DNA from: Candidatus Equimonas faecalis
GTDB lineage: Bacteria > Bacteroidota > Bacteroidia > Bacteroidales > Bacteroidaceae
NCBI GenBank assembly: GCA_018066245.1
Contig: JAGHRT010000021.1
Coordinates: 1-64,000, forward strand
DNA: 64,000 nt
Reading direction: 5' to 3'
Shown: positions 1 to 64,000 of the stretch, one piece after another
Layout: every line of letters begins with the position of its first letter
Position numbering within the stretch: position 1 is the stretch's first letter
Notes under the pieces: generated by a model
Database searches by the model: none
What the model was told of the DNA's origin: nothing
What the model saw: the letters and a program-made list of their open reading frames with translations, nothing else
Position numbers and translations under genes: made by a program

Positions 1-446
1 ATAATATATAATAATATATATTAACCATTTTTACCCCCTCCCCTTGGCTACGACTTGGGGACACCGGGACACCGGGACACCGAGACACCTCAAACAGCGA
101 TTTTGTGCTACGGTGCCTACGGTGTTACAAATTTTTTTCGTAACTTTGCACCCGGAACAACCCGAAACAGCATGTCCGCCCGCTTTCCGTCCCGCATCAA
201 GTCGCTCATCCATAGCGCGATAGGGGGGGGTAATTTCTTTCCCGACCTCCTGACGTGGCTCCTCGCCACGGAGCGGACTTTTGCCCCAATAGGGGGCTTT
301 TGGCGACGGTCAAAATGCAGATGGCGGTAGCCGGAAAGGGGCGGGAGGTGGCGCCAAGCGCCGAAGGGGGCCTCATTTCCTCATTTCCTCATTTGCTAAT
401 TTTAGATACTTTCGCCCGGAAAAGTAAAGAAATCCTGCGGCATCCT
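1..446. other. gene-poor leader region with short tandem repeats
   Basis: No convincing gene is seen here. The first 30 bases are almost pure A/T. Positions 58-89 hold four copies of an 8-bp unit (GGGACACC, last copy GAGACACC). Positions 371-394 hold three copies of CCTCATTT. A run of eight G lies at 223-230. A good -7 box (TAACTTTG) at 141-148 is followed by an ATG at 171 opening a 52-codon frame that ends at 330. That frame has no recognisable family and could be a chance ORF or the remnant of a broken gene. Confidence 0.5.
141..148 (+). promoter_or_regulatory. orphan Bacteroidetes -7 box
   Basis: TAACTTTG matches the TAnnTTTG -7 consensus exactly, but no clear TTTG lies 19-20 bases upstream. 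It would start transcription near 155, 16 bases before an ATG at 171 that opens only a short unrecognised frame. It may drive a longer leader for mutS2, or be left over from a lost gene. Confidence 0.4.
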
Positions 447-477
447 TTGTTTTTCGATTGCTTATTCGTATCTTTGC
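447..477 (+). promoter_or_regulatory. mutS2 promoter
   Basis: TTTG at 447-450, a 19-base spacer, then TATCTTTG at 470-477. This is a full match to the Bacteroidetes sigma-ABfr consensus. Transcription would begin near 483, giving a leader of about 20 bases before the mutS2 ATG at 502. Confidence 0.75.
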
Positions 478-501
478 AGAGATTTTGAGAAAAACGGCAG
501 T

Positions 502-3090
502 ATGACATATCCGGAAAATATAGAAAGGAAAATAGGCTTCAGTGAAATCAGGACGCAGCTGAAGGGGCGCTGCATGTCCACTCTCGGCACGGAATGGGTG
601 GACGAACACGTGGCCTTTTCGTCGCGTTTTGAGGACGTTGTGGAAAGCTTGGCGCAAATCCGGGAATACCGGCTCCTGAGCGAGGAGGAGGAGGATTTGG
701 CCGACCTGCAGTTCCATGACGTGCGCCAGCCGCTGATGCGCATCCGCCCCGAGCGGACATATATGGAGGAAATAGACCTCTTCGACTTGAAACGCTCCTT
801 GCAGACCGTGGGCAGCGTCCTGGCCGTAATCGGGCAGGGCGAAGACGGCGGGGCGGGGGCGGACGCGAGGTTCCCTGCTCTGGGCCGCATGGCCGACGGC
901 ATCCTGCCTCAACCGGGCATCGTGAAGCGCATTGACGAGGTGCTGAACAAGTACGGCAAGGTGAAGGATACGGCCACGCCCGAACTCCTGAGTATAAGGC
1001 ACCAGCTTGAGGTGTCTTCGCGCAATATCAGTCATGCCCTGCGTGCCATCGTGCAGGAAGCTCAGCAGGAAGGCTACATTGACCGCGATGTGTCGCCGAC
1101 GTTGCGCGACGGACGTTTGGTCATACCCGTGGCCCCGGCGCTGAAGCGTAAGATTAAGGGTATCGTACACGACGAGAGCGCGACGGGCAAAACGGTGTTC
1201 ATAGAACCGGCGTCCGTCGTGGAAGCCAACAACCGCGTCAGAGAGCTCAAGGCTCAGGAGAAGCGCGAAATTATGCGTATTCTCGTGGAACTGGCCGGCT
1301 ATGTACGCCCGCACATTCAGGAAATACTGGAAGCTTTGCGCTTTTTGGCTCACATTGACTACCTGAGAGCCCTTACGATATGGAGTGAAACCATGGATGC
1401 CGTAGTACCTCAGGTGTCAAATGGAGCCTGTCTTGACCTCGTGCAGGCAAGGCATCCTCTGCTGCAGCAATCGCTGGAGAGAAAGGGCGGAAAGATTGTT
1501 CCCTTGGACGTGCGCCTGCATGGCAAACAGCGCATTCTGCTGATTTCGGGCCCCAATGCAGGCGGAAAGTCTGTGGCTCTAAAGACTGTAGCCCTGCTGC
1601 AATACATGCTTCAGTGCGGATTGCCCGTTACAGTGGGGCAGGGGAGCGCAATGGGCGTGTTCGACAATTTGATGATTGACATCGGCGATGAGCAGAGCAT
1701 AGAGGACGACCTCTCCACCTATTCCTCGCACCTGCTGAACATGAAAACCATGATGAAGCGCTCCACGCCGCTCTCGCTCTTGCTCATTGATGAGTTTGGC
1801 GGCGGTACGGAGCCTCAGATTGGCGGAGCGCTGGCCGAGGCCATCTTGCAAAGGCTGGTGAGTCAGGGAGCCATGGGCGTGATAACTACACACTACCAGA
1901 ACCTGAAGCACTATGCGGGAAGCAGCGAGGCCGTGGTGAACGGCGCGATGCTCTACGACCGCAACCTCATGCAACCCCTGTTTGTGTTGCAAATGGGGCA
2001 TCCGGGCTCAAGCTTCGCTATAGAGATAGCCCGCAAGATAGGAATCCCTGAAGACGTTATAGCCTATGCCGGCGATTTGGTGGGCAAGGACTATGTGATG
2101 AGCGACAAGTATCTGCAAGACATCGTGCGAGACAAGGTGTACTGGGAGAACAAACGTCGCCACATTCATGAACGTGAGAAAAAACTGGAAGCCACGCTGT
2201 CCGGCTATGAGCAGGACATGCAGAAGCTTCAGCAAGACCGCAAGCGCATATTGGGTGATGCCCGGCAGGAGGCCGAACAGCTCATTCAGGAGAGCAATGC
2301 CCGCATCGAGCGCACCATACGCGACATTAAGGAAGCACAGGCTGAAAAGGAGCGCACGCGCGAAGTGCGTAGGGAATTGGCCGAATTCAGGGAAGAACTG
2401 AAAGAAGACAATACCAAGGCTGACGCAATAGACCGTAAGATGGAGCAGATACGTCGGCGGCAGGAACGCCGTGCGGCTGCACGGGCAGCGCAGAACGTAT
2501 CCCGGCAACCCAATCCTTCGGAGCTTTCCGGCGCGGACGGTAGCGGCGGGGAGAATCTGTCGCCCATAGCTCAGGCCGGTGCCGCTTTGGAGCAAGTGCT
2601 GAGTGGACTGAAAGGCAAACCGGCCATAGAGGTGGGCGATACCGTAAGGCTGAAAGGCCAGCAGACTGTGGGGCGGGTTGATGCCGTGACTGGACGTGTG
2701 GCCCGAGTCTTGTTTGGCGTGGTCTATACCAGTGTACCTCTTAGCCGGTTGGAACACGCGGAAATGCCTAAACCTGATTTGACGCAACAGGTCAGCACTT
2801 TTGTCAGCCGTGACACACGCGACATGATGAGAGAAAAGGCGATTAATTTCAGACCTGAGATAGATTTGCGCGGAATGCGTGCTGATGAAGCCCTGACGCA
2901 TGTGAGCCTGTTCATCGACGAGGCTATTCAGTGTGAGCAATCTCGGGTGCGCATTCTTCATGGCACGGGCACGGGCGCTCTCCGTCAGCTGGTTCGACAG
3001 TATGTCAGTACGGTGCCCGGCGTGAAACGCTTTCATGACGAGCATGTGCAGTTCGGTGGAGCCGGCATCACCGTGATAGAATTAGAATGA
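502..3090 (+). CDS. mutS2: endonuclease MutS2
   Basis: MutS2-family ATPase/nuclease of 862 residues, slightly longer than usual for the family (about 780-830). MutS2 proteins act on branched DNA or stalled ribosomes rather than in classical mismatch repair. Visible elements: MutS-like core, Walker A GPNAGGKS near residue 350, Walker B LLLIDEFGGGTEP near 428, a long charged coiled coil at about 530-660, and a C-terminal Smr domain at about 780-862 with LRGMR and HGTGTG motifs. The start is set by the promoter only 25 bases upstream. The next gene begins 42 bases downstream and may be co-transcribed. Confidence 0.95.
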   Translation: MTYPENIERKIGFSEIRTQLKGRCMSTLGTEWVDEHVAFSSRFEDVVESLAQIREYRLLSEEEEDLADLQFHDVRQPLMRIRPERTYMEEIDLFDLKRSLQTVGSVLAVIGQGEDGGAGADARFPALGRMADGILPQPGIVKRIDEVLNKYGKVKDTATPELLSIRHQLEVSSRNISHALRAIVQEAQQEGYIDRDVSPTLRDGRLVIPVAPALKRKIKGIVHDESATGKTVFIEPASVVEANNRVRELKAQEKREIMRILVELAGYVRPHIQEILEALRFLAHIDYLRALTIWSETMDAVVPQVSNGACLDLVQARHPLLQQSLERKGGKIVPLDVRLHGKQRILLISGPNAGGKSVALKTVALLQYMLQCGLPVTVGQGSAMGVFDNLMIDIGDEQSIEDDLSTYSSHLLNMKTMMKRSTPLSLLLIDEFGGGTEPQIGGALAEAILQRLVSQGAMGVITTHYQNLKHYAGSSEAVVNGAMLYDRNLMQPLFVLQMGHPGSSFAIEIARKIGIPEDVIAYAGDLVGKDYVMSDKYLQDIVRDKVYWENKRRHIHEREKKLEATLSGYEQDMQKLQQDRKRILGDARQEAEQLIQESNARIERTIRDIKEAQAEKERTREVRRELAEFREELKEDNTKADAIDRKMEQIRRRQERRAAARAAQNVSRQPNPSELSGADGSGGENLSPIAQAGAALEQVLSGLKGKPAIEVGDTVRLKGQQTVGRVDAVTGRVARVLFGVVYTSVPLSRLEHAEMPKPDLTQQVSTFVSRDTRDMMREKAINFRPEIDLRGMRADEALTHVSLFIDEAIQCEQSRVRILHGTGTGALRQLVRQYVSTVPGVKRFHDEHVQFGGAGITVIELE

Positions 3091-3132
3091 TGTTGCAAAG
3101 CTAAATAATACTTGCTAATCATAATCACAACG

Positions 3133-4212
3133 ATGAAGAATTTTGCTTATTTCTGTGTACTCGCTTTATTGACGGCGTGTATAGATGTACCCAAGGAGGA
3201 ACATACCTCTTTTGAGACGCTCAAAGTGGAGCGCGGCACTCTGGAAACAGAATTTGCCTATAGCGCCAACATCATGGGCAAGGCTGATGTGCAGATTACG
3301 CCTCAGGTGGATGGACAGCTGACGGCTATCAAGGTAGTTCCCGGTCAGGTGGTACGAAAGGGCCAGGTGCTTTTCGTTATTGATGACCGCCAGGCGCAGA
3401 TTGCCGTACAGAATGCCAGTTCTACGCTCCAGGCAGCACAGGCCCAGGCCGCTACGGCTAAGCTTGAGATGGAGAGCAACGAGAACCTCTTCAAAAAGGA
3501 AATTGTGAGCCAGTATATGCTGACATCAGCCAAGAATGCTTACAATCAGGCACTGGCAGCCGTTGCCCAAGCACGGTCGGCTTTGGCTGCCGCCCAACTC
3601 AATCTGAGCCATTGCAGGGTTACTTCACCCGTGAATGGCGTGGTGGGCGATGTCCCCGTAGATATGGGACAGGTCGTCGGCCTTGCTACGGTACTGACCA
3701 CAATCGTAGAGAACGCTAACGTGAAAGTACGTTACTCCATTACGGAAAATGAAGCGCTTGCCCTGGCTAAGGAGTTCAAAAACAAGTCATGGCAGGACAT
3801 CTTTAAGGTTCTTCCAGAAGTGAAGCTTCGCTTAAAAGACGGTACGCTTTATGAACGCAAAGGCCATATTATGAACACGACAGGGACGGTGGACTCCCGT
3901 ACAGGTACCATTACTGTAGAGGCCGAATTTCCCAATCCTGATGGCTTGCTGCGCTCTGGTACACAGGGGAGCGTCGTTATACCGTTCAGCATTGCTGATG
4001 TAATTGTTATACCCAGCACTGCCGTAGTGCGCTTGCAGGACAAGTCGATGGTATATAAGGTAGGCAAGGACAGTTTGGCTACAGGTACTATTGTAGAAGT
4101 GCAGGAAGTGAATGGTAAGGACTTCCTCGTACACAGCGGCTTGAAGCCCGGTGATGTGATTGTGGCTAAGGGAGCCAGCAATGTTCAGGAAAAGCAAAGG
4201 GTAATCTATTAA
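3133..4212 (+). CDS. RND efflux periplasmic adaptor lipoprotein
   Basis: Membrane-fusion (HlyD/AcrA-like) subunit of a tripartite RND pump, 359 residues. The ATG at 3133 is preferred over the upstream TTG at 3112 because it gives a clean lipoprotein signal peptide ending LLTAC, with the lipidated cysteine at residue 16. The sequence then shows the lipoyl-type half (VDGQLTAIKVVPGQVVRKGQ), an alpha-helical hairpin rich in Ala/Gln, the second lipoyl half (RVTSPVNGVVGD) and beta-barrel and membrane-proximal parts. It should link the inner-membrane pump to the outer-membrane channel. It is first in a three-gene operon, 20 bases before the pump gene. Confidence 0.92.
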   Translation: MKNFAYFCVLALLTACIDVPKEEHTSFETLKVERGTLETEFAYSANIMGKADVQITPQVDGQLTAIKVVPGQVVRKGQVLFVIDDRQAQIAVQNASSTLQAAQAQAATAKLEMESNENLFKKEIVSQYMLTSAKNAYNQALAAVAQARSALAAAQLNLSHCRVTSPVNGVVGDVPVDMGQVVGLATVLTTIVENANVKVRYSITENEALALAKEFKNKSWQDIFKVLPEVKLRLKDGTLYERKGHIMNTTGTVDSRTGTITVEAEFPNPDGLLRSGTQGSVVIPFSIADVIVIPSTAVVRLQDKSMVYKVGKDSLATGTIVEVQEVNGKDFLVHSGLKPGDVIVAKGASNVQEKQRVIY

Positions 4213-4232
4213 CTTCCCATAGACCGGCAACT

Positions 4233-7200
4233 ATGCAAGGTAATATATTCATAAAACGCAAGGCGATGGCTTGTGCCATCTCCATCGTTATCTGCCTGCT
4301 GGGCTTCATCTCCCTTCGTACACTCCCGGTGGAGCAGTATCCGGACATCGCCCCTCCTAAGGTGAACATTACGGCGAACTATACAGGAGCTGACCCTGCA
4401 ACGGTAATGAAGTCGGTTGTACAGCCTCTTGAAGAATCGATCAATGGCGTGCAGGATATGTCCTATATTACCAGTACTGTATCTGCTACCGGTGAGGCCA
4501 CCATTCAGGTGTTTTTCAAGCAAGGGACTGACCCTGACATGGCCACGGTGAACGTACAGAACCGTGTTGCAAAGGCCCAAAACCTCTTGCCGGCTGAAGT
4601 GTTGCAAACGGGCATTACGGTTGAGAAGCAGCAGAACTCCATGCTGCAAATCAGTGCGCTTTATTCGGAAGATGATAAGTACGATCCGGACTTCATCACC
4701 AATTATATCGACATCAACGTGAAGCCGCGCTTGCAGCGTATCAGTGGCATTGGCGGTATTCAGTTGGTGGGAAACACATACGCCTTGCGGCTTTGGATGA
4801 AGCCGGATGTCATGGCCAAGTATGGCTTGACGCCTGATGACGTATTTGCAGCTATTGGCAAACAGAGCCTCGTGGCGGCTGCCGGCAGCTTGGGCGAACA
4901 GTCCCAGAACACCTATCAATATAATATGGAGTATAAGGGGCGCTTGACATCCGTGGAGGAATTTAATAATATCGTGCTCCGATCCTCTCAAAACGGTCAG
5001 GTGCTTCATCTTGGCGAAGTGGCCAAGGTTGAATTGGGGGCTATCGCCTACAATTTCACGTCGCAAGTGGAAGGTCATCCCGGCGTGTTCTTTATTATCA
5101 ATCAGGCTGCGGGAGCTAATGCTACGGAGGTGAATGCCCGTATCAATCAGCTCTATAAGGATTTGGAACCCACGTTGCCCGCAGGTATGAAGTTCATGAC
5201 TCTCATGTCAAGCGATGATTTCCTCTACGCTGCCATCCATAATGTAGTTGAGACACTTGTCATAGCCATTTTGTTGGTTATTTTGATTGTCTATTTCTTC
5301 CTACAGGATTTCAAGGCCACTTTCATTCCCTCTATTAGCATCTGCGTATCGCTGCTTGGAACCTTTGCCATCGTAAAAATGGCGGGTTTCTCGCTGAACA
5401 TATTGACGCTGTTTGCTCTCGTGCTGGCCATCGGTACCGTAGTGGACGATGCCATTGTGGTTGTTGAGGCTGTGATGGCCAAGTTGGAAGCTGGTTGCAA
5501 GAGTGCGGTACAGGCGACTAGGGAAGCCATGAGCGAGGTAACCATGGCCGTATTCTCATGCACGCTGGTGTTCATGGCCGTGTTTATTCCTGTAACATTC
5601 ATGTCAGGCACGACTGGCACTTTCTTTACGCAATTTGGTATAACGATAGCCTCGTCCGTAGGCCTGTCCTGTGTGTCGGCCTTGACACTTTGTCCTGCCC
5701 TGTGTGCCATCATGATGAAAGCACCCAAAGATGAGGATGCTACAGCGTCGTCACGTTTCAACGTCAATGCCCTTACACGCAAAGTGTATGATAAGACATA
5801 CAATGCTATATTTGGCCGTTATTTAACGTCAGTAGAGAAATTCCTGAGTCGGCCGATGTTGGCATGGACGTTGCTGATTGCTGCATCCGCCCTTATGTTT
5901 TGGTTGATGTCATCGTTGCCTTCCAGTCTTGTGCCTCAGGAAGACCAGGGTGTCATTCTGGTGGAAGTGCGTGGTGCGCCTGGCTCCACTCTTGCTGAAA
6001 CTGACGAGGTAATGAATAAAGTGGAGGAGAAGGTGAAGGCCATTCCCGAACTTCAGAGTTTTGCCCGTGCTACAGGCTTCGGCCTTGTATCCAGCGTCGG
6101 TTCCAACTTTGGCACCTTCATAATTCGGCTTAAGCCTTGGGATGACCGTGAAGGCTTCAACCATTATCTGGATATGGTGTTGGCACGGTTCTACTACTCT
6201 TGCGAAAGCGTGAAAGAAGCACAAGTTCTCCCTTTCACTTTGCCGCAGATACCCGGCTATGGCAATTCTAACAGCATTTCACTGTTTGTAGAGGACAAAA
6301 CTGATGGCGACATGACCGTATTCAACAACAAAGTTGAAAAATTCATGGCGGCTCTGCGACAGCGTCCCGAAATTAGCGATGTTTCCTCCACCTATAGCGA
6401 GCGTTTCCCAAAGTTTCGTGTCGAAATCAATCCCACACAGTGCGACCGTGCCGGCATTTCGCCTCAGGAAGTTCTTTCGACTTTAGGCTCCTATTGCGGT
6501 GCGTCATACGTCGGTAGCTACAATCAATTCGGTAAGGTTTACCGTATCATGGCCAATGCCGCTCCGGAATATCGCACCGACCCGGGCTCACTGAGCAATA
6601 TCTTTGTGAGGATGCCCGACGGTTCCATGGCGCCGATAGCCCAGTTTGTAACTCTTGTTCCCATTGTAGGCAGCAGTTCCCAGACGCGCTTCAATCTCTT
6701 CCAGAGCATAGAACTCTCTGTCAATCCTTCTGAAGGGTATTCGGAAGGCGATGCCCACAAAGCCATTGCGGAGACCTTTGCGGAGACACTCTCTCCCGTG
6801 GACTTTGGCTATGAATATGGAGCAATGTCGCGCGAGGTGGAAGAGAATGCGGGAAGCAATGCCACAGCTATTATTTATACCATTTGTATTTTCCTCATCT
6901 ATCTGATACTGGTTTGTCTTTATGAGTCTTGGCTCATTCCTTTTGCAGTGTTGCTCAGTGTACCTTTTGGTTTGATGGGTTCCTTCCTCTTTTCAGAATG
7001 TGGGCATTTATTAGGCTTGCCCGGCATGGACAACAACATCTATTTGCAAACCGGCGTCATCATGCTCATCGGCTTGTTAGCCAAAACAGCCATTCTGATT
7101 ACCGAATTTGCTGTGGACAAGCGTCGCGACGGAGCAAGCATCTATGACGCTGCCCTTCAAGCGTGCAAGGACCGTTTGCGTCCAATCCTCATGACCGTGG

Positions 7201-7385
7201 CAGCCATGGTCATAGGAATGGTACCGCTTGTGATTGAGGGTGGCGCAGGTGCCAACGGCAATCGTTCGTTGGCCATAGGTGTTGTGGGAGGTATGCTCAT
7301 CGGTACTGTAGCCCTGCTGTTCGTCGTGCCCTCGTTTTATATTGCATTCCAGAAACTGGATGACAAATTCCATAAAGAAAATTGA
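4233..7385 (+). CDS. RND multidrug efflux inner-membrane transporter (HAE1/AcrB-like)
   Basis: Proton-driven drug exporter of 1050 residues, the normal AcrB length. The N-terminal transmembrane segment is followed by a porter loop, then a TM block with the paired proton-relay aspartates (TVVDDAIVVVE). The conserved lysine of TM10 is in LIGLLAKTAILITEFA. A second large periplasmic loop and a C-terminal TM block complete the duplicated RND fold. Substrate cannot be predicted; HAE1 members usually export hydrophobic drugs, bile salts or detergents. It sits between its adaptor and channel genes, and the channel ATG lies 8 bases after its stop. Confidence 0.95.
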   Translation: MQGNIFIKRKAMACAISIVICLLGFISLRTLPVEQYPDIAPPKVNITANYTGADPATVMKSVVQPLEESINGVQDMSYITSTVSATGEATIQVFFKQGTDPDMATVNVQNRVAKAQNLLPAEVLQTGITVEKQQNSMLQISALYSEDDKYDPDFITNYIDINVKPRLQRISGIGGIQLVGNTYALRLWMKPDVMAKYGLTPDDVFAAIGKQSLVAAAGSLGEQSQNTYQYNMEYKGRLTSVEEFNNIVLRSSQNGQVLHLGEVAKVELGAIAYNFTSQVEGHPGVFFIINQAAGANATEVNARINQLYKDLEPTLPAGMKFMTLMSSDDFLYAAIHNVVETLVIAILLVILIVYFFLQDFKATFIPSISICVSLLGTFAIVKMAGFSLNILTLFALVLAIGTVVDDAIVVVEAVMAKLEAGCKSAVQATREAMSEVTMAVFSCTLVFMAVFIPVTFMSGTTGTFFTQFGITIASSVGLSCVSALTLCPALCAIMMKAPKDEDATASSRFNVNALTRKVYDKTYNAIFGRYLTSVEKFLSRPMLAWTLLIAASALMFWLMSSLPSSLVPQEDQGVILVEVRGAPGSTLAETDEVMNKVEEKVKAIPELQSFARATGFGLVSSVGSNFGTFIIRLKPWDDREGFNHYLDMVLARFYYSCESVKEAQVLPFTLPQIPGYGNSNSISLFVEDKTDGDMTVFNNKVEKFMAALRQRPEISDVSSTYSERFPKFRVEINPTQCDRAGISPQEVLSTLGSYCGASYVGSYNQFGKVYRIMANAAPEYRTDPGSLSNIFVRMPDGSMAPIAQFVTLVPIVGSSSQTRFNLFQSIELSVNPSEGYSEGDAHKAIAETFAETLSPVDFGYEYGAMSREVEENAGSNATAIIYTICIFLIYLILVCLYESWLIPFAVLLSVPFGLMGSFLFSECGHLLGLPGMDNNIYLQTGVIMLIGLLAKTAILITEFAVDKRRDGASIYDAALQACKDRLRPILMTVAAMVIGMVPLVIEGGAGANGNRSLAIGVVGGMLIGTVALLFVVPSFYIAFQKLDDKFHKEN

Positions 7386-7393
7386 CAATTTCC

Positions 7394-8809
7394 ATGAAAC
7401 GTATTGCAAGACAACTCGTCATAGGTGCCGTCCTGCTCAATCTCACCGGTTGCGGCTTGTACTCCAAGTACGAATCGCAGAGTCGGGTAGCTTCCGATGT
7501 GTATGGCGTCAATGCCCTGTCTATGCAGAGTCAGGGAATGGCCAGCATCGGCGAAATAGGATGGCGCGATTTTTTCAAAGACCCCTTCTTGCAGGCTCTG
7601 ATTGACACGGCTCTGGTACATAACACCGACATCAAGACGGCCCGCATTCGTATTCTTCAGGCAGAGAGTACGTTGCAGGCAGCACGGCTGGCTTATCTCC
7701 CCTCGGTAACTTTTGCTCCGCAAGGTAGCATCAGTTCCTTTGACGGAAATGTTACAAAAGCCTATAACATTGGAGCAACCTTACAACTCCCCATAGATGT
7801 TTTTGGCAATATCACAAGTGCAAAACGGCGCACTCAGGTGTTGAAAGCCATAGCCGAAGAACAAGAGCATTTGGTAAAAATGCAGATTGTGGCCAATGTG
7901 GCACAGGCATATAGCAAACTGCAGCTACTTGACAGCCAATTGCAAATTATGAGGCGCACCTTGGACATCTGGCATCAGTCCCTCGATATGCAACGCGCCA
8001 TGATGGACAACGGCAGGGCCTACTCCACCTCTGTCAATCAGATGGAAGCCTCGTGTCTTGGCGTAGAGACGCAGATTATCGATATTGAAAACAGCATAAA
8101 CAGCATCGAGGATGCCATAAACCTTCTGCTCTGCCGTGCGCCACAAAGTGTGAGCCGTAAGGCGCAAAACACCTACCCACTTCCTGAGCAATGGGGTACG
8201 GGCGTGCCTGCTCTAATGCTGATCAATCGCCCCGACGTGCGCATAGCCGAGCGCGGTATAGAGGCCGCCCACTACAGTATTGCCTCAGCACGCGCAGCCT
8301 TTTATCCCAATCTAACGCTTAATGGCACTTTAGGGTGGTCAAATGCCGATGGCGTGGTAAATCCCGGAAAGCTCTTGGCCAGTGCAGCAGCCTCTCTTAT
8401 CCAGCCCCTCTTTGCCCAGGGCAAGTTGAAGGCCAATCTCAAAAATGCAAAACTCGACAAGGAGGCCGCCATCAACCAGATGGAATACACCATACTCAAG
8501 GCCGGCAACGAAGTAAACCGCGCCCTTGAAGACTGTCAGAATGCCCAGCGTAAGACCAAGGTGATAAGCCGTCAGGTAGCCGCCTTACAGAAAGCCTGCG
8601 ACGGAACCCGAGAATTGATGCGCAACGGCAAGGCTACCTACATTGAGGTGCTCACCGCCCAAGAAGCCCTGCTCAATGCCCAGCTAAGTCAGGCCGCAAT
8701 CACCCACGACAGTACACAGTCGCTCATAGCCCTCTATGTGGCGTTGGGCGGTGGCGTGACAGAAAAAACATACACTAATTTGCCAATCCCCCATTCGCTA
8801 ATTTGCTAA
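7394..8809 (+). CDS. outer-membrane efflux channel lipoprotein (NodT/OprM family)
   Basis: TolC-like outer-membrane factor of the RND pump, 471 residues. The ATG at 7394 is chosen over a TTG at 7382 because it directly starts a lipoprotein signal ending LTGC, with Cys at residue 20. Two related OEP halves are visible, each with long Ala/Gln-rich helices (around LQAESTLQAARLAYLPSV and ARAAFYPNLTLNGTLGW). GKATYIEVLTAQEALLNAQ near the C-terminus is typical of the family. It is the last gene of the adaptor-pump-channel operon. Confidence 0.93.
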   Translation: MKRIARQLVIGAVLLNLTGCGLYSKYESQSRVASDVYGVNALSMQSQGMASIGEIGWRDFFKDPFLQALIDTALVHNTDIKTARIRILQAESTLQAARLAYLPSVTFAPQGSISSFDGNVTKAYNIGATLQLPIDVFGNITSAKRRTQVLKAIAEEQEHLVKMQIVANVAQAYSKLQLLDSQLQIMRRTLDIWHQSLDMQRAMMDNGRAYSTSVNQMEASCLGVETQIIDIENSINSIEDAINLLLCRAPQSVSRKAQNTYPLPEQWGTGVPALMLINRPDVRIAERGIEAAHYSIASARAAFYPNLTLNGTLGWSNADGVVNPGKLLASAAASLIQPLFAQGKLKANLKNAKLDKEAAINQMEYTILKAGNEVNRALEDCQNAQRKTKVISRQVAALQKACDGTRELMRNGKATYIEVLTAQEALLNAQLSQAAITHDSTQSLIALYVALGGGVTEKTYTNLPIPHSLIC

Positions 8810-8826
8810 TCCGCACACCATCGCCG

Positions 8827-9405
8827 ATGCTCAAGCGCAGCTTTGACATACTGCTCAGTATCCTTTGCCTCATCGTGTTCCTGCCGTTGGCACTCATAGT
8901 AGGAGTGCTCATAAAGCTGGAAGACGGCGGCATAGTCGTGTTTGGCCAAGAACGCATAGGGCGCAGAGGCAAGCCCTTCACCATTTACAAGTTCCGTTCC
9001 ATGAATCCCAACGCCGAAGCCGAAGGCGTACCCCAACTCTGCAATCAGGATCAAGACCAGCGGCTCACGCGCATCGGACGCTACATTCGTCAGCACCACC
9101 TCGACGAATTGCCGCAGTTGTGGAATGTATTAAAAGGCGATATGAGCTTTGTAGGCCCGCGTCCCGAGAGAGAGTATTTCATCAGGCAAATCGTAGAAGC
9201 CGACCCGCGCTACACCCAGTTGTATGCCATTCGTCCCGGCGTTACGTCATACGCCACGCTCCACAACGGTTATGCCGACACCATGGAGAAAATGCTGCGC
9301 CGGCTGGAACTTGACCTCTACTATCTGGAACATCGCACCTTCATCCTCGATTGCCGCATCCTGTGGCTCACATTCTATCGCATCGCGAAAGGAGAAAAAT
9401 TCTAA
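8827..9405 (+). CDS. undecaprenyl-phosphate sugar transferase
   Basis: Bacterial sugar transferase (PF02397 type), 192 residues. It would transfer a hexose-1-phosphate from a nucleotide sugar to undecaprenyl phosphate, the first step in making exopolysaccharide, capsule or O-antigen repeat units. One N-terminal transmembrane helix (LLSILCLIVFLPLALIVGVL) is followed by KFRSM, DELPQLWNVLKGDMSFVGPRP and a C-terminal RPGVTSYA-type segment, all diagnostic. The length fits the short WcaJ-core form without extra TM helices. The ATG at 8827 is preferred to a TTG at 8803. No other polysaccharide genes are adjacent apart from the nucleotidyltransferase downstream. Confidence 0.9.
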   Translation: MLKRSFDILLSILCLIVFLPLALIVGVLIKLEDGGIVVFGQERIGRRGKPFTIYKFRSMNPNAEAEGVPQLCNQDQDQRLTRIGRYIRQHHLDELPQLWNVLKGDMSFVGPRPEREYFIRQIVEADPRYTQLYAIRPGVTSYATLHNGYADTMEKMLRRLELDLYYLEHRTFILDCRILWLTFYRIAKGEKF

Positions 9406-9506
9406 GAAAGCATCCCCTAAAACAATAAGCTCCCAGTTCTCCATTCGCTAATTTCGACGTTACACACAATACAATAAAAACACTCAAATCTCAAAATCTC
9501 ATCACA

Positions 9507-10421
9507 ATGAAACCCACCCTTTTCCTCTTGGCTGCAGGTATGGGAAGCCGCTATGGTGGCTTGAAGCAGCTCGACACGCTCGGCCCCCACGGCGAGACCA
9601 TTATGGACTACAGCATCTACGACGCCATCAAGGCCGGATTCGGCAAGATAGTATGGGTCATCCGCAAAGACTTTGAGGAGCAGTTCCGCACGCAGATACT
9701 GGCCAAATACCAAGGCCACGTGCCCTGCGAACTCTGCTTCCAATCCATCGATGCCCTTCCCGAAGGCTTCACCTGCCCTCCCGAACGTACTAAGCCCTGG
9801 GGCACCAACCATGCAGTAATGATGGGCAAGGACGTCATCAAGGAGCCCTTTGCCGTGCTCAACTGCGACGACTTCTACGACCGCGACGCCTTCCAGGTGA
9901 TGGGCAAGTTCCTCAGCGAACTTCCCGAAGGCAGCACCGGCCGCTATGCCATGGTAGGCTTCCGCGTGGACAACACCCTGACCGACCACGGCGCAGTCAG
10001 CCGCGGCGTGTGTGAAAACGACGAAAAGACCCACCTCCTCACCTCCGTGGTGGAGCGCACGAAGATTGCCCGCCACGACGGCGTAGTACAGTATCTTGAC
10101 GAGAACGAAGAGTGGGTGAGCATCCCCGACACCACTCCCGTGAGCATGAACTTCTGGGGCTTCACCCCCGACTACTTCCAACACTCCGAGGAATACTTCA
10201 AGACCTTCCTCTCCGACCCCAAGAATATGGCCAATCCCAAGAGCGAGTTCTTCATCCCTCTGATGGTGGATCATCTCATCCGCGAGGGCAAGGCCACTTG
10301 CGAAGTGCTCGACACCACCTCAAAGTGGTTCGGCGTAACCTATCCCGAGGATCGTCCCGGCGTAGTGGAGAAGTTCGCCCAGCTCCACGCCCAAGGGCAG
10401 TATCCCGATAAGATGTTTTAA
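9507..10421 (+). CDS. NTP-transferase-fold sugar nucleotidyltransferase
   Basis: 304 residues with an N-terminal nucleotide-binding motif, LLAAGMGSRYGGLKQL, of the nucleotidyltransferase superfamily. The NCDDFYDRDAF motif near residue 115 resembles the metal-binding aspartate region. The C-terminus (TSKWFGVTYPEDRPGVVEKF) is typical of a Bacteroidetes clade usually annotated only as nucleotidyltransferase family protein. It probably activates a sugar phosphate, possibly for the lipid-linked sugar transferase upstream; the substrate is unknown. The ATG at 9507 follows an A-rich leader. Confidence 0.8.
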   Translation: MKPTLFLLAAGMGSRYGGLKQLDTLGPHGETIMDYSIYDAIKAGFGKIVWVIRKDFEEQFRTQILAKYQGHVPCELCFQSIDALPEGFTCPPERTKPWGTNHAVMMGKDVIKEPFAVLNCDDFYDRDAFQVMGKFLSELPEGSTGRYAMVGFRVDNTLTDHGAVSRGVCENDEKTHLLTSVVERTKIARHDGVVQYLDENEEWVSIPDTTPVSMNFWGFTPDYFQHSEEYFKTFLSDPKNMANPKSEFFIPLMVDHLIREGKATCEVLDTTSKWFGVTYPEDRPGVVEKFAQLHAQGQYPDKMF

Positions 10422-10438
10422 TTCTTGAAACAGATATA

Positions 10439-10482
10439 CACACGAGTCGCTGGGCAGACAACTGCTTGGCGACTTCGTGTTT
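10439..10482 (+). terminator. hairpin after the nucleotidyltransferase gene
   Basis: The arms around ACACGAGTCGC and GCGACTTCGTGT pair with one bulge and extend toward GGGCAG/CTGC with an ACAA loop. The T-run after the stem is weak, so the stem is clear but terminator function is uncertain. Confidence 0.45.
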
Positions 10483-10512
10483 GAAAAATCCTCCCTCCCC
10501 CCCCAAAAAAAA

Positions 10513-10971
10513 ATGAATATAGGAGACAAAATCCCTGAAGTGCTCGGCACCGACCAGCACGGCAACGAAATCAAGGCCAGCCAGTATCGCGGCCGCAAAA
10601 TCATCCTTTACAGTTATCCCAAGGCCAACACGAGTGGCTGCACAGCCGAGGCCTGTTCCCTTCAGGCCCACAAGGCCGAACTGGAGGCCAAAGGCTATGC
10701 CATCATCGGTGTGAGCAAGGACAAACAGACCGCCCAGGCCAAGTTCGCCGAACAGCACGGCTTGGAGTTCCCCCTCATCGCCGACACCGAGACCACGCTC
10801 TTGCAGGCCCTCGGCTGCTGGGGCGAGAAAGTAGCCTGCGGGCGCCGCACCATAGGCACGCTGCGTACCACATATCTCGTTAATGAAGAAGGCGTCATAG
10901 AGCACATCATGGGCCCTAAGGAAATAAAGACGAAAATCCACGCCGAACAGCTATTGGCACTCGTTGAATAA
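10513..10971 (+). CDS. bcp: thioredoxin-dependent thiol peroxidase (Bcp/PrxQ)
   Basis: Atypical two-cysteine peroxiredoxin of 152 residues that reduces H2O2 and organic hydroperoxides using thioredoxin. The active site reads PKANTSGCTAEAC, with peroxidatic Cys43 and putative resolving Cys48 five residues later, as in PrxQ. The usual PKDxTPGC is changed to PKANTSGC, but the PxxxTxxC core is intact. An upstream in-frame start at 10477 is rejected because it would place Pro/Lys residues from a C-tract and A-tract before a conventional N-terminus (MNIGDKIP). The ATG directly follows C8-A8. Confidence 0.93.
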   Translation: MNIGDKIPEVLGTDQHGNEIKASQYRGRKIILYSYPKANTSGCTAEACSLQAHKAELEAKGYAIIGVSKDKQTAQAKFAEQHGLEFPLIADTETTLLQALGCWGEKVACGRRTIGTLRTTYLVNEEGVIEHIMGPKEIKTKIHAEQLLALVE

Positions 10972-11212
10972 CTTATGAAACAAACCTGCTTGGACATCTT
11001 CCGCCAGCAGAACAAAGTGCCTGCTTGCGAGCGATAACCATCAACGGCATTCGATTATCAACCTTTTAACCTCTTTCCCCCCATTCTATTCCCCGTCCGC
11101 GTTTCCTTCCCGTCAAAGCTGTTTCCGGTATTTAACCACCTTCTTCCTTATAGGTGAAGGGCTAACAGGGTGATAGCGAAGGAGCGGGCGAGGGTAGGGG
11201 AGGGGCTTCAAT

Positions 11213-11590
11213 ATGAAAACGCTGGCTAACATTCTCTGGCTGATTCTTGGTGGCTTGGAAGCCGCCATCGGCTATTTCACAGGAGCCTTGGCCCTGTGCG
11301 TAACAATCATAGGTATTCCTTGGGGCCTACAAGTATTTAAGATAGGACTGTTGTGCCTCTGGCCCTTCGGTGCCACGGTTCAGGATACGGAAGGCCTGCA
11401 CGGTTGCATTCGCGTGCCGATGAACGTGGTGTGGTTCATCTTCGGCGGTGCGTGGGCTTGGCTGTGCCATATATTCTTCGGCCTGCTGCTGTGCCTGATA
11501 GTTGTCGGCATCCCCTGGGGCAAGCAGCACTTCAAGATGGCACGCCTCTCTCTCGCGCCATTCGGAAAGGAAGTGATGCTTGGGTTATGA
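11213..11590 (+). CDS. YccF-domain inner-membrane protein
   Basis: Small polytopic membrane protein of 125 residues made of two related YccF repeats. Each has a hydrophobic helix followed by IIGIPWG or VVGIPWG and a PFG turn (residues about 1-60 and 65-125). The molecular role of YccF proteins is unknown. Its stop codon is followed immediately by another frame, so the four-cysteine gene downstream is probably co-transcribed. Confidence 0.85.
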   Translation: MKTLANILWLILGGLEAAIGYFTGALALCVTIIGIPWGLQVFKIGLLCLWPFGATVQDTEGLHGCIRVPMNVVWFIFGGAWAWLCHIFFGLLLCLIVVGIPWGKQHFKMARLSLAPFGKEVMLGL

Positions 11591-11650
11591 ATGAAACTCA
11601 GGAGGGTGCTCTTCCCTCCGTTTGATAGAACACTCCTAAAGTATAAGCAG

Positions 11651-11857
11651 ATGTCTTTAACGCCACCACCCATATCGCTTTCCACCTCTGACGAGCGTCG
11701 CCAATGGATACGCGAGCGCTTCCCCTGCCTGGCCGATTGCGAGGCCTGTGGTTTGTGCAAGATTTACCATGGCCGCGACGTGGAGGATGTGTATGCTGAC
11801 TACATCGCAGGTACACGCAGTTTTGAAGAAATCCGCGAAGAGTTCCGGCGACTGTAG
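11651..11857 (+). CDS. small conserved-looking four-cysteine protein
   Basis: 68-residue protein from the ATG at 11651. A longer frame from 11591 is possible but adds a non-conserved-looking stretch. Cysteines at residues 26, 30, 33 and 36 form a C-x3-C-x2-C-x2-C cluster (PCLADCEACGLC), followed by a helical tail (VYADYIAGTRSFEEIREEF). The spacing could bind zinc or an iron-sulfur cluster. I recall similar short proteins in Bacteroidales but know no function. It probably shares a transcript with the YccF gene. Confidence 0.7.
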   Translation: MSLTPPPISLSTSDERRQWIRERFPCLADCEACGLCKIYHGRDVEDVYADYIAGTRSFEEIREEFRRL

Positions 11858-11871
11858 CTTTTTTGCCATCT

Positions 11872-11894
11872 ATTCCCCACTTGGGGGAATTTTA
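11872..11894 (+). terminator. weak intrinsic terminator
   Basis: ATTCCCC and GGGGAAT arms around a 5-base loop, followed by TTTTA. It lies 15 bases after the four-cysteine gene and directly before the first 22-bp repeat array. The stem is short, so efficiency is uncertain. Confidence 0.5.
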
Positions 11895-11951
11895 CTGTAT
11901 AGAGTAGGAAAAACTATTGTATAGAGTAGGAAAAACTCTCATATAGGGTAG
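11892..11951. repeat. 22-bp-period palindromic repeat array, site 1 (3 units)
   Basis: Three 16-bp quasi-palindromes (TTACTGTATAGAGTAG, CTATTGTATAGAGTAG and a diverged third) start at 11892, 11914 and 11936. They are separated by the 6-bp spacer GAAAAA. Period and architecture match arrays at 31023, 36624 and 47893. It lies upstream of porU. Confidence 0.85.
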
Positions 11952-12060
11952 GGGGGATTACTTTATGAATGAGTGAATACTCTCTGAGCCGACATTTCTA
12001 CTGCCTGGGCACAATAAACGGCGCATTTCCGCGTTATCTTTTCACAATATTATAGTCCCT

Positions 12061-15000
12061 ATGAACGCACGTTGCCTTTTCATATCGTTTCTTCTGGCTC
12101 TTGCGCCTGCTTGTTTGCGGGCGCAGTTGCCTGACACGCTTTTTCTGCATTTTCCTGCTGCCGACTATCCCGTACTGGCGGACGGTCTGCCCGAAGCAGG
12201 CTATTCTGAAACTCTACCGGCTAACCGCCAGTATGGCGGAGCTGAGGATTTCAACGTGTCAGTGGAGTACCCCGAATTTCAGCCGCTTACGGACGCTGAA
12301 GTAAAGTGTTTGGTTAAGCAGGGGGCTCAACTGCCCGATCGCATTGTGCCTGAGGTACATCTGGGTATGGTGCGCCGCCAGCCGAGGCTCGACGTGGTGT
12401 TTTGCCCCATTGTGCGGAGGAACGGTCAGTACCAGCGTCTGGTGAGTTGCAAGATTGTGGTATCGGAGAAAGCCTCCCGCCCCCGCCGCGTGGCGGCTGC
12501 GGCTCCTGCCGAACGCTATGCGGCCCACTCCGTGCTCTCCAAGGGCAAGTGGGTGAAGATTAGCGTGGCGAAGGAGGGTATGTATGCCCTCACGGCCAGC
12601 CAACTGAAGGATATGGGTTTCGGCGATATAAACCGCGTGAAACTCTACGGCTACGGCGGACGCATACAGCCCGAACTCCTCGACTTTACCTCCGACGATG
12701 CCGTCATCGACGACCTGAACGAGATGCCTCTCCACCGTTCGGCCAATGGGGTGCTGTTCTATGCCGACGGCACGGTGCGTTGGAGCTATTCTTCCAGCAC
12801 GATGCGCTATACCCACACGGACAACTATTACAGCAGCCTGAGCTATTATTTCCTCACCGAGGGCGACCAGCCGCTGTCTCTGTCGGAAACTGAGGGCGAG
12901 CAGGCGGATCAAACCATTGCCACCGTGCCGGGCCATGCTCTCTATGATGGCAATAGTTTCATGTGGTACGAGGGCGGACGCCGCCTCTTCGACAGCTATG
13001 ACTTCGCAAGCGGCAGGCAGCACACTTTCCGCCTCGACAGCCCTGGATTCGACGGGGAGAGCAAGGCCAAGGCCGTGTTGGAAATCTCAATGTCGGCCTC
13101 CAGCCCCCTGAGCAAGACCCCTTACACCGTAACCGTGAACGGCAAGGCCGACACCACGCCTCGCTCCGTGCCCTTGTACGGCGATAACGAAAGCGCCCGT
13201 GTGAGTTCATCGACCCTCCAGCCCGACAATCTCGCGGCCACCAATTCCGTGCAAATCACCACGGGCAATGACAACCACGCCCGCCTCGACTATATGCGCC
13301 TGACTTACCCCCGCCGTCTCAGCGGCAGCGACCAGCCCTTCTCTTTCGTAACGGGCGAGAAGCAGGCCGTGAACGTCAGCATAGCCAATGCCGACGCCGG
13401 TACGCAGGTGTGGGAGCTGCCCCACGGCACCACTCCCCTGCGCCGTGTGAAGGCCACGCTCAGCGGCACCACCCTGACCACCTCCGCTCTCCAGCCGGGC
13501 GTGCGTTATGCTTTGGTGAACGTCGGGCGAGGCTACGAGGCTCCCGCTCTCATCGGACAGGTGGAGAACCAAGACCTCCATGCCGACGGCCCTGCCGACA
13601 TGGTGGTGGTGATTCCCGCAAGCGGCAAGTTGCAGGCACAGGCCGAGCGCTTGGCGAGGCTCCACAAGGAGCACGACGGCCTCCGCGTGCGCGTGGTAAG
13701 CGCAGGAAAGATATACAATGAGTTTTCCAGCGGCACGCCCGATGCCAACGCCATTCGCCGCTACCTCAAGATGCTCTACGACCGCGCCGAAGCCGAGGCG
13801 GACATGCCCCGCTATCTGCTCCTGTTCGGCAACGGCCTGGCCGACAACCGTATGCTCACCTCGGCGCACAAGAGTAAGTCGCCCGATGACTATCTGCTTT
13901 GCTTCGAGATGGACAACAGCGTGGGTGCGGTGGGCGACAACTACTCATACGTGTCCGATGACCTCTTTGGCCTTCTCGACGACGGCGAGGGTGGCAACAT
14001 TACCAAGGAGAAAATAGACCTCGGCATTGGCCGTTTCTGCTGCACCGACGAAGCCGAGGCCAAGGTGCTTGTCGATAAAGTGGCGCAGTATTTGGGCAAC
14101 GCCGATGCCGGCATCTGGAAGAACGACCTGCTCCTTATGGGCGACTATGGCGACAACAACGGCCACATGCTGGACGCAGAGAGAGTGGCCGCAGAGGTAA
14201 GCGCCATTGCCCCGCACGTCAATCTTATCAAGGTCTATCCCGATGCCTACACCTGGCAGACGGCGGCCACCGGCCATACCTTCCCCCAGGCTTCCAAACG
14301 CGTGCAGGAAAAGATAGCCGAGGGCGTGGCAGTCGTCAACTACTCCGGCCATGGCGCCCCCAACCAGCTCAGCCATGCCTGGCTCACCTCCACCGATGCA
14401 CTCCGCAACGTGGCCACCACCCGCCTGCCTCTCTGGCTGCTGGCTTCCTGCGAGATATTCCCCATCGACCAGGAGGAGGAAAACATCGGGCGCATGTCCA
14501 TGCTCAAGCCCGACGGAGGTTCCATCGCATTCATCTGCGCCACGCGTGCCGTGTATGCCCAATACAACAACCCGCTCAACTGCCATGTCAGCAGGTATCT
14601 CTATGCCCTCTCGCCCGAAGGCAGGCGCTACACCTTCGGCGAAGCCCTCATGCTGGGCAAGGCCGATGTCCTCAAGGCCGATGCCACCATGAACAAGTTG
14701 AAATACGTGCTCATAGGCGACCCTGCCCTGTCGCTCTCCACGCCCAATGGGCGCGTCGTAATCGACAGTATCGGCGGCCGGTCCGTGGGAGGCAGCGTCC
14801 AGCTGAAAGCGGGCAGCGTCGTCCGATTGAGCGGCCACATCGAAGGCGAGCCCGACTACGGCGGCCTGCTGTCGCTCCGCATCTACGACCACGAGCAGAC
14901 CATCACCTGCAAGGACAACGCCAAGGATTCCAAAGATTCCCAAAACGGAGCCTACAAGTATCAGGCTCTGGGCAACTGCGTGTTCTCGGCCACATCGCCC

Positions 15001-15819
15001 GTGGAAAAGGGCCGTTTCTCCACCACCGTGAGCATCCCCCTGGACATCAGTTACACCGACCAGCCGGCCCGTATCTCGCTCTACGCCGTCGATAGCCTCT
15101 ACCGCCGCGAAGCCACCGGCCTCTTCACCCGCGTGTCGCTCAATGGCACCGACACCCTCGCATCCTCCGACAGCCTTCCGCCCTCGGCCTTCCTCTATGT
15201 GGGCGAACCCGACTTCCCCAACGGCGGCTCCGTGCCTGCCGATTTCGTGCTTGAAGCCCACATCAGCGACAACTACGGCATCAATGCCGCAGGCAACGGC
15301 TTGGGCCACGAGATGAGCCTGACCATCGATGGCGATGTCGAGCGGGCCATCAACCTTGGCGACTACTTCACCTACGACTTCGGCACACACCTCTCCGGCC
15401 ATGTGGCCTATCCCCTCTCCGGTCTGTCGGCAGGCCTGCACAGCCTTGCCTTGCGCGTGTGGGACATCAGCAACAACACCACCCTTGCCCGGCTGGATGT
15501 GGTCGTGTCCGACAATCCCGCGTCCGGCAGCTTTGCCGTGTCCTCATCGTGCAATCCCGTCGTCGCTTCCACTCAACTCGTCGTTACGCTCCCGCAAGGC
15601 CATGGCGGAGAGCCGGTCGTCCTGCGTATCTACAACACGCAGGGGCAGACGGTGTGGGAGCGCGAATGTCCCGTTTCCGAAGACCAGCACTTTGCCAGCG
15701 CGGCATGGGATGCCCGCACCACGGCCGGCACGCCCCTGCCCATGGGCATCTATCTGCTCCGAGCCGAGCAGGGCAACCAACACACGAAAACAAAAAAACT
15801 ACTTGTACAAAAGCAATAA
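12061..15819 (+). CDS. porU: type IX secretion system sortase PorU
   Basis: C25 (gingipain-family) cysteine peptidase acting as the T9SS sortase on the cell surface. It removes the C-terminal signal of cargo and attaches cargo to A-LPS. Length is 1252 residues, with a signal peptide ending ACLRAQ. The catalytic His764 lies in NYSGHGAPNQ and the catalytic Cys797 in WLLASCEIFP, with the gingipain-type spacing. The C-terminus (about 1150-1252) resembles a T9SS C-terminal domain, ending PMGIYLLRAEQG and a basic tail, which PorU is known to retain. porV follows after 22 bases, the conserved order in Bacteroidetes. Confidence 0.95.
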   Translation: MNARCLFISFLLALAPACLRAQLPDTLFLHFPAADYPVLADGLPEAGYSETLPANRQYGGAEDFNVSVEYPEFQPLTDAEVKCLVKQGAQLPDRIVPEVHLGMVRRQPRLDVVFCPIVRRNGQYQRLVSCKIVVSEKASRPRRVAAAAPAERYAAHSVLSKGKWVKISVAKEGMYALTASQLKDMGFGDINRVKLYGYGGRIQPELLDFTSDDAVIDDLNEMPLHRSANGVLFYADGTVRWSYSSSTMRYTHTDNYYSSLSYYFLTEGDQPLSLSETEGEQADQTIATVPGHALYDGNSFMWYEGGRRLFDSYDFASGRQHTFRLDSPGFDGESKAKAVLEISMSASSPLSKTPYTVTVNGKADTTPRSVPLYGDNESARVSSSTLQPDNLAATNSVQITTGNDNHARLDYMRLTYPRRLSGSDQPFSFVTGEKQAVNVSIANADAGTQVWELPHGTTPLRRVKATLSGTTLTTSALQPGVRYALVNVGRGYEAPALIGQVENQDLHADGPADMVVVIPASGKLQAQAERLARLHKEHDGLRVRVVSAGKIYNEFSSGTPDANAIRRYLKMLYDRAEAEADMPRYLLLFGNGLADNRMLTSAHKSKSPDDYLLCFEMDNSVGAVGDNYSYVSDDLFGLLDDGEGGNITKEKIDLGIGRFCCTDEAEAKVLVDKVAQYLGNADAGIWKNDLLLMGDYGDNNGHMLDAERVAAEVSAIAPHVNLIKVYPDAYTWQTAATGHTFPQASKRVQEKIAEGVAVVNYSGHGAPNQLSHAWLTSTDALRNVATTRLPLWLLASCEIFPIDQEEENIGRMSMLKPDGGSIAFICATRAVYAQYNNPLNCHVSRYLYALSPEGRRYTFGEALMLGKADVLKADATMNKLKYVLIGDPALSLSTPNGRVVIDSIGGRSVGGSVQLKAGSVVRLSGHIEGEPDYGGLLSLRIYDHEQTITCKDNAKDSKDSQNGAYKYQALGNCVFSATSPVEKGRFSTTVSIPLDISYTDQPARISLYAVDSLYRREATGLFTRVSLNGTDTLASSDSLPPSAFLYVGEPDFPNGGSVPADFVLEAHISDNYGINAAGNGLGHEMSLTIDGDVERAINLGDYFTYDFGTHLSGHVAYPLSGLSAGLHSLALRVWDISNNTTLARLDVVVSDNPASGSFAVSSSCNPVVASTQLVVTLPQGHGGEPVVLRIYNTQGQTVWERECPVSEDQHFASAAWDARTTAGTPLPMGIYLLRAEQGNQHTKTKKLLVQKQ

Positions 15820-15841
15820 AACGCGCTTCGCCGCGTTATCC

Positions 15842-17017
15842 ATGCGTATGCGTAAACTCACTATTACCCTCACCCTGACGGCCCTCGGGCTGCTGCCGGC
15901 ATTCTCCCAGAGCCAGACGCAGCAAGACCTGTACAACCCCATCACCACGGCCGTAACCTCGCGCACCATTGCCCCCGACGGCGTGGGCGCCAGTATGGGC
16001 GACATAGGCGCCGCCACCGCGCCCGACGTCTATTCGCAGTATTGGAACCCTGCCAAATATCCCTTCACCATTTCGCGTGCCGGCTTGGGCATCAACTACA
16101 CGCCATGGTTGAAAAGCATAGTCGATGGCATCGCCCTGCTCAACGCCACGGGCTACATCCGCCTCGGCGACTATCAGGCCGTGTCAGCCTCGTTGGACTA
16201 TTTCCGCATAGGCGAAGTAACGACTGCCGATGAATCCATGACCGTGAAGCCCTATGAAATGTCCTTCGACGTGGCCTACTCGCGTATGCTGTCCGAGAGC
16301 TTCTCAGCCGCCGTCGGCATGCGCTATATGTACTCCGACATGAGCGGCCATGCCTTCGACGACATGAAGCCCGGTCATGCCTTCTCCGCCGACCTCGCCC
16401 TCTACTGGAACCGCTATTTCATGATGGGCGAGCGCGAATGTCAGTTTGCCCTCGGCCTCAACATCAGCGACGTGGGTTCCAAAATAAACTTTGGCGACGA
16501 CTATTCCTATTTCATACCCACGCGTATGCGCTTGGGCTTCAACTGGACGCTGCCCATCAACGAGTTCAACCGCCTCTCCTTCAATCTCGAAGCCTCCAAG
16601 CTCCTCGTTCCCTCCAAACCCTTACAGAAAGAGGGCGAGAGCGATGTGGATTACAACGACCGCCTGCAGCGCGACTACTACAACTGCGGTTCCATCAAGG
16701 GTATTTTCAAGTCGTTCGGCGACAGCGAGCGCGGCTTCAAGGGCGAGATGAGCGAAATCCTCATAGGCGGCGGCTTTGAGTATTGCTACAACGACAAATT
16801 CTTCGTGCGTGGCGGCTACCACCACGAGAGCGATTGGGAAGGCGGACGCAAGTACGCCACCTTCGGCGCAGGCTTCCGCATGAACGTTATGAGCATCGAT
16901 GCCGCCTACACCTGGGCCATGGCATCCACCAACCCCTTGGACAAAACCCTGCGCGTAAGCCTCGCCTTCGACTTCGACGGCATACGCGATTTAATAGGCA
17001 GAAGGAAAGGAAGGTAA
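15842..17017 (+). CDS. porV: type IX secretion system outer-membrane protein PorV (LptO)
   Basis: FadL-like outer-membrane beta barrel of 391 residues that shuttles T9SS cargo from the SprA translocon to PorU. The signal peptide runs to about residue 24 (LLPAFSQS). Family signatures are seen in TAVTSRTIAPDGVGASMGDIG and QYWNPAKYPF, followed by alternating hydrophobic/aromatic barrel strands and a terminal strand LRVSLAFDFD. The frame is open upstream to 15329 inside porU, but the ATG at 15842 (or 15848) is the only start that gives a signal peptide and leaves porU intact. Confidence 0.93.
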   Translation: MRMRKLTITLTLTALGLLPAFSQSQTQQDLYNPITTAVTSRTIAPDGVGASMGDIGAATAPDVYSQYWNPAKYPFTISRAGLGINYTPWLKSIVDGIALLNATGYIRLGDYQAVSASLDYFRIGEVTTADESMTVKPYEMSFDVAYSRMLSESFSAAVGMRYMYSDMSGHAFDDMKPGHAFSADLALYWNRYFMMGERECQFALGLNISDVGSKINFGDDYSYFIPTRMRLGFNWTLPINEFNRLSFNLEASKLLVPSKPLQKEGESDVDYNDRLQRDYYNCGSIKGIFKSFGDSERGFKGEMSEILIGGGFEYCYNDKFFVRGGYHHESDWEGGRKYATFGAGFRMNVMSIDAAYTWAMASTNPLDKTLRVSLAFDFDGIRDLIGRRKGR

Positions 17018-17052
17018 AAGCCCTTTAACAGAGAATACCTAAATATACAACT

Positions 17053-17301
17053 ATGGGACCGAAAACATTCATTGAGAAACTGTTGGTTGTACTGGCCTAT
17101 CTTGGACTGATAGGCGGTATTGGAACCGGACTGCTGATGGCGAATGGTATCTGGGAGTCACAAACTGAAATGTGTTTTCCACAGGCAGTATTCACCGCCG
17201 TGTCTGCGATAATTACGTCAGTAGCATTTTGGGCCATTTTGATAACGATAGTGAATATCTCTTACAGAACGAGAAAGATAGAAGAACTGCTATCAAAGTA
17301 A
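17053..17301 (+). CDS. small two-TM membrane protein, unknown
   Basis: 82-residue hydrophobic protein with two predicted transmembrane helices: LLVVLAYLGLIGGIGTGLLM at about 10-29, and an Ala/Ile/Val-rich helix at about 47-68. A short basic C-terminus follows (SYRTRKIEELLSK). No family is recognised. It lies 35 bases after porV and 76 bases before ispF, so it may be read through from porV; a T9SS link would be speculation. Confidence 0.65.
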   Translation: MGPKTFIEKLLVVLAYLGLIGGIGTGLLMANGIWESQTEMCFPQAVFTAVSAIITSVAFWAILITIVNISYRTRKIEELLSK

Positions 17302-17377
17302 AAGTCCCTCTCCGTCGCGGTCACTTCTTGACGCGCCCCCTTGAGGAGAGTATTTCTAACAAAGTGAGACTTTCATT

Positions 17378-17854
17378 ATGCGCATCGGTTTCGGTTACGA
17401 CGTACATCGTCTCGTAGAGGGCCGCGAACTTTGGTTGGGCGGCATACGTATTCCCCACACCCACGGGCTCCTTGGCCACAGCGATGCCGACGTGCTCATC
17501 CATGCCCTCTGCGACGCCCTCCTCGGGGCCGCCAACCTGCGCGACATAGGCTACCAATTTCCCGACACGGCTGAGGAATATCGCGGTATAGATTCCAAGA
17601 TACTTCTTCGCCGCACCACCGACCTGCTGCACGCCCACGGCTACCGCGTCGGCAACGTGGATGCCACCGTGTGTGCCGAGCATCCCAAGCTGGGCCCTCA
17701 CATCGAATCCATGAAGCAGGCCCTCGCCCCCCTTATGGACGTGGGCGTGGATGCCGTCAGCCTGAAAGCCACCACCACCGAGCATCTGGGCTTCACCGGA
17801 CGCGAAGAAGGCATAAGTGCCTACGCCGTGGCTCTCATTGAAAAGACACAGTAA
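17378..17854 (+). CDS. ispF: 2-C-methyl-D-erythritol 2,4-cyclodiphosphate synthase
   Basis: MEP-pathway enzyme forming the cyclodiphosphate on the route to isoprenoid precursors (158 residues, the usual length). Zinc-binding Asp8 and His10 are in GYDVHRL and His42 is in LLGHSDADVLIHALCDALLG. Further family signatures include IGYQFPDT and the C-terminal TTTEHLGFTGREEGISAYAV. The soluble enzyme works as a trimer. It is followed by a C-rich dispersed repeat, not a gene. Confidence 0.96.
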   Translation: MRIGFGYDVHRLVEGRELWLGGIRIPHTHGLLGHSDADVLIHALCDALLGAANLRDIGYQFPDTAEEYRGIDSKILLRRTTDLLHAHGYRVGNVDATVCAEHPKLGPHIESMKQALAPLMDVGVDAVSLKATTTEHLGFTGREEGISAYAVALIEKTQ

Positions 17855-17856
17855 AC

Positions 17857-17970
17857 CTCCAACTCCCCCTTAATCCCCCCCCCCCCAACTTCCCCGGGGG
17901 AGAGCTTGCGGACAAACCGGATGACCTCCCCATAAAGGGGGAGGTGCCCGAAGGGCGGAGGGGGTGGGTA
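17857..17970. repeat. C/G-rich dispersed intergenic repeat with C12 tract
   Basis: The stretch after ispF contains 12 consecutive C (17875-17886), a CCCCGGGG turn, and a hairpin with arms CCTCCCC and GGGGGAGG around ATAAA. It ends in GTGCCCGAAGGGCGGAGGGGG. Elements with the GCCCGAAGGGCGG core are common intergenic repeats in Bacteroidetes, from memory. No ORF crosses it convincingly. Confidence 0.65.
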
Positions 17971-18075
17971 CTCTTGCTATACTTCACCGGTTCCCAGTAC
18001 TTCTTGAAATAATTGGCCTCGCTGGTTCCGAAGGGCCTCGCATACTCTGTGCCGCCCGTGCCCCCATTTGCTATT

Positions 18076-19029
18076 ATGCATAGCCTCATCGCATTTCTCA
18101 AGACTTGGACACTGCCCATTGCCATACTGTCGGGGGCAGTGTCCTATTTCATTTATACGGCCATCCCTCTCCTTGCGCCCTACAAAGCCCTGACGCTGGA
18201 CATTATAGGATTCGTGCAGCCTGCCCTCCTGTTCAGTATGCTCTTTGTGGCCCTCTGCAAAGTAGAGCCGTCCCACCTCCGCCCTCATCTGTGGCACCTT
18301 TGGCTCCTGCTCATTCAAGGCGGGCTTTTTTGTCTGCTGGCCTTCATTGCCATGCAGGCAAGTATGAGAGAAGGGCTTGAGGGAGCCGTGCTGCAAGGCA
18401 CCATGATGTGCTTCATCTGCCCTACGGCAACCGCGGCGGCCATCGTTACCCAGAAGTTGGGCGGCGGCGTGGAGGGCGTAGTAACCTATACCGTATTCAT
18501 CAACATACTGGCCGCTCTGCTCATTCCTGCCGTCGTTCCCCTGGTGCATCCTCAGCAGGGCCTCGGCTTCATTCACGGCTTCTGGGTTATTATGGGCCGC
18601 GTGTTCCCCATGCTCATCTGCCCCTTCTTTGCCGCCTTGTTTGTGCGCTATGTGTTTCCGCGCTTCCATCGCTGTGTGGTAGCCACTCACGACCTCGCTT
18701 TTTATCTTTGGGCACTTTCCCTCGGTTTGGGAATAGCCGTCAGCACCAAGAGCGCGATGCACGCTCACGGCGGTTGGGCACTTTTCGCGGGCTTGGCCCT
18801 TGCAAGCCTTCTGTCGTGCATATTCCAGTTTTGGGCGGGGCGCGTTATTGGCAGGCACTATGGGGAATCCGTGAGCGGCAGCCAGTCGCTGGGTCAGAAG
18901 GCTACCGTGTTCGGCATCTGGGCGTCCTACACTTTCCTCGACCCCGTCAGCAGCCTTGCCCCCGGCTTTTATTCCGTGTGGCATAACCTTTGGAATACCT
19001 GCCAACTCACCCGACGTTCCCGCACCTGA
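18076..19029 (+). CDS. BASS-like (bile acid:sodium symporter fold) transporter
   Basis: 317-residue integral membrane protein with about nine hydrophobic helices. The segment MMCFICPTATAAAIVTQKLGGG, followed by TYTVFINILAALLIPA, resembles the BASS crossover region. The ATG at 18076 is chosen because it gives a short N-terminus (MHSLIAFLKTW); an upstream start at 18013 would only add low-quality residues. It likely transports an organic anion or bile-acid-like compound, but the substrate is unknown. The C-terminal LDPVSSLAPGFYSVWHNLWN also fits the family. It converges with pyrD. Confidence 0.8.
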   Translation: MHSLIAFLKTWTLPIAILSGAVSYFIYTAIPLLAPYKALTLDIIGFVQPALLFSMLFVALCKVEPSHLRPHLWHLWLLLIQGGLFCLLAFIAMQASMREGLEGAVLQGTMMCFICPTATAAAIVTQKLGGGVEGVVTYTVFINILAALLIPAVVPLVHPQQGLGFIHGFWVIMGRVFPMLICPFFAALFVRYVFPRFHRCVVATHDLAFYLWALSLGLGIAVSTKSAMHAHGGWALFAGLALASLLSCIFQFWAGRVIGRHYGESVSGSQSLGQKATVFGIWASYTFLDPVSSLAPGFYSVWHNLWNTCQLTRRSRT

Positions 19030-19096
19030 CTACAAAACACGAGGATAAGTAGAATTTTGATTTCCACTTGTCCTCGCGCTTGTATGATAGGGGGGG

Positions 19097-20005
19097 CTAT
19101 TCGGCCACGCCGATGATGTCGTGTACGTCGGCCACTCCGTGGGCATTGAGCCATGCATCGATGCCTCGGGCCACTTCGCCGGAAACGGCGGGGTTGAGGA
19201 AGTTGGCCGTACCTATTTGGACGGCCGTGGCTCCTGCCATGAGAAATTCTATGGCATCTTCGGCGCTACTGATGCCTCCTAAGCCGATGACGGGTATCTG
19301 CACGGCGCGTGCCGCCTGCCACACCATGCGCACGGCCACGGGCTTGATGCAGGGACCGCTCAGTCCGCCCGTACCTATGCTGAGGCGGCGCCGGCGGCGC
19401 TCTATGTCGATGCTCGTACCCATGAGCGTGTTGATGAGGCTGACGGCGTCGGCTCCCTCGGCTTCCACGGCCCGGGCTATGCCGGCTATGTCGGTTACAT
19501 TGGGTGAGAGCTTCACGATGAGCGTTTTGCCGTAGGCCCGGCGCACGGCACGTACTACGCTGGCGGCTCCTTGGCAGGTGGTGCCGAATGCCATGCCGCC
19601 TTCCTTCACGTTGGGACAGGATATGTTCAGTTCGATGGCAGGGATGCCTTCCAGGGCATCTATGCGGCGGGCGCACTCTGCGTAGTCGTCGGGGCTGTTG
19701 CCGCTCACATTGACGATGACGTTGGTAGGGAGATCTTTGATGAGCGGATAGGTCTGGCTGGCGAAGTGGTCCACGCCGGGGTTCTGGAGGCCTACGCAGT
19801 TGAGCATCCCCTGCGGCGTTTCGGCCATGCGAGGATAGGGGTTGCCCTGCCGGGGGTGAAGGGTGGTGCCTTTTACGATGATGCCGCCCAAGAGGCGGAA
19901 ATCGACGAAATCGGCGTATTCAAGGCCGTAGCCGAAGGTTCCGCTGGCCGTCATTACGGGAGTGGCAAGACGGAGGGGACCGATGTGTACTGATAGATTT
20001 GCCAT
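19097..20005 (-). CDS. pyrD: dihydroorotate dehydrogenase B, catalytic subunit
   Basis: FMN-containing class 1B enzyme oxidising dihydroorotate to orotate in pyrimidine synthesis, 302 residues. TIM-barrel signatures: MTASGTFGYGLEY at the N-terminus, GGIIVKGTTLHPRQGNPYPR, the active-site region ELNISCPNVKEGG with the class 1B catalytic cysteine, and the phosphate-binding GLGGISSAEDAIEFLMAGATAVQIGT. It lies 15 bases downstream of pyrK, its electron-transfer partner, in one minus-strand operon. Confidence 0.96.
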   Translation of the reverse strand: MANLSVHIGPLRLATPVMTASGTFGYGLEYADFVDFRLLGGIIVKGTTLHPRQGNPYPRMAETPQGMLNCVGLQNPGVDHFASQTYPLIKDLPTNVIVNVSGNSPDDYAECARRIDALEGIPAIELNISCPNVKEGGMAFGTTCQGAASVVRAVRRAYGKTLIVKLSPNVTDIAGIARAVEAEGADAVSLINTLMGTSIDIERRRRRLSIGTGGLSGPCIKPVAVRMVWQAARAVQIPVIGLGGISSAEDAIEFLMAGATAVQIGTANFLNPAVSGEVARGIDAWLNAHGVADVHDIIGVAE

Positions 20006-20020
20006 GGCTGGGAGTTGTGT

Positions 20021-20803
20021 TTACCATTTTAATTCGTCCGTATTGAACACGGGACCGTCTTTGCAGACGCAGAGGTGGCCGTGCCGGGTGTCCTCTACGC
20101 AGCAGAGGCAGGCTCCCAGGCCGCAGGCCATCATGTTTTCAAGGCTGACTTCGCAGGGGACATTCCGCTCGTGCGCCCAACGTGCGACGGCCTGCATCAT
20201 GGGCTTGGGGCCGCAGGTGCAAATTTGTTCGAAACGGCCTTCCTGGAGGATGCTGTGCTGTGTTACAAAGCCTTTTTCGCCAAGCGAACCGTCGTTGGTG
20301 GTAATGCAGACGGAGCCAATTTCCTTGAACTGTTCCACCTGAAGTACGTCGCCCCCCGTGCGTCCGCCGAGGATAAACGTAACATGCTGGCCAAGGGCTT
20401 TGAGCCTTTCGCCGAGGTAGAGCAGGGGAGCGGTGCCTACGCCACCGCCTATGAGCAGGTAATGGCGGGCTTCACCGGGCGCGGCGGCCTGCCTTTCGGG
20501 AAGGGTGAATCCCCGGCCCAGGGGGAGAAGGCAGTTGAGGGTGTCGCCGGGCTGGAGTGTGGCAAGTCGGCGCGTACCGTCGCCTATGCTGTGGATGAGT
20601 AGCCAGAGTTCATCGGGCGTGGCTCGGTTGATGGATATGGGGCGGCGCAGGAATGTGGAGGGGCTGCCGTCCACGCGCACTTCCACGAATTGTCCGGGCT
20701 GCATGTCAGGCAGCTGCTGGCCGGGCAATGTGAGCACAAGGAGAACGTAGTCGGGGTGCAGGTGCTCCACGCGCAAGACACGTAGGTCAAGAAGGTGCTT
20801 CAT
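20021..20803 (-). CDS. pyrK: dihydroorotate dehydrogenase B, electron-transfer subunit
   Basis: FAD and [2Fe-2S] subunit that passes electrons from PyrD to NAD+, 260 residues. The FAD-binding RRPISINR is near residue 53, the NAD-binding GGGVGTAPLLYLGERL near 120, and the cluster-binding cysteines are near the C-terminus (MMACGLGACLCCVEDT...HLCVCKDGPVF). The gene order pyrK-pyrD is standard. Its start codon abuts a 7-bp tandem repeat. Confidence 0.95.
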   Translation of the reverse strand: MKHLLDLRVLRVEHLHPDYVLLVLTLPGQQLPDMQPGQFVEVRVDGSPSTFLRRPISINRATPDELWLLIHSIGDGTRRLATLQPGDTLNCLLPLGRGFTLPERQAAAPGEARHYLLIGGGVGTAPLLYLGERLKALGQHVTFILGGRTGGDVLQVEQFKEIGSVCITTNDGSLGEKGFVTQHSILQEGRFEQICTCGPKPMMQAVARWAHERNVPCEVSLENMMACGLGACLCCVEDTRHGHLCVCKDGPVFNTDELKW

Positions 20804-20804
20804 G

Positions 20805-20839
20805 ATAATGTATAATGTATAATGTATAATGTTTAATGT
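20805..20839. repeat. 7-bp tandem repeat upstream of pyrK
   Basis: Four perfect copies of ATAATGT followed by TTAATGT (period 7), beginning one base from the pyrK start codon. The array occupies what should be the pyrK leader or core promoter. No TAnnTTTG box was found between sprA and pyrK. Confidence 0.8.
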
Positions 20840-20873
20840 TTAGGGGTGTAGCCCGCTGAACAATCTGAACATT

Positions 20874-23800
20874 TCATCGTGTAAGCGTGAACTTGATGTT
20901 GAAGCCGAAGTCCTGCGTGATGGTGGGGTAACTGCTAGAAGTGAGGAGCGGGGTCGTCTTATTGAGGTCGTAGAAGGCGCTCAGGGTGAGTAGGCGGCTC
21001 ACGGCATATTCAGCTTGGCAACTGATTGTGAAGGCCCGGTTGCCGGTGGTGGCCTGCGAGAGTTCCGTCATTATGTTGCGCTGGACTGTGGCTTGATTGC
21101 GCAGCGTGAGGTCGAAACGCAGGTTGAGGCTATGGGCAAACCCGTTGCCACGGCTTCTGGAACGCTGATTTCCGCTGTCGTTATCGTCGTCTTCGTTGTC
21201 GCGGTTGCGCCCTCCCTTGGCCTTGCGCACTTTTACTTTGCTCTGGAAGGGGTTGAAGTCGGCTATCTTGTAGCCTGCGCCTATCACGAAGTCGTTGGAG
21301 TGATTCTCGGAAAGTTGCTGGGAGGTCAGCGAGAGGCTGAGGACGCGCGTCTTTTTGTATTCCACTTTCAGGCTCATGCTGTTCTTGAACGTCATGTCAA
21401 TGCCGATGAGCGGTGCAAAGCTTTCGTTTACGCTCACGGTGCTGATGTCGTACATGCCGGAGGGGGAAGGCAGCCCCGTGCTGACGTTGTTGATAAAGCC
21501 GTAACCGCCCATGTATTCCACATAAGAGGTGAAGGTGTTGTAGGCTCCCACGGAATAGACGCTCTTGTAGGCATGGGTAAGGTTGAAGCTCTTAAAGATT
21601 TTCTTCATACTGTTCAGCTTGGAAAGGCCTGAGTAGGTGATGGACCAGTTGGGCAGAATGCTGCGCAGAGAGGGGAAGATGTTGGTGCCGTCGCTTCCGC
21701 TGGTGTATGTCTTGAGGAAAGCGGGTATCATCACCTCTGCGCTGTATTTGTCCACCGTGCCGTTGGCGGGATTGTAGGGCTGTCCGGCCAACGTGGTGCC
21801 TCGCGGATAGGTGGAACCGTTATAGCGTTGCAGAAGCGTGGCCTGATAGGAATCCAGGGAGCGGAGGAAGTCGTGGAACGCTTGGCTGCTGTAGCCGTTG
21901 TCGGCATTGCCGTAGCCCTTGAAGGCGGACTTGATAGAAATGGTGGTCTGTGTGTAGGAGCCGGTCCGCATTGTGGGGCAGCCGTCATACATGTACTGCA
22001 TGGAGTGGGCGGAGTTGGTGTTGCGATTGAAGGTAAGGTCAATCTTTACGTCGCGCAGTGGTTCGATGAGGGCTTTGATGGAGAGGTCTTCCTGAAGGCT
22101 GGAAGTGGCAGGCGTAAGGATGCTGTCGCTTCTCATCAGCCAGCCGTTGTCGGCGGCCCGGGTAACATAGCTGTCGCCTACGAAGCCGAAGGCGAAATCG
22201 ACGCCGGGGCGGAAGGAACCTCCTCCTGCCCGTGTCTGCCCCAGAATGTCGCCCACGTTGGGCAGGAAGCCGGGCAGGCTGAGTGAATAGGTGTTGCGAT
22301 AGCTTACGCTTACGTTGCGTAGCATCATGAGGACGCGTGCTGCTCCTTGGGCAAACTTAAACCACGGTTGGTCTTCCCGGGGAGCCCGGGGTGCGACTGT
22401 GAGCTTTAGCTTGACGGTGTCTTGCGAGAGTATCTCAATTTTATTCTGGTCTATCACCTTGAAACGTACTGGATAGCGACTTCCGTCCTGCCGGATGGCT
22501 GTAACGCGGAGCTTCTTGGTTTTTTGGTTGTGTTGGAGCACCTGCGTGGTGTCGGTGCGGAGTGTGATTTCCTTCTCAAACTGTTTCTTTTTCTTTTCGT
22601 CAAGCAGTGCCTTTTTGTCGGGTGAGCGCTTTCTTCCGTTGCCGGATGATGAGTATTTCTTATTGACATCCTTTAGGAAGTCCCAGTGGTTGTAGAGCGT
22701 CTCAAAGTTTATTTTCCCGTTTCCGTTGATGTTGCGCTGCGTGCTGATGGTGTTGCCCATTGAGCGTCCTGTGGTTAGTTCGGCGCCTCGTGCCCAGTTG
22801 TAGGTGGAAGTGTATTTGACATCGGATGTAATCCAGTCGAGAAGTGGTATCTTGTTGAGGGGAAGCGTCCATGAGGCTTCGGCCTGTTGGGCGTAGGTAA
22901 GGGGGCGTCCGAAACGCTTGATGCTGTCCCAGATGGAATCCTTCCACGCCTTGTAGCGGTCGGGGTAGAGGTCTTTGTTGATGGCCGTGTAGGGCTGCTC
23001 GATTTCGGCATTTGTGCCGCTCTGGAAGCTGAATTTGAGATTTTTCGTAAGGTCCCAGCGCAATTGGAAGGATCGGTTGAAGCGGAAATCGGAGGACCAT
23101 GTGAGGGGGCTGTGGCTCTCTGCACCGTTCATCAGGGCGTCCATGTCGCGCTCCTGCAGTTCGTAGTAGCGGCGGTTGATTTCAGCGGTCGCGCCGATGG
23201 TTTGGGGGAAATAGTTCAGCCCGAAGTCTTTGATGATTTGCAGCCATTTGCTTTTGCTCTTGATTTTTTTGCCTGGCTCCAAGGTTTTGAAATTGGTGGC
23301 ATACTGGTAGTTGGCATTCCATTTCCAGTTGTCGTCGCGTTCCCACGCCGTGGTTTCTCCTGTGGTGTGTTTTGAGGAGTGGGCGTAGCCGAAAGTGAAG
23401 TTGGCGGGGTCGTAGGGCATGTGGAGGCGCTTTGTCTGGTGGTTGAAGCGTATGCCGGTGATGCTGAAGTTTTTGTTTACGACCACGGTTTCCACGATGT
23501 TCCTCAGCGAGTCCTTTTCCTGCTTTGTGGCGCAGCCGCCGTAGGCTTCGTCCATGGTCATGTCGGAGTCCAGCGGGTTGTAGTGCGGTTGGTTGCGCTG
23601 CCGGGAGTAACTGTAATAGACGGGTGCTGAGAGTTTGACGGCCTCGGGGAGGATTTTTCCGGCTTCTACGTTGGTGGTGATGCTGTATTGGTAGAGGTTG
23701 TCATCGCGCCGCTGGCTGACGGTCTCTTCCAGTCCGCCGAAGCCGTAGGTCTCCATGTGGCCGGTGAAGTTCACGCTGCCGAGGTCAGCCACTTTGAGGT

Positions 23801-26800
23801 TTACGCCAGCCTGTGCAGCCCAACCGCCTGAGTTGGCAAAGTTTTGCAGACGGAGTTCGTTGGCCCAGACCTCCACGCTCTTCATTTCGCGCGACTTGTT
23901 GCGCACGCCAATCATGATGGTGCGTACTTCGCCCAGAGAGGGGTTGCCCTGAATGGTTACCTTGTTGTTGGGCTTGTCGGGGTCGTACTCGCTATAGGCA
24001 TCGGCATAGCTAATCATGCCCATGCCTCGCTGCCTGTTGCGGTTGCGCTTGGCTTCGGTGAGGAGGGTGAAGTCGATGTCTATCATGTTTTCCGAAGGCC
24101 AGACGAGGGCAGCCTGCCCGCTTGTGTAATTGCCTTCGGGCGTAATGGTCAGGGGCACTTCATACTCATAGTAGTTGTTTTTGTAGTCGCTGCCCAGGCG
24201 GAGGAACAGGCTCACGTCGCCGTCTTTCAGGCTGTAGTCGTCCACCAGCGAATTGGCATGGACGAACATCTGGAGGTGCTTGTAGTTGCGAAGGTCGAGT
24301 GAGGTGTTTTTATAGACGGCACGCGCTCCGCCGCTGACCATGTTTTCAAGTGTGATGGCCAGCGCTTGCTCGTCGTTTTGCAACACCTGCTCGGAGCCCG
24401 GCACTGTTTCGCGGGAAATGCCGGGAGGCAGGACGTAATTGACGGGCACCTTGGTGTTGTTCTCTTCAAAATTGACGGCACTTACGCTTATTACGCCGCT
24501 CTTGTCGGCCGTTTCTCCCGGGGTGAGTCCCTGCTCGTAAACGCGCCATTCGCCTCGCACGAGGTTGAGTGTGGCAAAGCGCAGTACCTCTGCCTCGGCA
24601 AAGTCGGCCATGAACATGCGCATGAAACGGACGCTGGAGAAGTCGGAGATGTTGCCCACGATTTTCTGGGGTTGGTCAAGCGGGATGCGGAACAGGTACC
24701 AGTCGGTGGTTTGCTGCTCGCCGTTGCGCGTCTTTGTTACGGTGGTGCGCTTATCCACGATGTGGTTGCTTCCTACGCGCATGTCGTCGGGGCGTATGCT
24801 GACCTTGTACTGGAAATACTTTTCGTATTCGTTCAGCGTGTAGTCCTGATTGATGTCCTCCACGTCGGGCGTGTTCTTGTAGGCGGTGGAATAGCTCTCG
24901 GGGCTTTCCTCGGCAGCCACGCTGTTGCCGTTGGGGTTGTTGATGAGCTTGTAGCGGTCGAGGATTGACAGGCGGGCTTCATCGTAGTCGGTGCCGCGGA
25001 AATAGTGGTAGCGGTCGGCGGAGGGACTTTTCAGTATGTCGGCGTAGGCAGAAGCGCTGACCTTGCCGTTTATGGCACTGAGGAAATTGGCGTAGGGGCC
25101 ATAGCTCTTTTCTTCCTCTGACGTGAGGCCGTTGAAGCCCACGTCCTGGCGTGAACGGCTGCCGTTGGCGGTGTTGAAGGCGTAGGTAACGCTCTGTTGC
25201 AGGGGTACGCGCCCCCACTCGGTTTCCTCGTACTGTGCGCTGTTGCCGTCGGCAGGCATTCCGCTCTCATAGAATTTCTTGCCGTCGCGCAGGATGTCCT
25301 CGCTGATTTCGCCCAAGTTGAAATAGAGGTCGCCGCCTTCGATGCTTGTGTCCTGCCCTTGCCTTTCCTTCATGAAGGGGTCCATCATCCAGAACTCGAT
25401 GTACTCGATGTTGGCCGTTTCAAAGTCGGAGGTGTCGAGCTTACGCATCATGCCTCCCCAGCGTTGTTTGGGGGCAGGCAGCGAACCGTCGTTGTTCAGG
25501 TTAGGGTCAAGGTTGTAGGGACCGCGCTCCGTGGGGTAGAAGGCCATGTTGAGCACACTCAGCGTATTGCTTTCCTTGTAGTTGATGCTTTTGTTGGGAA
25601 ACAGTTCGCTGCGATAGACTTCGCGCACGTCCCAGTCGCTCAGCTGATTCTCGTCGGCCTTGATATGCGCGGGCGTGAGGCTGCTGCTTTTGCGCGTGAA
25701 AAGCGGGTCGATGCAGTACCATGCCAGACGGGCACGGTTGTAGCCTCCCTTCACATTATTATAATATGTGGCATCCTGAGCCGAAGCGGGATTGGGCAGG
25801 GAGGAGGGCACGCTGCTCAGCGTCCATTCTATCGGGCTGCTGATGTCGATGACACTCTTGGTCTGCTCAAAATCGTCGATGTAGGAGGCATCGCCCTGAG
25901 CATCTTTGCTCTTGCCTGCAATCAACTGAGCCACTTCGCCCGTTACGTTGATGCTGGATGCACCTTGCAGGTGGAAGATGCGCAGGGAGTTGAGCCAGTC
26001 GGTGAGGCGTTGGGTCTCCTTCTTCCAGCTCATGTTGAGGCCCCACACGGTGTTGTTCAGGGGTTCGGTGCCCATGCTCACTTTTGTGGTGAGGGGGCGT
26101 TCTGACAGGTGGAGGAGCGTGCCGCCCACGGTAAAGTCCTTGCTGAAGTCGTACTGGAAGTTGAGCCCGAGCATGGTCTTCCGTTGTAAGCCGAAATTGG
26201 TATTGCTCTCCACGGAGCACTGTATGTTGGTGCCAGCCTCCAGTATGCTTTTGTTGAGAATCTTGACTATGCCGCTGTTGTAGTCCACGCTGTAGTCGGA
26301 GCCCTCCGTCAGCGTCACGCCGCCTGCCGTTACGACCACGGAGCCTTGGGGAATATTGCCGGCGTTGAGGCGTATTTCGTCGTTCTTGGTCGCCTTGAAC
26401 TGGCCGCTGATGACATACTTGTTCTTTTCGGCCAACTGCTTGGCAATGGTCTTGGTGGAGTCGTAGAGCTCCTGGAAACAATACTTGTCGGCAACGGCAT
26501 CGTCGCCAATGGCTTTGCGAAGGGCGCTTCCGAATGGTTCAGCCGTAGTGAAATACACCATGCCTTCAGAAGTGTTCACCGTCATGCCGGGCACGAAGTC
26601 GAAGATGCCGTTAGGGTTGTGCTTCTGGTTGTTGTCCAGCCGGTCAAGGCCGATGAGCTGTATAATCTTCTTGTTCTTGAAAGCCGCTTCGGGCAGATAA
26701 CTGAGATACACGCCTGTGGTGTCGCTCAGAATCTTTACGTCCAGTTTGAACTGGTCTTTCTGTACGTCCGTACCCCCGAGGTAATAGACGTTTTTCATCA

Positions 26801-28232
26801 TCAGCGGCCAGTTGTTCATGCGCGGGGTGTTGGCTGTGTTCTTCAGCGTCTTGACAAGGAGGCTCTGGGTGTTGTTGCGCAAGTCCGTGGAAAATTCACC
26901 CACCTGATATGTGCGCCCTCTGTAGGTGTATTCATAGGCCACGGCCAGCACCTGATCGGGCTGTAAGGCGCTGCGCAGCGACAGGGTGCCCAGGCTCTGG
27001 TTCAGCTTATACTCGCTGCCGGACAGCAGGCGTGCGCTCTCTATTTTCTCGTAGTCGGTACCGGCGGTCAAATCCATGGCCGACAGCAGGGTAGTCGTGG
27101 CGCTTATGTTGCGCGTGCTGTCCATCTGCTGCACAATGGTGGCATACTCGTCGTTGGCATCGTTGGCGGGTACGCCGCTGCCTCCGGCGTTCCACAGGGA
27201 GTGGTCAAACGTTTCGCTTTCGCCCAGGTCGGTCAGGGCCACGATGTTGCGCGTGTTGGTGGTCGTGCCGTTCTTGTTGGTTACCCACACTTCGATGCGG
27301 TTGATGGTAATGCCTGAGAGAATGTTGGGTATTTGTTCCATCCAACCGTCGTAGTTCTGCCGGAAGAAGTGTCCCAGCCAGAAGTGGCGGTTCTCGCTGT
27401 ATTCGTCCACAGGGAACTCGAAGGGGCTCACCTGCACGCCGCCCTTGCTGCTCACCGTGCTGCTCGCCGAGTTCTTCTGCGAAGCCACCACTCCCAGTTT
27501 CAGCTTGCCGAATTGCAGGTCGGCGTGGACACCGAACAGGGTGCTGGCTCCTCTCACCAAGGAAGAGTTAGTGGGGAACGACACGTTGCCGGCTTCTATC
27601 AGTTTGATGATTTCGTCCTCTTTGCCGTCGTATTTCAACTTCAACTTCTGCGCATCAAAGCTGAAAGTGGCCTCCGAGTTGTAGTCGAAGTCCATGTTCA
27701 CCTTGTCGCCCACCTTGCCGTTGAGCGAGAGGTTGATTTTCTCGTCGAAATCGAAGCTGAACACTTTGCGGTTGCGCTCCGACAGCGAGGGGTTGTCCGT
27801 GAAGCGGTGGTTACCGGCCAGTTTGAGCGAAGCGGAGCCTTGCGTCTTGATGCGCACGCCGCCCGGGCCGAAAATTTTGGAGGCCTTGCCGATATTGAAC
27901 TGCATGTCGGTGAAGTCAAACTTGTTTTTCCCCGATGATTCAAACTCCTCCTTGTTTTTCTTGGCGTAGTATTCCTCCATCGACCGCCTCACGGCCCAAT
28001 TCTGATATTCGTCCGAGGTCATGAAGTAGGGCGTTTCGGCCCACTCTTCGCCCAACTTGGTGCCCATGCGGTAGGTGCCGGTACGCTCATCGTACCACAC
28101 GTCGCTCTTCCAGTTCTCAGGGTCTTTCAGTTCGCTCTTGCGCGTGGAATAGCCCCAAGGCGTATAGAGCCCTTGGGCCACACTGGCAAGTGCAGTCATA
28201 AGGAAGGCGAATAGGAGAACTGTTTTTTTCAC
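20874..28232 (-). CDS. sprA: type IX secretion translocon SprA (Sov)
   Basis: The giant outer-membrane T9SS translocon, 2452 residues, in the family's normal range. A signal peptide (MKKTVLLFAFLMTALASVAQG) is followed by the conserved N-terminus WGYSTRKSELKDP. The body shows the SprA pattern of an N-terminal plug and long-loop region (for example FFRQNYDGWMEQIPNIL and VEVWANELRL) and a 36-strand-type barrel ending FGFNIKFTLTR. A basic Asp/Arg/Asn-rich linker near residues 2320-2350 is low-complexity. It lies 7 bases after ruvA, as in many Bacteroidetes. Together with PorU and PorV it supplies the outer-membrane part of the T9SS. Confidence 0.96.
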   Translation of the reverse strand: MKKTVLLFAFLMTALASVAQGLYTPWGYSTRKSELKDPENWKSDVWYDERTGTYRMGTKLGEEWAETPYFMTSDEYQNWAVRRSMEEYYAKKNKEEFESSGKNKFDFTDMQFNIGKASKIFGPGGVRIKTQGSASLKLAGNHRFTDNPSLSERNRKVFSFDFDEKINLSLNGKVGDKVNMDFDYNSEATFSFDAQKLKLKYDGKEDEIIKLIEAGNVSFPTNSSLVRGASTLFGVHADLQFGKLKLGVVASQKNSASSTVSSKGGVQVSPFEFPVDEYSENRHFWLGHFFRQNYDGWMEQIPNILSGITINRIEVWVTNKNGTTTNTRNIVALTDLGESETFDHSLWNAGGSGVPANDANDEYATIVQQMDSTRNISATTTLLSAMDLTAGTDYEKIESARLLSGSEYKLNQSLGTLSLRSALQPDQVLAVAYEYTYRGRTYQVGEFSTDLRNNTQSLLVKTLKNTANTPRMNNWPLMMKNVYYLGGTDVQKDQFKLDVKILSDTTGVYLSYLPEAAFKNKKIIQLIGLDRLDNNQKHNPNGIFDFVPGMTVNTSEGMVYFTTAEPFGSALRKAIGDDAVADKYCFQELYDSTKTIAKQLAEKNKYVISGQFKATKNDEIRLNAGNIPQGSVVVTAGGVTLTEGSDYSVDYNSGIVKILNKSILEAGTNIQCSVESNTNFGLQRKTMLGLNFQYDFSKDFTVGGTLLHLSERPLTTKVSMGTEPLNNTVWGLNMSWKKETQRLTDWLNSLRIFHLQGASSINVTGEVAQLIAGKSKDAQGDASYIDDFEQTKSVIDISSPIEWTLSSVPSSLPNPASAQDATYYNNVKGGYNRARLAWYCIDPLFTRKSSSLTPAHIKADENQLSDWDVREVYRSELFPNKSINYKESNTLSVLNMAFYPTERGPYNLDPNLNNDGSLPAPKQRWGGMMRKLDTSDFETANIEYIEFWMMDPFMKERQGQDTSIEGGDLYFNLGEISEDILRDGKKFYESGMPADGNSAQYEETEWGRVPLQQSVTYAFNTANGSRSRQDVGFNGLTSEEEKSYGPYANFLSAINGKVSASAYADILKSPSADRYHYFRGTDYDEARLSILDRYKLINNPNGNSVAAEESPESYSTAYKNTPDVEDINQDYTLNEYEKYFQYKVSIRPDDMRVGSNHIVDKRTTVTKTRNGEQQTTDWYLFRIPLDQPQKIVGNISDFSSVRFMRMFMADFAEAEVLRFATLNLVRGEWRVYEQGLTPGETADKSGVISVSAVNFEENNTKVPVNYVLPPGISRETVPGSEQVLQNDEQALAITLENMVSGGARAVYKNTSLDLRNYKHLQMFVHANSLVDDYSLKDGDVSLFLRLGSDYKNNYYEYEVPLTITPEGNYTSGQAALVWPSENMIDIDFTLLTEAKRNRNRQRGMGMISYADAYSEYDPDKPNNKVTIQGNPSLGEVRTIMIGVRNKSREMKSVEVWANELRLQNFANSGGWAAQAGVNLKVADLGSVNFTGHMETYGFGGLEETVSQRRDDNLYQYSITTNVEAGKILPEAVKLSAPVYYSYSRQRNQPHYNPLDSDMTMDEAYGGCATKQEKDSLRNIVETVVVNKNFSITGIRFNHQTKRLHMPYDPANFTFGYAHSSKHTTGETTAWERDDNWKWNANYQYATNFKTLEPGKKIKSKSKWLQIIKDFGLNYFPQTIGATAEINRRYYELQERDMDALMNGAESHSPLTWSSDFRFNRSFQLRWDLTKNLKFSFQSGTNAEIEQPYTAINKDLYPDRYKAWKDSIWDSIKRFGRPLTYAQQAEASWTLPLNKIPLLDWITSDVKYTSTYNWARGAELTTGRSMGNTISTQRNINGNGKINFETLYNHWDFLKDVNKKYSSSGNGRKRSPDKKALLDEKKKKQFEKEITLRTDTTQVLQHNQKTKKLRVTAIRQDGSRYPVRFKVIDQNKIEILSQDTVKLKLTVAPRAPREDQPWFKFAQGAARVLMMLRNVSVSYRNTYSLSLPGFLPNVGDILGQTRAGGGSFRPGVDFAFGFVGDSYVTRAADNGWLMRSDSILTPATSSLQEDLSIKALIEPLRDVKIDLTFNRNTNSAHSMQYMYDGCPTMRTGSYTQTTISIKSAFKGYGNADNGYSSQAFHDFLRSLDSYQATLLQRYNGSTYPRGTTLAGQPYNPANGTVDKYSAEVMIPAFLKTYTSGSDGTNIFPSLRSILPNWSITYSGLSKLNSMKKIFKSFNLTHAYKSVYSVGAYNTFTSYVEYMGGYGFINNVSTGLPSPSGMYDISTVSVNESFAPLIGIDMTFKNSMSLKVEYKKTRVLSLSLTSQQLSENHSNDFVIGAGYKIADFNPFQSKVKVRKAKGGRNRDNEDDDNDSGNQRSRSRGNGFAHSLNLRFDLTLRNQATVQRNIMTELSQATTGNRAFTISCQAEYAVSRLLTLSAFYDLNKTTPLLTSSSYPTITQDFGFNIKFTLTR

Positions 28233-28239
28233 TATTATC

Positions 28240-28857
28240 TTACGAGCGGAGAGATTTCAGAGCACCCTTTATCAGGTCCTGTGCCGTGGCCTCGGGCATC
28301 TGTTCGTGGATGGCTATCACGGCTTTCTGTGAGGGGGCGGGAGGGAAGCCCAGCATGGTGAGGGCAGCCACGGCCTCCTCGACGGCAGGATTCTTCGGCG
28401 TGGCAGGAGATTTTCCTCCGCTGGAAGAAGCGGAGGGCGTGGCCAGCTCAAAGGCCTTGTCGCGGAGGTCCACCACGATACGGGCCGCCGCTTTCGGCCC
28501 CACACCTTTCACGGACTTCAGAGCCCTTACGTCCTCGTTCTGGATGACGGTGGCCAGTTCGGCGGGCGTAAACGCGCTCAGCACCATGCGGGCCGTCATG
28601 CCGCCTATGCCGCTGACTCCGATAAGAGCGCGGAAGAGCATCCGTTCGTCGCGCGTAGAGAAACCGAAAAGTTCGTAGGCATCCTCCCTTATGGATTCAT
28701 GCACCCAGAGGCGCACCGTGGCCTCCTTCTCGGCCTCATTCTGTATGGCCGCAAAGGTGGTCAGGCTTATGTTGCATAAGTAGCCCACGCCGTGAGCCTC
28801 CACCACCGCTTCGGTGGGGGTCAGCACGCTGATTGTGCCCGAAACATATTCTATCAT
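28240..28857 (-). CDS. ruvA: Holliday junction helicase subunit RuvA
   Basis: DNA-binding tetrameric subunit of RuvAB branch migration, 205 residues from the ATG at 28857 (MIEYVSGTISV). An upstream start at 28947 would add 30 non-homologous residues and is rejected. Domain I is an OB fold. Domain II has two helix-hairpin-helix motifs (GVSGIGGMTARMVLS and SVKGVGPKAAARIV). An acidic/Ser-rich linker leads to domain III (LTMLGFPPAPSQKAVIAI), which contacts RuvB. It shares a transcript with sprA. Confidence 0.95.
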   Translation of the reverse strand: MIEYVSGTISVLTPTEAVVEAHGVGYLCNISLTTFAAIQNEAEKEATVRLWVHESIREDAYELFGFSTRDERMLFRALIGVSGIGGMTARMVLSAFTPAELATVIQNEDVRALKSVKGVGPKAAARIVVDLRDKAFELATPSASSSGGKSPATPKNPAVEEAVAALTMLGFPPAPSQKAVIAIHEQMPEATAQDLIKGALKSLRS

Positions 28858-28914
28858 AACTCTTACATAACGACGCCGTACCCCGTTTATTGCACGAAGG
28901 GCAGGATATTTTTC

Positions 28915-28992
28915 AAAGGTTATGGGGTTACAAGGTTGTAAGGCCATGCGGCCTGAACCTCAAAACCGAACAACCTCAAAACCTAAAAAGAT
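28915..28992. repeat. dispersed hairpin repeat, copy A
   Basis: GGTTATGGGGTTACAAGG leads into a central AAGGCCATGCGGCCT palindrome, then GAACCTCAAAACC and CCTCAAAACCTAAAAAG. The left half contains GGTT motifs complementary to the AACC motifs of the right half, so a long imperfect stem is possible. It is closely related to 32423-32511 and partly to 34110-34161. Confidence 0.7.
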
Positions 28993-29041
28993 TGTTCACT
29001 GTTCACTCACACTGTTCTGTGTGTGTTCAGGGGAGAAGTCC

Positions 29042-30901
29042 TTACGGATTGGCTTCAAGCAGTTTGCGGCCTCCTTGAATGTAGATTCCTCCGCTCTTGG
29101 CTTGGCTGTGTGGGCTGCGGAGCAGACGTCCCTGAAGGTCGTGGATGGGGGCGGGGGCTGTGGCGGGCTGTGCGGTGGGGACAGGGTCGATGCCTACGGA
29201 AGGGTTTTGCCGGGCTGTCTGATAGATGCGCACGAAGTCGAAGCGCGTTTCGTATTCATGGCCGGCCACGGGATAGGCGGCCCAGCCGCCCATGCCTACG
29301 CTCTGGTTGAGTATGAGATAGTATTTCTTGTCGAAGGGCCAGTAGCCTTGGGAGAGCTGTGCTGCGGAGTAGATGCCCTTGTTCAGGGTGCTGTAGGCTT
29401 CCTTGCCGTCGATGCTCCACTTCATTTGCGTGGTGTCCCACTCAAGGGTATAGACGTGGTAGAGGCCGTCGTAGTTGCAGGGCGTGTTGCCGGTGTACTG
29501 CGATTCGCGTGCGGCGTGTATGGTGCCGTGGGCCGTGGGGGCGGTGTTTACCATTTCCCAGATGTCGATTTCGCCGTATTGGGGCCAGCCGGCGCTCTGG
29601 TCGTCGGGCAGGAGCCAGATGGCGGGGAAGGAACCTGTGAAGGGGTTGGTCAGGGAGCGCACGTCCACGCGGCCGTAGCGGAAGGAATAGAGGCCGCGCG
29701 TATCGACGGCTCCGGACATCCAGTCGCGGTAGTCGTAGGGTGGGATAGGGTTCTTGTTGGCTTCCCAATCCTCCTCGGGGCAGGGGATGCAGCGCGTTAC
29801 GAGTGTGCCGTCTTCGAGGAACACGACTTTGTCGGAGGTGGAGATGTAGCGGTTCCAGGCGGAATTGTTGTCGTGGTCGGCCCGTTTCCACTTCTTCTTG
29901 TCGGGTTGCGTGCGGTCGTCGCCGGTGAACTCGTCGCTGAAGGCCAGACGCAAGTCCGTGTTGCGGTATTGGGCGGGCTCTTCAAACGTAGCTTCCACCC
30001 ACACGTCGCCACCCTGCATGGCTTCGGCGGGTATGCGGAAAAGTCCTGCGGATTGCTCCTCTATAGTGGTCATGGCGGATTTCACGCCGTCGGCATCCAC
30101 GGTCCACAGGTTGATTTGGGCGGGTGCTTTGTAGCAGGCATCGGGGCTGACGAGCCTGACGACGAGGTCGGTGGCGGGCACTTCGTCGGGAAGTCCGGTT
30201 TCGGAGCCGCCGCCCACGAAGAAGCCGTAGTTGGACACGAAGTGCAGGCGTGGGGCGCGAGGGGCGGGCTTCTGCGTGATGCGCAGCGTGGCATCCACTA
30301 TGGCTCCGCCGTTTTGCATGAAGTCGCCGTTGGCGGGATTGGTGTCGCCGGCAGGGTCGATGCTGTTCCAATCCACCTTAAAGCGCATCTTGTAGTCGCC
30401 TTCGGGCAGTCCTTGGGGCAGGGTGAAAGCGGGCGGATTCAGCACGTTGCGGCTGCCTCCCGTGAGGGTGGCGCCTTTGCTGTTGAAACCATTGGCATCG
30501 GCGTTGTCGTTGCCGCTGTAGAAGGAGTAGCTTACCAGGTCGCTTGCGGGTGTGGGCACGCCGCCCGCGGCAAGGGCCGGCGTGAGCTGTCCGTCGCAGT
30601 TCAGGTCGATATACACGTAGCCGTTCATCCATTCCGTGGAATAGGCAAAGCTCACGTTCACTTCTTCTCCGGGCTTGGCGTAGAAGGTGCGGGTGGCGGT
30701 GCAGTCGTTATAGACGCGGGTATTGTCCACGGTGAGCCTTTGCGCCCCGTTGGAGGGCGTGGACAGGGTTATGCCGTTCAGTTTGCGTCCCTGCGTGTTG
30801 GTGTAAGTCTGATTGACGTCCACGTTGATGGGGAATACGCTTTGCGCCGTGCCCGTGGCGGGAAGCAGGGCGAGGATAAGGGATAGGATTTTTTCTTGCA
30901 T
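29042..30901 (-). CDS. secreted glycoside hydrolase family 16 protein with T9SS-like tail
   Basis: 619 residues from the ATG at 30901, which starts a signal peptide (ILALLPATGTAQS). An N-terminal region of about 300 residues with beta-sandwich character (possible carbohydrate-binding and PKD-like modules) precedes a GH16 jelly roll at about 335-580. The catalytic motif GEIDIWEMVN places the nucleophile at Glu444, the helper at Asp446 and the acid/base at Glu449. GH16 enzymes cleave beta-1,3/1,4-glucans, laminarin, agar or similar; the exact substrate is not readable. The last 30 residues (DLQGRLLRSPHS...GGIYIQGGRKLLE) look like a short T9SS sorting signal, tying it to SprA/PorU/PorV. It has its own promoter. 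Confidence 0.9.
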   Translation of the reverse strand: MQEKILSLILALLPATGTAQSVFPINVDVNQTYTNTQGRKLNGITLSTPSNGAQRLTVDNTRVYNDCTATRTFYAKPGEEVNVSFAYSTEWMNGYVYIDLNCDGQLTPALAAGGVPTPASDLVSYSFYSGNDNADANGFNSKGATLTGGSRNVLNPPAFTLPQGLPEGDYKMRFKVDWNSIDPAGDTNPANGDFMQNGGAIVDATLRITQKPAPRAPRLHFVSNYGFFVGGGSETGLPDEVPATDLVVRLVSPDACYKAPAQINLWTVDADGVKSAMTTIEEQSAGLFRIPAEAMQGGDVWVEATFEEPAQYRNTDLRLAFSDEFTGDDRTQPDKKKWKRADHDNNSAWNRYISTSDKVVFLEDGTLVTRCIPCPEEDWEANKNPIPPYDYRDWMSGAVDTRGLYSFRYGRVDVRSLTNPFTGSFPAIWLLPDDQSAGWPQYGEIDIWEMVNTAPTAHGTIHAARESQYTGNTPCNYDGLYHVYTLEWDTTQMKWSIDGKEAYSTLNKGIYSAAQLSQGYWPFDKKYYLILNQSVGMGGWAAYPVAGHEYETRFDFVRIYQTARQNPSVGIDPVPTAQPATAPAPIHDLQGRLLRSPHSQAKSGGIYIQGGRKLLEANP

Positions 30902-30926
30902 GACAAGGGGTTTTGTGTTCAAGGTG

Positions 30927-30957
30927 CAAAGATACGCGTTTTCCTCCATATAGCCAA
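30927..30957 (-). promoter_or_regulatory. promoter of the GH16 gene
   Basis: On the minus strand, TATCTTTG (30934-30927) is an exact -7 box 26 bases before the start codon. The -33 element is only TTGG with a 19-base spacer, so it is weak or activator-dependent. Confidence 0.55.
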
Positions 30958-31218
30958 CTTATTCCACGGCATTTTGCACTTTGTGGGCCTTAGAGAGAGG
31001 GGTTCCTGTTGGGTGGTTTTTCCTACTGTATGGAGTAGTTTTTCCTACTGTATGGAGTAGTTTTTCTTACTGCATGGAGTAGTTTTTCTTACTGTATGGC
31101 CTTCTTTTTACACGCCTCTTGACAGACATAAGCGGCGGAGAAAGTGCGGTTTTTGGCAGTCCTGAAAGCCAAAGTGGGGGCTGAAAAAGGAGGAAAAGCC
31201 AAGTTTTTTAGTGAAAGA
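30958..31218. other. divergent intergenic region between the GH16 gene and nuoA
   Basis: No gene is seen. The region carries the 22-bp repeat array at 31023-31104 and otherwise unremarkable sequence up to the nuoA -7 box at 31243. It separates two divergent promoters. Confidence 0.6.
31023..31104. repeat. 22-bp-period palindromic repeat array, site 2 (4 units)
   Basis: CTACTGTATGGAGTAG starts at 31023 and 31045, TTACTGCATGGAGTAG at 31067, and a decayed fourth unit at 31089. All are separated by the 6-bp spacer TTTTTC. The arms CTACT and AGTAG are perfectly complementary. Same architecture as the arrays at 11892, 36624 and 47893. Confidence 0.88.
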
Positions 31219-31242
31219 GTGCGTGGATTTAATGTTTTTTTG

Positions 31243-31250
31243 TATTTTTG
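31243..31250 (+). promoter_or_regulatory. nuoA operon -7 box
   Basis: TATTTTTG fits the TAnnTTTG consensus. No clear TTTG is found 19-20 bases upstream. Transcription would begin near 31256, giving a leader of about 160 nt before the nuoA ATG, with a GC-rich first half and an A-rich second half. Confidence 0.55.
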
Positions 31251-31418
31251 CAAAGAAAGTCCGTAGCAGACGTGTCAAAACGGGCGGCGGGACGGCTTAG
31301 GCTGCTCTGCCCGTGGAACGCGTGGCGGCGCGGACTTACTGTCCCTCCTCTCCCGACGGATGCGGCGGCGACGACCTTCAGAAAAAACAATCAATATCTA
31401 ATAAAAAATAAAAGGCTT

Positions 31419-31769
31419 ATGCAATTTTCCCTTTTTGTTACGGCGTTGCTGACGGGCCTGGGCTTCGTGGCATTGGTTACGGCCTTGGCTTGGCTTTTAG
31501 GCCCGCGCAGTTTCAACGCCCAAAAGGAGGAACCCTACGAATGCGGTATTCCCTCGCGTGGGCGCACTTGGATGCAGTTCCGCGTGGGCTATTACCTCTT
31601 CGCCATCCTCTTCCTGATGTTCGACGTTGAAACGATGTTCCTCTTCCCCTGGGCCGTCGTGATGCGCTCGCTGGGACCGGCGGGCTTGCTCAGCGTCTTG
31701 TTCTTCCTGTTTATCTTAGTTCTGGGCTTGGCCTACGCCTGGAGGAAAGGAGCCCTGAAATGGCAGTAA
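31419..31769 (+). CDS. nuoA: NADH-quinone oxidoreductase subunit A
   Basis: Membrane-arm subunit of complex I, 116 residues with three TM helices. The loop [15 protein letters not shown] and the segment [22 protein letters not shown] with acidic D-E are diagnostic. The ATG at 31419 is preferred to an earlier in-frame start at 31248 because it begins the first TM helix and follows an A-rich leader. Its end overlaps nuoB by 10 bases. Confidence 0.95.
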
Positions 31770-32413
31770 GCAAAAATATAATAGGCTACACGCCCGCCAT
31801 CAACGACATTCCCCACGAGGAGTTCAAGGACAACGAAACCCTGGAACGCCTGATTGAGGAACTGAACGAGGGCGGCGTGAACGTTGTGGTGGCTCCTCTG
31901 GATCGCCTCATCAACCTCGGCCGCAGCCACAGCATGTGGCCGCTGACGTTTGCCACGAGTTGTTGCGGCATTGAGTTCATGGCCGTGGCCGCCGCCCGCT
32001 ACGACATGGCCCGCTTCGGCTTTGAGATAACGCGCAACAGTCCCCGACAGGCCGACGTAATACTGGTGAATGGCACGATTACCACTAAAATGGCTCCCGT
32101 GCTCAAGCGCCTCTACGACCAGATGGCTGACCCGAAGTACGTCATTGCCATCGGCGGCTGCGCCATCAGCGGCGGCCCGTTCAAAGGGAGCTACCATGTG
32201 GTGAAGGGCGTGGACAAGATTCTGCCCGTGGACGTGTATTGCCCCGGCTGCCCGCCCCGCCCGGAGTCGTTCCTCTATGCCATGATGCAGTTGCAGAGAA
32301 AAGTGCGCGTGGAGCATTTCTTCGGCAGGGTGAACAAGCACCGCAAAGACCCCTATGCCCAGCAGATGGGCGTGCTCAACGACGACCTTCTGAAACAACA
32401 GGAAAAGGCATAA
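31760..32413 (+). CDS. nuoB: NADH-quinone oxidoreductase subunit B
   Basis: Subunit carrying the terminal [4Fe-4S] cluster N2, 217 residues. Cluster ligands lie in [12 protein letters not shown] (adjacent cysteines), [11 protein letters not shown] and [12 protein letters not shown]. It forms the quinone site with NuoCD. The N-terminal 30-residue stretch before the conserved region and the charged C-terminus are within family variation. A dispersed hairpin repeat separates it from nuoCD. Confidence 0.96.
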
Positions 32414-32422
32414 GGACAGGTC

Positions 32423-32511
32423 AAAAGGTTATGAGGTTATAAGGGTGTAAGGCCATGCGGCCTGAACCTCAAAACCTCAAAGCCCGACAACCTCAAAACC
32501 TAAAAAGAAAG
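32423..32511. repeat. dispersed hairpin repeat, copy B
   Basis: Near-identical to 28915-28992: GGTTATGAGGTTATAAGGGTG, then the AAGGCCATGCGGCCTGAACC core and CCTCAAAACCTAAAAAGA. It sits between nuoB and nuoCD inside an operon, so it will be transcribed and can fold as a stem. Confidence 0.72.
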
Positions 32512-32514
32512 ATT

Positions 32515-34086
32515 ATGAGCAATCAAATCAATCCCACAATAGTGGCTGCGGCAGAACTGCACGCCACCCTGGCCAGCCTCAAGGCCGAGGGCTACGACTT
32601 TCTGGAAGTGCTCACCGGCGTGGATTGGGGCGAAGAGGGCCTTGGTGTGGTCTATAGTCTGACGAAGACGGCCACCGGCGAGATGACACACGTAAAGAGC
32701 GTGTGCGCCGACAAGGACAACCCCTACCTCGACAGCGCCTGCGACCTCTGGGCCGTGGCCGGCATCTATGAGCGCGAGGCCTACGACTTCTACGGCATCA
32801 AGTTCCTGAACAATCCCGACTGCCGCCGCGTGTTCCTGCGCGAAGACTGGATAGGCTTCCCCTTCCGCAAGGATTATGACGAGAGCCAGAACCCCGAGTT
32901 TTTCCTTGAATCGGAGCCTATCAGCGACAAGGCCGTGTGCTTCACGCTGGCTGAAGACGGCAAGGTGAAAAAGACCGAAACTCCCATCTTCGGTAAAAAC
33001 GACTATGTGGTGAACATAGGCCCGCAGCACCCCTCCACCCACGGCGTGCTCCACTTCCGCACCAGGCTGGACGGCGAGACGGTAACCAAGATTGATGCCC
33101 ACATGGGCTATATCCACCGAGGCATTGAAAAACTCTCTGAGGGCTACGCCTATCCCCAGTGCCTTGCCCTGACCGACCGCATGGACTATCTCGGTGCCAT
33201 GCAGACGCGCCATGCCCTGTGTATGTGCGTGGAACAGGCCTTAGGCATAGAGGTGAGCGACCGCGTACAGGTCATCCGCACCATTATGGACGAGCTTCAG
33301 CGTATCGACAGCCACCTGCTCTTCTTCAGCTGTCTGGCTCAGGACCTCGGAGCCACCACCGCCTTCCTCTACGGCTTCCGCGACCGCGAGGAAATCCTCA
33401 AAATCTTCGAGAAGACCTGCGGTGGACGCCTCATCCTCAACTATAACATGATAGGAGGCGTGGCCTACGACCTGCACCCCGACTTTGTGAAGGATGTCCA
33501 CCGCCTCATTGATGAAGTCATCCCCCACGGCCTGAAGGAATACCACGAGATATTCACGGGCAACGTCATCTTCCAAACTCGTGCCAAGGGCGTGGGCGTA
33601 TTGAGCAAGGACGACGTTATCAGCTACGGCTGCACCGGCGGTACGGGACGTGCTTCCGGCTGGCATTGCGACCTGCGCAAACTGCGCCCCTACGCCGCCT
33701 ACGACCGCGTGAAGTTCAATGAAATCACCTTTGAGGAAGGCGATTCAATGGCCCGCTATATGGTGCGTATGAAGGAAATAGAGGAAAGTTGCAGCATCAT
33801 ACGTCAGCTCATTGACAACATTCCCGAAGGTTCCATTCAGGAAAAGATGAAACCCTTCATCAAGGTGCCTGAAGGTACGTACTACTCCGCCGTAGAAGGC
33901 AGCCGCGGCATACTGGGTGTTTATCTGGAGTCAAAAGGCGACAAGACCCCCTACCGTCTGCACTACCGCAGCACCGGCCTGCCTTTGGTGAACGTCATGG
34001 ACAAAGCCTGCTGCGGCCATCTGCTGGCCGACCTTATCACCATTGGCGGAACCATCGACTACATTATTCCCGATGTGGACAGGTAG
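32515..34086 (+). CDS. nuoCD: NADH-quinone oxidoreductase fused subunits C/D
   Basis: Fusion of the 30-kDa (NuoC) and 49-kDa (NuoD) subunits, 523 residues from the ATG at 32515. An earlier frame start at 32455 lies in the repeat and is rejected. NuoC spans about 1-140 (AVAGIYEREAYDFYGIKF, then FLREDWIGFPFRKDY). NuoD spans about 160-523 (NIGPQHPSTHGVLHFR, IDAHMGYIHRGIEKL, and a C-terminus ending TIGGTIDYIIPDVDR). It helps form the quinone cavity with NuoB. Confidence 0.96.
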   Translation: MSNQINPTIVAAAELHATLASLKAEGYDFLEVLTGVDWGEEGLGVVYSLTKTATGEMTHVKSVCADKDNPYLDSACDLWAVAGIYEREAYDFYGIKFLNNPDCRRVFLREDWIGFPFRKDYDESQNPEFFLESEPISDKAVCFTLAEDGKVKKTETPIFGKNDYVVNIGPQHPSTHGVLHFRTRLDGETVTKIDAHMGYIHRGIEKLSEGYAYPQCLALTDRMDYLGAMQTRHALCMCVEQALGIEVSDRVQVIRTIMDELQRIDSHLLFFSCLAQDLGATTAFLYGFRDREEILKIFEKTCGGRLILNYNMIGGVAYDLHPDFVKDVHRLIDEVIPHGLKEYHEIFTGNVIFQTRAKGVGVLSKDDVISYGCTGGTGRASGWHCDLRKLRPYAAYDRVKFNEITFEEGDSMARYMVRMKEIEESCSIIRQLIDNIPEGSIQEKMKPFIKVPEGTYYSAVEGSRGILGVYLESKGDKTPYRLHYRSTGLPLVNVMDKACCGHLLADLITIGGTIDYIIPDVDR

Positions 34087-34109
34087 CATTAAGTGAAAAA
34101 ATCAAAGTT

Positions 34110-34161
34110 AAAAGGCTGATAGGGGAAACCTCAAAGCCTTATGACCTCAAAACCTAAAAAA
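34110..34161. repeat. dispersed hairpin repeat, partial copy C
   Basis: Shares only the right-hand part (AACCTCAAAGCC, GACCTCAAAACCTAAAAAAC) with the copies at 28915 and 32423. The GGCCATGCGGCC centre is missing. It lies between nuoCD and nuoH. Confidence 0.5.
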
Positions 34162-34162
34162 C

Positions 34163-35245
34163 ATGTTTGACTTTAACATAGTAACGCAATGGCTTGACAC
34201 GCTGCTGATGAGCTTCCTGCCCGCTTGGGCTACCGTGCTCATAGAGTGTGTGCTGGTGGCACTGGCCATCATTACGCTCTACGCCGTGTTTGCCATCGTC
34301 ATGATTTATATGGAGCGCAAGGTGTGCGCCTGGTTCCAATGTCGCCTCGGCCCTGACCGTGTGGGCCCCTGGGGCTTGCTGCAAGTGTTCTGCGACGTGC
34401 TGAAGATGATGACCAAGGAAATCGTGAACTTCCGCAAGACTGACCAACTTCTTCACCGTGCAGCTCCCTTCCTTGTGGTTACGGCTTCAATGGTAACCTT
34501 CTCCTGCCTGCCTTGGAATAAGGGGGCACAGATCATCGACTTCAATGTAGGCGTGTTCTTCTTCCTCGCCATCAGCAGCATCGGCGTGGTGGGCATCCTG
34601 CTTGCCGGTTGGTCGGCCAACAACAAGTATTCGCTCATCGGAGCCATGCGTTCTGGTGCACAGATTATCAGTTATGAACTTTCCATAGGTATGATAATGC
34701 TGGCCATGATATGCCTCACGGGTACGATGAGTTTTAGCGAAATCTGCCAGCAGCAGGAAAACCTCGGCTGGAATATCATCCGAGGCCACGTACCCGCCGT
34801 GCTCTGCTTCATCCTCTACCTGATAGCCGGCAATGCCGAGTGTAACCGTGGCCCGTTTGATATGCCCGAGGCTGAGAGTGAGCTTACTGCCGGCTATCAT
34901 ACGGAATACTCAGGTATGGATTTCGGCTACTACTACTTGGCTGAGTATATGAACCTCTTTATATGCGCCGGCATTGCCGCCACAATCTTCCTTGGCGGTT
35001 GGGCAGCTCCGCTTATCCCTGATTGGGAAATGTGGAACGAAATTATGCTTTACGTGCCAGGCTTTGTGTGGTTCCTGATGAAAGTGTTCTTCGTGCTGAT
35101 GCTTCTGCTGTGGGAACGTTGGACATTCCCCCGTCTGCGTATTGACCAGCTTCTCAATCTGGAATGGAAATATATGCTGCCCATGACGATGGCTTTGCTT
35201 GTTGTAATGGCCATTTGTGTAAGTTTCGGCTTTATTTGGAATTAA
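34163..35245 (+). CDS. nuoH: NADH-quinone oxidoreductase subunit H
   Basis: Membrane subunit next to the quinone site, 360 residues, about eight TM helices. Signatures: MIYMERKVCAWFQCRLGPDR, GPWGLLQVFCDVLKMMTKE, and the acidic cytoplasmic loop AECNRGPFDMPEAESELTAG. It couples quinone reduction to proton transfer. nuoI follows after 26 bases. Confidence 0.96.
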   Translation: MFDFNIVTQWLDTLLMSFLPAWATVLIECVLVALAIITLYAVFAIVMIYMERKVCAWFQCRLGPDRVGPWGLLQVFCDVLKMMTKEIVNFRKTDQLLHRAAPFLVVTASMVTFSCLPWNKGAQIIDFNVGVFFFLAISSIGVVGILLAGWSANNKYSLIGAMRSGAQIISYELSIGMIMLAMICLTGTMSFSEICQQQENLGWNIIRGHVPAVLCFILYLIAGNAECNRGPFDMPEAESELTAGYHTEYSGMDFGYYYLAEYMNLFICAGIAATIFLGGWAAPLIPDWEMWNEIMLYVPGFVWFLMKVFFVLMLLLWERWTFPRLRIDQLLNLEWKYMLPMTMALLVVMAICVSFGFIWN

Positions 35246-35271
35246 CACTAAACACACATTATATATAATAT

Positions 35272-36033
35272 ATGGAAAACAAATCCTATTTCAGCGGTCT
35301 GTTTAGTGGCATCAAGAGCCTTTGCACCGGACTCAAGGTTACGGGGCGGGAGCTCTTTACTAAAAAAGTAACTGAGCGTTACCCCGAAAACCGCAAAAAC
35401 AATACCGTGTCGGAACGCTTCCGTGGCGTACTGGCTATGCCCCACAACGAAAACAACGAGCACAAGTGTGTGGGATGTGGCATCTGTGAAATGAACTGCC
35501 CCAACGGTACCATCAAGGTGGAAAGCGAGATGGTGGAAGTGGACGGTAAGAAAAAGAAGCAACTTGTACGCTATATCTATGACCACGGCAGCTGTATCTA
35601 TTGTATGCTCTGCACGCGTTCCTGCCCTCATGGGGCCATTACCTTTCAGCCGGAGTTTGAGTCGGCTGTGTTCTCGCGCGAAGCCCTTGTCAAGCAGCTC
35701 AACAAGCCCGGGTCAAAATGTGCCGAGAAACCTGCACCGGCACGCCCTGCCGTAGCTCCCAAACCGGCAACTACGGCGGACGTTACGACTCCAGTTGCTC
35801 CTGCCGCTCCAGAATCTGACGACAAGGTGGCAAAGCTTGTGGCCGCTGCAAAGAAAGCTGCCGACAACGCAGCTGCAGCAAAGGTTGCAGCCGAAGAGGC
35901 TGCGGCAAAGGCTGCCGCCGCTCCTGAAGATGCGGATTTGAAAGCTGCTGCCGATGAAGCTGCCGCCAAAGCTGCAAAACTGGCTATCGTAGCTGACAAC
36001 GTGGCAAAAAAAGTTGCCGAAGCACAGGCATAA
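35272..36033 (+). CDS. nuoI: NADH-quinone oxidoreductase subunit I with Ala/Lys-rich C-terminal extension
   Basis: Ferredoxin-like subunit with two [4Fe-4S] motifs, CVGCGICEMNCP near residue 67 and CIYCMLCTRSCP near 108. The core ends near residue 152. About 100 further residues form a Pro/Ala linker and then a long helical tract of Ala, Lys, Asp and Glu (AAAKKAADNAAAAK, EEAAAKAAAAPEDADLKAAA). This resembles low-complexity coiled coil and is not part of the normal subunit. Cluster-binding function looks intact; the tail's role is unknown. Confidence 0.93.
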   Translation: MENKSYFSGLFSGIKSLCTGLKVTGRELFTKKVTERYPENRKNNTVSERFRGVLAMPHNENNEHKCVGCGICEMNCPNGTIKVESEMVEVDGKKKKQLVRYIYDHGSCIYCMLCTRSCPHGAITFQPEFESAVFSREALVKQLNKPGSKCAEKPAPARPAVAPKPATTADVTTPVAPAAPESDDKVAKLVAAAKKAADNAAAAKVAAEEAAAKAAAAPEDADLKAAADEAAAKAAKLAIVADNVAKKVAEAQA

Positions 36034-36106
36034 TATGTTCAATAAGTTCAAATGCAACTTCTGAACACTTTGAACCTTTTGAACAATCTAAACAAAATAA
36101 AAGAAT

Positions 36107-36619
36107 ATGGAATCCTTTGAAATAATGTTCATCGTACTGACGGCAATTATTGCCCTCGGCTCTATTGCGACGGTTTTCACTAAAAGCGTTGTACGTGCTG
36201 TCGCTTACTTGCTTCTCGTCCTGTTGGGCACAGCAGGCCTGTACTTCCTGATGGGCTACACCTTCCTGGGGTCCGTGCAGACCATGGTATATGCCGGAGG
36301 TGTCATTGTGCTCTTCGTGTTTGCCGTATTGCTGACTTCTGCCAAGGAAGACAAGCTCTCCGAAAACACGCTTATCAAGAACATCGGTGCAGCCGTCATA
36401 TCCCTTGTTGGGCTCGGTATTTTTGGTACACTTATTTGCCTTCACGGATTTACGGCTGAAGCACTTACCAGTCCTGACGAGACAATTATGCCCATGACCG
36501 CTATCGGCAAGCACATGCTCAGTACCGGTCATAGCGGCTATCTGCTCCCCTTCGAGGCTGTCAGCGTATTGCTGCTTGCCTGCATCGTAGGTGGACTCGT
36601 CATTGCACGCAAACGATGA
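36107..36619 (+). CDS. nuoJ: NADH-quinone oxidoreductase subunit J
   Basis: Membrane subunit of 170 residues with five hydrophobic helices. The pi-bulge type helix GTAGLYFLMGYTFLGSVQTMVYAGGVIVLFVFAVLL is recognisable and typical of NuoJ. It is followed by a 22-bp repeat array and then nuoK. Confidence 0.94.
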   Translation: MESFEIMFIVLTAIIALGSIATVFTKSVVRAVAYLLLVLLGTAGLYFLMGYTFLGSVQTMVYAGGVIVLFVFAVLLTSAKEDKLSENTLIKNIGAAVISLVGLGIFGTLICLHGFTAEALTSPDETIMPMTAIGKHMLSTGHSGYLLPFEAVSVLLLACIVGGLVIARKR

Positions 36620-36623
36620 AAGA

Positions 36624-36683
36624 CTATCCTATACGACAGGCTAATTTATCTTATACGATAATCTAAATCATCCTATACGATAA
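36624..36683. repeat. 22-bp-period palindromic repeat array, site 4, inside the nuo operon (3 units)
   Basis: Units start at 36624, 36646 and 36668 (CTATCCTATACGACAG, TTATCTTATACGATAA, TCATCCTATACGATAA) with 6-bp A/T-rich spacers. Period and half-site pattern equal those of the other three arrays, although the centre has ACGATA rather than ACAGTAG. It lies between nuoJ and nuoK and must be transcribed with them. Confidence 0.8.
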
Positions 36684-36730
36684 ATTTTACAGGTATATAG
36701 GTTAAAAAATCAACGCTAAACACTTCTGTT

Positions 36731-37039
36731 ATGATACATATAGAATGTCTCCTCGGCCTCTCGGCCATTATGATGTTTGCCGGCATCTACGGCTTTCTGA
36801 CACGCCGCTCCACGCTGGCAATCCTGCTCTCCATTGAGCTGATGCTCAACGCTGCAGACATCAACTTTGCCGTATTCAACCGCATGCTTTTCCCCGAAGG
36901 TCACGAGGGCTACTTCTTTGCTCTCTTCACCATCGCCATTGCCGCAGCTGAAAGCGCCATAGCCATCGCCATTATGATTAACATCTACCGTCAGCTCTCA
37001 CACCTCGGTGTGGATAAGCTCACGAAACTGAAATTCTAA
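36731..37039 (+). CDS. nuoK: NADH-quinone oxidoreductase subunit K
   Basis: MrpC-like membrane subunit, 102 residues, three TM helices. The conserved glutamates for proton transfer lie in LSIELMLNAADINF and IAAAESAIAIAI. nuoL starts 6 bases after its stop. Confidence 0.95.
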   Translation: MIHIECLLGLSAIMMFAGIYGFLTRRSTLAILLSIELMLNAADINFAVFNRMLFPEGHEGYFFALFTIAIAAAESAIAIAIMINIYRQLSHLGVDKLTKLKF

Positions 37040-37045
37040 ACTCCT

Positions 37046-39067
37046 ATGAGCTATACATTATTTATATTATTATTGCCGCTCTTCAGTTTCCTCCTTATCG
37101 GCATCGTCGATATGGACATTCTGAAGAATGGCAAGGTGTGGAGCCACAAGGCTGCCGGCCTTATCGGTACTTGTTCCCTGGGCATCGTCACCGTGCTGTC
37201 CTATATGACGGCTTGGCAGTATTTCTTCCAGACGGAGCGCCTTGCTGACGGTTCCCTCCCCACCCTGGTGCCCTTCAACACCACATGGCTGCCCCTGGGC
37301 AACCTCCACTTCGACCTCGGCATCCTCCTCGACCCCATCTCCGTGATGATGCTCGTGGTCATCAGCACCGTATCCCTAATGGTGCATATCTACTCTTTCG
37401 GCTACATGCACGGAGAACGCGGCTTCCAGCGCTACTATGCTTTCCTGTCGCTCTTCTCCATGTCGATGATTGGTCTGGTACTTGCCACCAACATTTTCCA
37501 GATGTACCTCTTCTGGGAACTCGTAGGCGTAAGTTCCTACCTCCTCATCGGCTTCTACTACACCACGGCGCCCGCCATCGCCGCCTCCAAGAAGGCTTTC
37601 ATTGTCACCCGCTTTGCTGATATGTTCTTCCTCGTGGGTATCCTCATCTTCGGCTACTACACGCAGAGTTTCAACTTCAGCTTTGCCGGCAGCGAAGTGC
37701 AGATGGCCGACGGTGCCGCAGCCTTCATCCCCTGCGACCCGCAGACAGCCCTTGTGAAGAACGCTGCCTATGCCGTGCTGCCTATCAGCCTCGTGCTGAT
37801 GTTCATCGGCGGTGCCGGTAAGAGTGCCATGTTCCCCCTGCACATCTGGCTGCCCGACGCCATGGAAGGCCCCACGCCCGTCAGCGCCCTCATCCACGCT
37901 GCTACGATGGTCGTGGCCGGTGTATTCCAGATTGCCCGTATGTTCCCCATCTGGATTGAATACGCTCCGCAGACACTCTCTGTCGTTGTCTGGGTAGGTG
38001 CTTTCACCGCTTTCTATGCCGCCGCCGTGGCCTGCACTCAGAGCGACATCAAGCGCGTGCTGGCCTTCTCCACCATCTCGCAGATTGCCTTTATGATGGT
38101 GGCCCTCGGCGTATGCCTCCCCGGTGAGGGCGAACATCTCAACCACGCCAGCCTCGGCTATATGGCCAGCATGTTCCACCTCTTCACCCACGCTATGTTC
38201 AAGGCTTGCCTCTTCCTCGGCGCCGGCTGCATCATCCATGCCGTCCACAGCAACGAGATGAGCGCTATGGGCGGTCTGCGCAAATACATGCCCGTCACCC
38301 GCTGGACATTCCTCATCTCCTGCCTCGCCATCGCCGGCATACCCTTCTTCAGCGGATTCAGCTCGAAGGACGAAATCATCAGCGCCTGCTTCCAGTACAA
38401 TAGCATTTGCGGTTGGTGGATGACGGCTGTGGCCGCCATGACGGCCTTCTATATGTTCCGTCTCTATTACGGCATCTTCTGGGGCACCGAAAACAAGGAA
38501 CTCCACGCCGAGCACACGCCTCACGAGGCCCCCTGGACAATGACGCTGCCCCTCGTCGTGCTGAGCATCATCACCGTCGGTGTAGGCGCCGTCACCACGC
38601 TCGCCGGCTTCGGCATCCTGCCCGAGACCTGGAACTTCGGTTCCTTCGTCACCGCCAGCGGCGCCGTCTATGGCGTTCACTTCGACATGCAGGTGGCTCT
38701 CACCAGCACCTGCATCGCCCTCGTCAGCATAGGCCTCGCCACATGGATATTCAAGGGCGAGACTCAGCCCATCGCCGACAAGATGTACGCTGCCGCCCCG
38801 CACCTCCATCGCTGGGCCTACAAGCGCTTCTATCTTGACGAGGTCTATCAGTTCGTCACCCATAAGATAATCTTCGCCCGCATCAGCACCCCCATCGCTT
38901 GGTTCGACCGCCATGTCATCGACGGCTTCTTCAACTTCCTCGCCTGGGGCACGCACAAACTCTCTGCCCTCATCAAAGGTTTCCAGAGCGGCAGTGTGCA
39001 ACAGTATGCAATCTGGTTCTTCCTCGGTGTACTCGCCGTGCTGGGCATAATGGTATTTGTTCTTTAA
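37046..39067 (+). CDS. nuoL: NADH-quinone oxidoreductase subunit L
   Basis: Antiporter-like proton-pumping subunit at the distal end of the membrane arm, 673 residues. TM signatures: FLFWELVGVSSYLLIGFYY (channel Glu), GAGKSAMFPLHIWLPDAM (channel Lys) and GPTPVSALIHAATMVVAG. The C-terminal region (about 560-673) forms the lateral helix and last TM segment that brace neighbouring subunits. Length and order nuoK-L-M-N are standard. Confidence 0.96.
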   Translation: MSYTLFILLLPLFSFLLIGIVDMDILKNGKVWSHKAAGLIGTCSLGIVTVLSYMTAWQYFFQTERLADGSLPTLVPFNTTWLPLGNLHFDLGILLDPISVMMLVVISTVSLMVHIYSFGYMHGERGFQRYYAFLSLFSMSMIGLVLATNIFQMYLFWELVGVSSYLLIGFYYTTAPAIAASKKAFIVTRFADMFFLVGILIFGYYTQSFNFSFAGSEVQMADGAAAFIPCDPQTALVKNAAYAVLPISLVLMFIGGAGKSAMFPLHIWLPDAMEGPTPVSALIHAATMVVAGVFQIARMFPIWIEYAPQTLSVVVWVGAFTAFYAAAVACTQSDIKRVLAFSTISQIAFMMVALGVCLPGEGEHLNHASLGYMASMFHLFTHAMFKACLFLGAGCIIHAVHSNEMSAMGGLRKYMPVTRWTFLISCLAIAGIPFFSGFSSKDEIISACFQYNSICGWWMTAVAAMTAFYMFRLYYGIFWGTENKELHAEHTPHEAPWTMTLPLVVLSIITVGVGAVTTLAGFGILPETWNFGSFVTASGAVYGVHFDMQVALTSTCIALVSIGLATWIFKGETQPIADKMYAAAPHLHRWAYKRFYLDEVYQFVTHKIIFARISTPIAWFDRHVIDGFFNFLAWGTHKLSALIKGFQSGSVQQYAIWFFLGVLAVLGIMVFVL

Positions 39068-39092
39068 TGCTTACTACTAATCACTATACGCT

Positions 39093-40622
39093 ATGAATTT
39101 CCTTTCTATATTCGTACTGATTCCCCTGCTGATGCTCTTCGGCTTGTGGATAGCCCGCAACCTCAATCAGGTACGCGGCGTGATGGTGGCAGGTAGTACC
39201 GCACTTCTGGCCCTTGCCATCTATCTCACTTACACCTTCATCGGCGACCGTGCTGCCATGCCCGCCGATGAGTTCCCCATGCTCTATACCGCCAGCTTCG
39301 ACTGGTTCCCCGCACTCAACATCAAGTATTCCGTAGGTGTTGACGGCATCAGCGTAGCCATGCTGCTGCTCTCCTCCATCATCGTCTTCACCGGCACCTT
39401 CGCCTCCTGGCAGCTAAAGCCCCTTACGAAGGAGTACTTCCTCTGGTTCACCCTTCTCTCTATGGGTGTGTTCGGCTTCTTCATCTCTGTGGATATGTTC
39501 ACCATGTTCATGTTCTACGAGATAGCCCTCATCCCCATGTACCTCCTCATCGGCGTGTGGGGTTCGGGCAAGAAGGAATACTCGGCCATGAAACTTACCC
39601 TCATGCTTATGGGTGGCTCAGCCTTCCTCATGTGCGGCATTTTCGGCATCTACTTCGGTGCCGGTGCCACCACGATGAACGTCACCGAGATTGCTGCCCG
39701 CGAAGGTGCTGTTGTGGCAGTGCCTCTCTCGCTCCAGCGTTTCTGGTTCCCCATGACCTTCGCCGGTTTCGGCGTGCTCGGTGCCATGTTCCCGTTCCAC
39801 ACATGGTCTCCCGACGGCCACGCCTCCGCGCCTACCGCCGTCTCCATGCTCCATGCCGGCGTGCTGATGAAACTCGGTGGCTACGGGTGCTTCCGCATCG
39901 CTATGTACCTCATGCCTGAAGCTGCCAACGAAATGGGCTGGATATTCCTTATCCTCACCGCCATCTCCGTGGTTTATGGTGCCTTCAGCGCTTGCGTGCA
40001 GACCGACCTCAAGTACATCAACGCCTACTCCTCCGTTTCCCACTGCGGTCTCGTGCTCTTCGCCATCCTCATGATGAACCACGTAGCCGCCACGGGTGCC
40101 ATACTCCAGATGCTCTCCCACGGCTTGATGACGGCCCTCTTCTTCGCCCTCATCGGTATGATCTACGGCCGCACTCACACCCGCGACGTCCGCGAGCTGG
40201 CCGGCCTAATGAAGATTATGCCCTTCCTCGCCGTGTGCTATGTCATCGCCGGTCTCGCCAACCTCGGCCTTCCCGGTCTCTCTGGCTTCGTGGCAGAAAT
40301 GACCATCTTCGTAGGAGCCTTCGGTAATACGGGCGCGTTCTACACCACCCTCACCATCATCGCCTGCACCTCCATCGTCATCACCGCCGTCTATATTCTG
40401 CGCCTCGTGGGCAAGATTCTCTATGGTGTCTGCACCAACGAGCATCACCTCCTGCTCACCGATGCCACATGGGACGAGCGCTTCTCTGTTGTCTGCCTCA
40501 TCCTCTCCGTGGCCGGACTCGGCCTCGCTCCTTGGTGGGTAAGCGATATGATTGGCACTGGCGTAGGCCCCATCATCGACGTACTCGATGGCGCCAAGCA
40601 ATTCCTTAACGTTCCTTTCTAA
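39093..40622 (+). CDS. nuoM: NADH-quinone oxidoreductase subunit M
   Basis: Second antiporter-like proton-pumping subunit, 509 residues. The channel Glu lies in MFMFYEIALIPMYLLIGVWG. The loop FHTWSPDGHASAPTAVSMLH and following GVLMKLGGYG carry the expected residues. It lies 25 bases after nuoL and 21 before nuoN. Confidence 0.96.
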   Translation: MNFLSIFVLIPLLMLFGLWIARNLNQVRGVMVAGSTALLALAIYLTYTFIGDRAAMPADEFPMLYTASFDWFPALNIKYSVGVDGISVAMLLLSSIIVFTGTFASWQLKPLTKEYFLWFTLLSMGVFGFFISVDMFTMFMFYEIALIPMYLLIGVWGSGKKEYSAMKLTLMLMGGSAFLMCGIFGIYFGAGATTMNVTEIAAREGAVVAVPLSLQRFWFPMTFAGFGVLGAMFPFHTWSPDGHASAPTAVSMLHAGVLMKLGGYGCFRIAMYLMPEAANEMGWIFLILTAISVVYGAFSACVQTDLKYINAYSSVSHCGLVLFAILMMNHVAATGAILQMLSHGLMTALFFALIGMIYGRTHTRDVRELAGLMKIMPFLAVCYVIAGLANLGLPGLSGFVAEMTIFVGAFGNTGAFYTTLTIIACTSIVITAVYILRLVGKILYGVCTNEHHLLLTDATWDERFSVVCLILSVAGLGLAPWWVSDMIGTGVGPIIDVLDGAKQFLNVPF

Positions 40623-40643
40623 CCCTTTAACTGCATTACAACT

Positions 40644-42200
40644 ATGGATTATAGTCAATTTCTTTATATGACTGCAGAACTCAGCCTGCTGGCTGTCATC
40701 TGTCTGGTGTTTATCGCCGACCTATTCCTTTGCGGACGCAGCGAGAAGGGCTTCGACTGTTCTGAAGTTTGCGGCGGCAAGAAAGCCTTCTGCGTATGCC
40801 GCATGAAGCGCACCCTGCCCCTCATCCTCTTCACGATTCATACGATACTTACCGCCTGCCCCTGCTGCCCCGGCGTAGCGGAAGCCTTCGGCGGGATGTA
40901 TCAGGCCACGCCTATGGCCTCCATCATGAAGACTGTCCTCAACATCGGCGTCATCGTTGTCTTCCTCATGAGCAACAAGTGGCTCCGCCGCGAAGAGAAC
41001 TGGATAAAGCAAGGAGAGTTCTATGAGCTCGTGCTCTTCACACTCTTCGGTATGTATCTCATGATATCCAGCGGCCACTTCCTCATGTTCTTCATCGGCC
41101 TTGAGCTCGCTTCCATCCCCATGGCAGCCCTCGTGGCTTTCGACAAGAAGCGCTACGAAAGTGCTGAAGCCGGCGCGAAGTTCATTCTCCTCGCCCTCTT
41201 CTCCAGCGCCCTGCTGCTCTACGGCATCAGCCTCATCTATGGTGCCACCGGCACGCTCTACTTCAACGACATCAACAGCATTCTGGGCAACACCGACTGG
41301 GCCGTAAACGCCAAGCTCTTCGCCATCCTCGGCCTCACGCTCTTCATCACCGGCATGGGCTTCAAGATTTCCCTCGTGCCCTTCCATCTCTGGACGGCCG
41401 ACACCTATCAGGGCGCTCCCACCGTCGTCACCGGTTACCTCAGCGTGATTTCCAAGGGCTCCGCAGCCTTCGTGCTCCTCACCGTGCTCCAGAAGGTCTT
41501 CTGCCTGTTCGTCACCGAGTGGAACTGGGCCTTCTTCTGGATCATCATCGCCTCCATCACCGTGGCCAACCTCTTCGCCATCCGTCAGAAGAACCTCAAG
41601 CGATTCATGGCCTTCTCCGCCATCTCGCAGGCCGGCTACCTCGTGCTCGGCATCATGGACGGCACGGCACAGGGCATGACTGCTCTGGTATTCTACCTCC
41701 TCGTTTATCTTGCCGCCAACCTCGGTGCCTTCGCCGTGCTTACCACGGTTGAGGAAAACACCGGCAAGATTGGCATCGACGACTACGCAGGCCTCTACCA
41801 GACCAACCCGCGCCTCTCCCTCCTCATGACACTCTGCCTCTTCTCCCTGGCAGGCATCCCGCCCTTCGCAGGCTTCTTCTCGAAGTTCTTCATCTTCATG
41901 GCAGCCTTCCAGACCATGGGCGGCTGGGGCCACTGGCTCGTGCTGATAGCCCTTATCAACACCGTCATCTCCCTCTACTACTATCTGCTTATCGTCAAGG
42001 CCATGTATATCACGCCAAACGACAAGCCCCTTCCCTCATTCCGTGTTGACTGCCCCACCCGCTGGGCCCTTGCCATCTGCATCGCCGGTGTGCTCCTCCT
42101 CGGTCTCTGCGGCATAGCCTACAACTGGATTGACACCTTCTCCTATGGTCTCGAAGAAGTCTTCGCCGGATGCGCCGGCACCTGCTGCGGAGCCTGCTAA
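40644..42200 (+). CDS. nuoN: NADH-quinone oxidoreductase subunit N, cysteine-rich variant
   Basis: Third antiporter-like subunit, 518 residues. The core is normal: [18 protein letters not shown] (channel Glu), [20 protein letters not shown] and [17 protein letters not shown] near the end. Unusually, cysteines cluster between TM1 and TM2 (residues 30, 39, 43, 50, 52, 72, 74, 75) and at the extreme C-terminus (510, 514, 515, 518, in CAGTCCGAC). This suggests metal binding or disulfides in exposed loops, which I do not know from standard NuoN. It ends the nuo block; nuoE, nuoF and nuoG are absent. Confidence 0.93.
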
Positions 42201-42227
42201 TTCTTAATTCATAATTCATAATTACCC

Positions 42228-42386
42228 TTGACCTACTTCAACGAGTATCACCGCATCACAACTGAAAGATGCCAACAAATCATTGCAGCCTCCAAGAGTT
42301 TGCAACTCGACTCCGCAGTCGAAGTGCAACGCATGAAACAGATGCATCGCGAGATAGCCGAACGCTACCCCAACGAGGCGAGATAA
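42228..42386 (+). CDS. possible 52-residue ORF after nuoN
   Basis: Opens with TTG (no ATG) and reads as a soluble amphipathic helical peptide (ending EVQRMKQMHREIAERYPNEAR, charged and helix-rich). It lies between nuoN and the strong terminator at 42452, so it would be on the nuo transcript. It could be a real small protein, a fragment of a decayed gene, or chance; no family is recognised. Confidence 0.35.
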   Translation: MTYFNEYHRITTERCQQIIAASKSLQLDSAVEVQRMKQMHREIAERYPNEAR

Positions 42387-42451
42387 CCGCGGAGTAATCT
42401 TCGTTGTTGATGCTTTATTGAACCACTCGCAAGTAGTTATTCCTTCCACAA

Positions 42452-42495
42452 CGCGCCAGTCTTATCAAAAAGTAAGGCTGGCGCGATGTTTTTTT
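42452..42495 (+). terminator. intrinsic terminator ending the nuo operon
   Basis: GCGCCAGTCTTA and TAAGGCTGGCGC form a 12-bp stem with one G-U pair and an 8-base loop, followed by GATG and a run of T to 42495. It lies about 250 bases after nuoN and 22 bases before the next promoter, giving a clean boundary between the nuo operon and the accessory region. Confidence 0.88.
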
Positions 42496-42516
42496 GCAAC
42501 TTTTTTTGCTTAATGT

Positions 42517-42547
42517 TTTGAAGATTAAAAATAAGTTCGTACTTTTG
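42517..42547 (+). promoter_or_regulatory. promoter of the radical SAM/peptide operon
   Basis: TTTG at 42517-42520, a 19-base spacer, then TACTTTTG at 42540-42547. This is an exact Bacteroidetes consensus promoter. Transcription should begin near 42553, giving a leader of about 390 nt before the radical SAM start codon. Confidence 0.8.
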
Positions 42548-42944
42548 CATCGTCTTAGCCTACACTTGTACATTTTAGGATGTGCGGCAGGATGAGACAC
42601 TACATAATGTGAAAGCGTCATTGATGCTTTGTCTATTGGCTGTGTGAACCTAGGAAATTCATCAGTTGGTCAAGGGCAATGTCAGAAATGAATGCTACGG
42701 GTATGTTCAAAAGTATCCCGGGAGTGTGCATGAGAGGGTATATTATATCCTCAAAGCACACTTTTCTGGAGCATATTGTTCATACTAACGTAGGCATACA
42801 TTCTACAACGTTCACCAACAAGGTCTCCTAGGACCCACACAGCAGACAAGTAGAAGAATGGAAGCCTGCGTTTTTGTGTTATCGTAGTACATGCAATAAA
42901 TTACAAAGGTTTCTTCGGGCTTCAGAGACTATTCAATTGTCACG
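42548..42944 (+). other. long untranslated leader of the radical SAM operon
   Basis: About 390 nt lie between the promoter and the first clear gene. GAGGGTATATTATATCCTC at 42735-42753 forms a near-perfect hairpin. An ATG at 42730 opens a 33-codon frame ending at 42831 (starts MRGYIISSKHTF, rich in His/Thr/Ser, no cysteine), which could be a leader peptide or second small product. No known riboswitch class was recognised. Confidence 0.5.
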
Positions 42945-44510
42945 ATGAATGAAATAAGTGTTGAAGCCCTTAATTCTGGCATGAGTCTTTATAGGCCAGA
43001 ATGGACTTGTGGGCGATACTGCGAGAGCAAGCGGGTTGCCATTATGTATAATCTGATTACAGGCTTTAGTTATTTCTTTGAGGAGTATTCAGCCATTGTT
43101 ATTGGCGAAATTCTAAAGGCCGAAAGGAATGAAGATATTCATGCTAAGAATGTAGAAACAGCTACAGGCATCAGCATGGAATCTTTGTGCCAATTTTTCA
43201 ATGTCCTTGTTCGGGCTGGTCTTCTATCACTGTCTGTTCCTACGGAAGAAGGCATTATGGACTATCGACGTGCAGTATTAGAAGCAAGGAAGTCTAACGG
43301 CTCTTGGGTTGATAGGCCAACGGAAGAAAAGCTTCCTATGGAGGTAACAAATGCAGAGCAAGCGTATTTTACAGCCGTTGATGACGGGAAGACCATTTGC
43401 TCTTGTATGTTTGAACTGACGTATCGGTGTAGCGAGATGTGCATTCATTGTTACAATCCAGGAGCCACTCGCAACAATAACGAAGTGAGCCACCGTGCAG
43501 ACGTGGAAGAGTTGACATTAGCCGATTACAAGCGTATAATTGACGATATGTACGCTCACGGACTCGTCAAGGTCTGTTTGAGTGGAGGCGACCCCTTCTC
43601 AAAGAATTTTGTTTGGGAGTTGCTGGATTACCTGTATGCAAAGGGTATAGCGGTAGATGTGTTCACAAACGGCCAAAGGATAATACAAAAGGTAAAGCGG
43701 CTTGCCGGTTATTATCCCCGATTAGTAGGCGTAAGTATCTATAGTGGTGTGGCAGAAGACCACGACGCGATTACGCGAATCCCCGGCTCTTGGGAAAAGT
43801 CTGTGCAAGTGGTGAAAGAACTTTCTGCATTGGCCATTCCTATGAATCTGAAATGCTGCGTGATGCAGCCGAACCTTCATTCATATTATATGGTTGCAGA
43901 CCTCGCAAAAGAATATGGTGCTGTTCCTCAGTTTGAGATAAACATTACGGAATCAAACGACGGGGACATCTGCGCCAAACAGTTACGTTTGACGGAAGAG
44001 CAACTGCAGGTCGTGCTGCGTGATAATAATCTTGCTTTATATGTGGGCAAGGAAGCACCGAACTACGGCGGACAGAAACGTGATTTGTCTCTTTGCAGTT
44101 GTGGTGCAGGTGCAACGGGATTTTGTATGTCGCCTAATGGAGACCTGCGGGCTTGCACGACGTTTACGCAGGTGTATGGTAACTTGCGGGAGCAATCCGT
44201 CGTAGAAATACTGGCTGATAGCCCTTTGCTCAAAGAGTGGAGGACGGCGGTCGTGGCTGATTATGCCGAGTGCGGAAAATATGATTACTGTGATTATTGC
44301 AACCTATGCGCAGGAGTTAATTATACGGAGCATGGAGATTTCCGCCAGCCAGCCGAGACGAATTGCTTTATGGCCAAGTGTCGGTATAATCTGGCGCATA
44401 AGTTGATGGAGCATGATGAGCCGATGACGAGAGAACAATTCATAGAAGCGTTGCAAGCGCTCCCTATTGAAAGAACAGCCTTGCAGCGCCAATATCGTAA
44501 TAAGGGATAA
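42945..44510 (+). CDS. radical SAM/SPASM peptide-modifying enzyme with PqqD-like N-terminus
   Basis: 521 residues. Residues about 30-105 resemble a PqqD/RRE winged helix that binds precursor peptides (GFSYFFEEYSAIVIGEIL, then FNVLVRAGLLSLSV). The radical SAM core binds its [4Fe-4S] cluster through Cys162, Cys166 and Cys169 (CSEMCIHC), with the GGDPFSK motif near 210. A SPASM region for auxiliary clusters begins at Cys384/Cys386 (CSCGAGATGFCMSPNGDLRAC) and continues through CGKYDYCDYCNLCAG and NCFMAKC. Such enzymes install thioethers, C-C crosslinks or epimerise residues in RiPPs. The 34-residue peptide gene 49 bases downstream is the obvious candidate substrate. Codon use is AT-richer than in the nuo genes. 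Confidence 0.88.
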   Translation: MNEISVEALNSGMSLYRPEWTCGRYCESKRVAIMYNLITGFSYFFEEYSAIVIGEILKAERNEDIHAKNVETATGISMESLCQFFNVLVRAGLLSLSVPTEEGIMDYRRAVLEARKSNGSWVDRPTEEKLPMEVTNAEQAYFTAVDDGKTICSCMFELTYRCSEMCIHCYNPGATRNNNEVSHRADVEELTLADYKRIIDDMYAHGLVKVCLSGGDPFSKNFVWELLDYLYAKGIAVDVFTNGQRIIQKVKRLAGYYPRLVGVSIYSGVAEDHDAITRIPGSWEKSVQVVKELSALAIPMNLKCCVMQPNLHSYYMVADLAKEYGAVPQFEINITESNDGDICAKQLRLTEEQLQVVLRDNNLALYVGKEAPNYGGQKRDLSLCSCGAGATGFCMSPNGDLRACTTFTQVYGNLREQSVVEILADSPLLKEWRTAVVADYAECGKYDYCDYCNLCAGVNYTEHGDFRQPAETNCFMAKCRYNLAHKLMEHDEPMTREQFIEALQALPIERTALQRQYRNKG

Positions 44511-44559
44511 ATGGTGTCTCCCCTGAAGTACACCTATAACCTTCAAATTCTATAAGATT

Positions 44560-44664
44560 ATGAAAATAGAACTTGGAATTAAGACCGCATCCTTTGTGGC
44601 TGCAGCCTCTGGTTGTCCTGCATATATGGAGTTCACTTGCGGAATAGCCTACCGTATGTCGTAA
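44560..44664 (+). CDS. candidate RiPP precursor peptide (34 aa, two cysteines)
   Basis: Short frame from the ATG at 44560 to the TAA at 44662-44664. A stop lies in frame just upstream, so the peptide cannot be longer. It begins MKIELGIKTASF (leader-like, one Glu and two Lys), then an Ala-rich hinge VAAASG. The core-like C-terminal half is rich in Cys, Gly and aromatics: Cys19-Pro20, Tyr22, Phe25, Cys27-Gly28, Tyr31. It sits between a radical SAM/SPASM gene and a strong terminator, exactly where precursors are found. I do not recognise a named precursor family. No Shine-Dalgarno sequence is visible, which is usual in Bacteroidetes. Confidence 0.6.
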   Translation: MKIELGIKTASFVAAASGCPAYMEFTCGIAYRMS

Positions 44665-44698
44665 CGGATGCAGCTAAGAGAACACCCTCTTGGCGTTT

Positions 44699-44737
44699 TA
44701 TCGGGGAGGAGAAAAGCCTCCTCCCCGATTTTTTTCA
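44699..44737 (+). terminator. strong intrinsic terminator of the RiPP-like operon
   Basis: ATCGGGGAGGAG and CTCCTCCCCGAT form a perfect 12-bp stem with a small AAAAGC loop, followed directly by seven T. It closes the unit 35 bases after the 34-residue peptide gene. Confidence 0.92.
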
Positions 44738-44773
44738 AAACAGTAATTTACAGAAAATTTCAAAAGACAAACA

Positions 44774-45100
44774 ATGGAAAACAAAGGAAAAAGACAATTT
44801 GAAGAACTTATGGCAGAGTATAATATGCCAAATGTCGCAGAAAGTAGGAAAGAAGAAATAATCACATTAATGCAGGAATATTTGCAAAAAAACTATGGCG
44901 AAAGGTGCGTTAACGTAAAATGCCCTAATGGAAAGACGTTTCCTACTCTTCCTGATAATATTGAAGATTTACGTGTCATCGAAGCGACCCTAAGAGCAGA
45001 AGAAAAGAGAAAGAATAATCAAGAAAATGCTGAGAAGATTTGTGACCGTATGACAAGCATGAATAAATATTCAGAGGAACATCCCTATCCGGGCCAATAG
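44774..45100 (+). CDS. hypothetical 108-aa charged protein
   Basis: Soluble, strongly charged, helix-rich protein of 108 residues. Features: KEEIITLMQEYLQKNYGER, two cysteines near residues 45 and 50 (RCVNVKCPNG), then a helical EATLRAEEKRKNNQE tail. No signal peptide or TM segment, and no recognised family. It begins 37 bases after the RiPP-operon terminator, without a clear TAnnTTTG promoter. It may form a pair with the Sel1 protein 62 bases downstream. A and T richness mark it as part of the accessory segment. Confidence 0.65.
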   Translation: MENKGKRQFEELMAEYNMPNVAESRKEEIITLMQEYLQKNYGERCVNVKCPNGKTFPTLPDNIEDLRVIEATLRAEEKRKNNQENAEKICDRMTSMNKYSEEHPYPGQ

Positions 45101-45162
45101 GACTATTAATTTTCACGAAGAAGAGAAATCAATGTAATTAAAACTTATTAAACACTTTTATT

Positions 45163-45921
45163 ATGGAACAAGAAACCAACATTCAAGAAATTATTGAGAA
45201 AGCCAACCAAGGCGATGCCCTTTCTCAATATTTGTTAGGATTCTTTTACAAAAGAGGAACCGATGATTTGAACCAGTCGGATGAAGACTCTATTAAGTGG
45301 TTCCGCTTAGCTGCTGACCAAAATTATGCACCTGCCCAAGCCACCTTAGGTCTTTTTTATGAAAAAGGGATTTGCGTAAACCAATCTGAAGAGGAGGCGG
45401 CAAAATGGTATATACTGGCGTTGGAGCATGGCTATGAACTAACTCCCCAATGGAAAAAGAAGCAATTGGAACTTCTGGGAGTAGAAACAAGTGAAGAATC
45501 TACACCCCAAAAAGAGGACTATGATATATCTGAATTGGAAGCTCTGTATGAGGAGGCTGTGGAAAAGACTACTAAATGGTTTAGACTATATGGGGAACGC
45601 TATAAGTATTTGATGGATCGTTCGCCTGATCTTCAGAGTTCAATAAAAAATGTGGCGAAAAGTGCTGCTGATATCTTGCAAAGTGCTCAAAGGGACATAG
45701 AGAAACTTCGTCAATATCGAGGCGTGCAATTTGCTGATTATAAGAAAATAAACGAGATAAAGCTAAGACAACTTATAGATGATGCTGATTCCCAGCTTCA
45801 AGAGCTGGAGGACAAAAATAATGACGGGAGCGGCTGTGCGGTGTTCCTCGTATTCTTACTTTCCCCGATGCTCGCAGCAGGAATGTACGGATTATGCTCA
45901 TTCCTATCATGGATCGTTTAA
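45163..45921 (+). CDS. Sel1-repeat protein with C-terminal membrane anchor
   Basis: 252 residues. Two Sel1-like helical repeats occupy about 10-90 (SQYLLGFFYKRGTDDLNQSD...KWFRLAADQNYAPAQATLGLFYEKGI...AAKWYILALEHGY). A long helical/coiled-coil segment runs at about 120-220. The final 30 residues form one TM helix (CAVFLVFLLSPMLAAGMYGLCSFLSWIV). With no signal peptide it is likely tail-anchored, repeats in the cytoplasm. Sel1 repeats mediate protein contacts; the partner is unknown, perhaps the 108-residue protein upstream. A terminator follows directly. Confidence 0.8.
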   Translation: MEQETNIQEIIEKANQGDALSQYLLGFFYKRGTDDLNQSDEDSIKWFRLAADQNYAPAQATLGLFYEKGICVNQSEEEAAKWYILALEHGYELTPQWKKKQLELLGVETSEESTPQKEDYDISELEALYEEAVEKTTKWFRLYGERYKYLMDRSPDLQSSIKNVAKSAADILQSAQRDIEKLRQYRGVQFADYKKINEIKLRQLIDDADSQLQELEDKNNDGSGCAVFLVFLLSPMLAAGMYGLCSFLSWIV

Positions 45922-45945
45922 GAAATTAGGTAATAGATTTCCAAA

Positions 45946-45975
45946 AATAGCATAGGGGTACTATGCTATTTTTTT
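45946..45975 (+). terminator. intrinsic terminator after the Sel1 gene
   Basis: AATAGCATAG and CTATGCTATT pair perfectly around a GGGTA loop, followed by a T-run to 45975. It ends only 16 bases before the next start codon, leaving no room for a promoter for that gene. Confidence 0.88.
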
Positions 45976-45991
45976 GATTAGATATTTCAAT

Positions 45992-46993
45992 ATGGAAAAT
46001 TCAACACACAACTTCGCGGAATCAATTAAATCTTTTGCCAAAGAAGTCCACACAGACGTCCTTGGTAATATAATAGCCCATAAGCCAGGGAAAGGCCAAC
46101 GTATCATGCTCGTTGCTCATCATGATGTGGTTCGCCTGATGATAACTTATGTTGACGGGAATGGTTTCTTGTATGTAAAACCAGCAGGCGGCATAGATGC
46201 GTCCATACTTCCAGCAAGAAAGGTGGTAATAAGGCATGGCGACAAGAAAGTACCGGGTATTATAGGCAAGAGACCCATGCACCTGATGAAAGAAGAGTCT
46301 TGCGCCAAGGTTACTTATGATAGTTTGTGGATAGATATAGGCGCAAAGGACAAAGAGGAGGCATTGGGTATGGTCTCGATAGGCGATTACGCTTACTACG
46401 ATGCCGAGTATGACGAGTTTCCCAACAACATCATAGCGGGGAGCTACTTAGATGACCATGCGGGATTGGATGTTTTGATGAATTTGGCAAAAGGACTTGC
46501 AAATGCAGTGATACCGTGGGATGTCTATTTTGTTGCTTCCAATCACGAAGAGATAGGCATGCGCGGAGCATGTGTCGCAGCTCATACAATAAAGCCGGAC
46601 GTGTGTATTTGTATAGATGTCACACACGCCACGGACTACCCGACAATGAACCCGGCCAGTGATGGCGACATAAAGTTAGGAGAAGGATGTGTGTTGGCAA
46701 AAGGTCCTAATATATCACCAGCCTTGCAACGCTCTATTGAGGATATGGCTATCCTTAATAACATACAATACCAAATAGAGGTAAGCCCATACCCTACGGG
46801 GACAGATGCAAATGTTATCCAGCTCTCCGGTGACGGTGTTGAGACTGCAGTCATATCAATTCCTTGCCGTTATATGCATACTCCATGTGAAGTGTGCTCA
46901 AAAAAAGATATGGAATCTGCCGTACATCTTCTTTATGCCTTCTTGACAGAAAGCCAAGGAAAGAATCAAGATTTAATGTTTAGCGGACAGTAA
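45992..46993 (+). CDS. M42-family metallopeptidase, probably N-terminally shortened
   Basis: Dinuclear-metal aminopeptidase family (TET/glutamyl aminopeptidase type), 333 residues from the ATG at 45992. Metal and catalytic motifs are visible: AHHDVVRLMITY (normally HMDEIG), the DDHAG motif near 160, NHEEIGMRGA (catalytic and metal glutamates), IDVTHATDYP, and a C-terminal histidine in YMHTPCEVC. The N-terminus lacks the SGxE segment that normally precedes the TDxLGN motif. The gene also begins just after a terminator. It may be a 5'-truncated copy, a natural short variant, or mis-started. Family substrates are short peptides. Confidence 0.75.
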   Translation: MENSTHNFAESIKSFAKEVHTDVLGNIIAHKPGKGQRIMLVAHHDVVRLMITYVDGNGFLYVKPAGGIDASILPARKVVIRHGDKKVPGIIGKRPMHLMKEESCAKVTYDSLWIDIGAKDKEEALGMVSIGDYAYYDAEYDEFPNNIIAGSYLDDHAGLDVLMNLAKGLANAVIPWDVYFVASNHEEIGMRGACVAAHTIKPDVCICIDVTHATDYPTMNPASDGDIKLGEGCVLAKGPNISPALQRSIEDMAILNNIQYQIEVSPYPTGTDANVIQLSGDGVETAVISIPCRYMHTPCEVCSKKDMESAVHLLYAFLTESQGKNQDLMFSGQ

Positions 46994-47010
46994 TACTTTA
47001 CGAAAGAAGG

Positions 47011-47217
47011 TCAGTCCTCCCGGTATTCCAGAATGTCTCCTGGCTGGCAGTCAAGAATATGGCAAATGGCCTCAAGTGTGGAAAAACGCACGGCACGGGC
47101 TTTTCCCGTTTTGAGGATAGAAAGATTGGCGGGCGTGATGCCTATCTTCTCGGCCAACTCCTGCGAGGACATCTTGCGCTTGGCCATCATTACATCGACG
47201 TTGACAATAATACTCAT
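47011..47217 (-). CDS. XRE-family HTH regulator
   Basis: 68-residue DNA-binding protein, essentially one Cro/CI-type helix-turn-helix (SSQELAEKIGITPANLSILKTG, then FSTLEAICHILDCQPGDIL). This short form resembles YozG-type regulators that are usually paired with a DUF2975 membrane protein, as here: the DUF2975 gene lies 10 bases upstream in the same direction. Probably autoregulates the pair or nearby genes. It converges on the M42 peptidase gene with a 17-base gap. Confidence 0.9.
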   Translation of the reverse strand: MSIIVNVDVMMAKRKMSSQELAEKIGITPANLSILKTGKARAVRFSTLEAICHILDCQPGDILEYRED

Positions 47218-47227
47218 GGCCGCAAGA

Positions 47228-47731
47228 TTAGATAGTAAGACTGTTTTCCTCCGATTCTATCACGGCTAACCTATAGAGCATGGCTACGATGAGCGTGACA
47301 AGGCTGCTTGTAAAGGGCGTTGAGCCGATGTAGAGTTGGCGCGACCCGAAGATAATGGACAGATTGTCATCAAAGAGTATTTGGAAGAAGACGACGGGGA
47401 CAAGCATCATCAAGATATGGGCATTGCGGACCGTAAAGACTTTCCCGTACACCAGTCCCCTGCGGGTCATCAGTATCAGACGGAGGGTGAGATAGAGCAG
47501 GCAGAAGGTAGAGACGGCATAGCCTATGAGTTCTACCCATTGTACTGTCACGAACTCCGGGTCATCATCGCACCAGACTATCGGAGCGATGTCTATGCCG
47601 CAATAGATATTGAAACTGATGAGGCCACAATAGCGCAGCAAGCGCAACACATACACAAGTGCAAAGAGGCTCCAAAGCACGAGAGCCAAAGTGCATGCCC
47701 ATTTACTGGATTTAATTACTCTTTTTTCCAT
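47228..47731 (-). CDS. DUF2975 membrane protein
   Basis: 167 residues with four predicted TM helices (WACTLALVLWSLFALVYVL; ELIGYAVSTFCLLYLTLRLILM; ILMMLVPVVFFQILF; SSLVTLIVAMLYRLAVI). Fits DUF2975, found beside small XRE regulators in Bacteroidetes and Firmicutes; function unknown, possibly a membrane sensor controlling the regulator. It is expressed from its own promoter and followed by the XRE gene. Confidence 0.85.
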   Translation of the reverse strand: MEKRVIKSSKWACTLALVLWSLFALVYVLRLLRYCGLISFNIYCGIDIAPIVWCDDDPEFVTVQWVELIGYAVSTFCLLYLTLRLILMTRRGLVYGKVFTVRNAHILMMLVPVVFFQILFDDNLSIIFGSRQLYIGSTPFTSSLVTLIVAMLYRLAVIESEENSLTI

Positions 47732-47775
47732 AGTTAAATTGAATTGTTATTGATTAACGATAATTATTTTCGGCG

Positions 47776-47807
47776 CAAAGATAAGCACTTCCGGAATAAT
47801 AACCAAA
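47776..47807 (-). promoter_or_regulatory. promoter of the DUF2975-XRE operon
   Basis: Read on the minus strand: TTTG (47807-47804), a 20-base spacer, TATCTTTG (47783-47776). Both boxes are exact. Transcription starts near 47770, about 40 bases before the DUF2975 start codon. Confidence 0.8.
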
Positions 47808-48080
47808 TCATTTGGTAAGAAACTTATCGAAAAACAATAATTAAGCAGTATTGCTCATACAAAACTCTATAGGATTCCTCTATTTGTTAAGTTTATCCTA
47901 TACAGTAGTCGTTGCTATCCTATACAGTAGGAAAAACTATCTTATAGAGTAGTTCTGACTATCCTATACAGTAGGAAAACCGATATGTGAGGCGCGTAAA
48001 GAGTGCCCTTAATTTAGGGGCACGTAAAAGCAAAATGAAGAGCGCATAGGTGTAAAATGCCATTTTTATGGCGGCGCGGG
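47808..48080. other. divergent intergenic region carrying a repeat array
   Basis: No gene is seen. It holds the 22-bp repeat array at 47893-47974 between two divergent promoters (DUF2975 leftward, surface protein rightward), plus GC-poor sequence without other clear structure. Confidence 0.6.
47893..47974. repeat. 22-bp-period palindromic repeat array, site 3 (4 units)
   Basis: TTATCCTATACAGTAG at 47893, CTATCCTATACAGTAG at 47915 and 47959, and CTATCTTATAGAGTAG at 47937. Spacers are TCGTTG, GAAAAA and TTCTGA. The reverse complement CTACTGTATAGGATAG matches the units at 11892 and 31023. It lies between divergent promoters. Confidence 0.9.
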
Positions 48081-48111
48081 TTGGCCGTCTCGATAATTAT
48101 ACATAAATTTG
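48081..48111 (+). promoter_or_regulatory. promoter of the surface-protein gene
   Basis: TTGG at 48081-48084, a 19-base spacer, TAAATTTG at 48104-48111. The -7 box is exact and the -33 box has one or two mismatches. The transcript would begin near 48117, 60 bases before the ATG at 48178. The leader contains a GGAGGC/GCCTCC hairpin. Confidence 0.6.
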
Positions 48112-48177
48112 CAAAGAAATGTACTGGCCGGAGGCGTAGGAGAGCCTCCTGCCGATATACAGCATAGACAAATAGAT

Positions 48178-49761
48178 ATGTGCGAAAAACTTTCTTCCAA
48201 ATACCCTTATATTGGCTCTGCCGCCCTTCATTTCGTCATAACCTGCAAGTACGCCTTACGATGTGCTTTATCGAGGGTGTCCCCGGCCAGAGGCCCGGTG
48301 CTTTGTGCCCTGTGCCTGTTTGTAGGCGCTTTTGCAAAGGGCGAGAGCGTTACCTATCGCATCGTGGAGTATAATGCCGATGCCGCCTCGTTCGTACTGG
48401 CTCCGAGCGGGGAGCAGCCCAAGGGCAGTTATGCCGTGTTTGAGAATGAATATGGAGCCACAGCCGGCAACCGCTACAACCAGATTCCGCGAGGCCGTCA
48501 GGCTACGCTTTGGCTGGAGGGCTGGCAGGGATGTACTATTGAAGGGATTACGCTCTCCATGTGCTCCAATAAGACCAGCGGTACGGTTGGGTTGAATGTC
48601 TCTGCCGGCGATTTGACGCTTTTTGCCATGCCTCCTGCCGACTTTGCCGATGAAGCGTGGTTTGGCCGGTGGGTGAGCAAAGACATCGGCGTGTATGTGG
48701 ACATCGCAAAGGCGATGACCTCTGCAGCCGTGGTTCCCGCCGATGCTCCTGTAGCCATTACCTTGAAGGCGGGCACAAAGGAGGGTTCGGTGTATATCAA
48801 CGCCTTAACCATAGACTATACTCCCCCTGCCGCCGATGCCACCGAGTCGGCCCTTGGATGGGTTTACGAAAAGATGGAAGCCAAAAGTACGTTGGCCGAT
48901 GGCGATGTGGTGATGCTCTATCGCAGCGGTGATGCGGCTGGCAATATCGACGGCATGGAAACCAGCCACTATCTGGATGCCATTGGGCTTAATTCCACGA
49001 GCGACGTGCAGGAGCCTGATGTCCTTCTTTTTACGGCACATAGCACTTCAGACAGGCATTGGACGCTTACCGACCAGTATGGCCGCAGGCTGGGGGCTGC
49101 CCGTGCCCAGCACCTTGTGTGGAACGAAGGTGTGGACACATGGGATATATCCCTGGGCTATAACGGGGCTACCATAGCCAGTACAAACACGAAATACGGC
49201 ACTTTGCGTTACAATGCGCCGGCGGGGAGTTATGCCCGTTTTTGGAACTACACAAGTAACACGCTCCCTCTGCCCTATCTCTATCGCCGCAGTTGCCAGC
49301 GGGAACCTGTCGTGAGCCATACGCTTGTGCTGCCGTCGTATGAGCGCACCGTCAATCTGAGTGAACAGGATACCGTGGCCTTGCGGCCTTCCTTGCTGCC
49401 TGCCACGACCACGGACAGGCGCATACGTTGGCAAACTTCGGATGAGAGCATTGCCGGCGTGCAGAGTGGCATTGTCAGCCTCCGTGCCGTGGGCGATGTT
49501 ACCGTCACGGCCATAAGTGCTGACGGGGGCAGTATGGCCACTTGTTTACTGCATGTTCAAGACTCTGCAGAAGCCATTTCCTTTATAAAAGATAGGGAAG
49601 GCGATGCGTCCCGGAATAACGTTCGTTCAGTTTCCTATGATTTGTCGGGCCGTCCTGCCCCTTCATCTGCGGGCATCCGCATATCTAATCATGCCAAGCG
49701 CATGATCCCGAACTCTTCGTCATCAAGTTCCGCGCTAAGAAGGCCGGCTAATGGGCGCTGA
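48178..49761 (+). CDS. secreted surface protein with BIG2-like domain and damaged T9SS tail
   Basis: 527 residues from the ATG at 48178. A long charged N-region precedes a secretion-type hydrophobic segment (VLCALCLFVGAFAKGES, about 45-62). The body is beta-rich and not assigned to a family. Residues about 377-455 resemble a bacterial Ig-like (BIG2) domain, with IRWQTSDESIAGVQSGIVSLRAVGDVTVTAIS. The C-terminus starts like a T9SS sorting signal (SYDLSGRPAPSSAGIRISN), but instead of the usual basic ending it runs into an out-of-frame Ser/Arg-rich tail (HAKRMIPNSSSSS). This suggests recombination with the gene remnant at 49701-49814. It is likely poorly sorted or non-functional. Confidence 0.75.
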   Translation: MCEKLSSKYPYIGSAALHFVITCKYALRCALSRVSPARGPVLCALCLFVGAFAKGESVTYRIVEYNADAASFVLAPSGEQPKGSYAVFENEYGATAGNRYNQIPRGRQATLWLEGWQGCTIEGITLSMCSNKTSGTVGLNVSAGDLTLFAMPPADFADEAWFGRWVSKDIGVYVDIAKAMTSAAVVPADAPVAITLKAGTKEGSVYINALTIDYTPPAADATESALGWVYEKMEAKSTLADGDVVMLYRSGDAAGNIDGMETSHYLDAIGLNSTSDVQEPDVLLFTAHSTSDRHWTLTDQYGRRLGAARAQHLVWNEGVDTWDISLGYNGATIASTNTKYGTLRYNAPAGSYARFWNYTSNTLPLPYLYRRSCQREPVVSHTLVLPSYERTVNLSEQDTVALRPSLLPATTTDRRIRWQTSDESIAGVQSGIVSLRAVGDVTVTAISADGGSMATCLLHVQDSAEAISFIKDREGDASRNNVRSVSYDLSGRPAPSSAGIRISNHAKRMIPNSSSSSSALRRPANGR

Positions 49762-49814
49762 AAGCCGTGGACGGTATGCTCGTGGACAGAAATATCGGCA
49801 CCGTGAAGTTCTAA
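49701..49814 (+). pseudogene. 38-codon 3' remnant of a lost protein
   Basis: In one frame the DNA reads HDPELFVIKFRAKKAG, stop, WALKAVDGMLVDRNIGTVKF, stop. It has good coding character in both pieces and one internal TAA that could come from a single substitution. There is no start codon. It overlaps the frame-shifted tail of the upstream surface protein, so the two genes seem to have been joined by deletion. Family unknown. Confidence 0.5.
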
Positions 49815-49824
49815 ACAATTACAA

Positions 49825-50994
49825 ATGAACATTTGCATCCTCACACCTCGATTTCCCTTTCCTGAGAACGGTGGAGACGTACTCCGCATTAATTACATTG
49901 CCCGCTACCTCAAAAGTTGCGGGCATAGGTTGGTTCTTGTCAGTTTCTACGAGGGAAATAACATGCCTGTAACTGAATCTCTGTATGATAAGGTTTATGC
50001 GGTGCGCCGACGGCGTAGGGATTCAGTGCTGTACGCCTTCACCCATCTGCTGTGCGGCAAGCCCATACAGTGCGGCTACTACCACTCTCCAGCCTACAGG
50101 CGCACTTTGCGTGAGGTGGTGGAGAAGGAAAAGCCAGACCTGTTTGTCAGTCACTTGCTGCGTATGAGCCCCTATCTCGAAGAACTCGGAGTGGAGAGCC
50201 GGAGCGTGGTGGAAATGACTGATGCCCTGTCCAAAACCTACTCTATGCTTAAGGACAGCAAGGGTAGTGTGCTGAAGAGTTTCGTCTATTCCGTGGAGCG
50301 CAGCTTGATTGCCCGTTATGAAAAGCATGTTATACAAAGGTTCCCCAAGGTGGTGCTGGTCTCCGGGCAAGATATAGACTATCTCAAAGCCCAGATGCCT
50401 TCTGCCGGCACGCAATCCCTGCGACTTCACACCAACGGTGTGAGCCTGCCCTTCACAGCCCGTTCAGGTTCCTGCGACAATCGTAAGATTTGCTTTATAG
50501 GCAATATGCGCACGTTGCAAAATCAGGATGCCGTGCTGCATTTTGTCAAGGACATATTCCCCCTCGTACAGAAGCAGATGCCACAGGCTCAATTCTATAT
50601 TGTAGGGGCTGAACCACCTTCGCAGATACGTCAGTTAGCTGACGGGAAATCCATTTTCGTAACAGGATTCGTGGAGGATTTGGTGGCTGCCGTGGCCGAT
50701 TCCTGCGTGGCCGTAGCACCAGTCAGGGTAGCTGCCGGCATACAAAACAAAGTACTTGTGGCCATGGGGATGAGCGTGCCGGTTGTGCTGACATCTCTAA
50801 TAGCAAAAGCCATTCCCGAACTGCGCGATGGCGAGAACTGCTTCATACGCGACGATGCGCCAGCTTTTGCCCAGGCCGTCATAGCCCTCATGCAAAATGA
50901 GGCACTCCGCAATACAACAGCCCATACGGGCAGGCTCTGCGTGGAGAAGAATTACGGTTGGAACGGCCGACTGGCAGGATACGAGATTATATAA
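49825..50994 (+). CDS. GT4-type glycosyltransferase
   Basis: 389-residue group-1 glycosyltransferase of the GT-B fold. N-terminus CILTPRFPFPENGGDVLRINYIARYL is typical of the acceptor half. The donor half carries ICFIGNMRTLQNQDAVLHF, AQFYIVGAEPPSQIRQL, VTGFVEDLVAAVADSCVAVAPVRVAAGIQNKVLVAMGMSVPVV, matching the family's nucleotide-sugar site. The sugar and acceptor are unknown; such enzymes build capsule, LPS or glycoprotein glycans. It stands alone between a degraded region and pepD. Confidence 0.88.
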   Translation: MNICILTPRFPFPENGGDVLRINYIARYLKSCGHRLVLVSFYEGNNMPVTESLYDKVYAVRRRRRDSVLYAFTHLLCGKPIQCGYYHSPAYRRTLREVVEKEKPDLFVSHLLRMSPYLEELGVESRSVVEMTDALSKTYSMLKDSKGSVLKSFVYSVERSLIARYEKHVIQRFPKVVLVSGQDIDYLKAQMPSAGTQSLRLHTNGVSLPFTARSGSCDNRKICFIGNMRTLQNQDAVLHFVKDIFPLVQKQMPQAQFYIVGAEPPSQIRQLADGKSIFVTGFVEDLVAAVADSCVAVAPVRVAAGIQNKVLVAMGMSVPVVLTSLIAKAIPELRDGENCFIRDDAPAFAQAVIALMQNEALRNTTAHTGRLCVEKNYGWNGRLAGYEII

Positions 50995-51082
50995 AAAGGG
51001 CAAATGACGGCGCTTTAAACTTGCTCTCCTTATGCCAGCACTCTACATTTCACACCGGAAACCTCAAATTTCTCTGCGTTCA

Positions 51083-51114
51083 TTTGGTTTTTCTCTCTCT
51101 TATTCGTAACTTTG
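51083..51114 (+). promoter_or_regulatory. pepD promoter
   Basis: TTTG at 51083-51086, a 20-base spacer and TAACTTTG at 51107-51114, both exact. Transcription should begin near 51120, about 23 bases before the pepD ATG at 51143. Confidence 0.8.
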
Positions 51115-51142
51115 CGGCCACATTTCTAACATTATATATACA

Positions 51143-52612
51143 ATGAGCGCAATAAGCAATCTGCAACCCGCCGCCATTTGGCACAATTTCGACCTCCTTA
51201 CCCAAGTGCCCCGTCCCAGCGGCCACCTCGAAAAGATACAGGCTTTCCTCTTGGAATGGGCCGCCCGGAAAGGCATTGAAGCCCACAAGGATGAAGCCGG
51301 TAATATCCTTATGTACAAGCCCGCCAGTCCTGGACGCGAGAATCGCAAGACCGTAACTCTGCAAGGCCACATGGACATGGTGCCGCAGAAGGCGCCCGAC
51401 AGTCCTCACAACTTTGAGACCGACCCCATCGAGACCTTCATCTGGAAGGACGAGCAGGGCCGTGAGTGGGTAAAAGCCAAGGGTACAACCCTCGGCAGCG
51501 ACGATGGTATGGCCGTGGCCACCATCATGGCTATCTTCGAGGACGATACACTGGAGCATGGCCCCTTGGAAGGTTTCATCACTGCCGATGAGGAAACCAC
51601 CATGTACGGCGTGGAACACATGCAGGACGGCGAGTTAAAGGGCGAAATACTCCTGAATCTCGACAACGAGACCCACGGCGAAATGGTTACCGGCAGCGCA
51701 GGCGGCGTGAACCAGACCGCAGAACTCCAATACGAAGCCGCAGCAGGCGAGGAAGGCGATGTGAGTGTGAAAGTGGTTCTCACCGGACTTCGTGGAGGCC
51801 ACAGCGGCCTTGAAATCAACGAGGGCCGAGCCAATGGAAACAAACTTATGGCCCGCGTAGTGAGCGATGCCATTGCCAACTTTGAAGCTCGCTTGGCCAG
51901 CTGGAACGGTGGTAATATGCGCAATGCCATTCCTCGCCACGTCGAAGTCGTGCTGAGCGTGCCTGCTGAAAATGCCACGGAACTTGCCGCAACCATTACG
52001 GGTGAATGGCTTGACACCTTTATTGCCGAATACGGATACATTGAAAAAGCACTGACTCTCACGGCCACCGTGGAACAGACCGCTCCCGCAGCCCTCGTGC
52101 CTGAAGAAATACAAGACCAGCTTGTAAACGCCCTGATGGGTTGCCACAACGGTGTGATGCGTTTCATTCCCCACCTCCCGGGCATTGTGGAAACAAGCAG
52201 CAATCTGGCCATCGTGGAAATCAGCAGTACCAAGGCCTTCTTCAAAATTCTCGTGCGCTCCAGCAATGACACCCAGCGGCAGGCATGTTGCGACACCCTT
52301 GAAGCCGTGTGGAACATGGCCGGCATGAAGGTAGAGCATGGCGGGGCCTATCCCGCCTGGCAGCCCTCGCCCGTCAGTCCCATTGTAGAACTGATGAAAC
52401 AGGTCTATCGCGACATGTTCGGCGAAGAGAACCATGTGCAGGTGGTACATGCCGGATTGGAATGCTCCGTTATCTTGAGCCATTGTCCCAATATGGATGT
52501 GGTCAGTTTCGGCCCCACGCTTCGCTCTCCTCACACGCCCGACGAGCGTTGCCTCATTGAGAGCGTAGGCAAGTATTACAACTTCGTTATAGAGACGCTA
52601 AAGCGCATTTGA
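51143..52612 (+). CDS. pepD: aminoacyl-histidine dipeptidase (M20)
   Basis: Zinc dipeptidase cleaving Xaa-His dipeptides such as carnosine, 489 residues, the usual PepD length. M20 metal motifs: TLQGHMDMVPQK (His and Asp), GTTLGSDDGMAVA (bridging Asp), TADEETTMYGV (catalytic Glu), and NLDNETHGE. The dimerisation domain begins near GLRGGHSGLEINEGRANG. The C-terminal VVHAGLECSVI supplies the last ligand. Cytoplasmic, no signal peptide. Confidence 0.95.
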   Translation: MSAISNLQPAAIWHNFDLLTQVPRPSGHLEKIQAFLLEWAARKGIEAHKDEAGNILMYKPASPGRENRKTVTLQGHMDMVPQKAPDSPHNFETDPIETFIWKDEQGREWVKAKGTTLGSDDGMAVATIMAIFEDDTLEHGPLEGFITADEETTMYGVEHMQDGELKGEILLNLDNETHGEMVTGSAGGVNQTAELQYEAAAGEEGDVSVKVVLTGLRGGHSGLEINEGRANGNKLMARVVSDAIANFEARLASWNGGNMRNAIPRHVEVVLSVPAENATELAATITGEWLDTFIAEYGYIEKALTLTATVEQTAPAALVPEEIQDQLVNALMGCHNGVMRFIPHLPGIVETSSNLAIVEISSTKAFFKILVRSSNDTQRQACCDTLEAVWNMAGMKVEHGGAYPAWQPSPVSPIVELMKQVYRDMFGEENHVQVVHAGLECSVILSHCPNMDVVSFGPTLRSPHTPDERCLIESVGKYYNFVIETLKRI

Positions 52613-52618
52613 CGGGTA

Positions 52619-52640
52619 GGCTGCCCTGAATTGGGCAGCT
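52619..52640 (+). terminator. GC hairpin after pepD (weak terminator candidate)
   Basis: GCTGCCC and GGGCAGC pair perfectly around TGAATT directly after the pepD stop codon. There is no T-run, so it may stabilise the 3' end rather than terminate transcription. Confidence 0.4.
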
Positions 52641-52695
52641 CAAGACGCTTCGTCCCTAACACTTAATGCATAATCTTTAATTTCCAACAAGTAGC

Positions 52696-53622
52696 GTGCG
52701 CACCTATTGGAATTTCGACAACGGCCTCCGTACGCAGGAGGAATGGACAGCTGGCTGCTGGGTGCAGGTAACCTGTCCTACACAGGAGGATGAGGACTTT
52801 CTCTTCAACAAGCTCCACATCCCCGACTACTTCCTTGACGACATACGAGACAAGGACGAGAGAGCACGCTATGAGCTGGAAGACGGATGGAACCTCATCA
52901 TCTTGCGCATACCATACGCCAAGGAAGTGGAGAGCCGTACGCCCCATACCACTGTGCCCTTGGGCGTGATACTCAACAAGGGGGTATGCATCACTATTTG
53001 TAACTTTGAGACCAATATGATGATGGATTTCGTGGCCTATCAACAAAAGCGCAATCTGGGCTTCACCGACTCCGTCGATATGGTCTTCCGTCTGTTCCTT
53101 TCAAGTGCCGTGTGGTATTTGAAGAGGCTTAAGCAAATCAGCATACTCATTGACGATGCCAAACGCCACCTTGACCACGGCATAGACAACGAAGACCTCA
53201 TACGTCTTAGCCGCCTCCAGGATTCACTCACCTACTTCATCACCTCAATAAGGGGCAATGAGACGCTGCTCTCCAAACTCAAGTTCAAACTGCCCGTGGA
53301 CGAACTCGATGCCGACCTCATCGAAGACGTAACTATCGAGATGAATCAGGCCCGCGAAACTACCAATATCTACACCAACATCCTTGATTCTACGATGGAG
53401 ACCTATGCCTCCATCATCAACAACAACATGGGAGCCACCATGCGCACCATGACATCGTGGAGCATCATACTCATGTTTCCCACACTTGTAGCCAGCATTT
53501 TCGGAATGAACCTGATAAACGGCATGGAAACGGCGTGGTGGGGATTTCCCCTTGTCATCGTTTTCAGTGGCGTGATTACGGCATTGTTCTACTGGCTGTT
53601 CCGTCGCAACACGTGGATATGA
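52696..53622 (+). CDS. corA: CorA-family magnesium/cobalt transporter
   Basis: Homopentameric Mg2+ channel, 308 residues. An acidic N-terminal cytoplasmic domain and long stalk helix precede two C-terminal TM helices. The selectivity motif GMN lies between them in SIFGMNLINGMET, and the C-terminus is basic. The start is GTG at 52696: a stop lies in frame 16 bases upstream, and the sequence from MRTYWNFDNG has normal CorA character. It lies 84 bases after pepD. Confidence 0.93.
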   Translation: MRTYWNFDNGLRTQEEWTAGCWVQVTCPTQEDEDFLFNKLHIPDYFLDDIRDKDERARYELEDGWNLIILRIPYAKEVESRTPHTTVPLGVILNKGVCITICNFETNMMMDFVAYQQKRNLGFTDSVDMVFRLFLSSAVWYLKRLKQISILIDDAKRHLDHGIDNEDLIRLSRLQDSLTYFITSIRGNETLLSKLKFKLPVDELDADLIEDVTIEMNQARETTNIYTNILDSTMETYASIINNNMGATMRTMTSWSIILMFPTLVASIFGMNLINGMETAWWGFPLVIVFSGVITALFYWLFRRNTWI

Positions 53623-53744
53623 AAGATGTGGAGCGTGAAGCGCGAAAAATGAATAAATAAGCAATACTGGCTCAAATCCAAGCTAAAGAAAAAAGAAATC
53701 ACCCTATCGAATCTACTAAACTACTAACTAAAAACCCTCCCGTT

Positions 53745-55277
53745 ATGGAAACTATGGAAGAAGCTCTGGCACGCATTACTGAGATTGCCAACAATGGCGG
53801 CGAAGCCGAGCGCACCGAAATCGAACACATCAAGTCTACGTTCTATCGTATGCTGAACGAGAGCAAGGCCGCCGAGCCCGCTCCCCAGCCTGCAGAGGCT
53901 CCTGTCGAAGAGACTGAAAGCGAGGCAACTCCTTCTGAGCCCGCTCCTCAGCCTGCTGAGACTCCAGTCAGCGACAAGTTGAATGCGCTGGAAGAAGCCT
54001 TTAAGGAGCAGCTTCAGCGTGTGAAGGAATTGCGTGCCGCCGCTGCCGAAGAGATGACTAAGGTGCAGCAAGACAACTTGGCACGCAAGCAGGCCATCAT
54101 CGCTGAGATTCAGCAAATGGCCGAGAACCCCGAAACAGCCGACAAAGGCTACGACCGCATGAAGCAGCTCCAGGCCGACTGGAAGGAGACCGGAGAAGTG
54201 CCTGCCGAGGAAGCCACGGCCGTGTGGAAGGAATACCAGCGCTGGAATGAGCAGTACTACGACATGCTCCGCATCAACGCCGAACTTCGCGCCTACGATT
54301 TCAAAAAGAACCTGGAACTCAAAACCTCCCTTTGCGAGCAGGCTGAAGCCCTCGCCGAGAAGGTGGAAGAGGATGTAATCGGTGCTTTCCGCAGTTTGCA
54401 GGATTTGCATAATCAGTTCCGTGAGATTGGTCCCGTGGCCAAGGAAATCCGTGAGGAAGTCTGGACGCGTTTCAAGGCTGCCTCCACCGTGGTGAACAAG
54501 GCTCATCAGGCTCACTTCGAGGCCCAGAAGGCCGTGGAGGAAGCCAACCTTGCCCAAAAGACGGCCCTTTGCGAACAGGCCGAGGCTACCGTGGCCGAGA
54601 AGCCCAAGAACGCCAATGAATGGGAGGAGCAGACCCAGAAGATTCTGGAGCTCCAGAAGCAATGGAAGACCATAGGCTTCGCTCCCCGTAAGGTCAATCA
54701 GCAAATTTTCGACCGCTTCCGCAGTGTTTGCGACGCTTTCTTCACAGCCAAGGCCGACCACTTCAAGAGCCTGCGCGACGGCTTGCAGAAAAACCTTGAG
54801 GAAAAGATGCACCTCATTGAGCGTGTGGAAGAACTGAAAGACAGCACGGCGTGGAGCGTTACGACCGACGAAATCATCCAGTTGCAAAAGCAGTGGAAAG
54901 CCATCGGCCCTGTGGCACGCAAGAAAAGCGAGGAAATCTGGCAGCGTTTCAATGAGGCTTGCAACTACTTCTTCGATCGTCGTAAGGAAGCCCGCAAGGA
55001 ACAGTATCAGAAGGTGTCGCGCCAAGTGCAGCGCACCGTAGAGCGTGCCGGCACCGACCTTCAGCGTATCCAGCGCAGCATCGACGAAAAGCGTCAGGAG
55101 CTGAACACCTACGAAAACAACCTCACTTTCCTCAACGCTACCAGTAAGACGGGAAGTTCCTTCATAGAGGAAATACAGAAGCGCATCGAATTGCTCAAAG
55201 GGGAGCTTCAGGGCTTGGAGAAGAAGCTGCGCGAACAGCGCAAGGCTGAGGCCGAAGCTCAGGAAGGAGGCGAGTAA
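53745..55277 (+). CDS. DUF349-repeat protein
   Basis: 510-residue, almost entirely helical cytoplasmic protein with several DUF349 repeats, seen as recurring KQLQADWKETGEVP, LHNQFREIGPVAKEI, LQKQWKTIGFAPRKV and LQKQWKAIGPVARKK motifs, each followed by a W/IxxRF helix. An acidic Pro/Glu-rich linker (about 40-75) precedes them. DUF349 proteins in Bacteroidetes are widespread but uncharacterised. The next gene starts 9 bases later, so they are likely co-transcribed. Confidence 0.9.
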   Translation: METMEEALARITEIANNGGEAERTEIEHIKSTFYRMLNESKAAEPAPQPAEAPVEETESEATPSEPAPQPAETPVSDKLNALEEAFKEQLQRVKELRAAAAEEMTKVQQDNLARKQAIIAEIQQMAENPETADKGYDRMKQLQADWKETGEVPAEEATAVWKEYQRWNEQYYDMLRINAELRAYDFKKNLELKTSLCEQAEALAEKVEEDVIGAFRSLQDLHNQFREIGPVAKEIREEVWTRFKAASTVVNKAHQAHFEAQKAVEEANLAQKTALCEQAEATVAEKPKNANEWEEQTQKILELQKQWKTIGFAPRKVNQQIFDRFRSVCDAFFTAKADHFKSLRDGLQKNLEEKMHLIERVEELKDSTAWSVTTDEIIQLQKQWKAIGPVARKKSEEIWQRFNEACNYFFDRRKEARKEQYQKVSRQVQRTVERAGTDLQRIQRSIDEKRQELNTYENNLTFLNATSKTGSSFIEEIQKRIELLKGELQGLEKKLREQRKAEAEAQEGGE

Positions 55278-55286
55278 ATCGCACCC

Positions 55287-56690
55287 ATGGAACTCCCCAA
55301 AGCATTCGTGCAAAACATGCAGCAACAGCTGGGCGACCACGAGGCCGCTCAGCTGTGCTGTGCTTTATGCGGGGACGACACGCCCGTGTCCATACGGCTC
55401 AATCCGCTGAAATGGGGTGGGGGAGAAACTGCCATGGCCGAGAGGGCATACTCCCCTGTGCCGTGGTGCAAATCGGGCTACTACCTGCCAGAGCGTCCCG
55501 CTTTTACGCTCGATCCGCTCTTCCATGCCGGTTGCTACTATGTACAGGAGGCTTCCTCCATGTTTATAGAACAGGCGTGGCATACCCTGCGGCAAATCCT
55601 TCAGACGGAAGGCGAGGCCGATGCCCCTTGCCCTCTGCTCGATCTCTGCGCAGCTCCAGGCGGCAAGAGCACGCTGTGGCGTACCCTGCTCCCTGACGGA
55701 GATTGGCTCGTGGCCAATGAGCCGAATCGCCAGCGGGCAGAAATTCTCAACGAGAATCTGATAAAGTGGGGCCATCCGAGGGTGCTCGTAACCAATGCCT
55801 ACGCAGCCGACTTCGCAGCCTACGCTCCAGGCCGCTTCCGCGTGGTAGCGACCGATGTGCCCTGTTCAGGCGAGGGAATGTTTCGCAAGGACGTGGCCAG
55901 CCGCGGCGAGTGGAGCCCGGAAAACGTGGAGAAGTGTGCAGCCCTCCAGCGCAGCATTATAGAGGACGTATGGCCCGCCCTGCAAGCCGGCGGCTTCCTC
56001 ATCTATAGCACCTGCACCTTCAATGCGCAGGAGGATGAGGACAACGTGCGCTGGATAGTGGAGCACCTTGGAGCAAGTGTCGTGCCTATTCCCGTAGCCG
56101 AGGAATGGGGCATAGTGCCTTCGCGCTGCACGGAAGCTCCCGACAGTTGGGGCTACCACTTCTATCCGCATCGCGCCCGTGGCGAGGGCTTCTTCCTTTG
56201 TCTGCTCCGCAAGTCCCTTAACCATAAGCCGGTAGGCAGCCTCGCTAAGGAGCGGAAGGAGTTCCGGCCAACCACGGCCAACTACTCCGCCGACAGGAAT
56301 AACTACTCCGCCGATAGGAATAACTTCTCCGCCGACAGGAAAAATTATCGGCGGACTAAGAAGAACTCCCCTTCGGGCAAGACACAGCCCCCCGTAGAGC
56401 CCTTCGACCAGATTCGCCACTTTGACTGGACGCCCTACGTCCGGAAGGGTTCCAAGGAGGTGCCGCAGCACGTGTTGGCCATGAACCCCGCCACGGCCTG
56501 CCAGTTCCCGCAATGCGAACTTACCTTGGCTCAAGCTCTCAGTTACCTTCGCAGGGAGTCGCTCTGCATTGATGCCCCGCGCGGCTTTGTGGTGGTGTGC
56601 TATCAAGGCCATCCTCTGGGCTTCGTCAATAATCTTGGCTCGCGGGCCAACAATCTTTATCCCCAGGAGTGGCGCATACGTCACTTGTAA
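55287..56690 (+). CDS. RsmF/NOL1-NOP2-Sun-type RNA m5C methyltransferase
   Basis: SAM-dependent RNA cytosine-C5 methyltransferase, 467 residues. The SAM-binding DLCAAPGGKSTLW is near 115. The catalytic cysteines are in ATDVPCSGEGMFRKD near 190 and IYSTCTFNAQEDEDNV near 240. A C-terminal domain (about 370-467) resembles the PUA-like/RsmF tail with FDWTPYVRK and GFVVVCYQGHPLGFVNN. Between them lies a low-complexity linker with three tandem 7-residue units NYSADRN. The target is probably 16S rRNA, unproven. It may be co-transcribed with the DUF349 gene. Confidence 0.9.
   Translation: MELPKAFVQNMQQQLGDHEAAQLCCALCGDDTPVSIRLNPLKWGGGETAMAERAYSPVPWCKSGYYLPERPAFTLDPLFHAGCYYVQEASSMFIEQAWHTLRQILQTEGEADAPCPLLDLCAAPGGKSTLWRTLLPDGDWLVANEPNRQRAEILNENLIKWGHPRVLVTNAYAADFAAYAPGRFRVVATDVPCSGEGMFRKDVASRGEWSPENVEKCAALQRSIIEDVWPALQAGGFLIYSTCTFNAQEDEDNVRWIVEHLGASVVPIPVAEEWGIVPSRCTEAPDSWGYHFYPHRARGEGFFLCLLRKSLNHKPVGSLAKERKEFRPTTANYSADRNNYSADRNNFSADRKNYRRTKKNSPSGKTQPPVEPFDQIRHFDWTPYVRKGSKEVPQHVLAMNPATACQFPQCELTLAQALSYLRRESLCIDAPRGFVVVCYQGHPLGFVNNLGSRANNLYPQEWRIRHL
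56280..56342 (+). repeat. 21-bp in-frame tandem repeat in the methyltransferase linker
   Basis: Three copies of AACTACTCCGCCGACAGGAA-type units (period 21 nt) encode NYSADRN, NYSADRN and NFSADRK. Adding or losing a unit would change the linker length without breaking the frame. Confidence 0.85.
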
Positions 56691-56700
56691 ACAATTCAGC

Positions 56701-57153
56701 ATGAACCGTCTCCGACTTTTTATCTTTATCATTTCTTCCAGCCTTCTTTGCGCGTCTGAAATGCAGGCTCGAAGGTACGATTTGCCAGCCGACAGCGTGG
56801 CTCTTATGGCGCGTTTCTACGACCCTGAGGCCCCTCTGCCCGATGCTTCCACCTTGTTCTCCTACGACAAAAAGAATGTGTGGATTCACCAACTGGCCGA
56901 CTGCTACGCCCGCATTCCCATCCGCCGGCAGACTACCATAGGCCTCAATGTGGTGGAAGGCCCCGAAGGCGCGTTTCGCTACAAAATACGGATGGAGAGC
57001 TGCCCCAAGGACATTAAACTCACTATTCGCCTGCGCGTGGAACCCGGTGCTGCGGTATGTATCAACGGCCACCCCGAAGCCTACACTGTCAAGGACGGAT
57101 ATGCCATCTTCACCCGAAAATGGAAACGTGGAACCGAGATATTGCTGCAGTAA
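56701..57153 (+). CDS. secreted protein of unknown function
   Basis: 150 residues from the ATG at 56701, with a signal peptide (IFIISSSLLCASEMQA). The mature part is soluble and beta-rich (VALMARFYDPEAPLPDAS; VWIHQLADCYARIPIR; IKLTIRLRVEPGAAVCINGH; GYAIFTRKWKRGTEIL). No family recognised; the second half loosely resembles a small beta-sandwich. It starts 10 bases after the methyltransferase gene, so it may share its transcript. The frame is open upstream to 56569, but only the ATG at 56701 gives a signal peptide. Confidence 0.7.
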   Translation: MNRLRLFIFIISSSLLCASEMQARRYDLPADSVALMARFYDPEAPLPDASTLFSYDKKNVWIHQLADCYARIPIRRQTTIGLNVVEGPEGAFRYKIRMESCPKDIKLTIRLRVEPGAAVCINGHPEAYTVKDGYAIFTRKWKRGTEILLQ

Positions 57154-57175
57154 CCCTTAAAAAGCCTGCCGTGCG

Positions 57176-57207
57176 CTTGGCAAAATTGCCGAAATATCTT
57201 AAATTTG
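57176..57207 (+). promoter_or_regulatory. promoter of the aromatic amino acid cluster
   Basis: CTTG at 57176-57179, a 20-base spacer and TAAATTTG at 57200-57207. The -7 box is exact; the -33 box has one mismatch. Transcription would begin near 57213, 17 bases before the pheA ATG. Confidence 0.7.
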
Positions 57208-57229
57208 CACACAACACCCCCGCCCGCGT

Positions 57230-58057
57230 ATGAAAATTGCCATTCAAGGCGTGCGTGGTTCCTTCCACGACATCGCCGCCCACCAGTATTTTCCCGACCA
57301 GCCCATTGAGCTGGTGGAGTGTCGTACCTTCGAGGACATCTTTCGCGCCATGCGTGAGGACAGCAGTACGCTGGGCCTGATGGCCATAGAGAACACTATC
57401 GCCGGAAGCCTGCTCCACAACTACGAACTCCTGCGCGACTCAGGCGTAACCGTCATTGGCGAGCACAAACTCCATATAGCCCACTCCATTATGTGCCTGC
57501 CCGACGACGACTGGAGCACGGTGTCGGAAGTCAATAGCCACCCCGTGGCTCTCATGCAGTGCCGCCACTTCCTTGCGGGCCACCCCCAGCTGAAAGTGGT
57601 GGAGGCGGAGGACACGGCCGATGCCGCTGCCAACATTGTGCGCAAGCAACTGCGCGGTCATGCCGCCATCTGCCATGCACGGGTGGCCGAACTCTATGGT
57701 CTGCGCGTGCTGGAGGAAAACATTGAGGACAACAAGCACAATTTCACCCGCTTCCTCGTGCTCACCGACCCCTGGGGAGCCGACCAATACCGCAATCCGC
57801 GCGAAACGACCAAAAGCAGCATCGTGTTTGCCCTGCCGCATGAAGAAGGCAGCCTGTCGCAGGTGCTCAGCATCTTTTCTTTCTACAAAATCAACCTTAC
57901 GAAGATACAGTCGCTCCCCATCGTGGGCCGTGAGTGGCAGTACCTTTTCTATGTAGATGTCAGCTACAACGACTACGTGCGCTACCGCCAGAGCATCGAT
58001 GCCGTGCGCCCGCTCACCAAGGAGCTCCGCATCCTTGGCGAATACGTAGCTTGCTGA
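57230..58057 (+). CDS. pheA: prephenate dehydratase
   Basis: Converts prephenate to phenylpyruvate in phenylalanine synthesis, 275 residues. The catalytic domain has AIQGVRGSFHDIAA, LGLMAIENTIAGSL and the catalytic threonine in HNFTRFLVL. A C-terminal ACT domain (about 195-275, FALPHEEGSLSQVLSIFSFYKINLTKIQSLP) gives phenylalanine feedback control. No chorismate mutase domain is fused here; it sits on the DAHP synthase downstream. First gene of the aromatic cluster. Confidence 0.95.
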   Translation: MKIAIQGVRGSFHDIAAHQYFPDQPIELVECRTFEDIFRAMREDSSTLGLMAIENTIAGSLLHNYELLRDSGVTVIGEHKLHIAHSIMCLPDDDWSTVSEVNSHPVALMQCRHFLAGHPQLKVVEAEDTADAAANIVRKQLRGHAAICHARVAELYGLRVLEENIEDNKHNFTRFLVLTDPWGADQYRNPRETTKSSIVFALPHEEGSLSQVLSIFSFYKINLTKIQSLPIVGREWQYLFYVDVSYNDYVRYRQSIDAVRPLTKELRILGEYVAC

Positions 58058-58076
58058 CAATTACCCCTTACGAACT

Positions 58077-59243
58077 ATGCAACCCGCCCGCCGAATTTCA
58101 CAAGTCGAAGAATACTACTTCTCGCGCAAGTTGCGCGAAGTGGCTCTTTTGCGCCAGCAGGGGCACGACATCATATCGCTGGCCATCGGAAGTCCCGACC
58201 AAGCCCCCTCGTCTCAGACCATTGACACGCTTTGCCGTGTGGCCAATCAAACCGATTCCCATGGTTACCAACCCTATGTGGGCATACCCGAACTGCGCGA
58301 AGCTATGGCCGGTTTCTACCGGCGCTTCTATGGCGTAAATCTCAACCCTGCCACCGAAATCCAGCCGCTCATAGGCTCCAAGGAGGGCATACTCCACATT
58401 ACCCTGGCCTTTGTGAACGAAGACGATGCCGTGCTTGTGCCCGACCCTGGCTATCCCACCTATACCAGTCTCTCCCGACTGCTTGGAGCCCGCGTGGTGA
58501 AATACCGGCTTTGTCCTGAAACGGCGTGGCAGCCCGACTTCGAGGAGTTGGAACGGCTCATACGGGAGCATCATCCCCGCCTCATTTGGATGAACTTTCC
58601 CAATATGCCCACAGGAGCTACGGCTACCCCGGACACCTATCGCCGCTATGTGGAGCTGGCGCGGAAGTACGACACCGTGGTGGTGAACGACAACCCCTAC
58701 AGCCTCATCCTCAACGACCGTCCCGCCAGCCTGTTGCAGGTGGAAGGAGCCAAGGAATGCTGCATAGAACTCAACTCCATGTCGAAAAGCCACAATATGC
58801 CGGGCTGGCGCGTGGGGCTCATTGCCTCTAATGCCCGCTTTGTGGGGTGGATTCTCAAGGTGAAGAGCAACATCGACAGCGGCACCTTCCGAGCCATACA
58901 GCTGGCCGCAGCCAGCGCCTATCGCAATACGGACGACTGGCACGCAGAGTACAATGCCAAAGTCTATGCCCGCCGCCGCGTCTGTGGTGAGCAAATCCTC
59001 CAAGCCCTCGGATGCACCTACGATGCCCGGCAGGTGGGCATGTTCCTCTGGGGCCGCATCCCCGATTCCTACGACAACTGCGAACAACTCACCGAGCGCG
59101 TCCTCCACGAGGCCGAAGTATTCATAACGCCCGGCTTCATCTTCGGCGCGGGAGGAGAACGCTACGTCCGTATCTCGCTCTGCGCGGGCGACAGCCAGAT
59201 AGAAGAAGCGCTTAATCGTATAAAAAAGCACACATGGAATTAG
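58077..59243 (+). CDS. class I/II aminotransferase (probable aromatic/aspartate type)
   Basis: PLP enzyme of 388 residues. The PLP lysine is Lys237 in NSMSKSHNMPGWRVG. Other signatures are VPDPGYPTYTSLSRLLGA near 125, FPNMPTGATA near 180, NDNPYSL near 203, and the C-terminal YVRISLCAGD with the substrate-binding Arg. Between pheA and the DAHP synthase it probably transaminates phenylpyruvate or hydroxyphenylpyruvate (or prephenate), as in related Bacteroidetes clusters; specificity is unproven. Its end overlaps the next gene by 10 bases. Confidence 0.92.
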   Translation: MQPARRISQVEEYYFSRKLREVALLRQQGHDIISLAIGSPDQAPSSQTIDTLCRVANQTDSHGYQPYVGIPELREAMAGFYRRFYGVNLNPATEIQPLIGSKEGILHITLAFVNEDDAVLVPDPGYPTYTSLSRLLGARVVKYRLCPETAWQPDFEELERLIREHHPRLIWMNFPNMPTGATATPDTYRRYVELARKYDTVVVNDNPYSLILNDRPASLLQVEGAKECCIELNSMSKSHNMPGWRVGLIASNARFVGWILKVKSNIDSGTFRAIQLAAASAYRNTDDWHAEYNAKVYARRRVCGEQILQALGCTYDARQVGMFLWGRIPDSYDNCEQLTERVLHEAEVFITPGFIFGAGGERYVRISLCAGDSQIEEALNRIKKHTWN

Positions 59244-60307
59244 ACCTCCTTCCCCTTGACCTCCCGGGCATAGACATGGCCCAGCGTCCCCTCGTCATTA
59301 CTGGCCCTTGCTCCGCCGAATCCGAAGAGCAGGTAATGACCACGGCCACCCAGCTGGCCGCCAAAGGCTTCCGTATCTTCCGTGCCGGCGCGTGGAAGCC
59401 GCGCACCAAGCCAGGCGGCTTCGAGGGCCACGGCGAGAAATCCCTACCTTGGATAAAGCGTGTTCACGACGAACTGGGAATGCTCACGGCTGTGGAAGTA
59501 GCCACGCCTGCCCATATCGAAGCTGCCCTTCGCCACGGCATCGACATTCTCTGGATAGGCGCACGCACGGCTGCCAACCCCTTCGCCATGCAGGAAATCG
59601 CCGACGCCCTGCACGGCCACGACGTTCCCGTGTTCGTAAAGAACCCGGTTAATCCCGACCTTGAACTCTGGATTGGCGCACTCCAGCGCATCAACGGTGC
59701 AGGCATACGCAGGTTGGCCGCCATCCACCGAGGATTCTCCAGCTACGAGAAGAGGCTGTACCGTAATCAGCCGATGTGGCACATTCCTATTGAACTTCGT
59801 CGCCGCATCCCCGAACTGCCTATCATTGGCGACCCCAGCCACATTGGAGGAAGGCGCGAACTGATTGCTCCTCTTTGTCAGCAAATCATGGACTTAGGAT
59901 TTGACGGACTTATTATAGAGAGCCATTGCAACCCCGATAAGGCTTGGAGCGATTCGGCGCAGCAGGTAACGCCCGATGTGCTTGATTTCATTCTCGACAA
60001 GCTGACCATCCGCACCGAAATGGTAAGCACCGACGTCCTCAAAAGCCTCCGCAAGCAAATAGACGAGTGCGACAACAGCCTGCTGGAGCTTCTGGCAAGG
60101 CGGATGCGTATTTGCCGTGAAATAGGTCAGTACAAGAAGGAACACAACATGCAGATTGTGCAGACTTTGCGCTACACCGAGATTCTGGACAAGCGCGGGG
60201 CGCAGGGGGCGCTGTCCGGTATGTCGCAGGACTTCATACGCGACGTGTTCGAACACATCCACGAGGAAAGCGTCAATCAGCAAATAGAGATCGTAAACAA
60301 ACACTAA
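59234..60307 (+). CDS. DAHP synthase-chorismate mutase fusion
   Basis: Bifunctional enzyme of 357 residues. Residues about 1-255 form a KDOPS-like DAHP synthase (ITGPCSAESEEQV, GAWKPRTKPGGFEG, DPSHIGGRRELI, LIIESHCNP). Residues about 265-357 form an AroQ-type chorismate mutase (LRKQIDECDNSLLELLARRMRICREIGQYK). It thus feeds the shikimate pathway and branches chorismate to prephenate for PheA. Many Bacteroidetes have tyrA directly after this gene; here a thioesterase follows instead. Confidence 0.94.
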   Translation: MELDLLPLDLPGIDMAQRPLVITGPCSAESEEQVMTTATQLAAKGFRIFRAGAWKPRTKPGGFEGHGEKSLPWIKRVHDELGMLTAVEVATPAHIEAALRHGIDILWIGARTAANPFAMQEIADALHGHDVPVFVKNPVNPDLELWIGALQRINGAGIRRLAAIHRGFSSYEKRLYRNQPMWHIPIELRRRIPELPIIGDPSHIGGRRELIAPLCQQIMDLGFDGLIIESHCNPDKAWSDSAQQVTPDVLDFILDKLTIRTEMVSTDVLKSLRKQIDECDNSLLELLARRMRICREIGQYKKEHNMQIVQTLRYTEILDKRGAQGALSGMSQDFIRDVFEHIHEESVNQQIEIVNKH

Positions 60308-60321
60308 TTTCTCCTACAAAA

Positions 60322-60741
60322 ATGGAAGGCAACTTCAAGCATATCACGCCCATACAGATTCGCTTTAATGATATTGACCATCTCGGCCATGTGAACAACA
60401 ACGCTTACTTTGCTTACTACGACCTTGGCAAGGAGCGTTACATCATTGACGTTCTCGGCGTGGACTTCGCTACGGGAAAAGTTCTTCCCGTAGTGGCACA
60501 CATCACAGCCTCTTTTCTCGAACCCATTTTCTACGGCGAGGATATAAATGTCCTTACGCGAGTGAGCCATCTCGGCAACAAGAGCTTCACGCTCGACCAG
60601 CAGGCGGTGAACGTTAAGACGGGTCATGTGCTTTGCGAGTGCTCTACGGTGATGGTCTGCTTGGACGTGGAAAGTAAGCAAAGCGTGGCTATTCCCGAGA
60701 CCTACCGCAAGGCTATCGAGACATACGAGGGACTTGCATAG
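60322..60741 (+). CDS. 4-hydroxybenzoyl-CoA-type acyl-CoA thioesterase
   Basis: Hot-dog fold thioesterase of 139 residues. The active-site loop reads RFNDIDHLGHVNNNAYFAYYDLGKERYI, with the catalytic Asp in NDIDHLGHVNN. Likely hydrolyses an acyl-CoA or acyl-ACP; the substrate is unknown. It lies between the aromatic genes and aroB, 14 bases after the DAHP synthase gene, perhaps by operon rearrangement. Confidence 0.9.
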   Translation: MEGNFKHITPIQIRFNDIDHLGHVNNNAYFAYYDLGKERYIIDVLGVDFATGKVLPVVAHITASFLEPIFYGEDINVLTRVSHLGNKSFTLDQQAVNVKTGHVLCECSTVMVCLDVESKQSVAIPETYRKAIETYEGLA

Positions 60742-60777
60742 TCTATATAGTAACAAACGCTATCAAGCTTTTAAACA

Positions 60778-61806
60778 ATGATATACGCCGAGTGCCTTGA
60801 AGCAGAACTAAAGGAGCTTGTCGCACGCCTTTCGCCCGACCGCCTGTTCGTGCTGTGCGATGAAAATACCGTAAGGTGTTGCTGGCCTTTGCTTGCCTCA
60901 AGTTTTCCCGCACTCAGCCCCATTGTCATCCCTGCCTCCGATGTGGCAAAGAACCTTACCACCCTCTCCGGCGTGTGGCAGGCTTTGCAGCAAGGCGGGG
61001 CGACCCGCCATTCCCTGCTCCTTAATCTGGGTGGAGGCATGGTTACCGACCTTGGAGGCTTTGCCGCCGCCACGTTCAAGCGGGGCATACGTTTCATCAA
61101 CGTACCCACTACGCTGTTGTCCATGGTCGATGCCGCCGTGGGAGGCAAGACGGGGGTGAATTTCGGCGGACTTAAGAATGAAATCGGTTGCTTCTGCGAT
61201 GCCGACGAGGTGGCGGTGAGTACGACGTTCCTCCGCACCTTGGACGGTAAGAACCTGCGCAGCGGCTTTGCCGAGATGTTGAAGCACGCGCTTCTTCACG
61301 GGCGCGAGATGTGGGCGGAGCACCTGCGCTTTAATCTTGCGGAGCCCGACCTTGCCGCCCTTCAGCAACTGGTGCGTCAGAGTATAGGGGTGAAGCAAAG
61401 CATCGTGGCACAGGATCCGCACGAAAAGGGCATTAGGAAAGCCTTGAACTTAGGCCACACCATCGGCCACGCCCTTGAAAGCCACGCCCTTCATACGAAG
61501 CCCATTCTTCACGGATATGCCGTGGCCTATGGGCTTATAGCCGAATTATATATGTCGGTGGCTGAGGCCGGCTTTCCCACCGATGTGTTGCGCCAGACTG
61601 CCGGCTTTATCCGAGCCTACTATGGCACGCCCAACATTGGTTGCAACGATTATGATACCCTCTATGCCTTTATGCAGCACGACAAAAAGAATAGCGGCGA
61701 CCACATCAACTTTACTTTGCTCTCCGATATAGGCCAGGTGCAGACGGACTGCCGGGTGAGCCGAAGCCTTGTGGACGAGGCTTTGGACTTTCTCCGCGAT
61801 GCCTGA
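60778..61806 (+). CDS. aroB: 3-dehydroquinate synthase
   Basis: Shikimate-pathway enzyme using NAD+ and zinc, 342 residues. Signatures: LNLGGGMVTDLGGFAAATFKRGI (NAD site), PTTLLSMVDAAVGGKTGVNFG, GFAEMLKHALLHG, and the zinc ligands in NLGHTIGHALE and LHGYAVAYG. It supplies the second shikimate step and so links functionally to the DAHP synthase upstream, 36 bases after the thioesterase. Confidence 0.95.
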   Translation: MIYAECLEAELKELVARLSPDRLFVLCDENTVRCCWPLLASSFPALSPIVIPASDVAKNLTTLSGVWQALQQGGATRHSLLLNLGGGMVTDLGGFAAATFKRGIRFINVPTTLLSMVDAAVGGKTGVNFGGLKNEIGCFCDADEVAVSTTFLRTLDGKNLRSGFAEMLKHALLHGREMWAEHLRFNLAEPDLAALQQLVRQSIGVKQSIVAQDPHEKGIRKALNLGHTIGHALESHALHTKPILHGYAVAYGLIAELYMSVAEAGFPTDVLRQTAGFIRAYYGTPNIGCNDYDTLYAFMQHDKKNSGDHINFTLLSDIGQVQTDCRVSRSLVDEALDFLRDA

Positions 61807-61830
61807 ATCTTCCCTCCTTGTAATAATGAT

Positions 61831-62034
61831 ATGACTTACGACGAACTCAACATAGCCATAGACTCCCTTGAACAGCACCTGACAGCCGAGACCAAGTCCC
61901 TGCTTGCGCAGTTGCTGCTGGAGCGGGGCGAGAAGCGCCGGCTGGCTCACAATCCCGAAGGTGCATTGGAAGATGCCCGCCGTGCCTTTGCTCTTGACCC
62001 TACCCTTGTCAATCGTTTGAACTATAAAAGCTGA
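61831..62034 (+). CDS. small TPR-like helical protein
   Basis: 67-residue all-helical protein (TYDELNIAIDSLEQHL; AETKSLLAQLLLERGEKRR; NPEGALEDARRAFALDPTLV), the last part resembling a single tetratricopeptide helix pair. Such short proteins are conserved next to mrp in several Bacteroidetes, from memory. Function unknown; probably co-expressed with the ATPase 42 bases downstream. Confidence 0.75.
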   Translation: MTYDELNIAIDSLEQHLTAETKSLLAQLLLERGEKRRLAHNPEGALEDARRAFALDPTLVNRLNYKS

Positions 62035-62076
62035 GCGGCCTGCCATCTGGCCGCTATCCACCACTACTTCCCCGAC

Positions 62077-63177
62077 ATGACACTCTATCCCAAACTTATA
62101 ACCGATGCCCTTGCCACGGTACGCTATCCTGGCACAGGCAAAAACATCATTGAGGCCGAGATGCTGTACGATGACCTGCGCATCGATGGCATGAAAGTAA
62201 GTTTCAGCCTTGTTTTCCCGCAGGACACCGACCCTTTCCAAAAGTCTGTAATGAAGGCAGCCGAGGCGGCCATCCACGCCTATGTGGACAAGGACGTGGA
62301 GGTCGCCGTGAAGGCACGTTATGCCGCCGAGCGCCGGCCCGAGCCGGGCAAGATGCTGCCGCAGGTCAAGAACATTATCGCCGTGAGCAGCGGCAAGGGT
62401 GGGGTGGGGAAGAGCACGGTGGCCGCCAACCTGGCCGTGGCTCTCGCCCGGTTGGGCTACAGGGTCGGCCTCCTCGACGCGGACATCTTCGGCCCCTCCG
62501 TGCCCAAAATGTTTGAGCTGGAGCACGTACAAATCTTTGCCGAGCAGGAAGGCGGGCGGCAGTTGCTCATCCCTGCCGAGAAGTTCGGCGTGCAGATGCT
62601 CAGTATAGGCTTTTTTATCCGCCCCGAAACGGCCACCCTCTGGCGAGGAGGCATGGCCTGCAATGCCCTCAAACAACTCATAGCCGACACTAAGTGGGGC
62701 GAACTCGACTACATGGTTCTCGACACCCCGCCCGGAACGTCCGACATCCACCTTTCCCTTCTTCAGAACCTTGCCATCACGGGAGCTGTCGTAGTGAGTA
62801 CGCCCCAGCAGGTGGCACTTGCTGATGCGCGTAAGGGCATTGACATGTACCGCAACGACAAGGTAAACGTGCCTATTCTCGGGCTGGTGGAAAATATGGC
62901 CTGGTTCACGCCCGCCGAACTGCCCGACAATCGCTACTACATCTTCGGAAAGGGCGGCGTAGAGCAGCTGGCCGCCGAAATGCAGGTACCTCTCCTTGCG
63001 CAGATTCCTCTTGTGCAGGGTATTTGTGAGAGCGGCGATGCGGGCCGGCCTATGGCTTTGTCCGACACGGCTACAGGGATGGCTTTCCGCAGTCTGGCCG
63101 AGCGCGTGGTGCAGGAGACCGACAGGCGCAACCGGCAGTTGCCACCCACAACCGTAGTCAGCACCGATAAGAACTAA
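62077..63177 (+). CDS. Mrp/ApbC-family Fe-S cluster carrier ATPase
   Basis: 366 residues. Deviant Walker A SSGKGGVGKST near 106, preceded by a MIP18-like N-terminal domain (about 1-90). Switch motifs are DADIFGPSVPKMF and LDYMVLDTPPGTSD. A C-terminal VENMAWFTPAELPDN replaces the usual ENMSYF.CPxC metal site: the CxxC is absent, as in other Bacteroidetes members I know. Likely still an iron-sulfur carrier or chaperone, but its cluster ligands would differ. Confidence 0.9.
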   Translation: MTLYPKLITDALATVRYPGTGKNIIEAEMLYDDLRIDGMKVSFSLVFPQDTDPFQKSVMKAAEAAIHAYVDKDVEVAVKARYAAERRPEPGKMLPQVKNIIAVSSGKGGVGKSTVAANLAVALARLGYRVGLLDADIFGPSVPKMFELEHVQIFAEQEGGRQLLIPAEKFGVQMLSIGFFIRPETATLWRGGMACNALKQLIADTKWGELDYMVLDTPPGTSDIHLSLLQNLAITGAVVVSTPQQVALADARKGIDMYRNDKVNVPILGLVENMAWFTPAELPDNRYYIFGKGGVEQLAAEMQVPLLAQIPLVQGICESGDAGRPMALSDTATGMAFRSLAERVVQETDRRNRQLPPTTVVSTDKN

Positions 63178-63181
63178 TGCA

Positions 63182-64000
63182 ATGACATCCCATCTTTCTT
63201 CAGCCCGTGGCTTCTGCCGCCCTGCCTTTGCGGAAAAGGGAAGGCGGCTTGGTGAATGGGGACTTCGGCCCATTCTCTTTGCCGCTGCCTTCATTGTGGC
63301 CTTTTCCTCATTTGCACAAGGCGTGGCTCCCCTTCTCGGCGACACATGGCGGCATCAGGAGCATCCATTCAACCTCTACTGTCCCCACTACGGCCAGAGC
63401 GAGGAACGCTGCCTTGTGGGCTGCGTGGCCACCGCTTGCGAGACCATACTGACCTACCATCAGCGGCCCATTACCCTTCAGGACACCCTCCACGGCTGGA
63501 CGACCGACCACTACACCATCCCCGACATTCTGCCCGGCGAAAGCGTCCGTCCCCACCCCGACGACGATGAGGCCATTGCCCGCTTGGGCTATTGGTGCGG
63601 CGTGGCGTGCAGGATGAACTACGGCCTGAACGCCTCGGGAGCCGACATAGAGCGGCTGGAAGCTCCCCTCCGCAAGGCTTTCGGCCTCAAGTACGTCCAC
63701 TACCTCGACAGCTACAAGTATGCCCCTTCCACATGGCACGCCATCATTCGGCAGGAACTCCGGAGCGGTCGCCCTGTGCTCTATGCCGGCTACTCCTGCC
63801 ACCTCAACGGCCACGCCTTTGTCATCGACGGCTACCGTGAGGACGGGCTCTACCATGTCAATTGGGGGTACGGCGGCCATTACGACAACCATTGGTATGC
63901 CCTCGATGAGCTTTATTTCGCCAACCCCGACACCGACCGCCGCACCGCCGACAGTCCTGAGGGCTTTTTCTGCAATCAGGAGCTCCTCCTCCTGCATCCC
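63182..64000 (+). CDS. C10 (streptopain-like) cysteine protease, 3' end outside window
   Basis: The open frame runs from the ATG at 63182 to the window edge (273 codons, no stop), so it is missing from stop-to-stop ORF lists. A signal peptide is likely (LFAAAFIVAFSSFAQG). The catalytic Cys81 lies in LVGCVATACETILTYH and the catalytic His211 in LNGHAFVIDGYREDGLYHVNWGYGGHYD, the two C10 signatures of streptopain and interpain A. Only about 35 residues separate the signal peptide from the protease core, so the N-terminal Spi-type propeptide is absent. Likely secreted, possibly by the T9SS if its missing C-terminus has a sorting domain. Confidence 0.85.
   Translation, partial: MTSHLSSARGFCRPAFAEKGRRLGEWGLRPILFAAAFIVAFSSFAQGVAPLLGDTWRHQEHPFNLYCPHYGQSEERCLVGCVATACETILTYHQRPITLQDTLHGWTTDHYTIPDILPGESVRPHPDDDEAIARLGYWCGVACRMNYGLNASGADIERLEAPLRKAFGLKYVHYLDSYKYAPSTWHAIIRQELRSGRPVLYAGYSCHLNGHAFVIDGYREDGLYHVNWGYGGHYDNHWYALDELYFANPDTDRRTADSPEGFFCNQELLLLHP

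Follow-up and report, generated by a model that had tools for sequence, protein, structure and literature searches.

A probable new RiPP family, possibly thioether-bridged, encoded in a leader-RNA regulon of Bacteroidales

A small operon in the window (the whole 64,000-nucleotide stretch of the Candidatus Equimonas faecalis contig that was analyzed) encodes a radical SAM/SPASM enzyme and a short peptide that together probably represent a new RiPP family, most likely crosslinked through cysteines and belonging to a leader-RNA regulon. We assign this reading a probability of about 0.6. The arrangement found is that expected of a RiPP system: a precursor gene with a conserved leader and a variable core adjoins a gene for a modifying enzyme. 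The operon consists of a promoter, a leader of about 400 nucleotides, the gene for the 521-amino acid enzyme, the 34-codon peptide gene and a perfect terminator. All of these parts had been proposed in a first-pass annotation and were confirmed. The features of the region are as follows.

42517..42547, + strand: Bacteroidetes-type promoter, by sequence reading; TTTG (42517-42520), N19, TACTTTTG (42540-42547)
42548-42944, + strand: operon leader, from the promoter to the enzyme ATG
42597..42884, + strand: structured leader RNA (match to model R2, covariation, fold)
42945..44510, + strand: predicted radical SAM/SPASM peptide maturase, 521 amino acids; ATG at 42945, stop at 44508-44510 (Pfam and NCBIfam scans, alignment)
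44513..44534, + strand: small hairpin GGTGT...ACACC in the enzyme-peptide gap (sequence comparison and folds)
44560..44664, + strand: precursor peptide, 34 amino acids, MKIELGIKTASFVAAASGCPAYMEFTCGIAYRMS, conserved in relatives
within 44560..44664, + strand: parts of the peptide, frozen leader MKIELGIKTASFVAAASG and variable core CPAYMEFTCGIAYRMS
44700..44736, + strand: intrinsic terminator 3′ of the peptide gene; 12-bp perfect stem (44700-44729) and T-run
44774..45100, + strand: 108-amino acid protein, no Pfam or NCBIfam family over its cut-off
45163..45921, + strand: Sel1-repeat protein (PF08238, 48.8 bits)
45974..46993, + strand: M42 aminopeptidase (PF05343, 272.6 bits, 292/292 positions, over cut-off)

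The promoter follows the Bacteroidetes consensus TTTG/N19/TAnnTTTG, and a like motif lies directly 5′ of the leader RNA in five of the eight relatives scanned (L005, L006, L007, L010 and L023). The unit had been described as self-contained and as lying in an AT-richer island. The island was confirmed, with a GC content of 0.38-0.45 across 42-48 kb against mostly 0.49-0.63 elsewhere in the window; it reaches about 48 kb, beyond the proposed unit. The description as self-contained held only in part, as the leader belongs to a generic RNA element present in many copies and there are co-travelling genes past the terminator. A phage origin was rejected (none of 39 pattern stretches in viral contigs encodes a relative), as was a plasmid origin (no plasmid match at E 1e-20). 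Many of the Bacteroidales concerned originate from rumen and hindgut samples.

The enzyme exceeds the Pfam cut-offs for Radical_SAM (PF04055, 56.3 bits) and SPASM (PF13186, 23.9 bits). Its CX3CX2C motif (C162/C166/C169) and the SPASM-region cysteines 386, 394, 404, 443, 449, 452, 455 and 474 are invariant in all 23 aligned rows (the window and 22 relatives), which bears out its initial description as a radical SAM enzyme with a SPASM domain. Of four PDB matches, SkfB, which forms a thioether, and PqqE ranked highest both by sequence and by profile, with SkfB the closest solved chain by profile, followed by PqqE. Among the best 25 of the 52 NCBIfam families that match the enzyme, no cut-off was reached and each was missed by more than 100 bits. 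Assignment as MftC of mycofactocin biosynthesis (TIGR03962, the best match, 99.8 bits for a cut-off of 265), AlbA (78.3 of 850), StsB (50.2 of 625), or the heme d1/b type SPASM proteins NirJ2 (97.7 of 500) and AhbD (95.9 of 500) was rejected, and no anaerobic sulfatase-maturase model appears among those 25 families. Membership in a SPASM clade unrelated to RiPPs, which the first-pass annotation had raised as an objection, thus found no support among these families.

The N-terminus of the enzyme had been called PqqD-like, a description that was not confirmed. The full enzyme has no Pfam match to PqqD at E<=1, and PqqD is not among the best 25 of the 35 families matched by 19 members of the enzyme family. 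In hhalign comparisons the N-terminal profile reached a probability of 32 with PqqD against 84 with a MarR control, and longer N-terminal profiles gave 32 against 74. A PDB search with the N-terminal profile returned 16 matches, of which the best had an E of 0.22 and most were winged-helix regulators. By profile comparison the domain is winged-helix-like, and its sequence does not demonstrably make it an RRE. The sactipeptide and ranthipeptide maturases SkfB, AlbA, StsB and PapB also carry an N-terminal winged-helix-like domain.

The start of the peptide gene lies 49 nucleotides after the enzyme stop. The folds predicted for this gap have low stability, at about -2 to -10 kcal/mol, and several loci favor other stems. 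In the Prevotella relatives a GTGGT/ATCAC stem is possible in the gap. A peptide of 33-36 amino acids follows the enzyme in 28 of 29 relatives, and the contig of the 29th (L009) stops inside the peptide. A chance open reading frame was rejected on account of this recurrence, and the 34-codon frame is, as judged by its conservation, a real gene; the initial concern that the frame might not be kept in relatives is thereby answered. The set of 29 peptides, which includes that of the window, shares C-x7-C in 27 members, although the two-cysteine rule is not absolute across the enzyme family (L056 has a single cysteine and L058 has CxC). Between the window and L004 the enzyme shows a pS of 0.107 and a pN of 0.007. 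In this pair as well as in the other close pair (L017/L018), the peptide leader has a pN of 0.02 against 0.23 in the core, and core pN also exceeds leader pN in the remaining seven of nine compared pairs. These values agree with the early view of a leader-like front joined to a distinct back. Synonymous divergence of the core is also raised (pS 0.32 for window/L004 and 0.58 for L017/L018, from few sites), so recombination or mutation may contribute to core variability. The window peptide itself matched no Pfam or NCBIfam family at E<=1, and the proposal that it lies outside known precursor families stands for these curated models.

We consider it very probable that the enzyme modifies this peptide. 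The nature of the bond is less certain, a Cys thioether having slightly less than an even chance. The two cysteines in 27 of the 29 peptides are only compatible with the S-to-C-alpha thioether of a sactipeptide, and sactipeptide, ranthipeptide and aromatic-crosslink chemistries cannot be told apart by sequence. The strongest competing explanation keeps the same RiPP logic and places the bond in the CG[I/V]xYR end, either between two carbons or on an aromatic residue (triceptide-like or Tyr-Arg-like), with the cysteines serving structure or recognition only. The motif is exact in 23 of the 29 peptides, and Arg is retained where Tyr has been replaced by Ala (L025, CGIMAR) or Trp (L055, CGITWR). 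Nevertheless, Tyr is kept in 24 peptides against 27 with the cysteine pair, Tyr has given way to Ala in L025, and L024 has two cysteines but ends in CTLAR. We regard this alternative as unlikely, at about one chance in four.

In a second competing explanation, a small redox cofactor is made from the peptide, by analogy with mycofactocin or PQQ biosynthesis, with the M42 protein helping to excise a C-terminal fragment. The MftA precursor ends in CGVY, which the CG[IV]xY segment resembles, and MftC is the best NCBIfam match of the enzyme. Moreover, no exporter or transporter was recognized by eye beside the enzyme-peptide pair among the recurring neighbors, some of which were scanned. However, the enzyme falls far below the MftC cut-off, Tyr is not terminal and is sometimes absent, and the core is hypervariable whereas a cofactor precursor would be expected to be fixed at the residues of the product; we hold this explanation to be improbable. 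It is highly improbable that the 34-codon frame arose by chance or has a regulatory role while the enzyme acts on a different substrate, such as a sulfatase or a heme precursor: the hairpin adjoining the frame and the 96-98 bits of the AhbD and NirJ2 models are in its favor, but the frame, its start, its length and the two cysteines are kept across families with strongly diverged synonymous sites (seven of nine pairs have an enzyme pS of 0.68-0.77) and every cut-off among the best 25 of 52 families is missed by more than 100 bits.

The genes downstream of the pair change between lineages. In the window, the terminator and two other genes separate the peptide gene from that of the M42 aminopeptidase. 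A homologue of the 108-amino acid protein also lies 3′ of the peptide in L004, L005, L017, L018 and L020; the Sel1-repeat protein is also present in L004, and a 27% match lies 2.4 kb 3′ of the enzyme in L022. Twenty-eight loci were counted for partners, the window included, with L003 and L152 treated as the same contig as L004 and with L009 and L058 omitted as contig ends. An M42 gene starts within 1.5 kb 3′ of the enzyme in 12 of them, including the window, a pseudokinase-like protein of about 280 amino acids is encoded 3′ of the peptide in 14, and 25 have at least one of the two. The 280-amino acid protein was found (E<=1e-10) in 4 of 393 genomes of the order; all four are among the seven that bear the enzyme, and in each it adjoins the enzyme. 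The catalytic loop of protein kinases and APH enzymes is H-x-D-x-x-x-x-N; all 14 partners carry the motif LHNA[IL]xxxN...DFEL, with Ala at the position of the catalytic Asp. No Pfam family was over its cut-off in the four partners scanned (L008, L021, L015 and L025), and the best PDB match was a CDK-like kinase at E 0.66. Three positions ahead of the first Cys, 10 of 11 loci with M42 only have Ala, whereas 12 of 13 with the 280-amino acid partner only have Met (p 5.6e-6, uncorrected for kinship; three independent pairs, sign test p 0.25), the exceptions being L020 and L054. This comparison omits L008 (both partners), L019 (neither) and L024, L056 and L058 (divergent or without C-x7-C).

The leader contains a structured RNA. 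The segment 42555-42944 folds with a z of -5.1, and none of 100 shuffles was equally stable. Two long-range helices, H1 (GCTGTGTG / CACACAGC) and H2 (CCTAGGA / TCCTAGG), are accompanied by an internal loop conserved in most relatives (GAA / (A)GCC) and by a 3′ tail with the potential to base-pair with the apical strand. Model R2, whose construction left out the window sequence, gave a single significant match in the window (22.1 bits, E 1.3e-4; the next match was at 0.79). It replaced model R1, whose structure was partly wrong (local hairpins), which gave the window copy no more than 6.4 bits and missed L010, and on which the count of copies in the genus relies. Because MAFFT alignments A8 and A9 put H1 out of register, covariation in H1 was assessed solely by a duplex swap test in windows centered on conserved motifs by visual inspection; of 306 swapped pairs, 5 did as well as the worst own pair. 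The H2 covariation test excluded two inner columns and one end column, paired in 9, 7 and 5 of 16 rows. The tail pairing gave an own mean of -24.2 against -18.8 when swapped (0 of 10,000 permutations), although its support is weaker than that of H1 and H2, with 243 of 306 swapped pairs reaching the worst own pair. The host genome has 12 copies of the RNA, that of the window included, and these head genes for methyltransferases, a PD-T4-3-like nuclease, an LRR protein and others.

No Rfam family reached its gathering score in the window, none matched at E<=1 at the leader RNA of six relatives, and a further scan of the leader RNA gave five matches at E 0.98-4.9, all under the gathering score. 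DUF805b (RF02914), FopS and Bacteroidales-1 are, like this RNA, cis-regulatory or multi-copy RNAs of Bacteroidetes; in L009, DUF805b forms a 35-nt element of its own. FopS, as described in PMC11697453, consists of a single-stranded 5′ part and a terminator and in this differs from the folded leader RNA. Descriptions of the leader RNA and of the peptide family were not found in the open-licence PMC literature.

We infer that, in the Cys-crosslinked RiPP reading, the enzyme would recognize the peptide by its frozen N-terminal leader and introduce at least one intrapeptide crosslink into the C-terminal core, thioethers from the two conserved cysteines being the leading candidates. In the window lineage, the M42 aminopeptidase would shorten the leader, starting at the N-terminus and being halted by the crosslink, a role that we propose tentatively; in other lineages, the dedicated pseudokinase-like protein would replace it. 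Since no exporter was recognized beside the pair, the product may function intracellularly or exit through an unlinked pathway. Transcription would begin at the folded leader RNA common to other accessory genes, and an attenuator is a plausible role for this RNA, with odds a little short of even.

This system resembles those of the sactipeptide and ranthipeptide maturases in its radical SAM and SPASM domains and in the small Cys-containing precursor gene alongside. It differs in the low scores against AlbA and StsB, in the absence of the SkfB model among the best 25 of 52 NCBIfam families, and in its surroundings: no transporter recognized nearby, an M42 or pseudokinase-like partner, and the leader RNA. 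With mycofactocin it shares the Cys-Gly-aliphatic-(x)-Tyr segment near the peptide C-terminus, set against a Tyr that is neither terminal nor invariant and a hypervariable core. In the Bacteroidales RiPP clusters described in PMC10352776, radical SAM proteins are the commonest RiPP enzymes, and the clusters analyzed there have GG-motif precursors and PCAT transporters. The window pair comes from the same order and also has a radical SAM enzyme, but its peptide lacks GG, and a PCAT was not recognized nearby.

These findings would add a RiPP family that has no curated precursor model, with an enzyme below each curated cut-off among the best 25 of 52 families, and an otherwise unknown dedicated partner protein. 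The partner swap and the mostly matching -3 residue open a direct way to ask which factor acts on the peptide. The hypervariable core and the swapped partners are more in keeping with a signal or conflict peptide specific to a lineage than with a fixed cofactor. A bolder and rather unlikely extension, to which we give little over one chance in five, is that the pair is the effector of a lineage-specific conflict or signaling cassette, in which an M42 peptidase or a dedicated pseudokinase-like protein serves as the interchangeable partner matched to a hypervariable peptide crosslinked by the radical SAM enzyme, and expression is gated by an undescribed Bacteroidales leader RNA class that also controls restriction-modification and other defense-type genes. 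If so, the peptide family and the RNA class would both be new. The leader RNA, a multi-copy cis element with covariation and no match in Rfam, precedes accessory genes, of which several are defense-type; if confirmed, it would provide a means of locating such genes throughout the order and of switching them.

The first-pass annotation had proposed a self-contained unit of promoter, long leader, radical SAM enzyme, small peptide and terminator. This unit is real and can be read directly in the window:

42517-42547, promoter, TTTG-N19-TACTTTTG
42597-42884, leader RNA
42945-44510, radical SAM/SPASM enzyme of 521 aa, preceded by the long leader
44560-44664, peptide gene of 34 codons, behind the enzyme
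44700-44736, perfect terminator, behind the peptide

The operon lies in an AT-richer stretch that extends to about 48 kb. The Radical_SAM and SPASM domains of the enzyme were both above the Pfam cut-off, and none of the NCBIfam cut-offs was reached among the best 25 of 52 families, where the highest scores were those for mycofactocin MftC (99.8 of 265 bits), NirJ2 (97.7 of the 500 bits required) and AhbD (95.9 of 500). The nearest solved chains in profile comparison were SkfB and PqqE. The N-terminus had been described as PqqD-like. When 19 N-terminal domains were compared with Pfam, PqqD was absent from the best 25 of 35 families and generic winged helices were weak matches; in profile comparison PqqD reached probability 32 versus 84 for a MarR control, and 32 versus 74 with longer profiles. 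RREs are likewise winged helices, so the N-terminal domain may yet be one. The enzyme family is rare. Counting the host, it was found in 2 of 58 genus genomes (E ≤ 1e-40) and 7 of 393 order genomes (E ≤ 1e-80); in the phylum set of 395 genomes it occurred in the host alone (E ≤ 1e-60), and it was not found in the viral contigs and plasmids searched. The host genome encodes a second radical SAM/SPASM enzyme (L002:1453-2916, minus strand, contig C39), 29% identical to the window enzyme over 354 columns, with an N-terminus that matches PqqD (32 bits). A small ORF near it, MKEYKKAQMIAKNLPTGSYAAGCPAEDHGNGYNDYWCRKCERTM (L002:3222-3356, minus strand), had no NCBIfam match, and the two are perhaps a separate RiPP-like system.

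At E ≤ 1 the window peptide had no match in either Pfam or NCBIfam. Scanning genome contigs yielded 23 enzyme loci, and a peptide of 33-36 aa was found downstream of the enzyme in 22, including L013, where an insert separates the two; at the remaining one (L009) the contig stops within the peptide. Six further loci (L053-L058), each with the peptide, came from the 393 order genomes, the seventh match being the host itself. In the resulting set of 29 peptides, window included, C-x7-C is present in 27, the exceptions being L056 (one Cys) and L058 (CxC). The exact CG[IV]xYR is present in 23; L025 (CGIMAR), L055 (CGITWR), L057 (CGTSYR) and L024 (CTLAR) deviate, and the L056 and L058 peptides do not contain the motif. 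Codon counts showed a frozen front and a fast-changing back. Between the window and L004, pS and pN were 0.107 and 0.007 in the enzyme, while pN was 0.02 in peptide residues 1-18, the predicted leader, and 0.23 in the core (8.7 nonsynonymous changes, per-pair counts being small). Between L017 and L018 the enzyme values were 0.272 and 0.031, and pN was again 0.02 in the leader and 0.23 in the core. Core pN exceeded leader pN in all seven more divergent pairs. Since core pS was also elevated (0.32 and 0.58 in the two pairs, respectively), recombination may contribute to core variability.

A RiPP precursor and its maturase are the best account of the peptide and enzyme (probability about 0.85). 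As for the bond formed, we tentatively prefer a Cys thioether, because no feature of the core is kept more widely than the Cys pair and SkfB is the nearest solved relative. The CG[IV]xYR end of the peptide would also fit a C-C or aromatic crosslink, which may be made instead.

At 12 of the 28 loci with sufficient contig, the window among them, the first 1.5 kb behind the enzyme contain the start of an M42 aminopeptidase gene (PF05343, 272.6 bits in the window); at 14, a protein of about 280 aa is found within 1 kb. Both are present at L008, and neither at L019, L024 and L147 (the same locus as L056). Four members of the 280-aa family were scanned, and none reached a Pfam cut-off. The motifs KGNGL and LHNA[IL]xxxN...DFEL are common to all 14 and look like a putative kinase/APH core in which Ala replaces the catalytic Asp. 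This pseudokinase-like family (L010:6928-7761 and 13 relatives) was found in 4 of the 393 order genomes (E ≤ 1e-10), all among the seven enzyme carriers and always adjoining the enzyme. A small Cys-rich zinc-ribbon-like protein also lies near the enzyme or partner at L010 (4777-4977), L011, L020, L021, L023, L054, L056 and L058. By eye, almost every one of the 28 folds shows a stable hairpin behind the peptide (weakest at L056); therefore, the partner genes are read through or separately transcribed.

Residue -3, counted from the first Cys, tends to go with the partner: 10 of the 11 loci with M42 only have Ala there (L020 has Met), and 12 of the 13 with the 280-aa protein only have Met (L054 has Pro), an association with Fisher p 5.6e-6 uncorrected for kinship. 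The partner switched four times along the enzyme protein tree, and supported branches permit just three independent pairs; these agreed in direction in 2.6 on average and were never opposite (sign test p 0.25). Joint transfer of core and partner by recombination would yield the same pattern. From linkage, peptide size and residue -3 we infer that M42 would trim the peptide leader from its N-terminus. The hypervariable core and the swapped partners would fit a product that serves in signalling or conflict better than they would a cofactor.

The leader RNA was recognized by eye or model in 23 of 30 loci (window, L004-L007, L009-L015, L017-L025, L053 and L150); it heads the operon also where further genes separate it from the enzyme. 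L008 was borderline (E 0.058), and the RNA was not found near L016, L147, L149, L151, L026 (no upstream sequence) and L058 (little). Fold z-scores were -5.1 (window) and -5.7 (L020). In 18 distinct sequences, with strand windows chosen by eye, the strands of the two long-range helices (H1 and H2) paired with their own partners at a mean of -22.9 kcal/mol versus -8.1 kcal/mol when swapped between sequences (0 of 10,000 permutations). The 3' tail, whose end is mostly U-rich, can pair with the strand between these helices in 18 of 18 sequences (-15 to -33), in competition with the apical hairpin in L005, L020 and L053 as compared by eye. Own tail pairings averaged -24.2 versus -18.8 swapped (0 of 10,000 permutations); this is weaker evidence because 243 of 306 swapped pairs were as good as the worst own pair. 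In the alignment A8, across 12 base pairs taken from H2 and from the tail helix, three poorly pairing tail-helix columns being omitted, 86.5% of cells were paired versus 68.0% when shuffled (0 of 500), and the covariation score was 0.563 versus at most 0.229 when slid; in the measure for further pair types, 40 of 500 shuffles did at least as well. With both the window and L004 left out of its construction, the replacement model R2 had a single significant match in the 64-kb window, the leader (22.1 bits, E 1.3e-4), and recovered the L004 leader (E 0.0074). Across 167 kb from 55 unrelated loci, no match fell below E 0.23. Rfam had no match to the leader RNA where searched. The competing pairings and the U-rich tail make it possible that the RNA acts as an attenuator, support for which is reduced by the tail-pairing swap control. 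Upstream of the RNA, a Ser/Thr protein kinase gene is present at L006, L011, L012, L014, L020, L021 and L022 (Pkinase 91-97 bits in the three scanned, L006, L011 and L014); that of L014 matches the PADLOC mads_6 and PD-T4-6 kinases. A DUF805b cis-regulatory RNA (RF02914, 45.6 bits) lies directly before the enzyme at L009 (4876-4910), alone among six relatives searched.

The leader RNA is a generic element found beyond the enzyme operon. Copies occur in the window, in the host (L153-L164) and at L027-L030, L038-L051 and L114-L142, the weaker ones being putative, individual model matches. The host genome has 12 at E ≤ 0.0083, window copy counted. R1, an earlier model with a partly wrong structure, had matches in 29 of 58 genus genomes. 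Among 30 R1 matches fetched as loci, a same-strand ORF of at least 80 aa starts -3 to +346 nt from the RNA end in 26, and opposite-strand ORFs occupy that place in nine. Consecutive genes behind the L040 copy encode proteins judged by eye to be LytTR-like, FHA-like and caspase-like. The genes behind host copies L157 and L160 had no family match; the others encode:

EcoRI-type methylase, 440 bits
second methyltransferase-like protein, PADLOC MTase_II E 1.8e-9
GIY-YIG protein (PD-T4-3-like nuclease), PADLOC PD-T4-3 E 1.8e-18
GTPase, 43.8 bits
TerB, 35.7 bits
DUF6140
LRR_5 protein (L161), 144 bits
protein resembling the L161 LRR_5 protein by eye (L159)
PD-(D/E)XK-like protein, below cut-off

These genes suggest that the leader RNA may mark an accessory, partly defence-type regulon.
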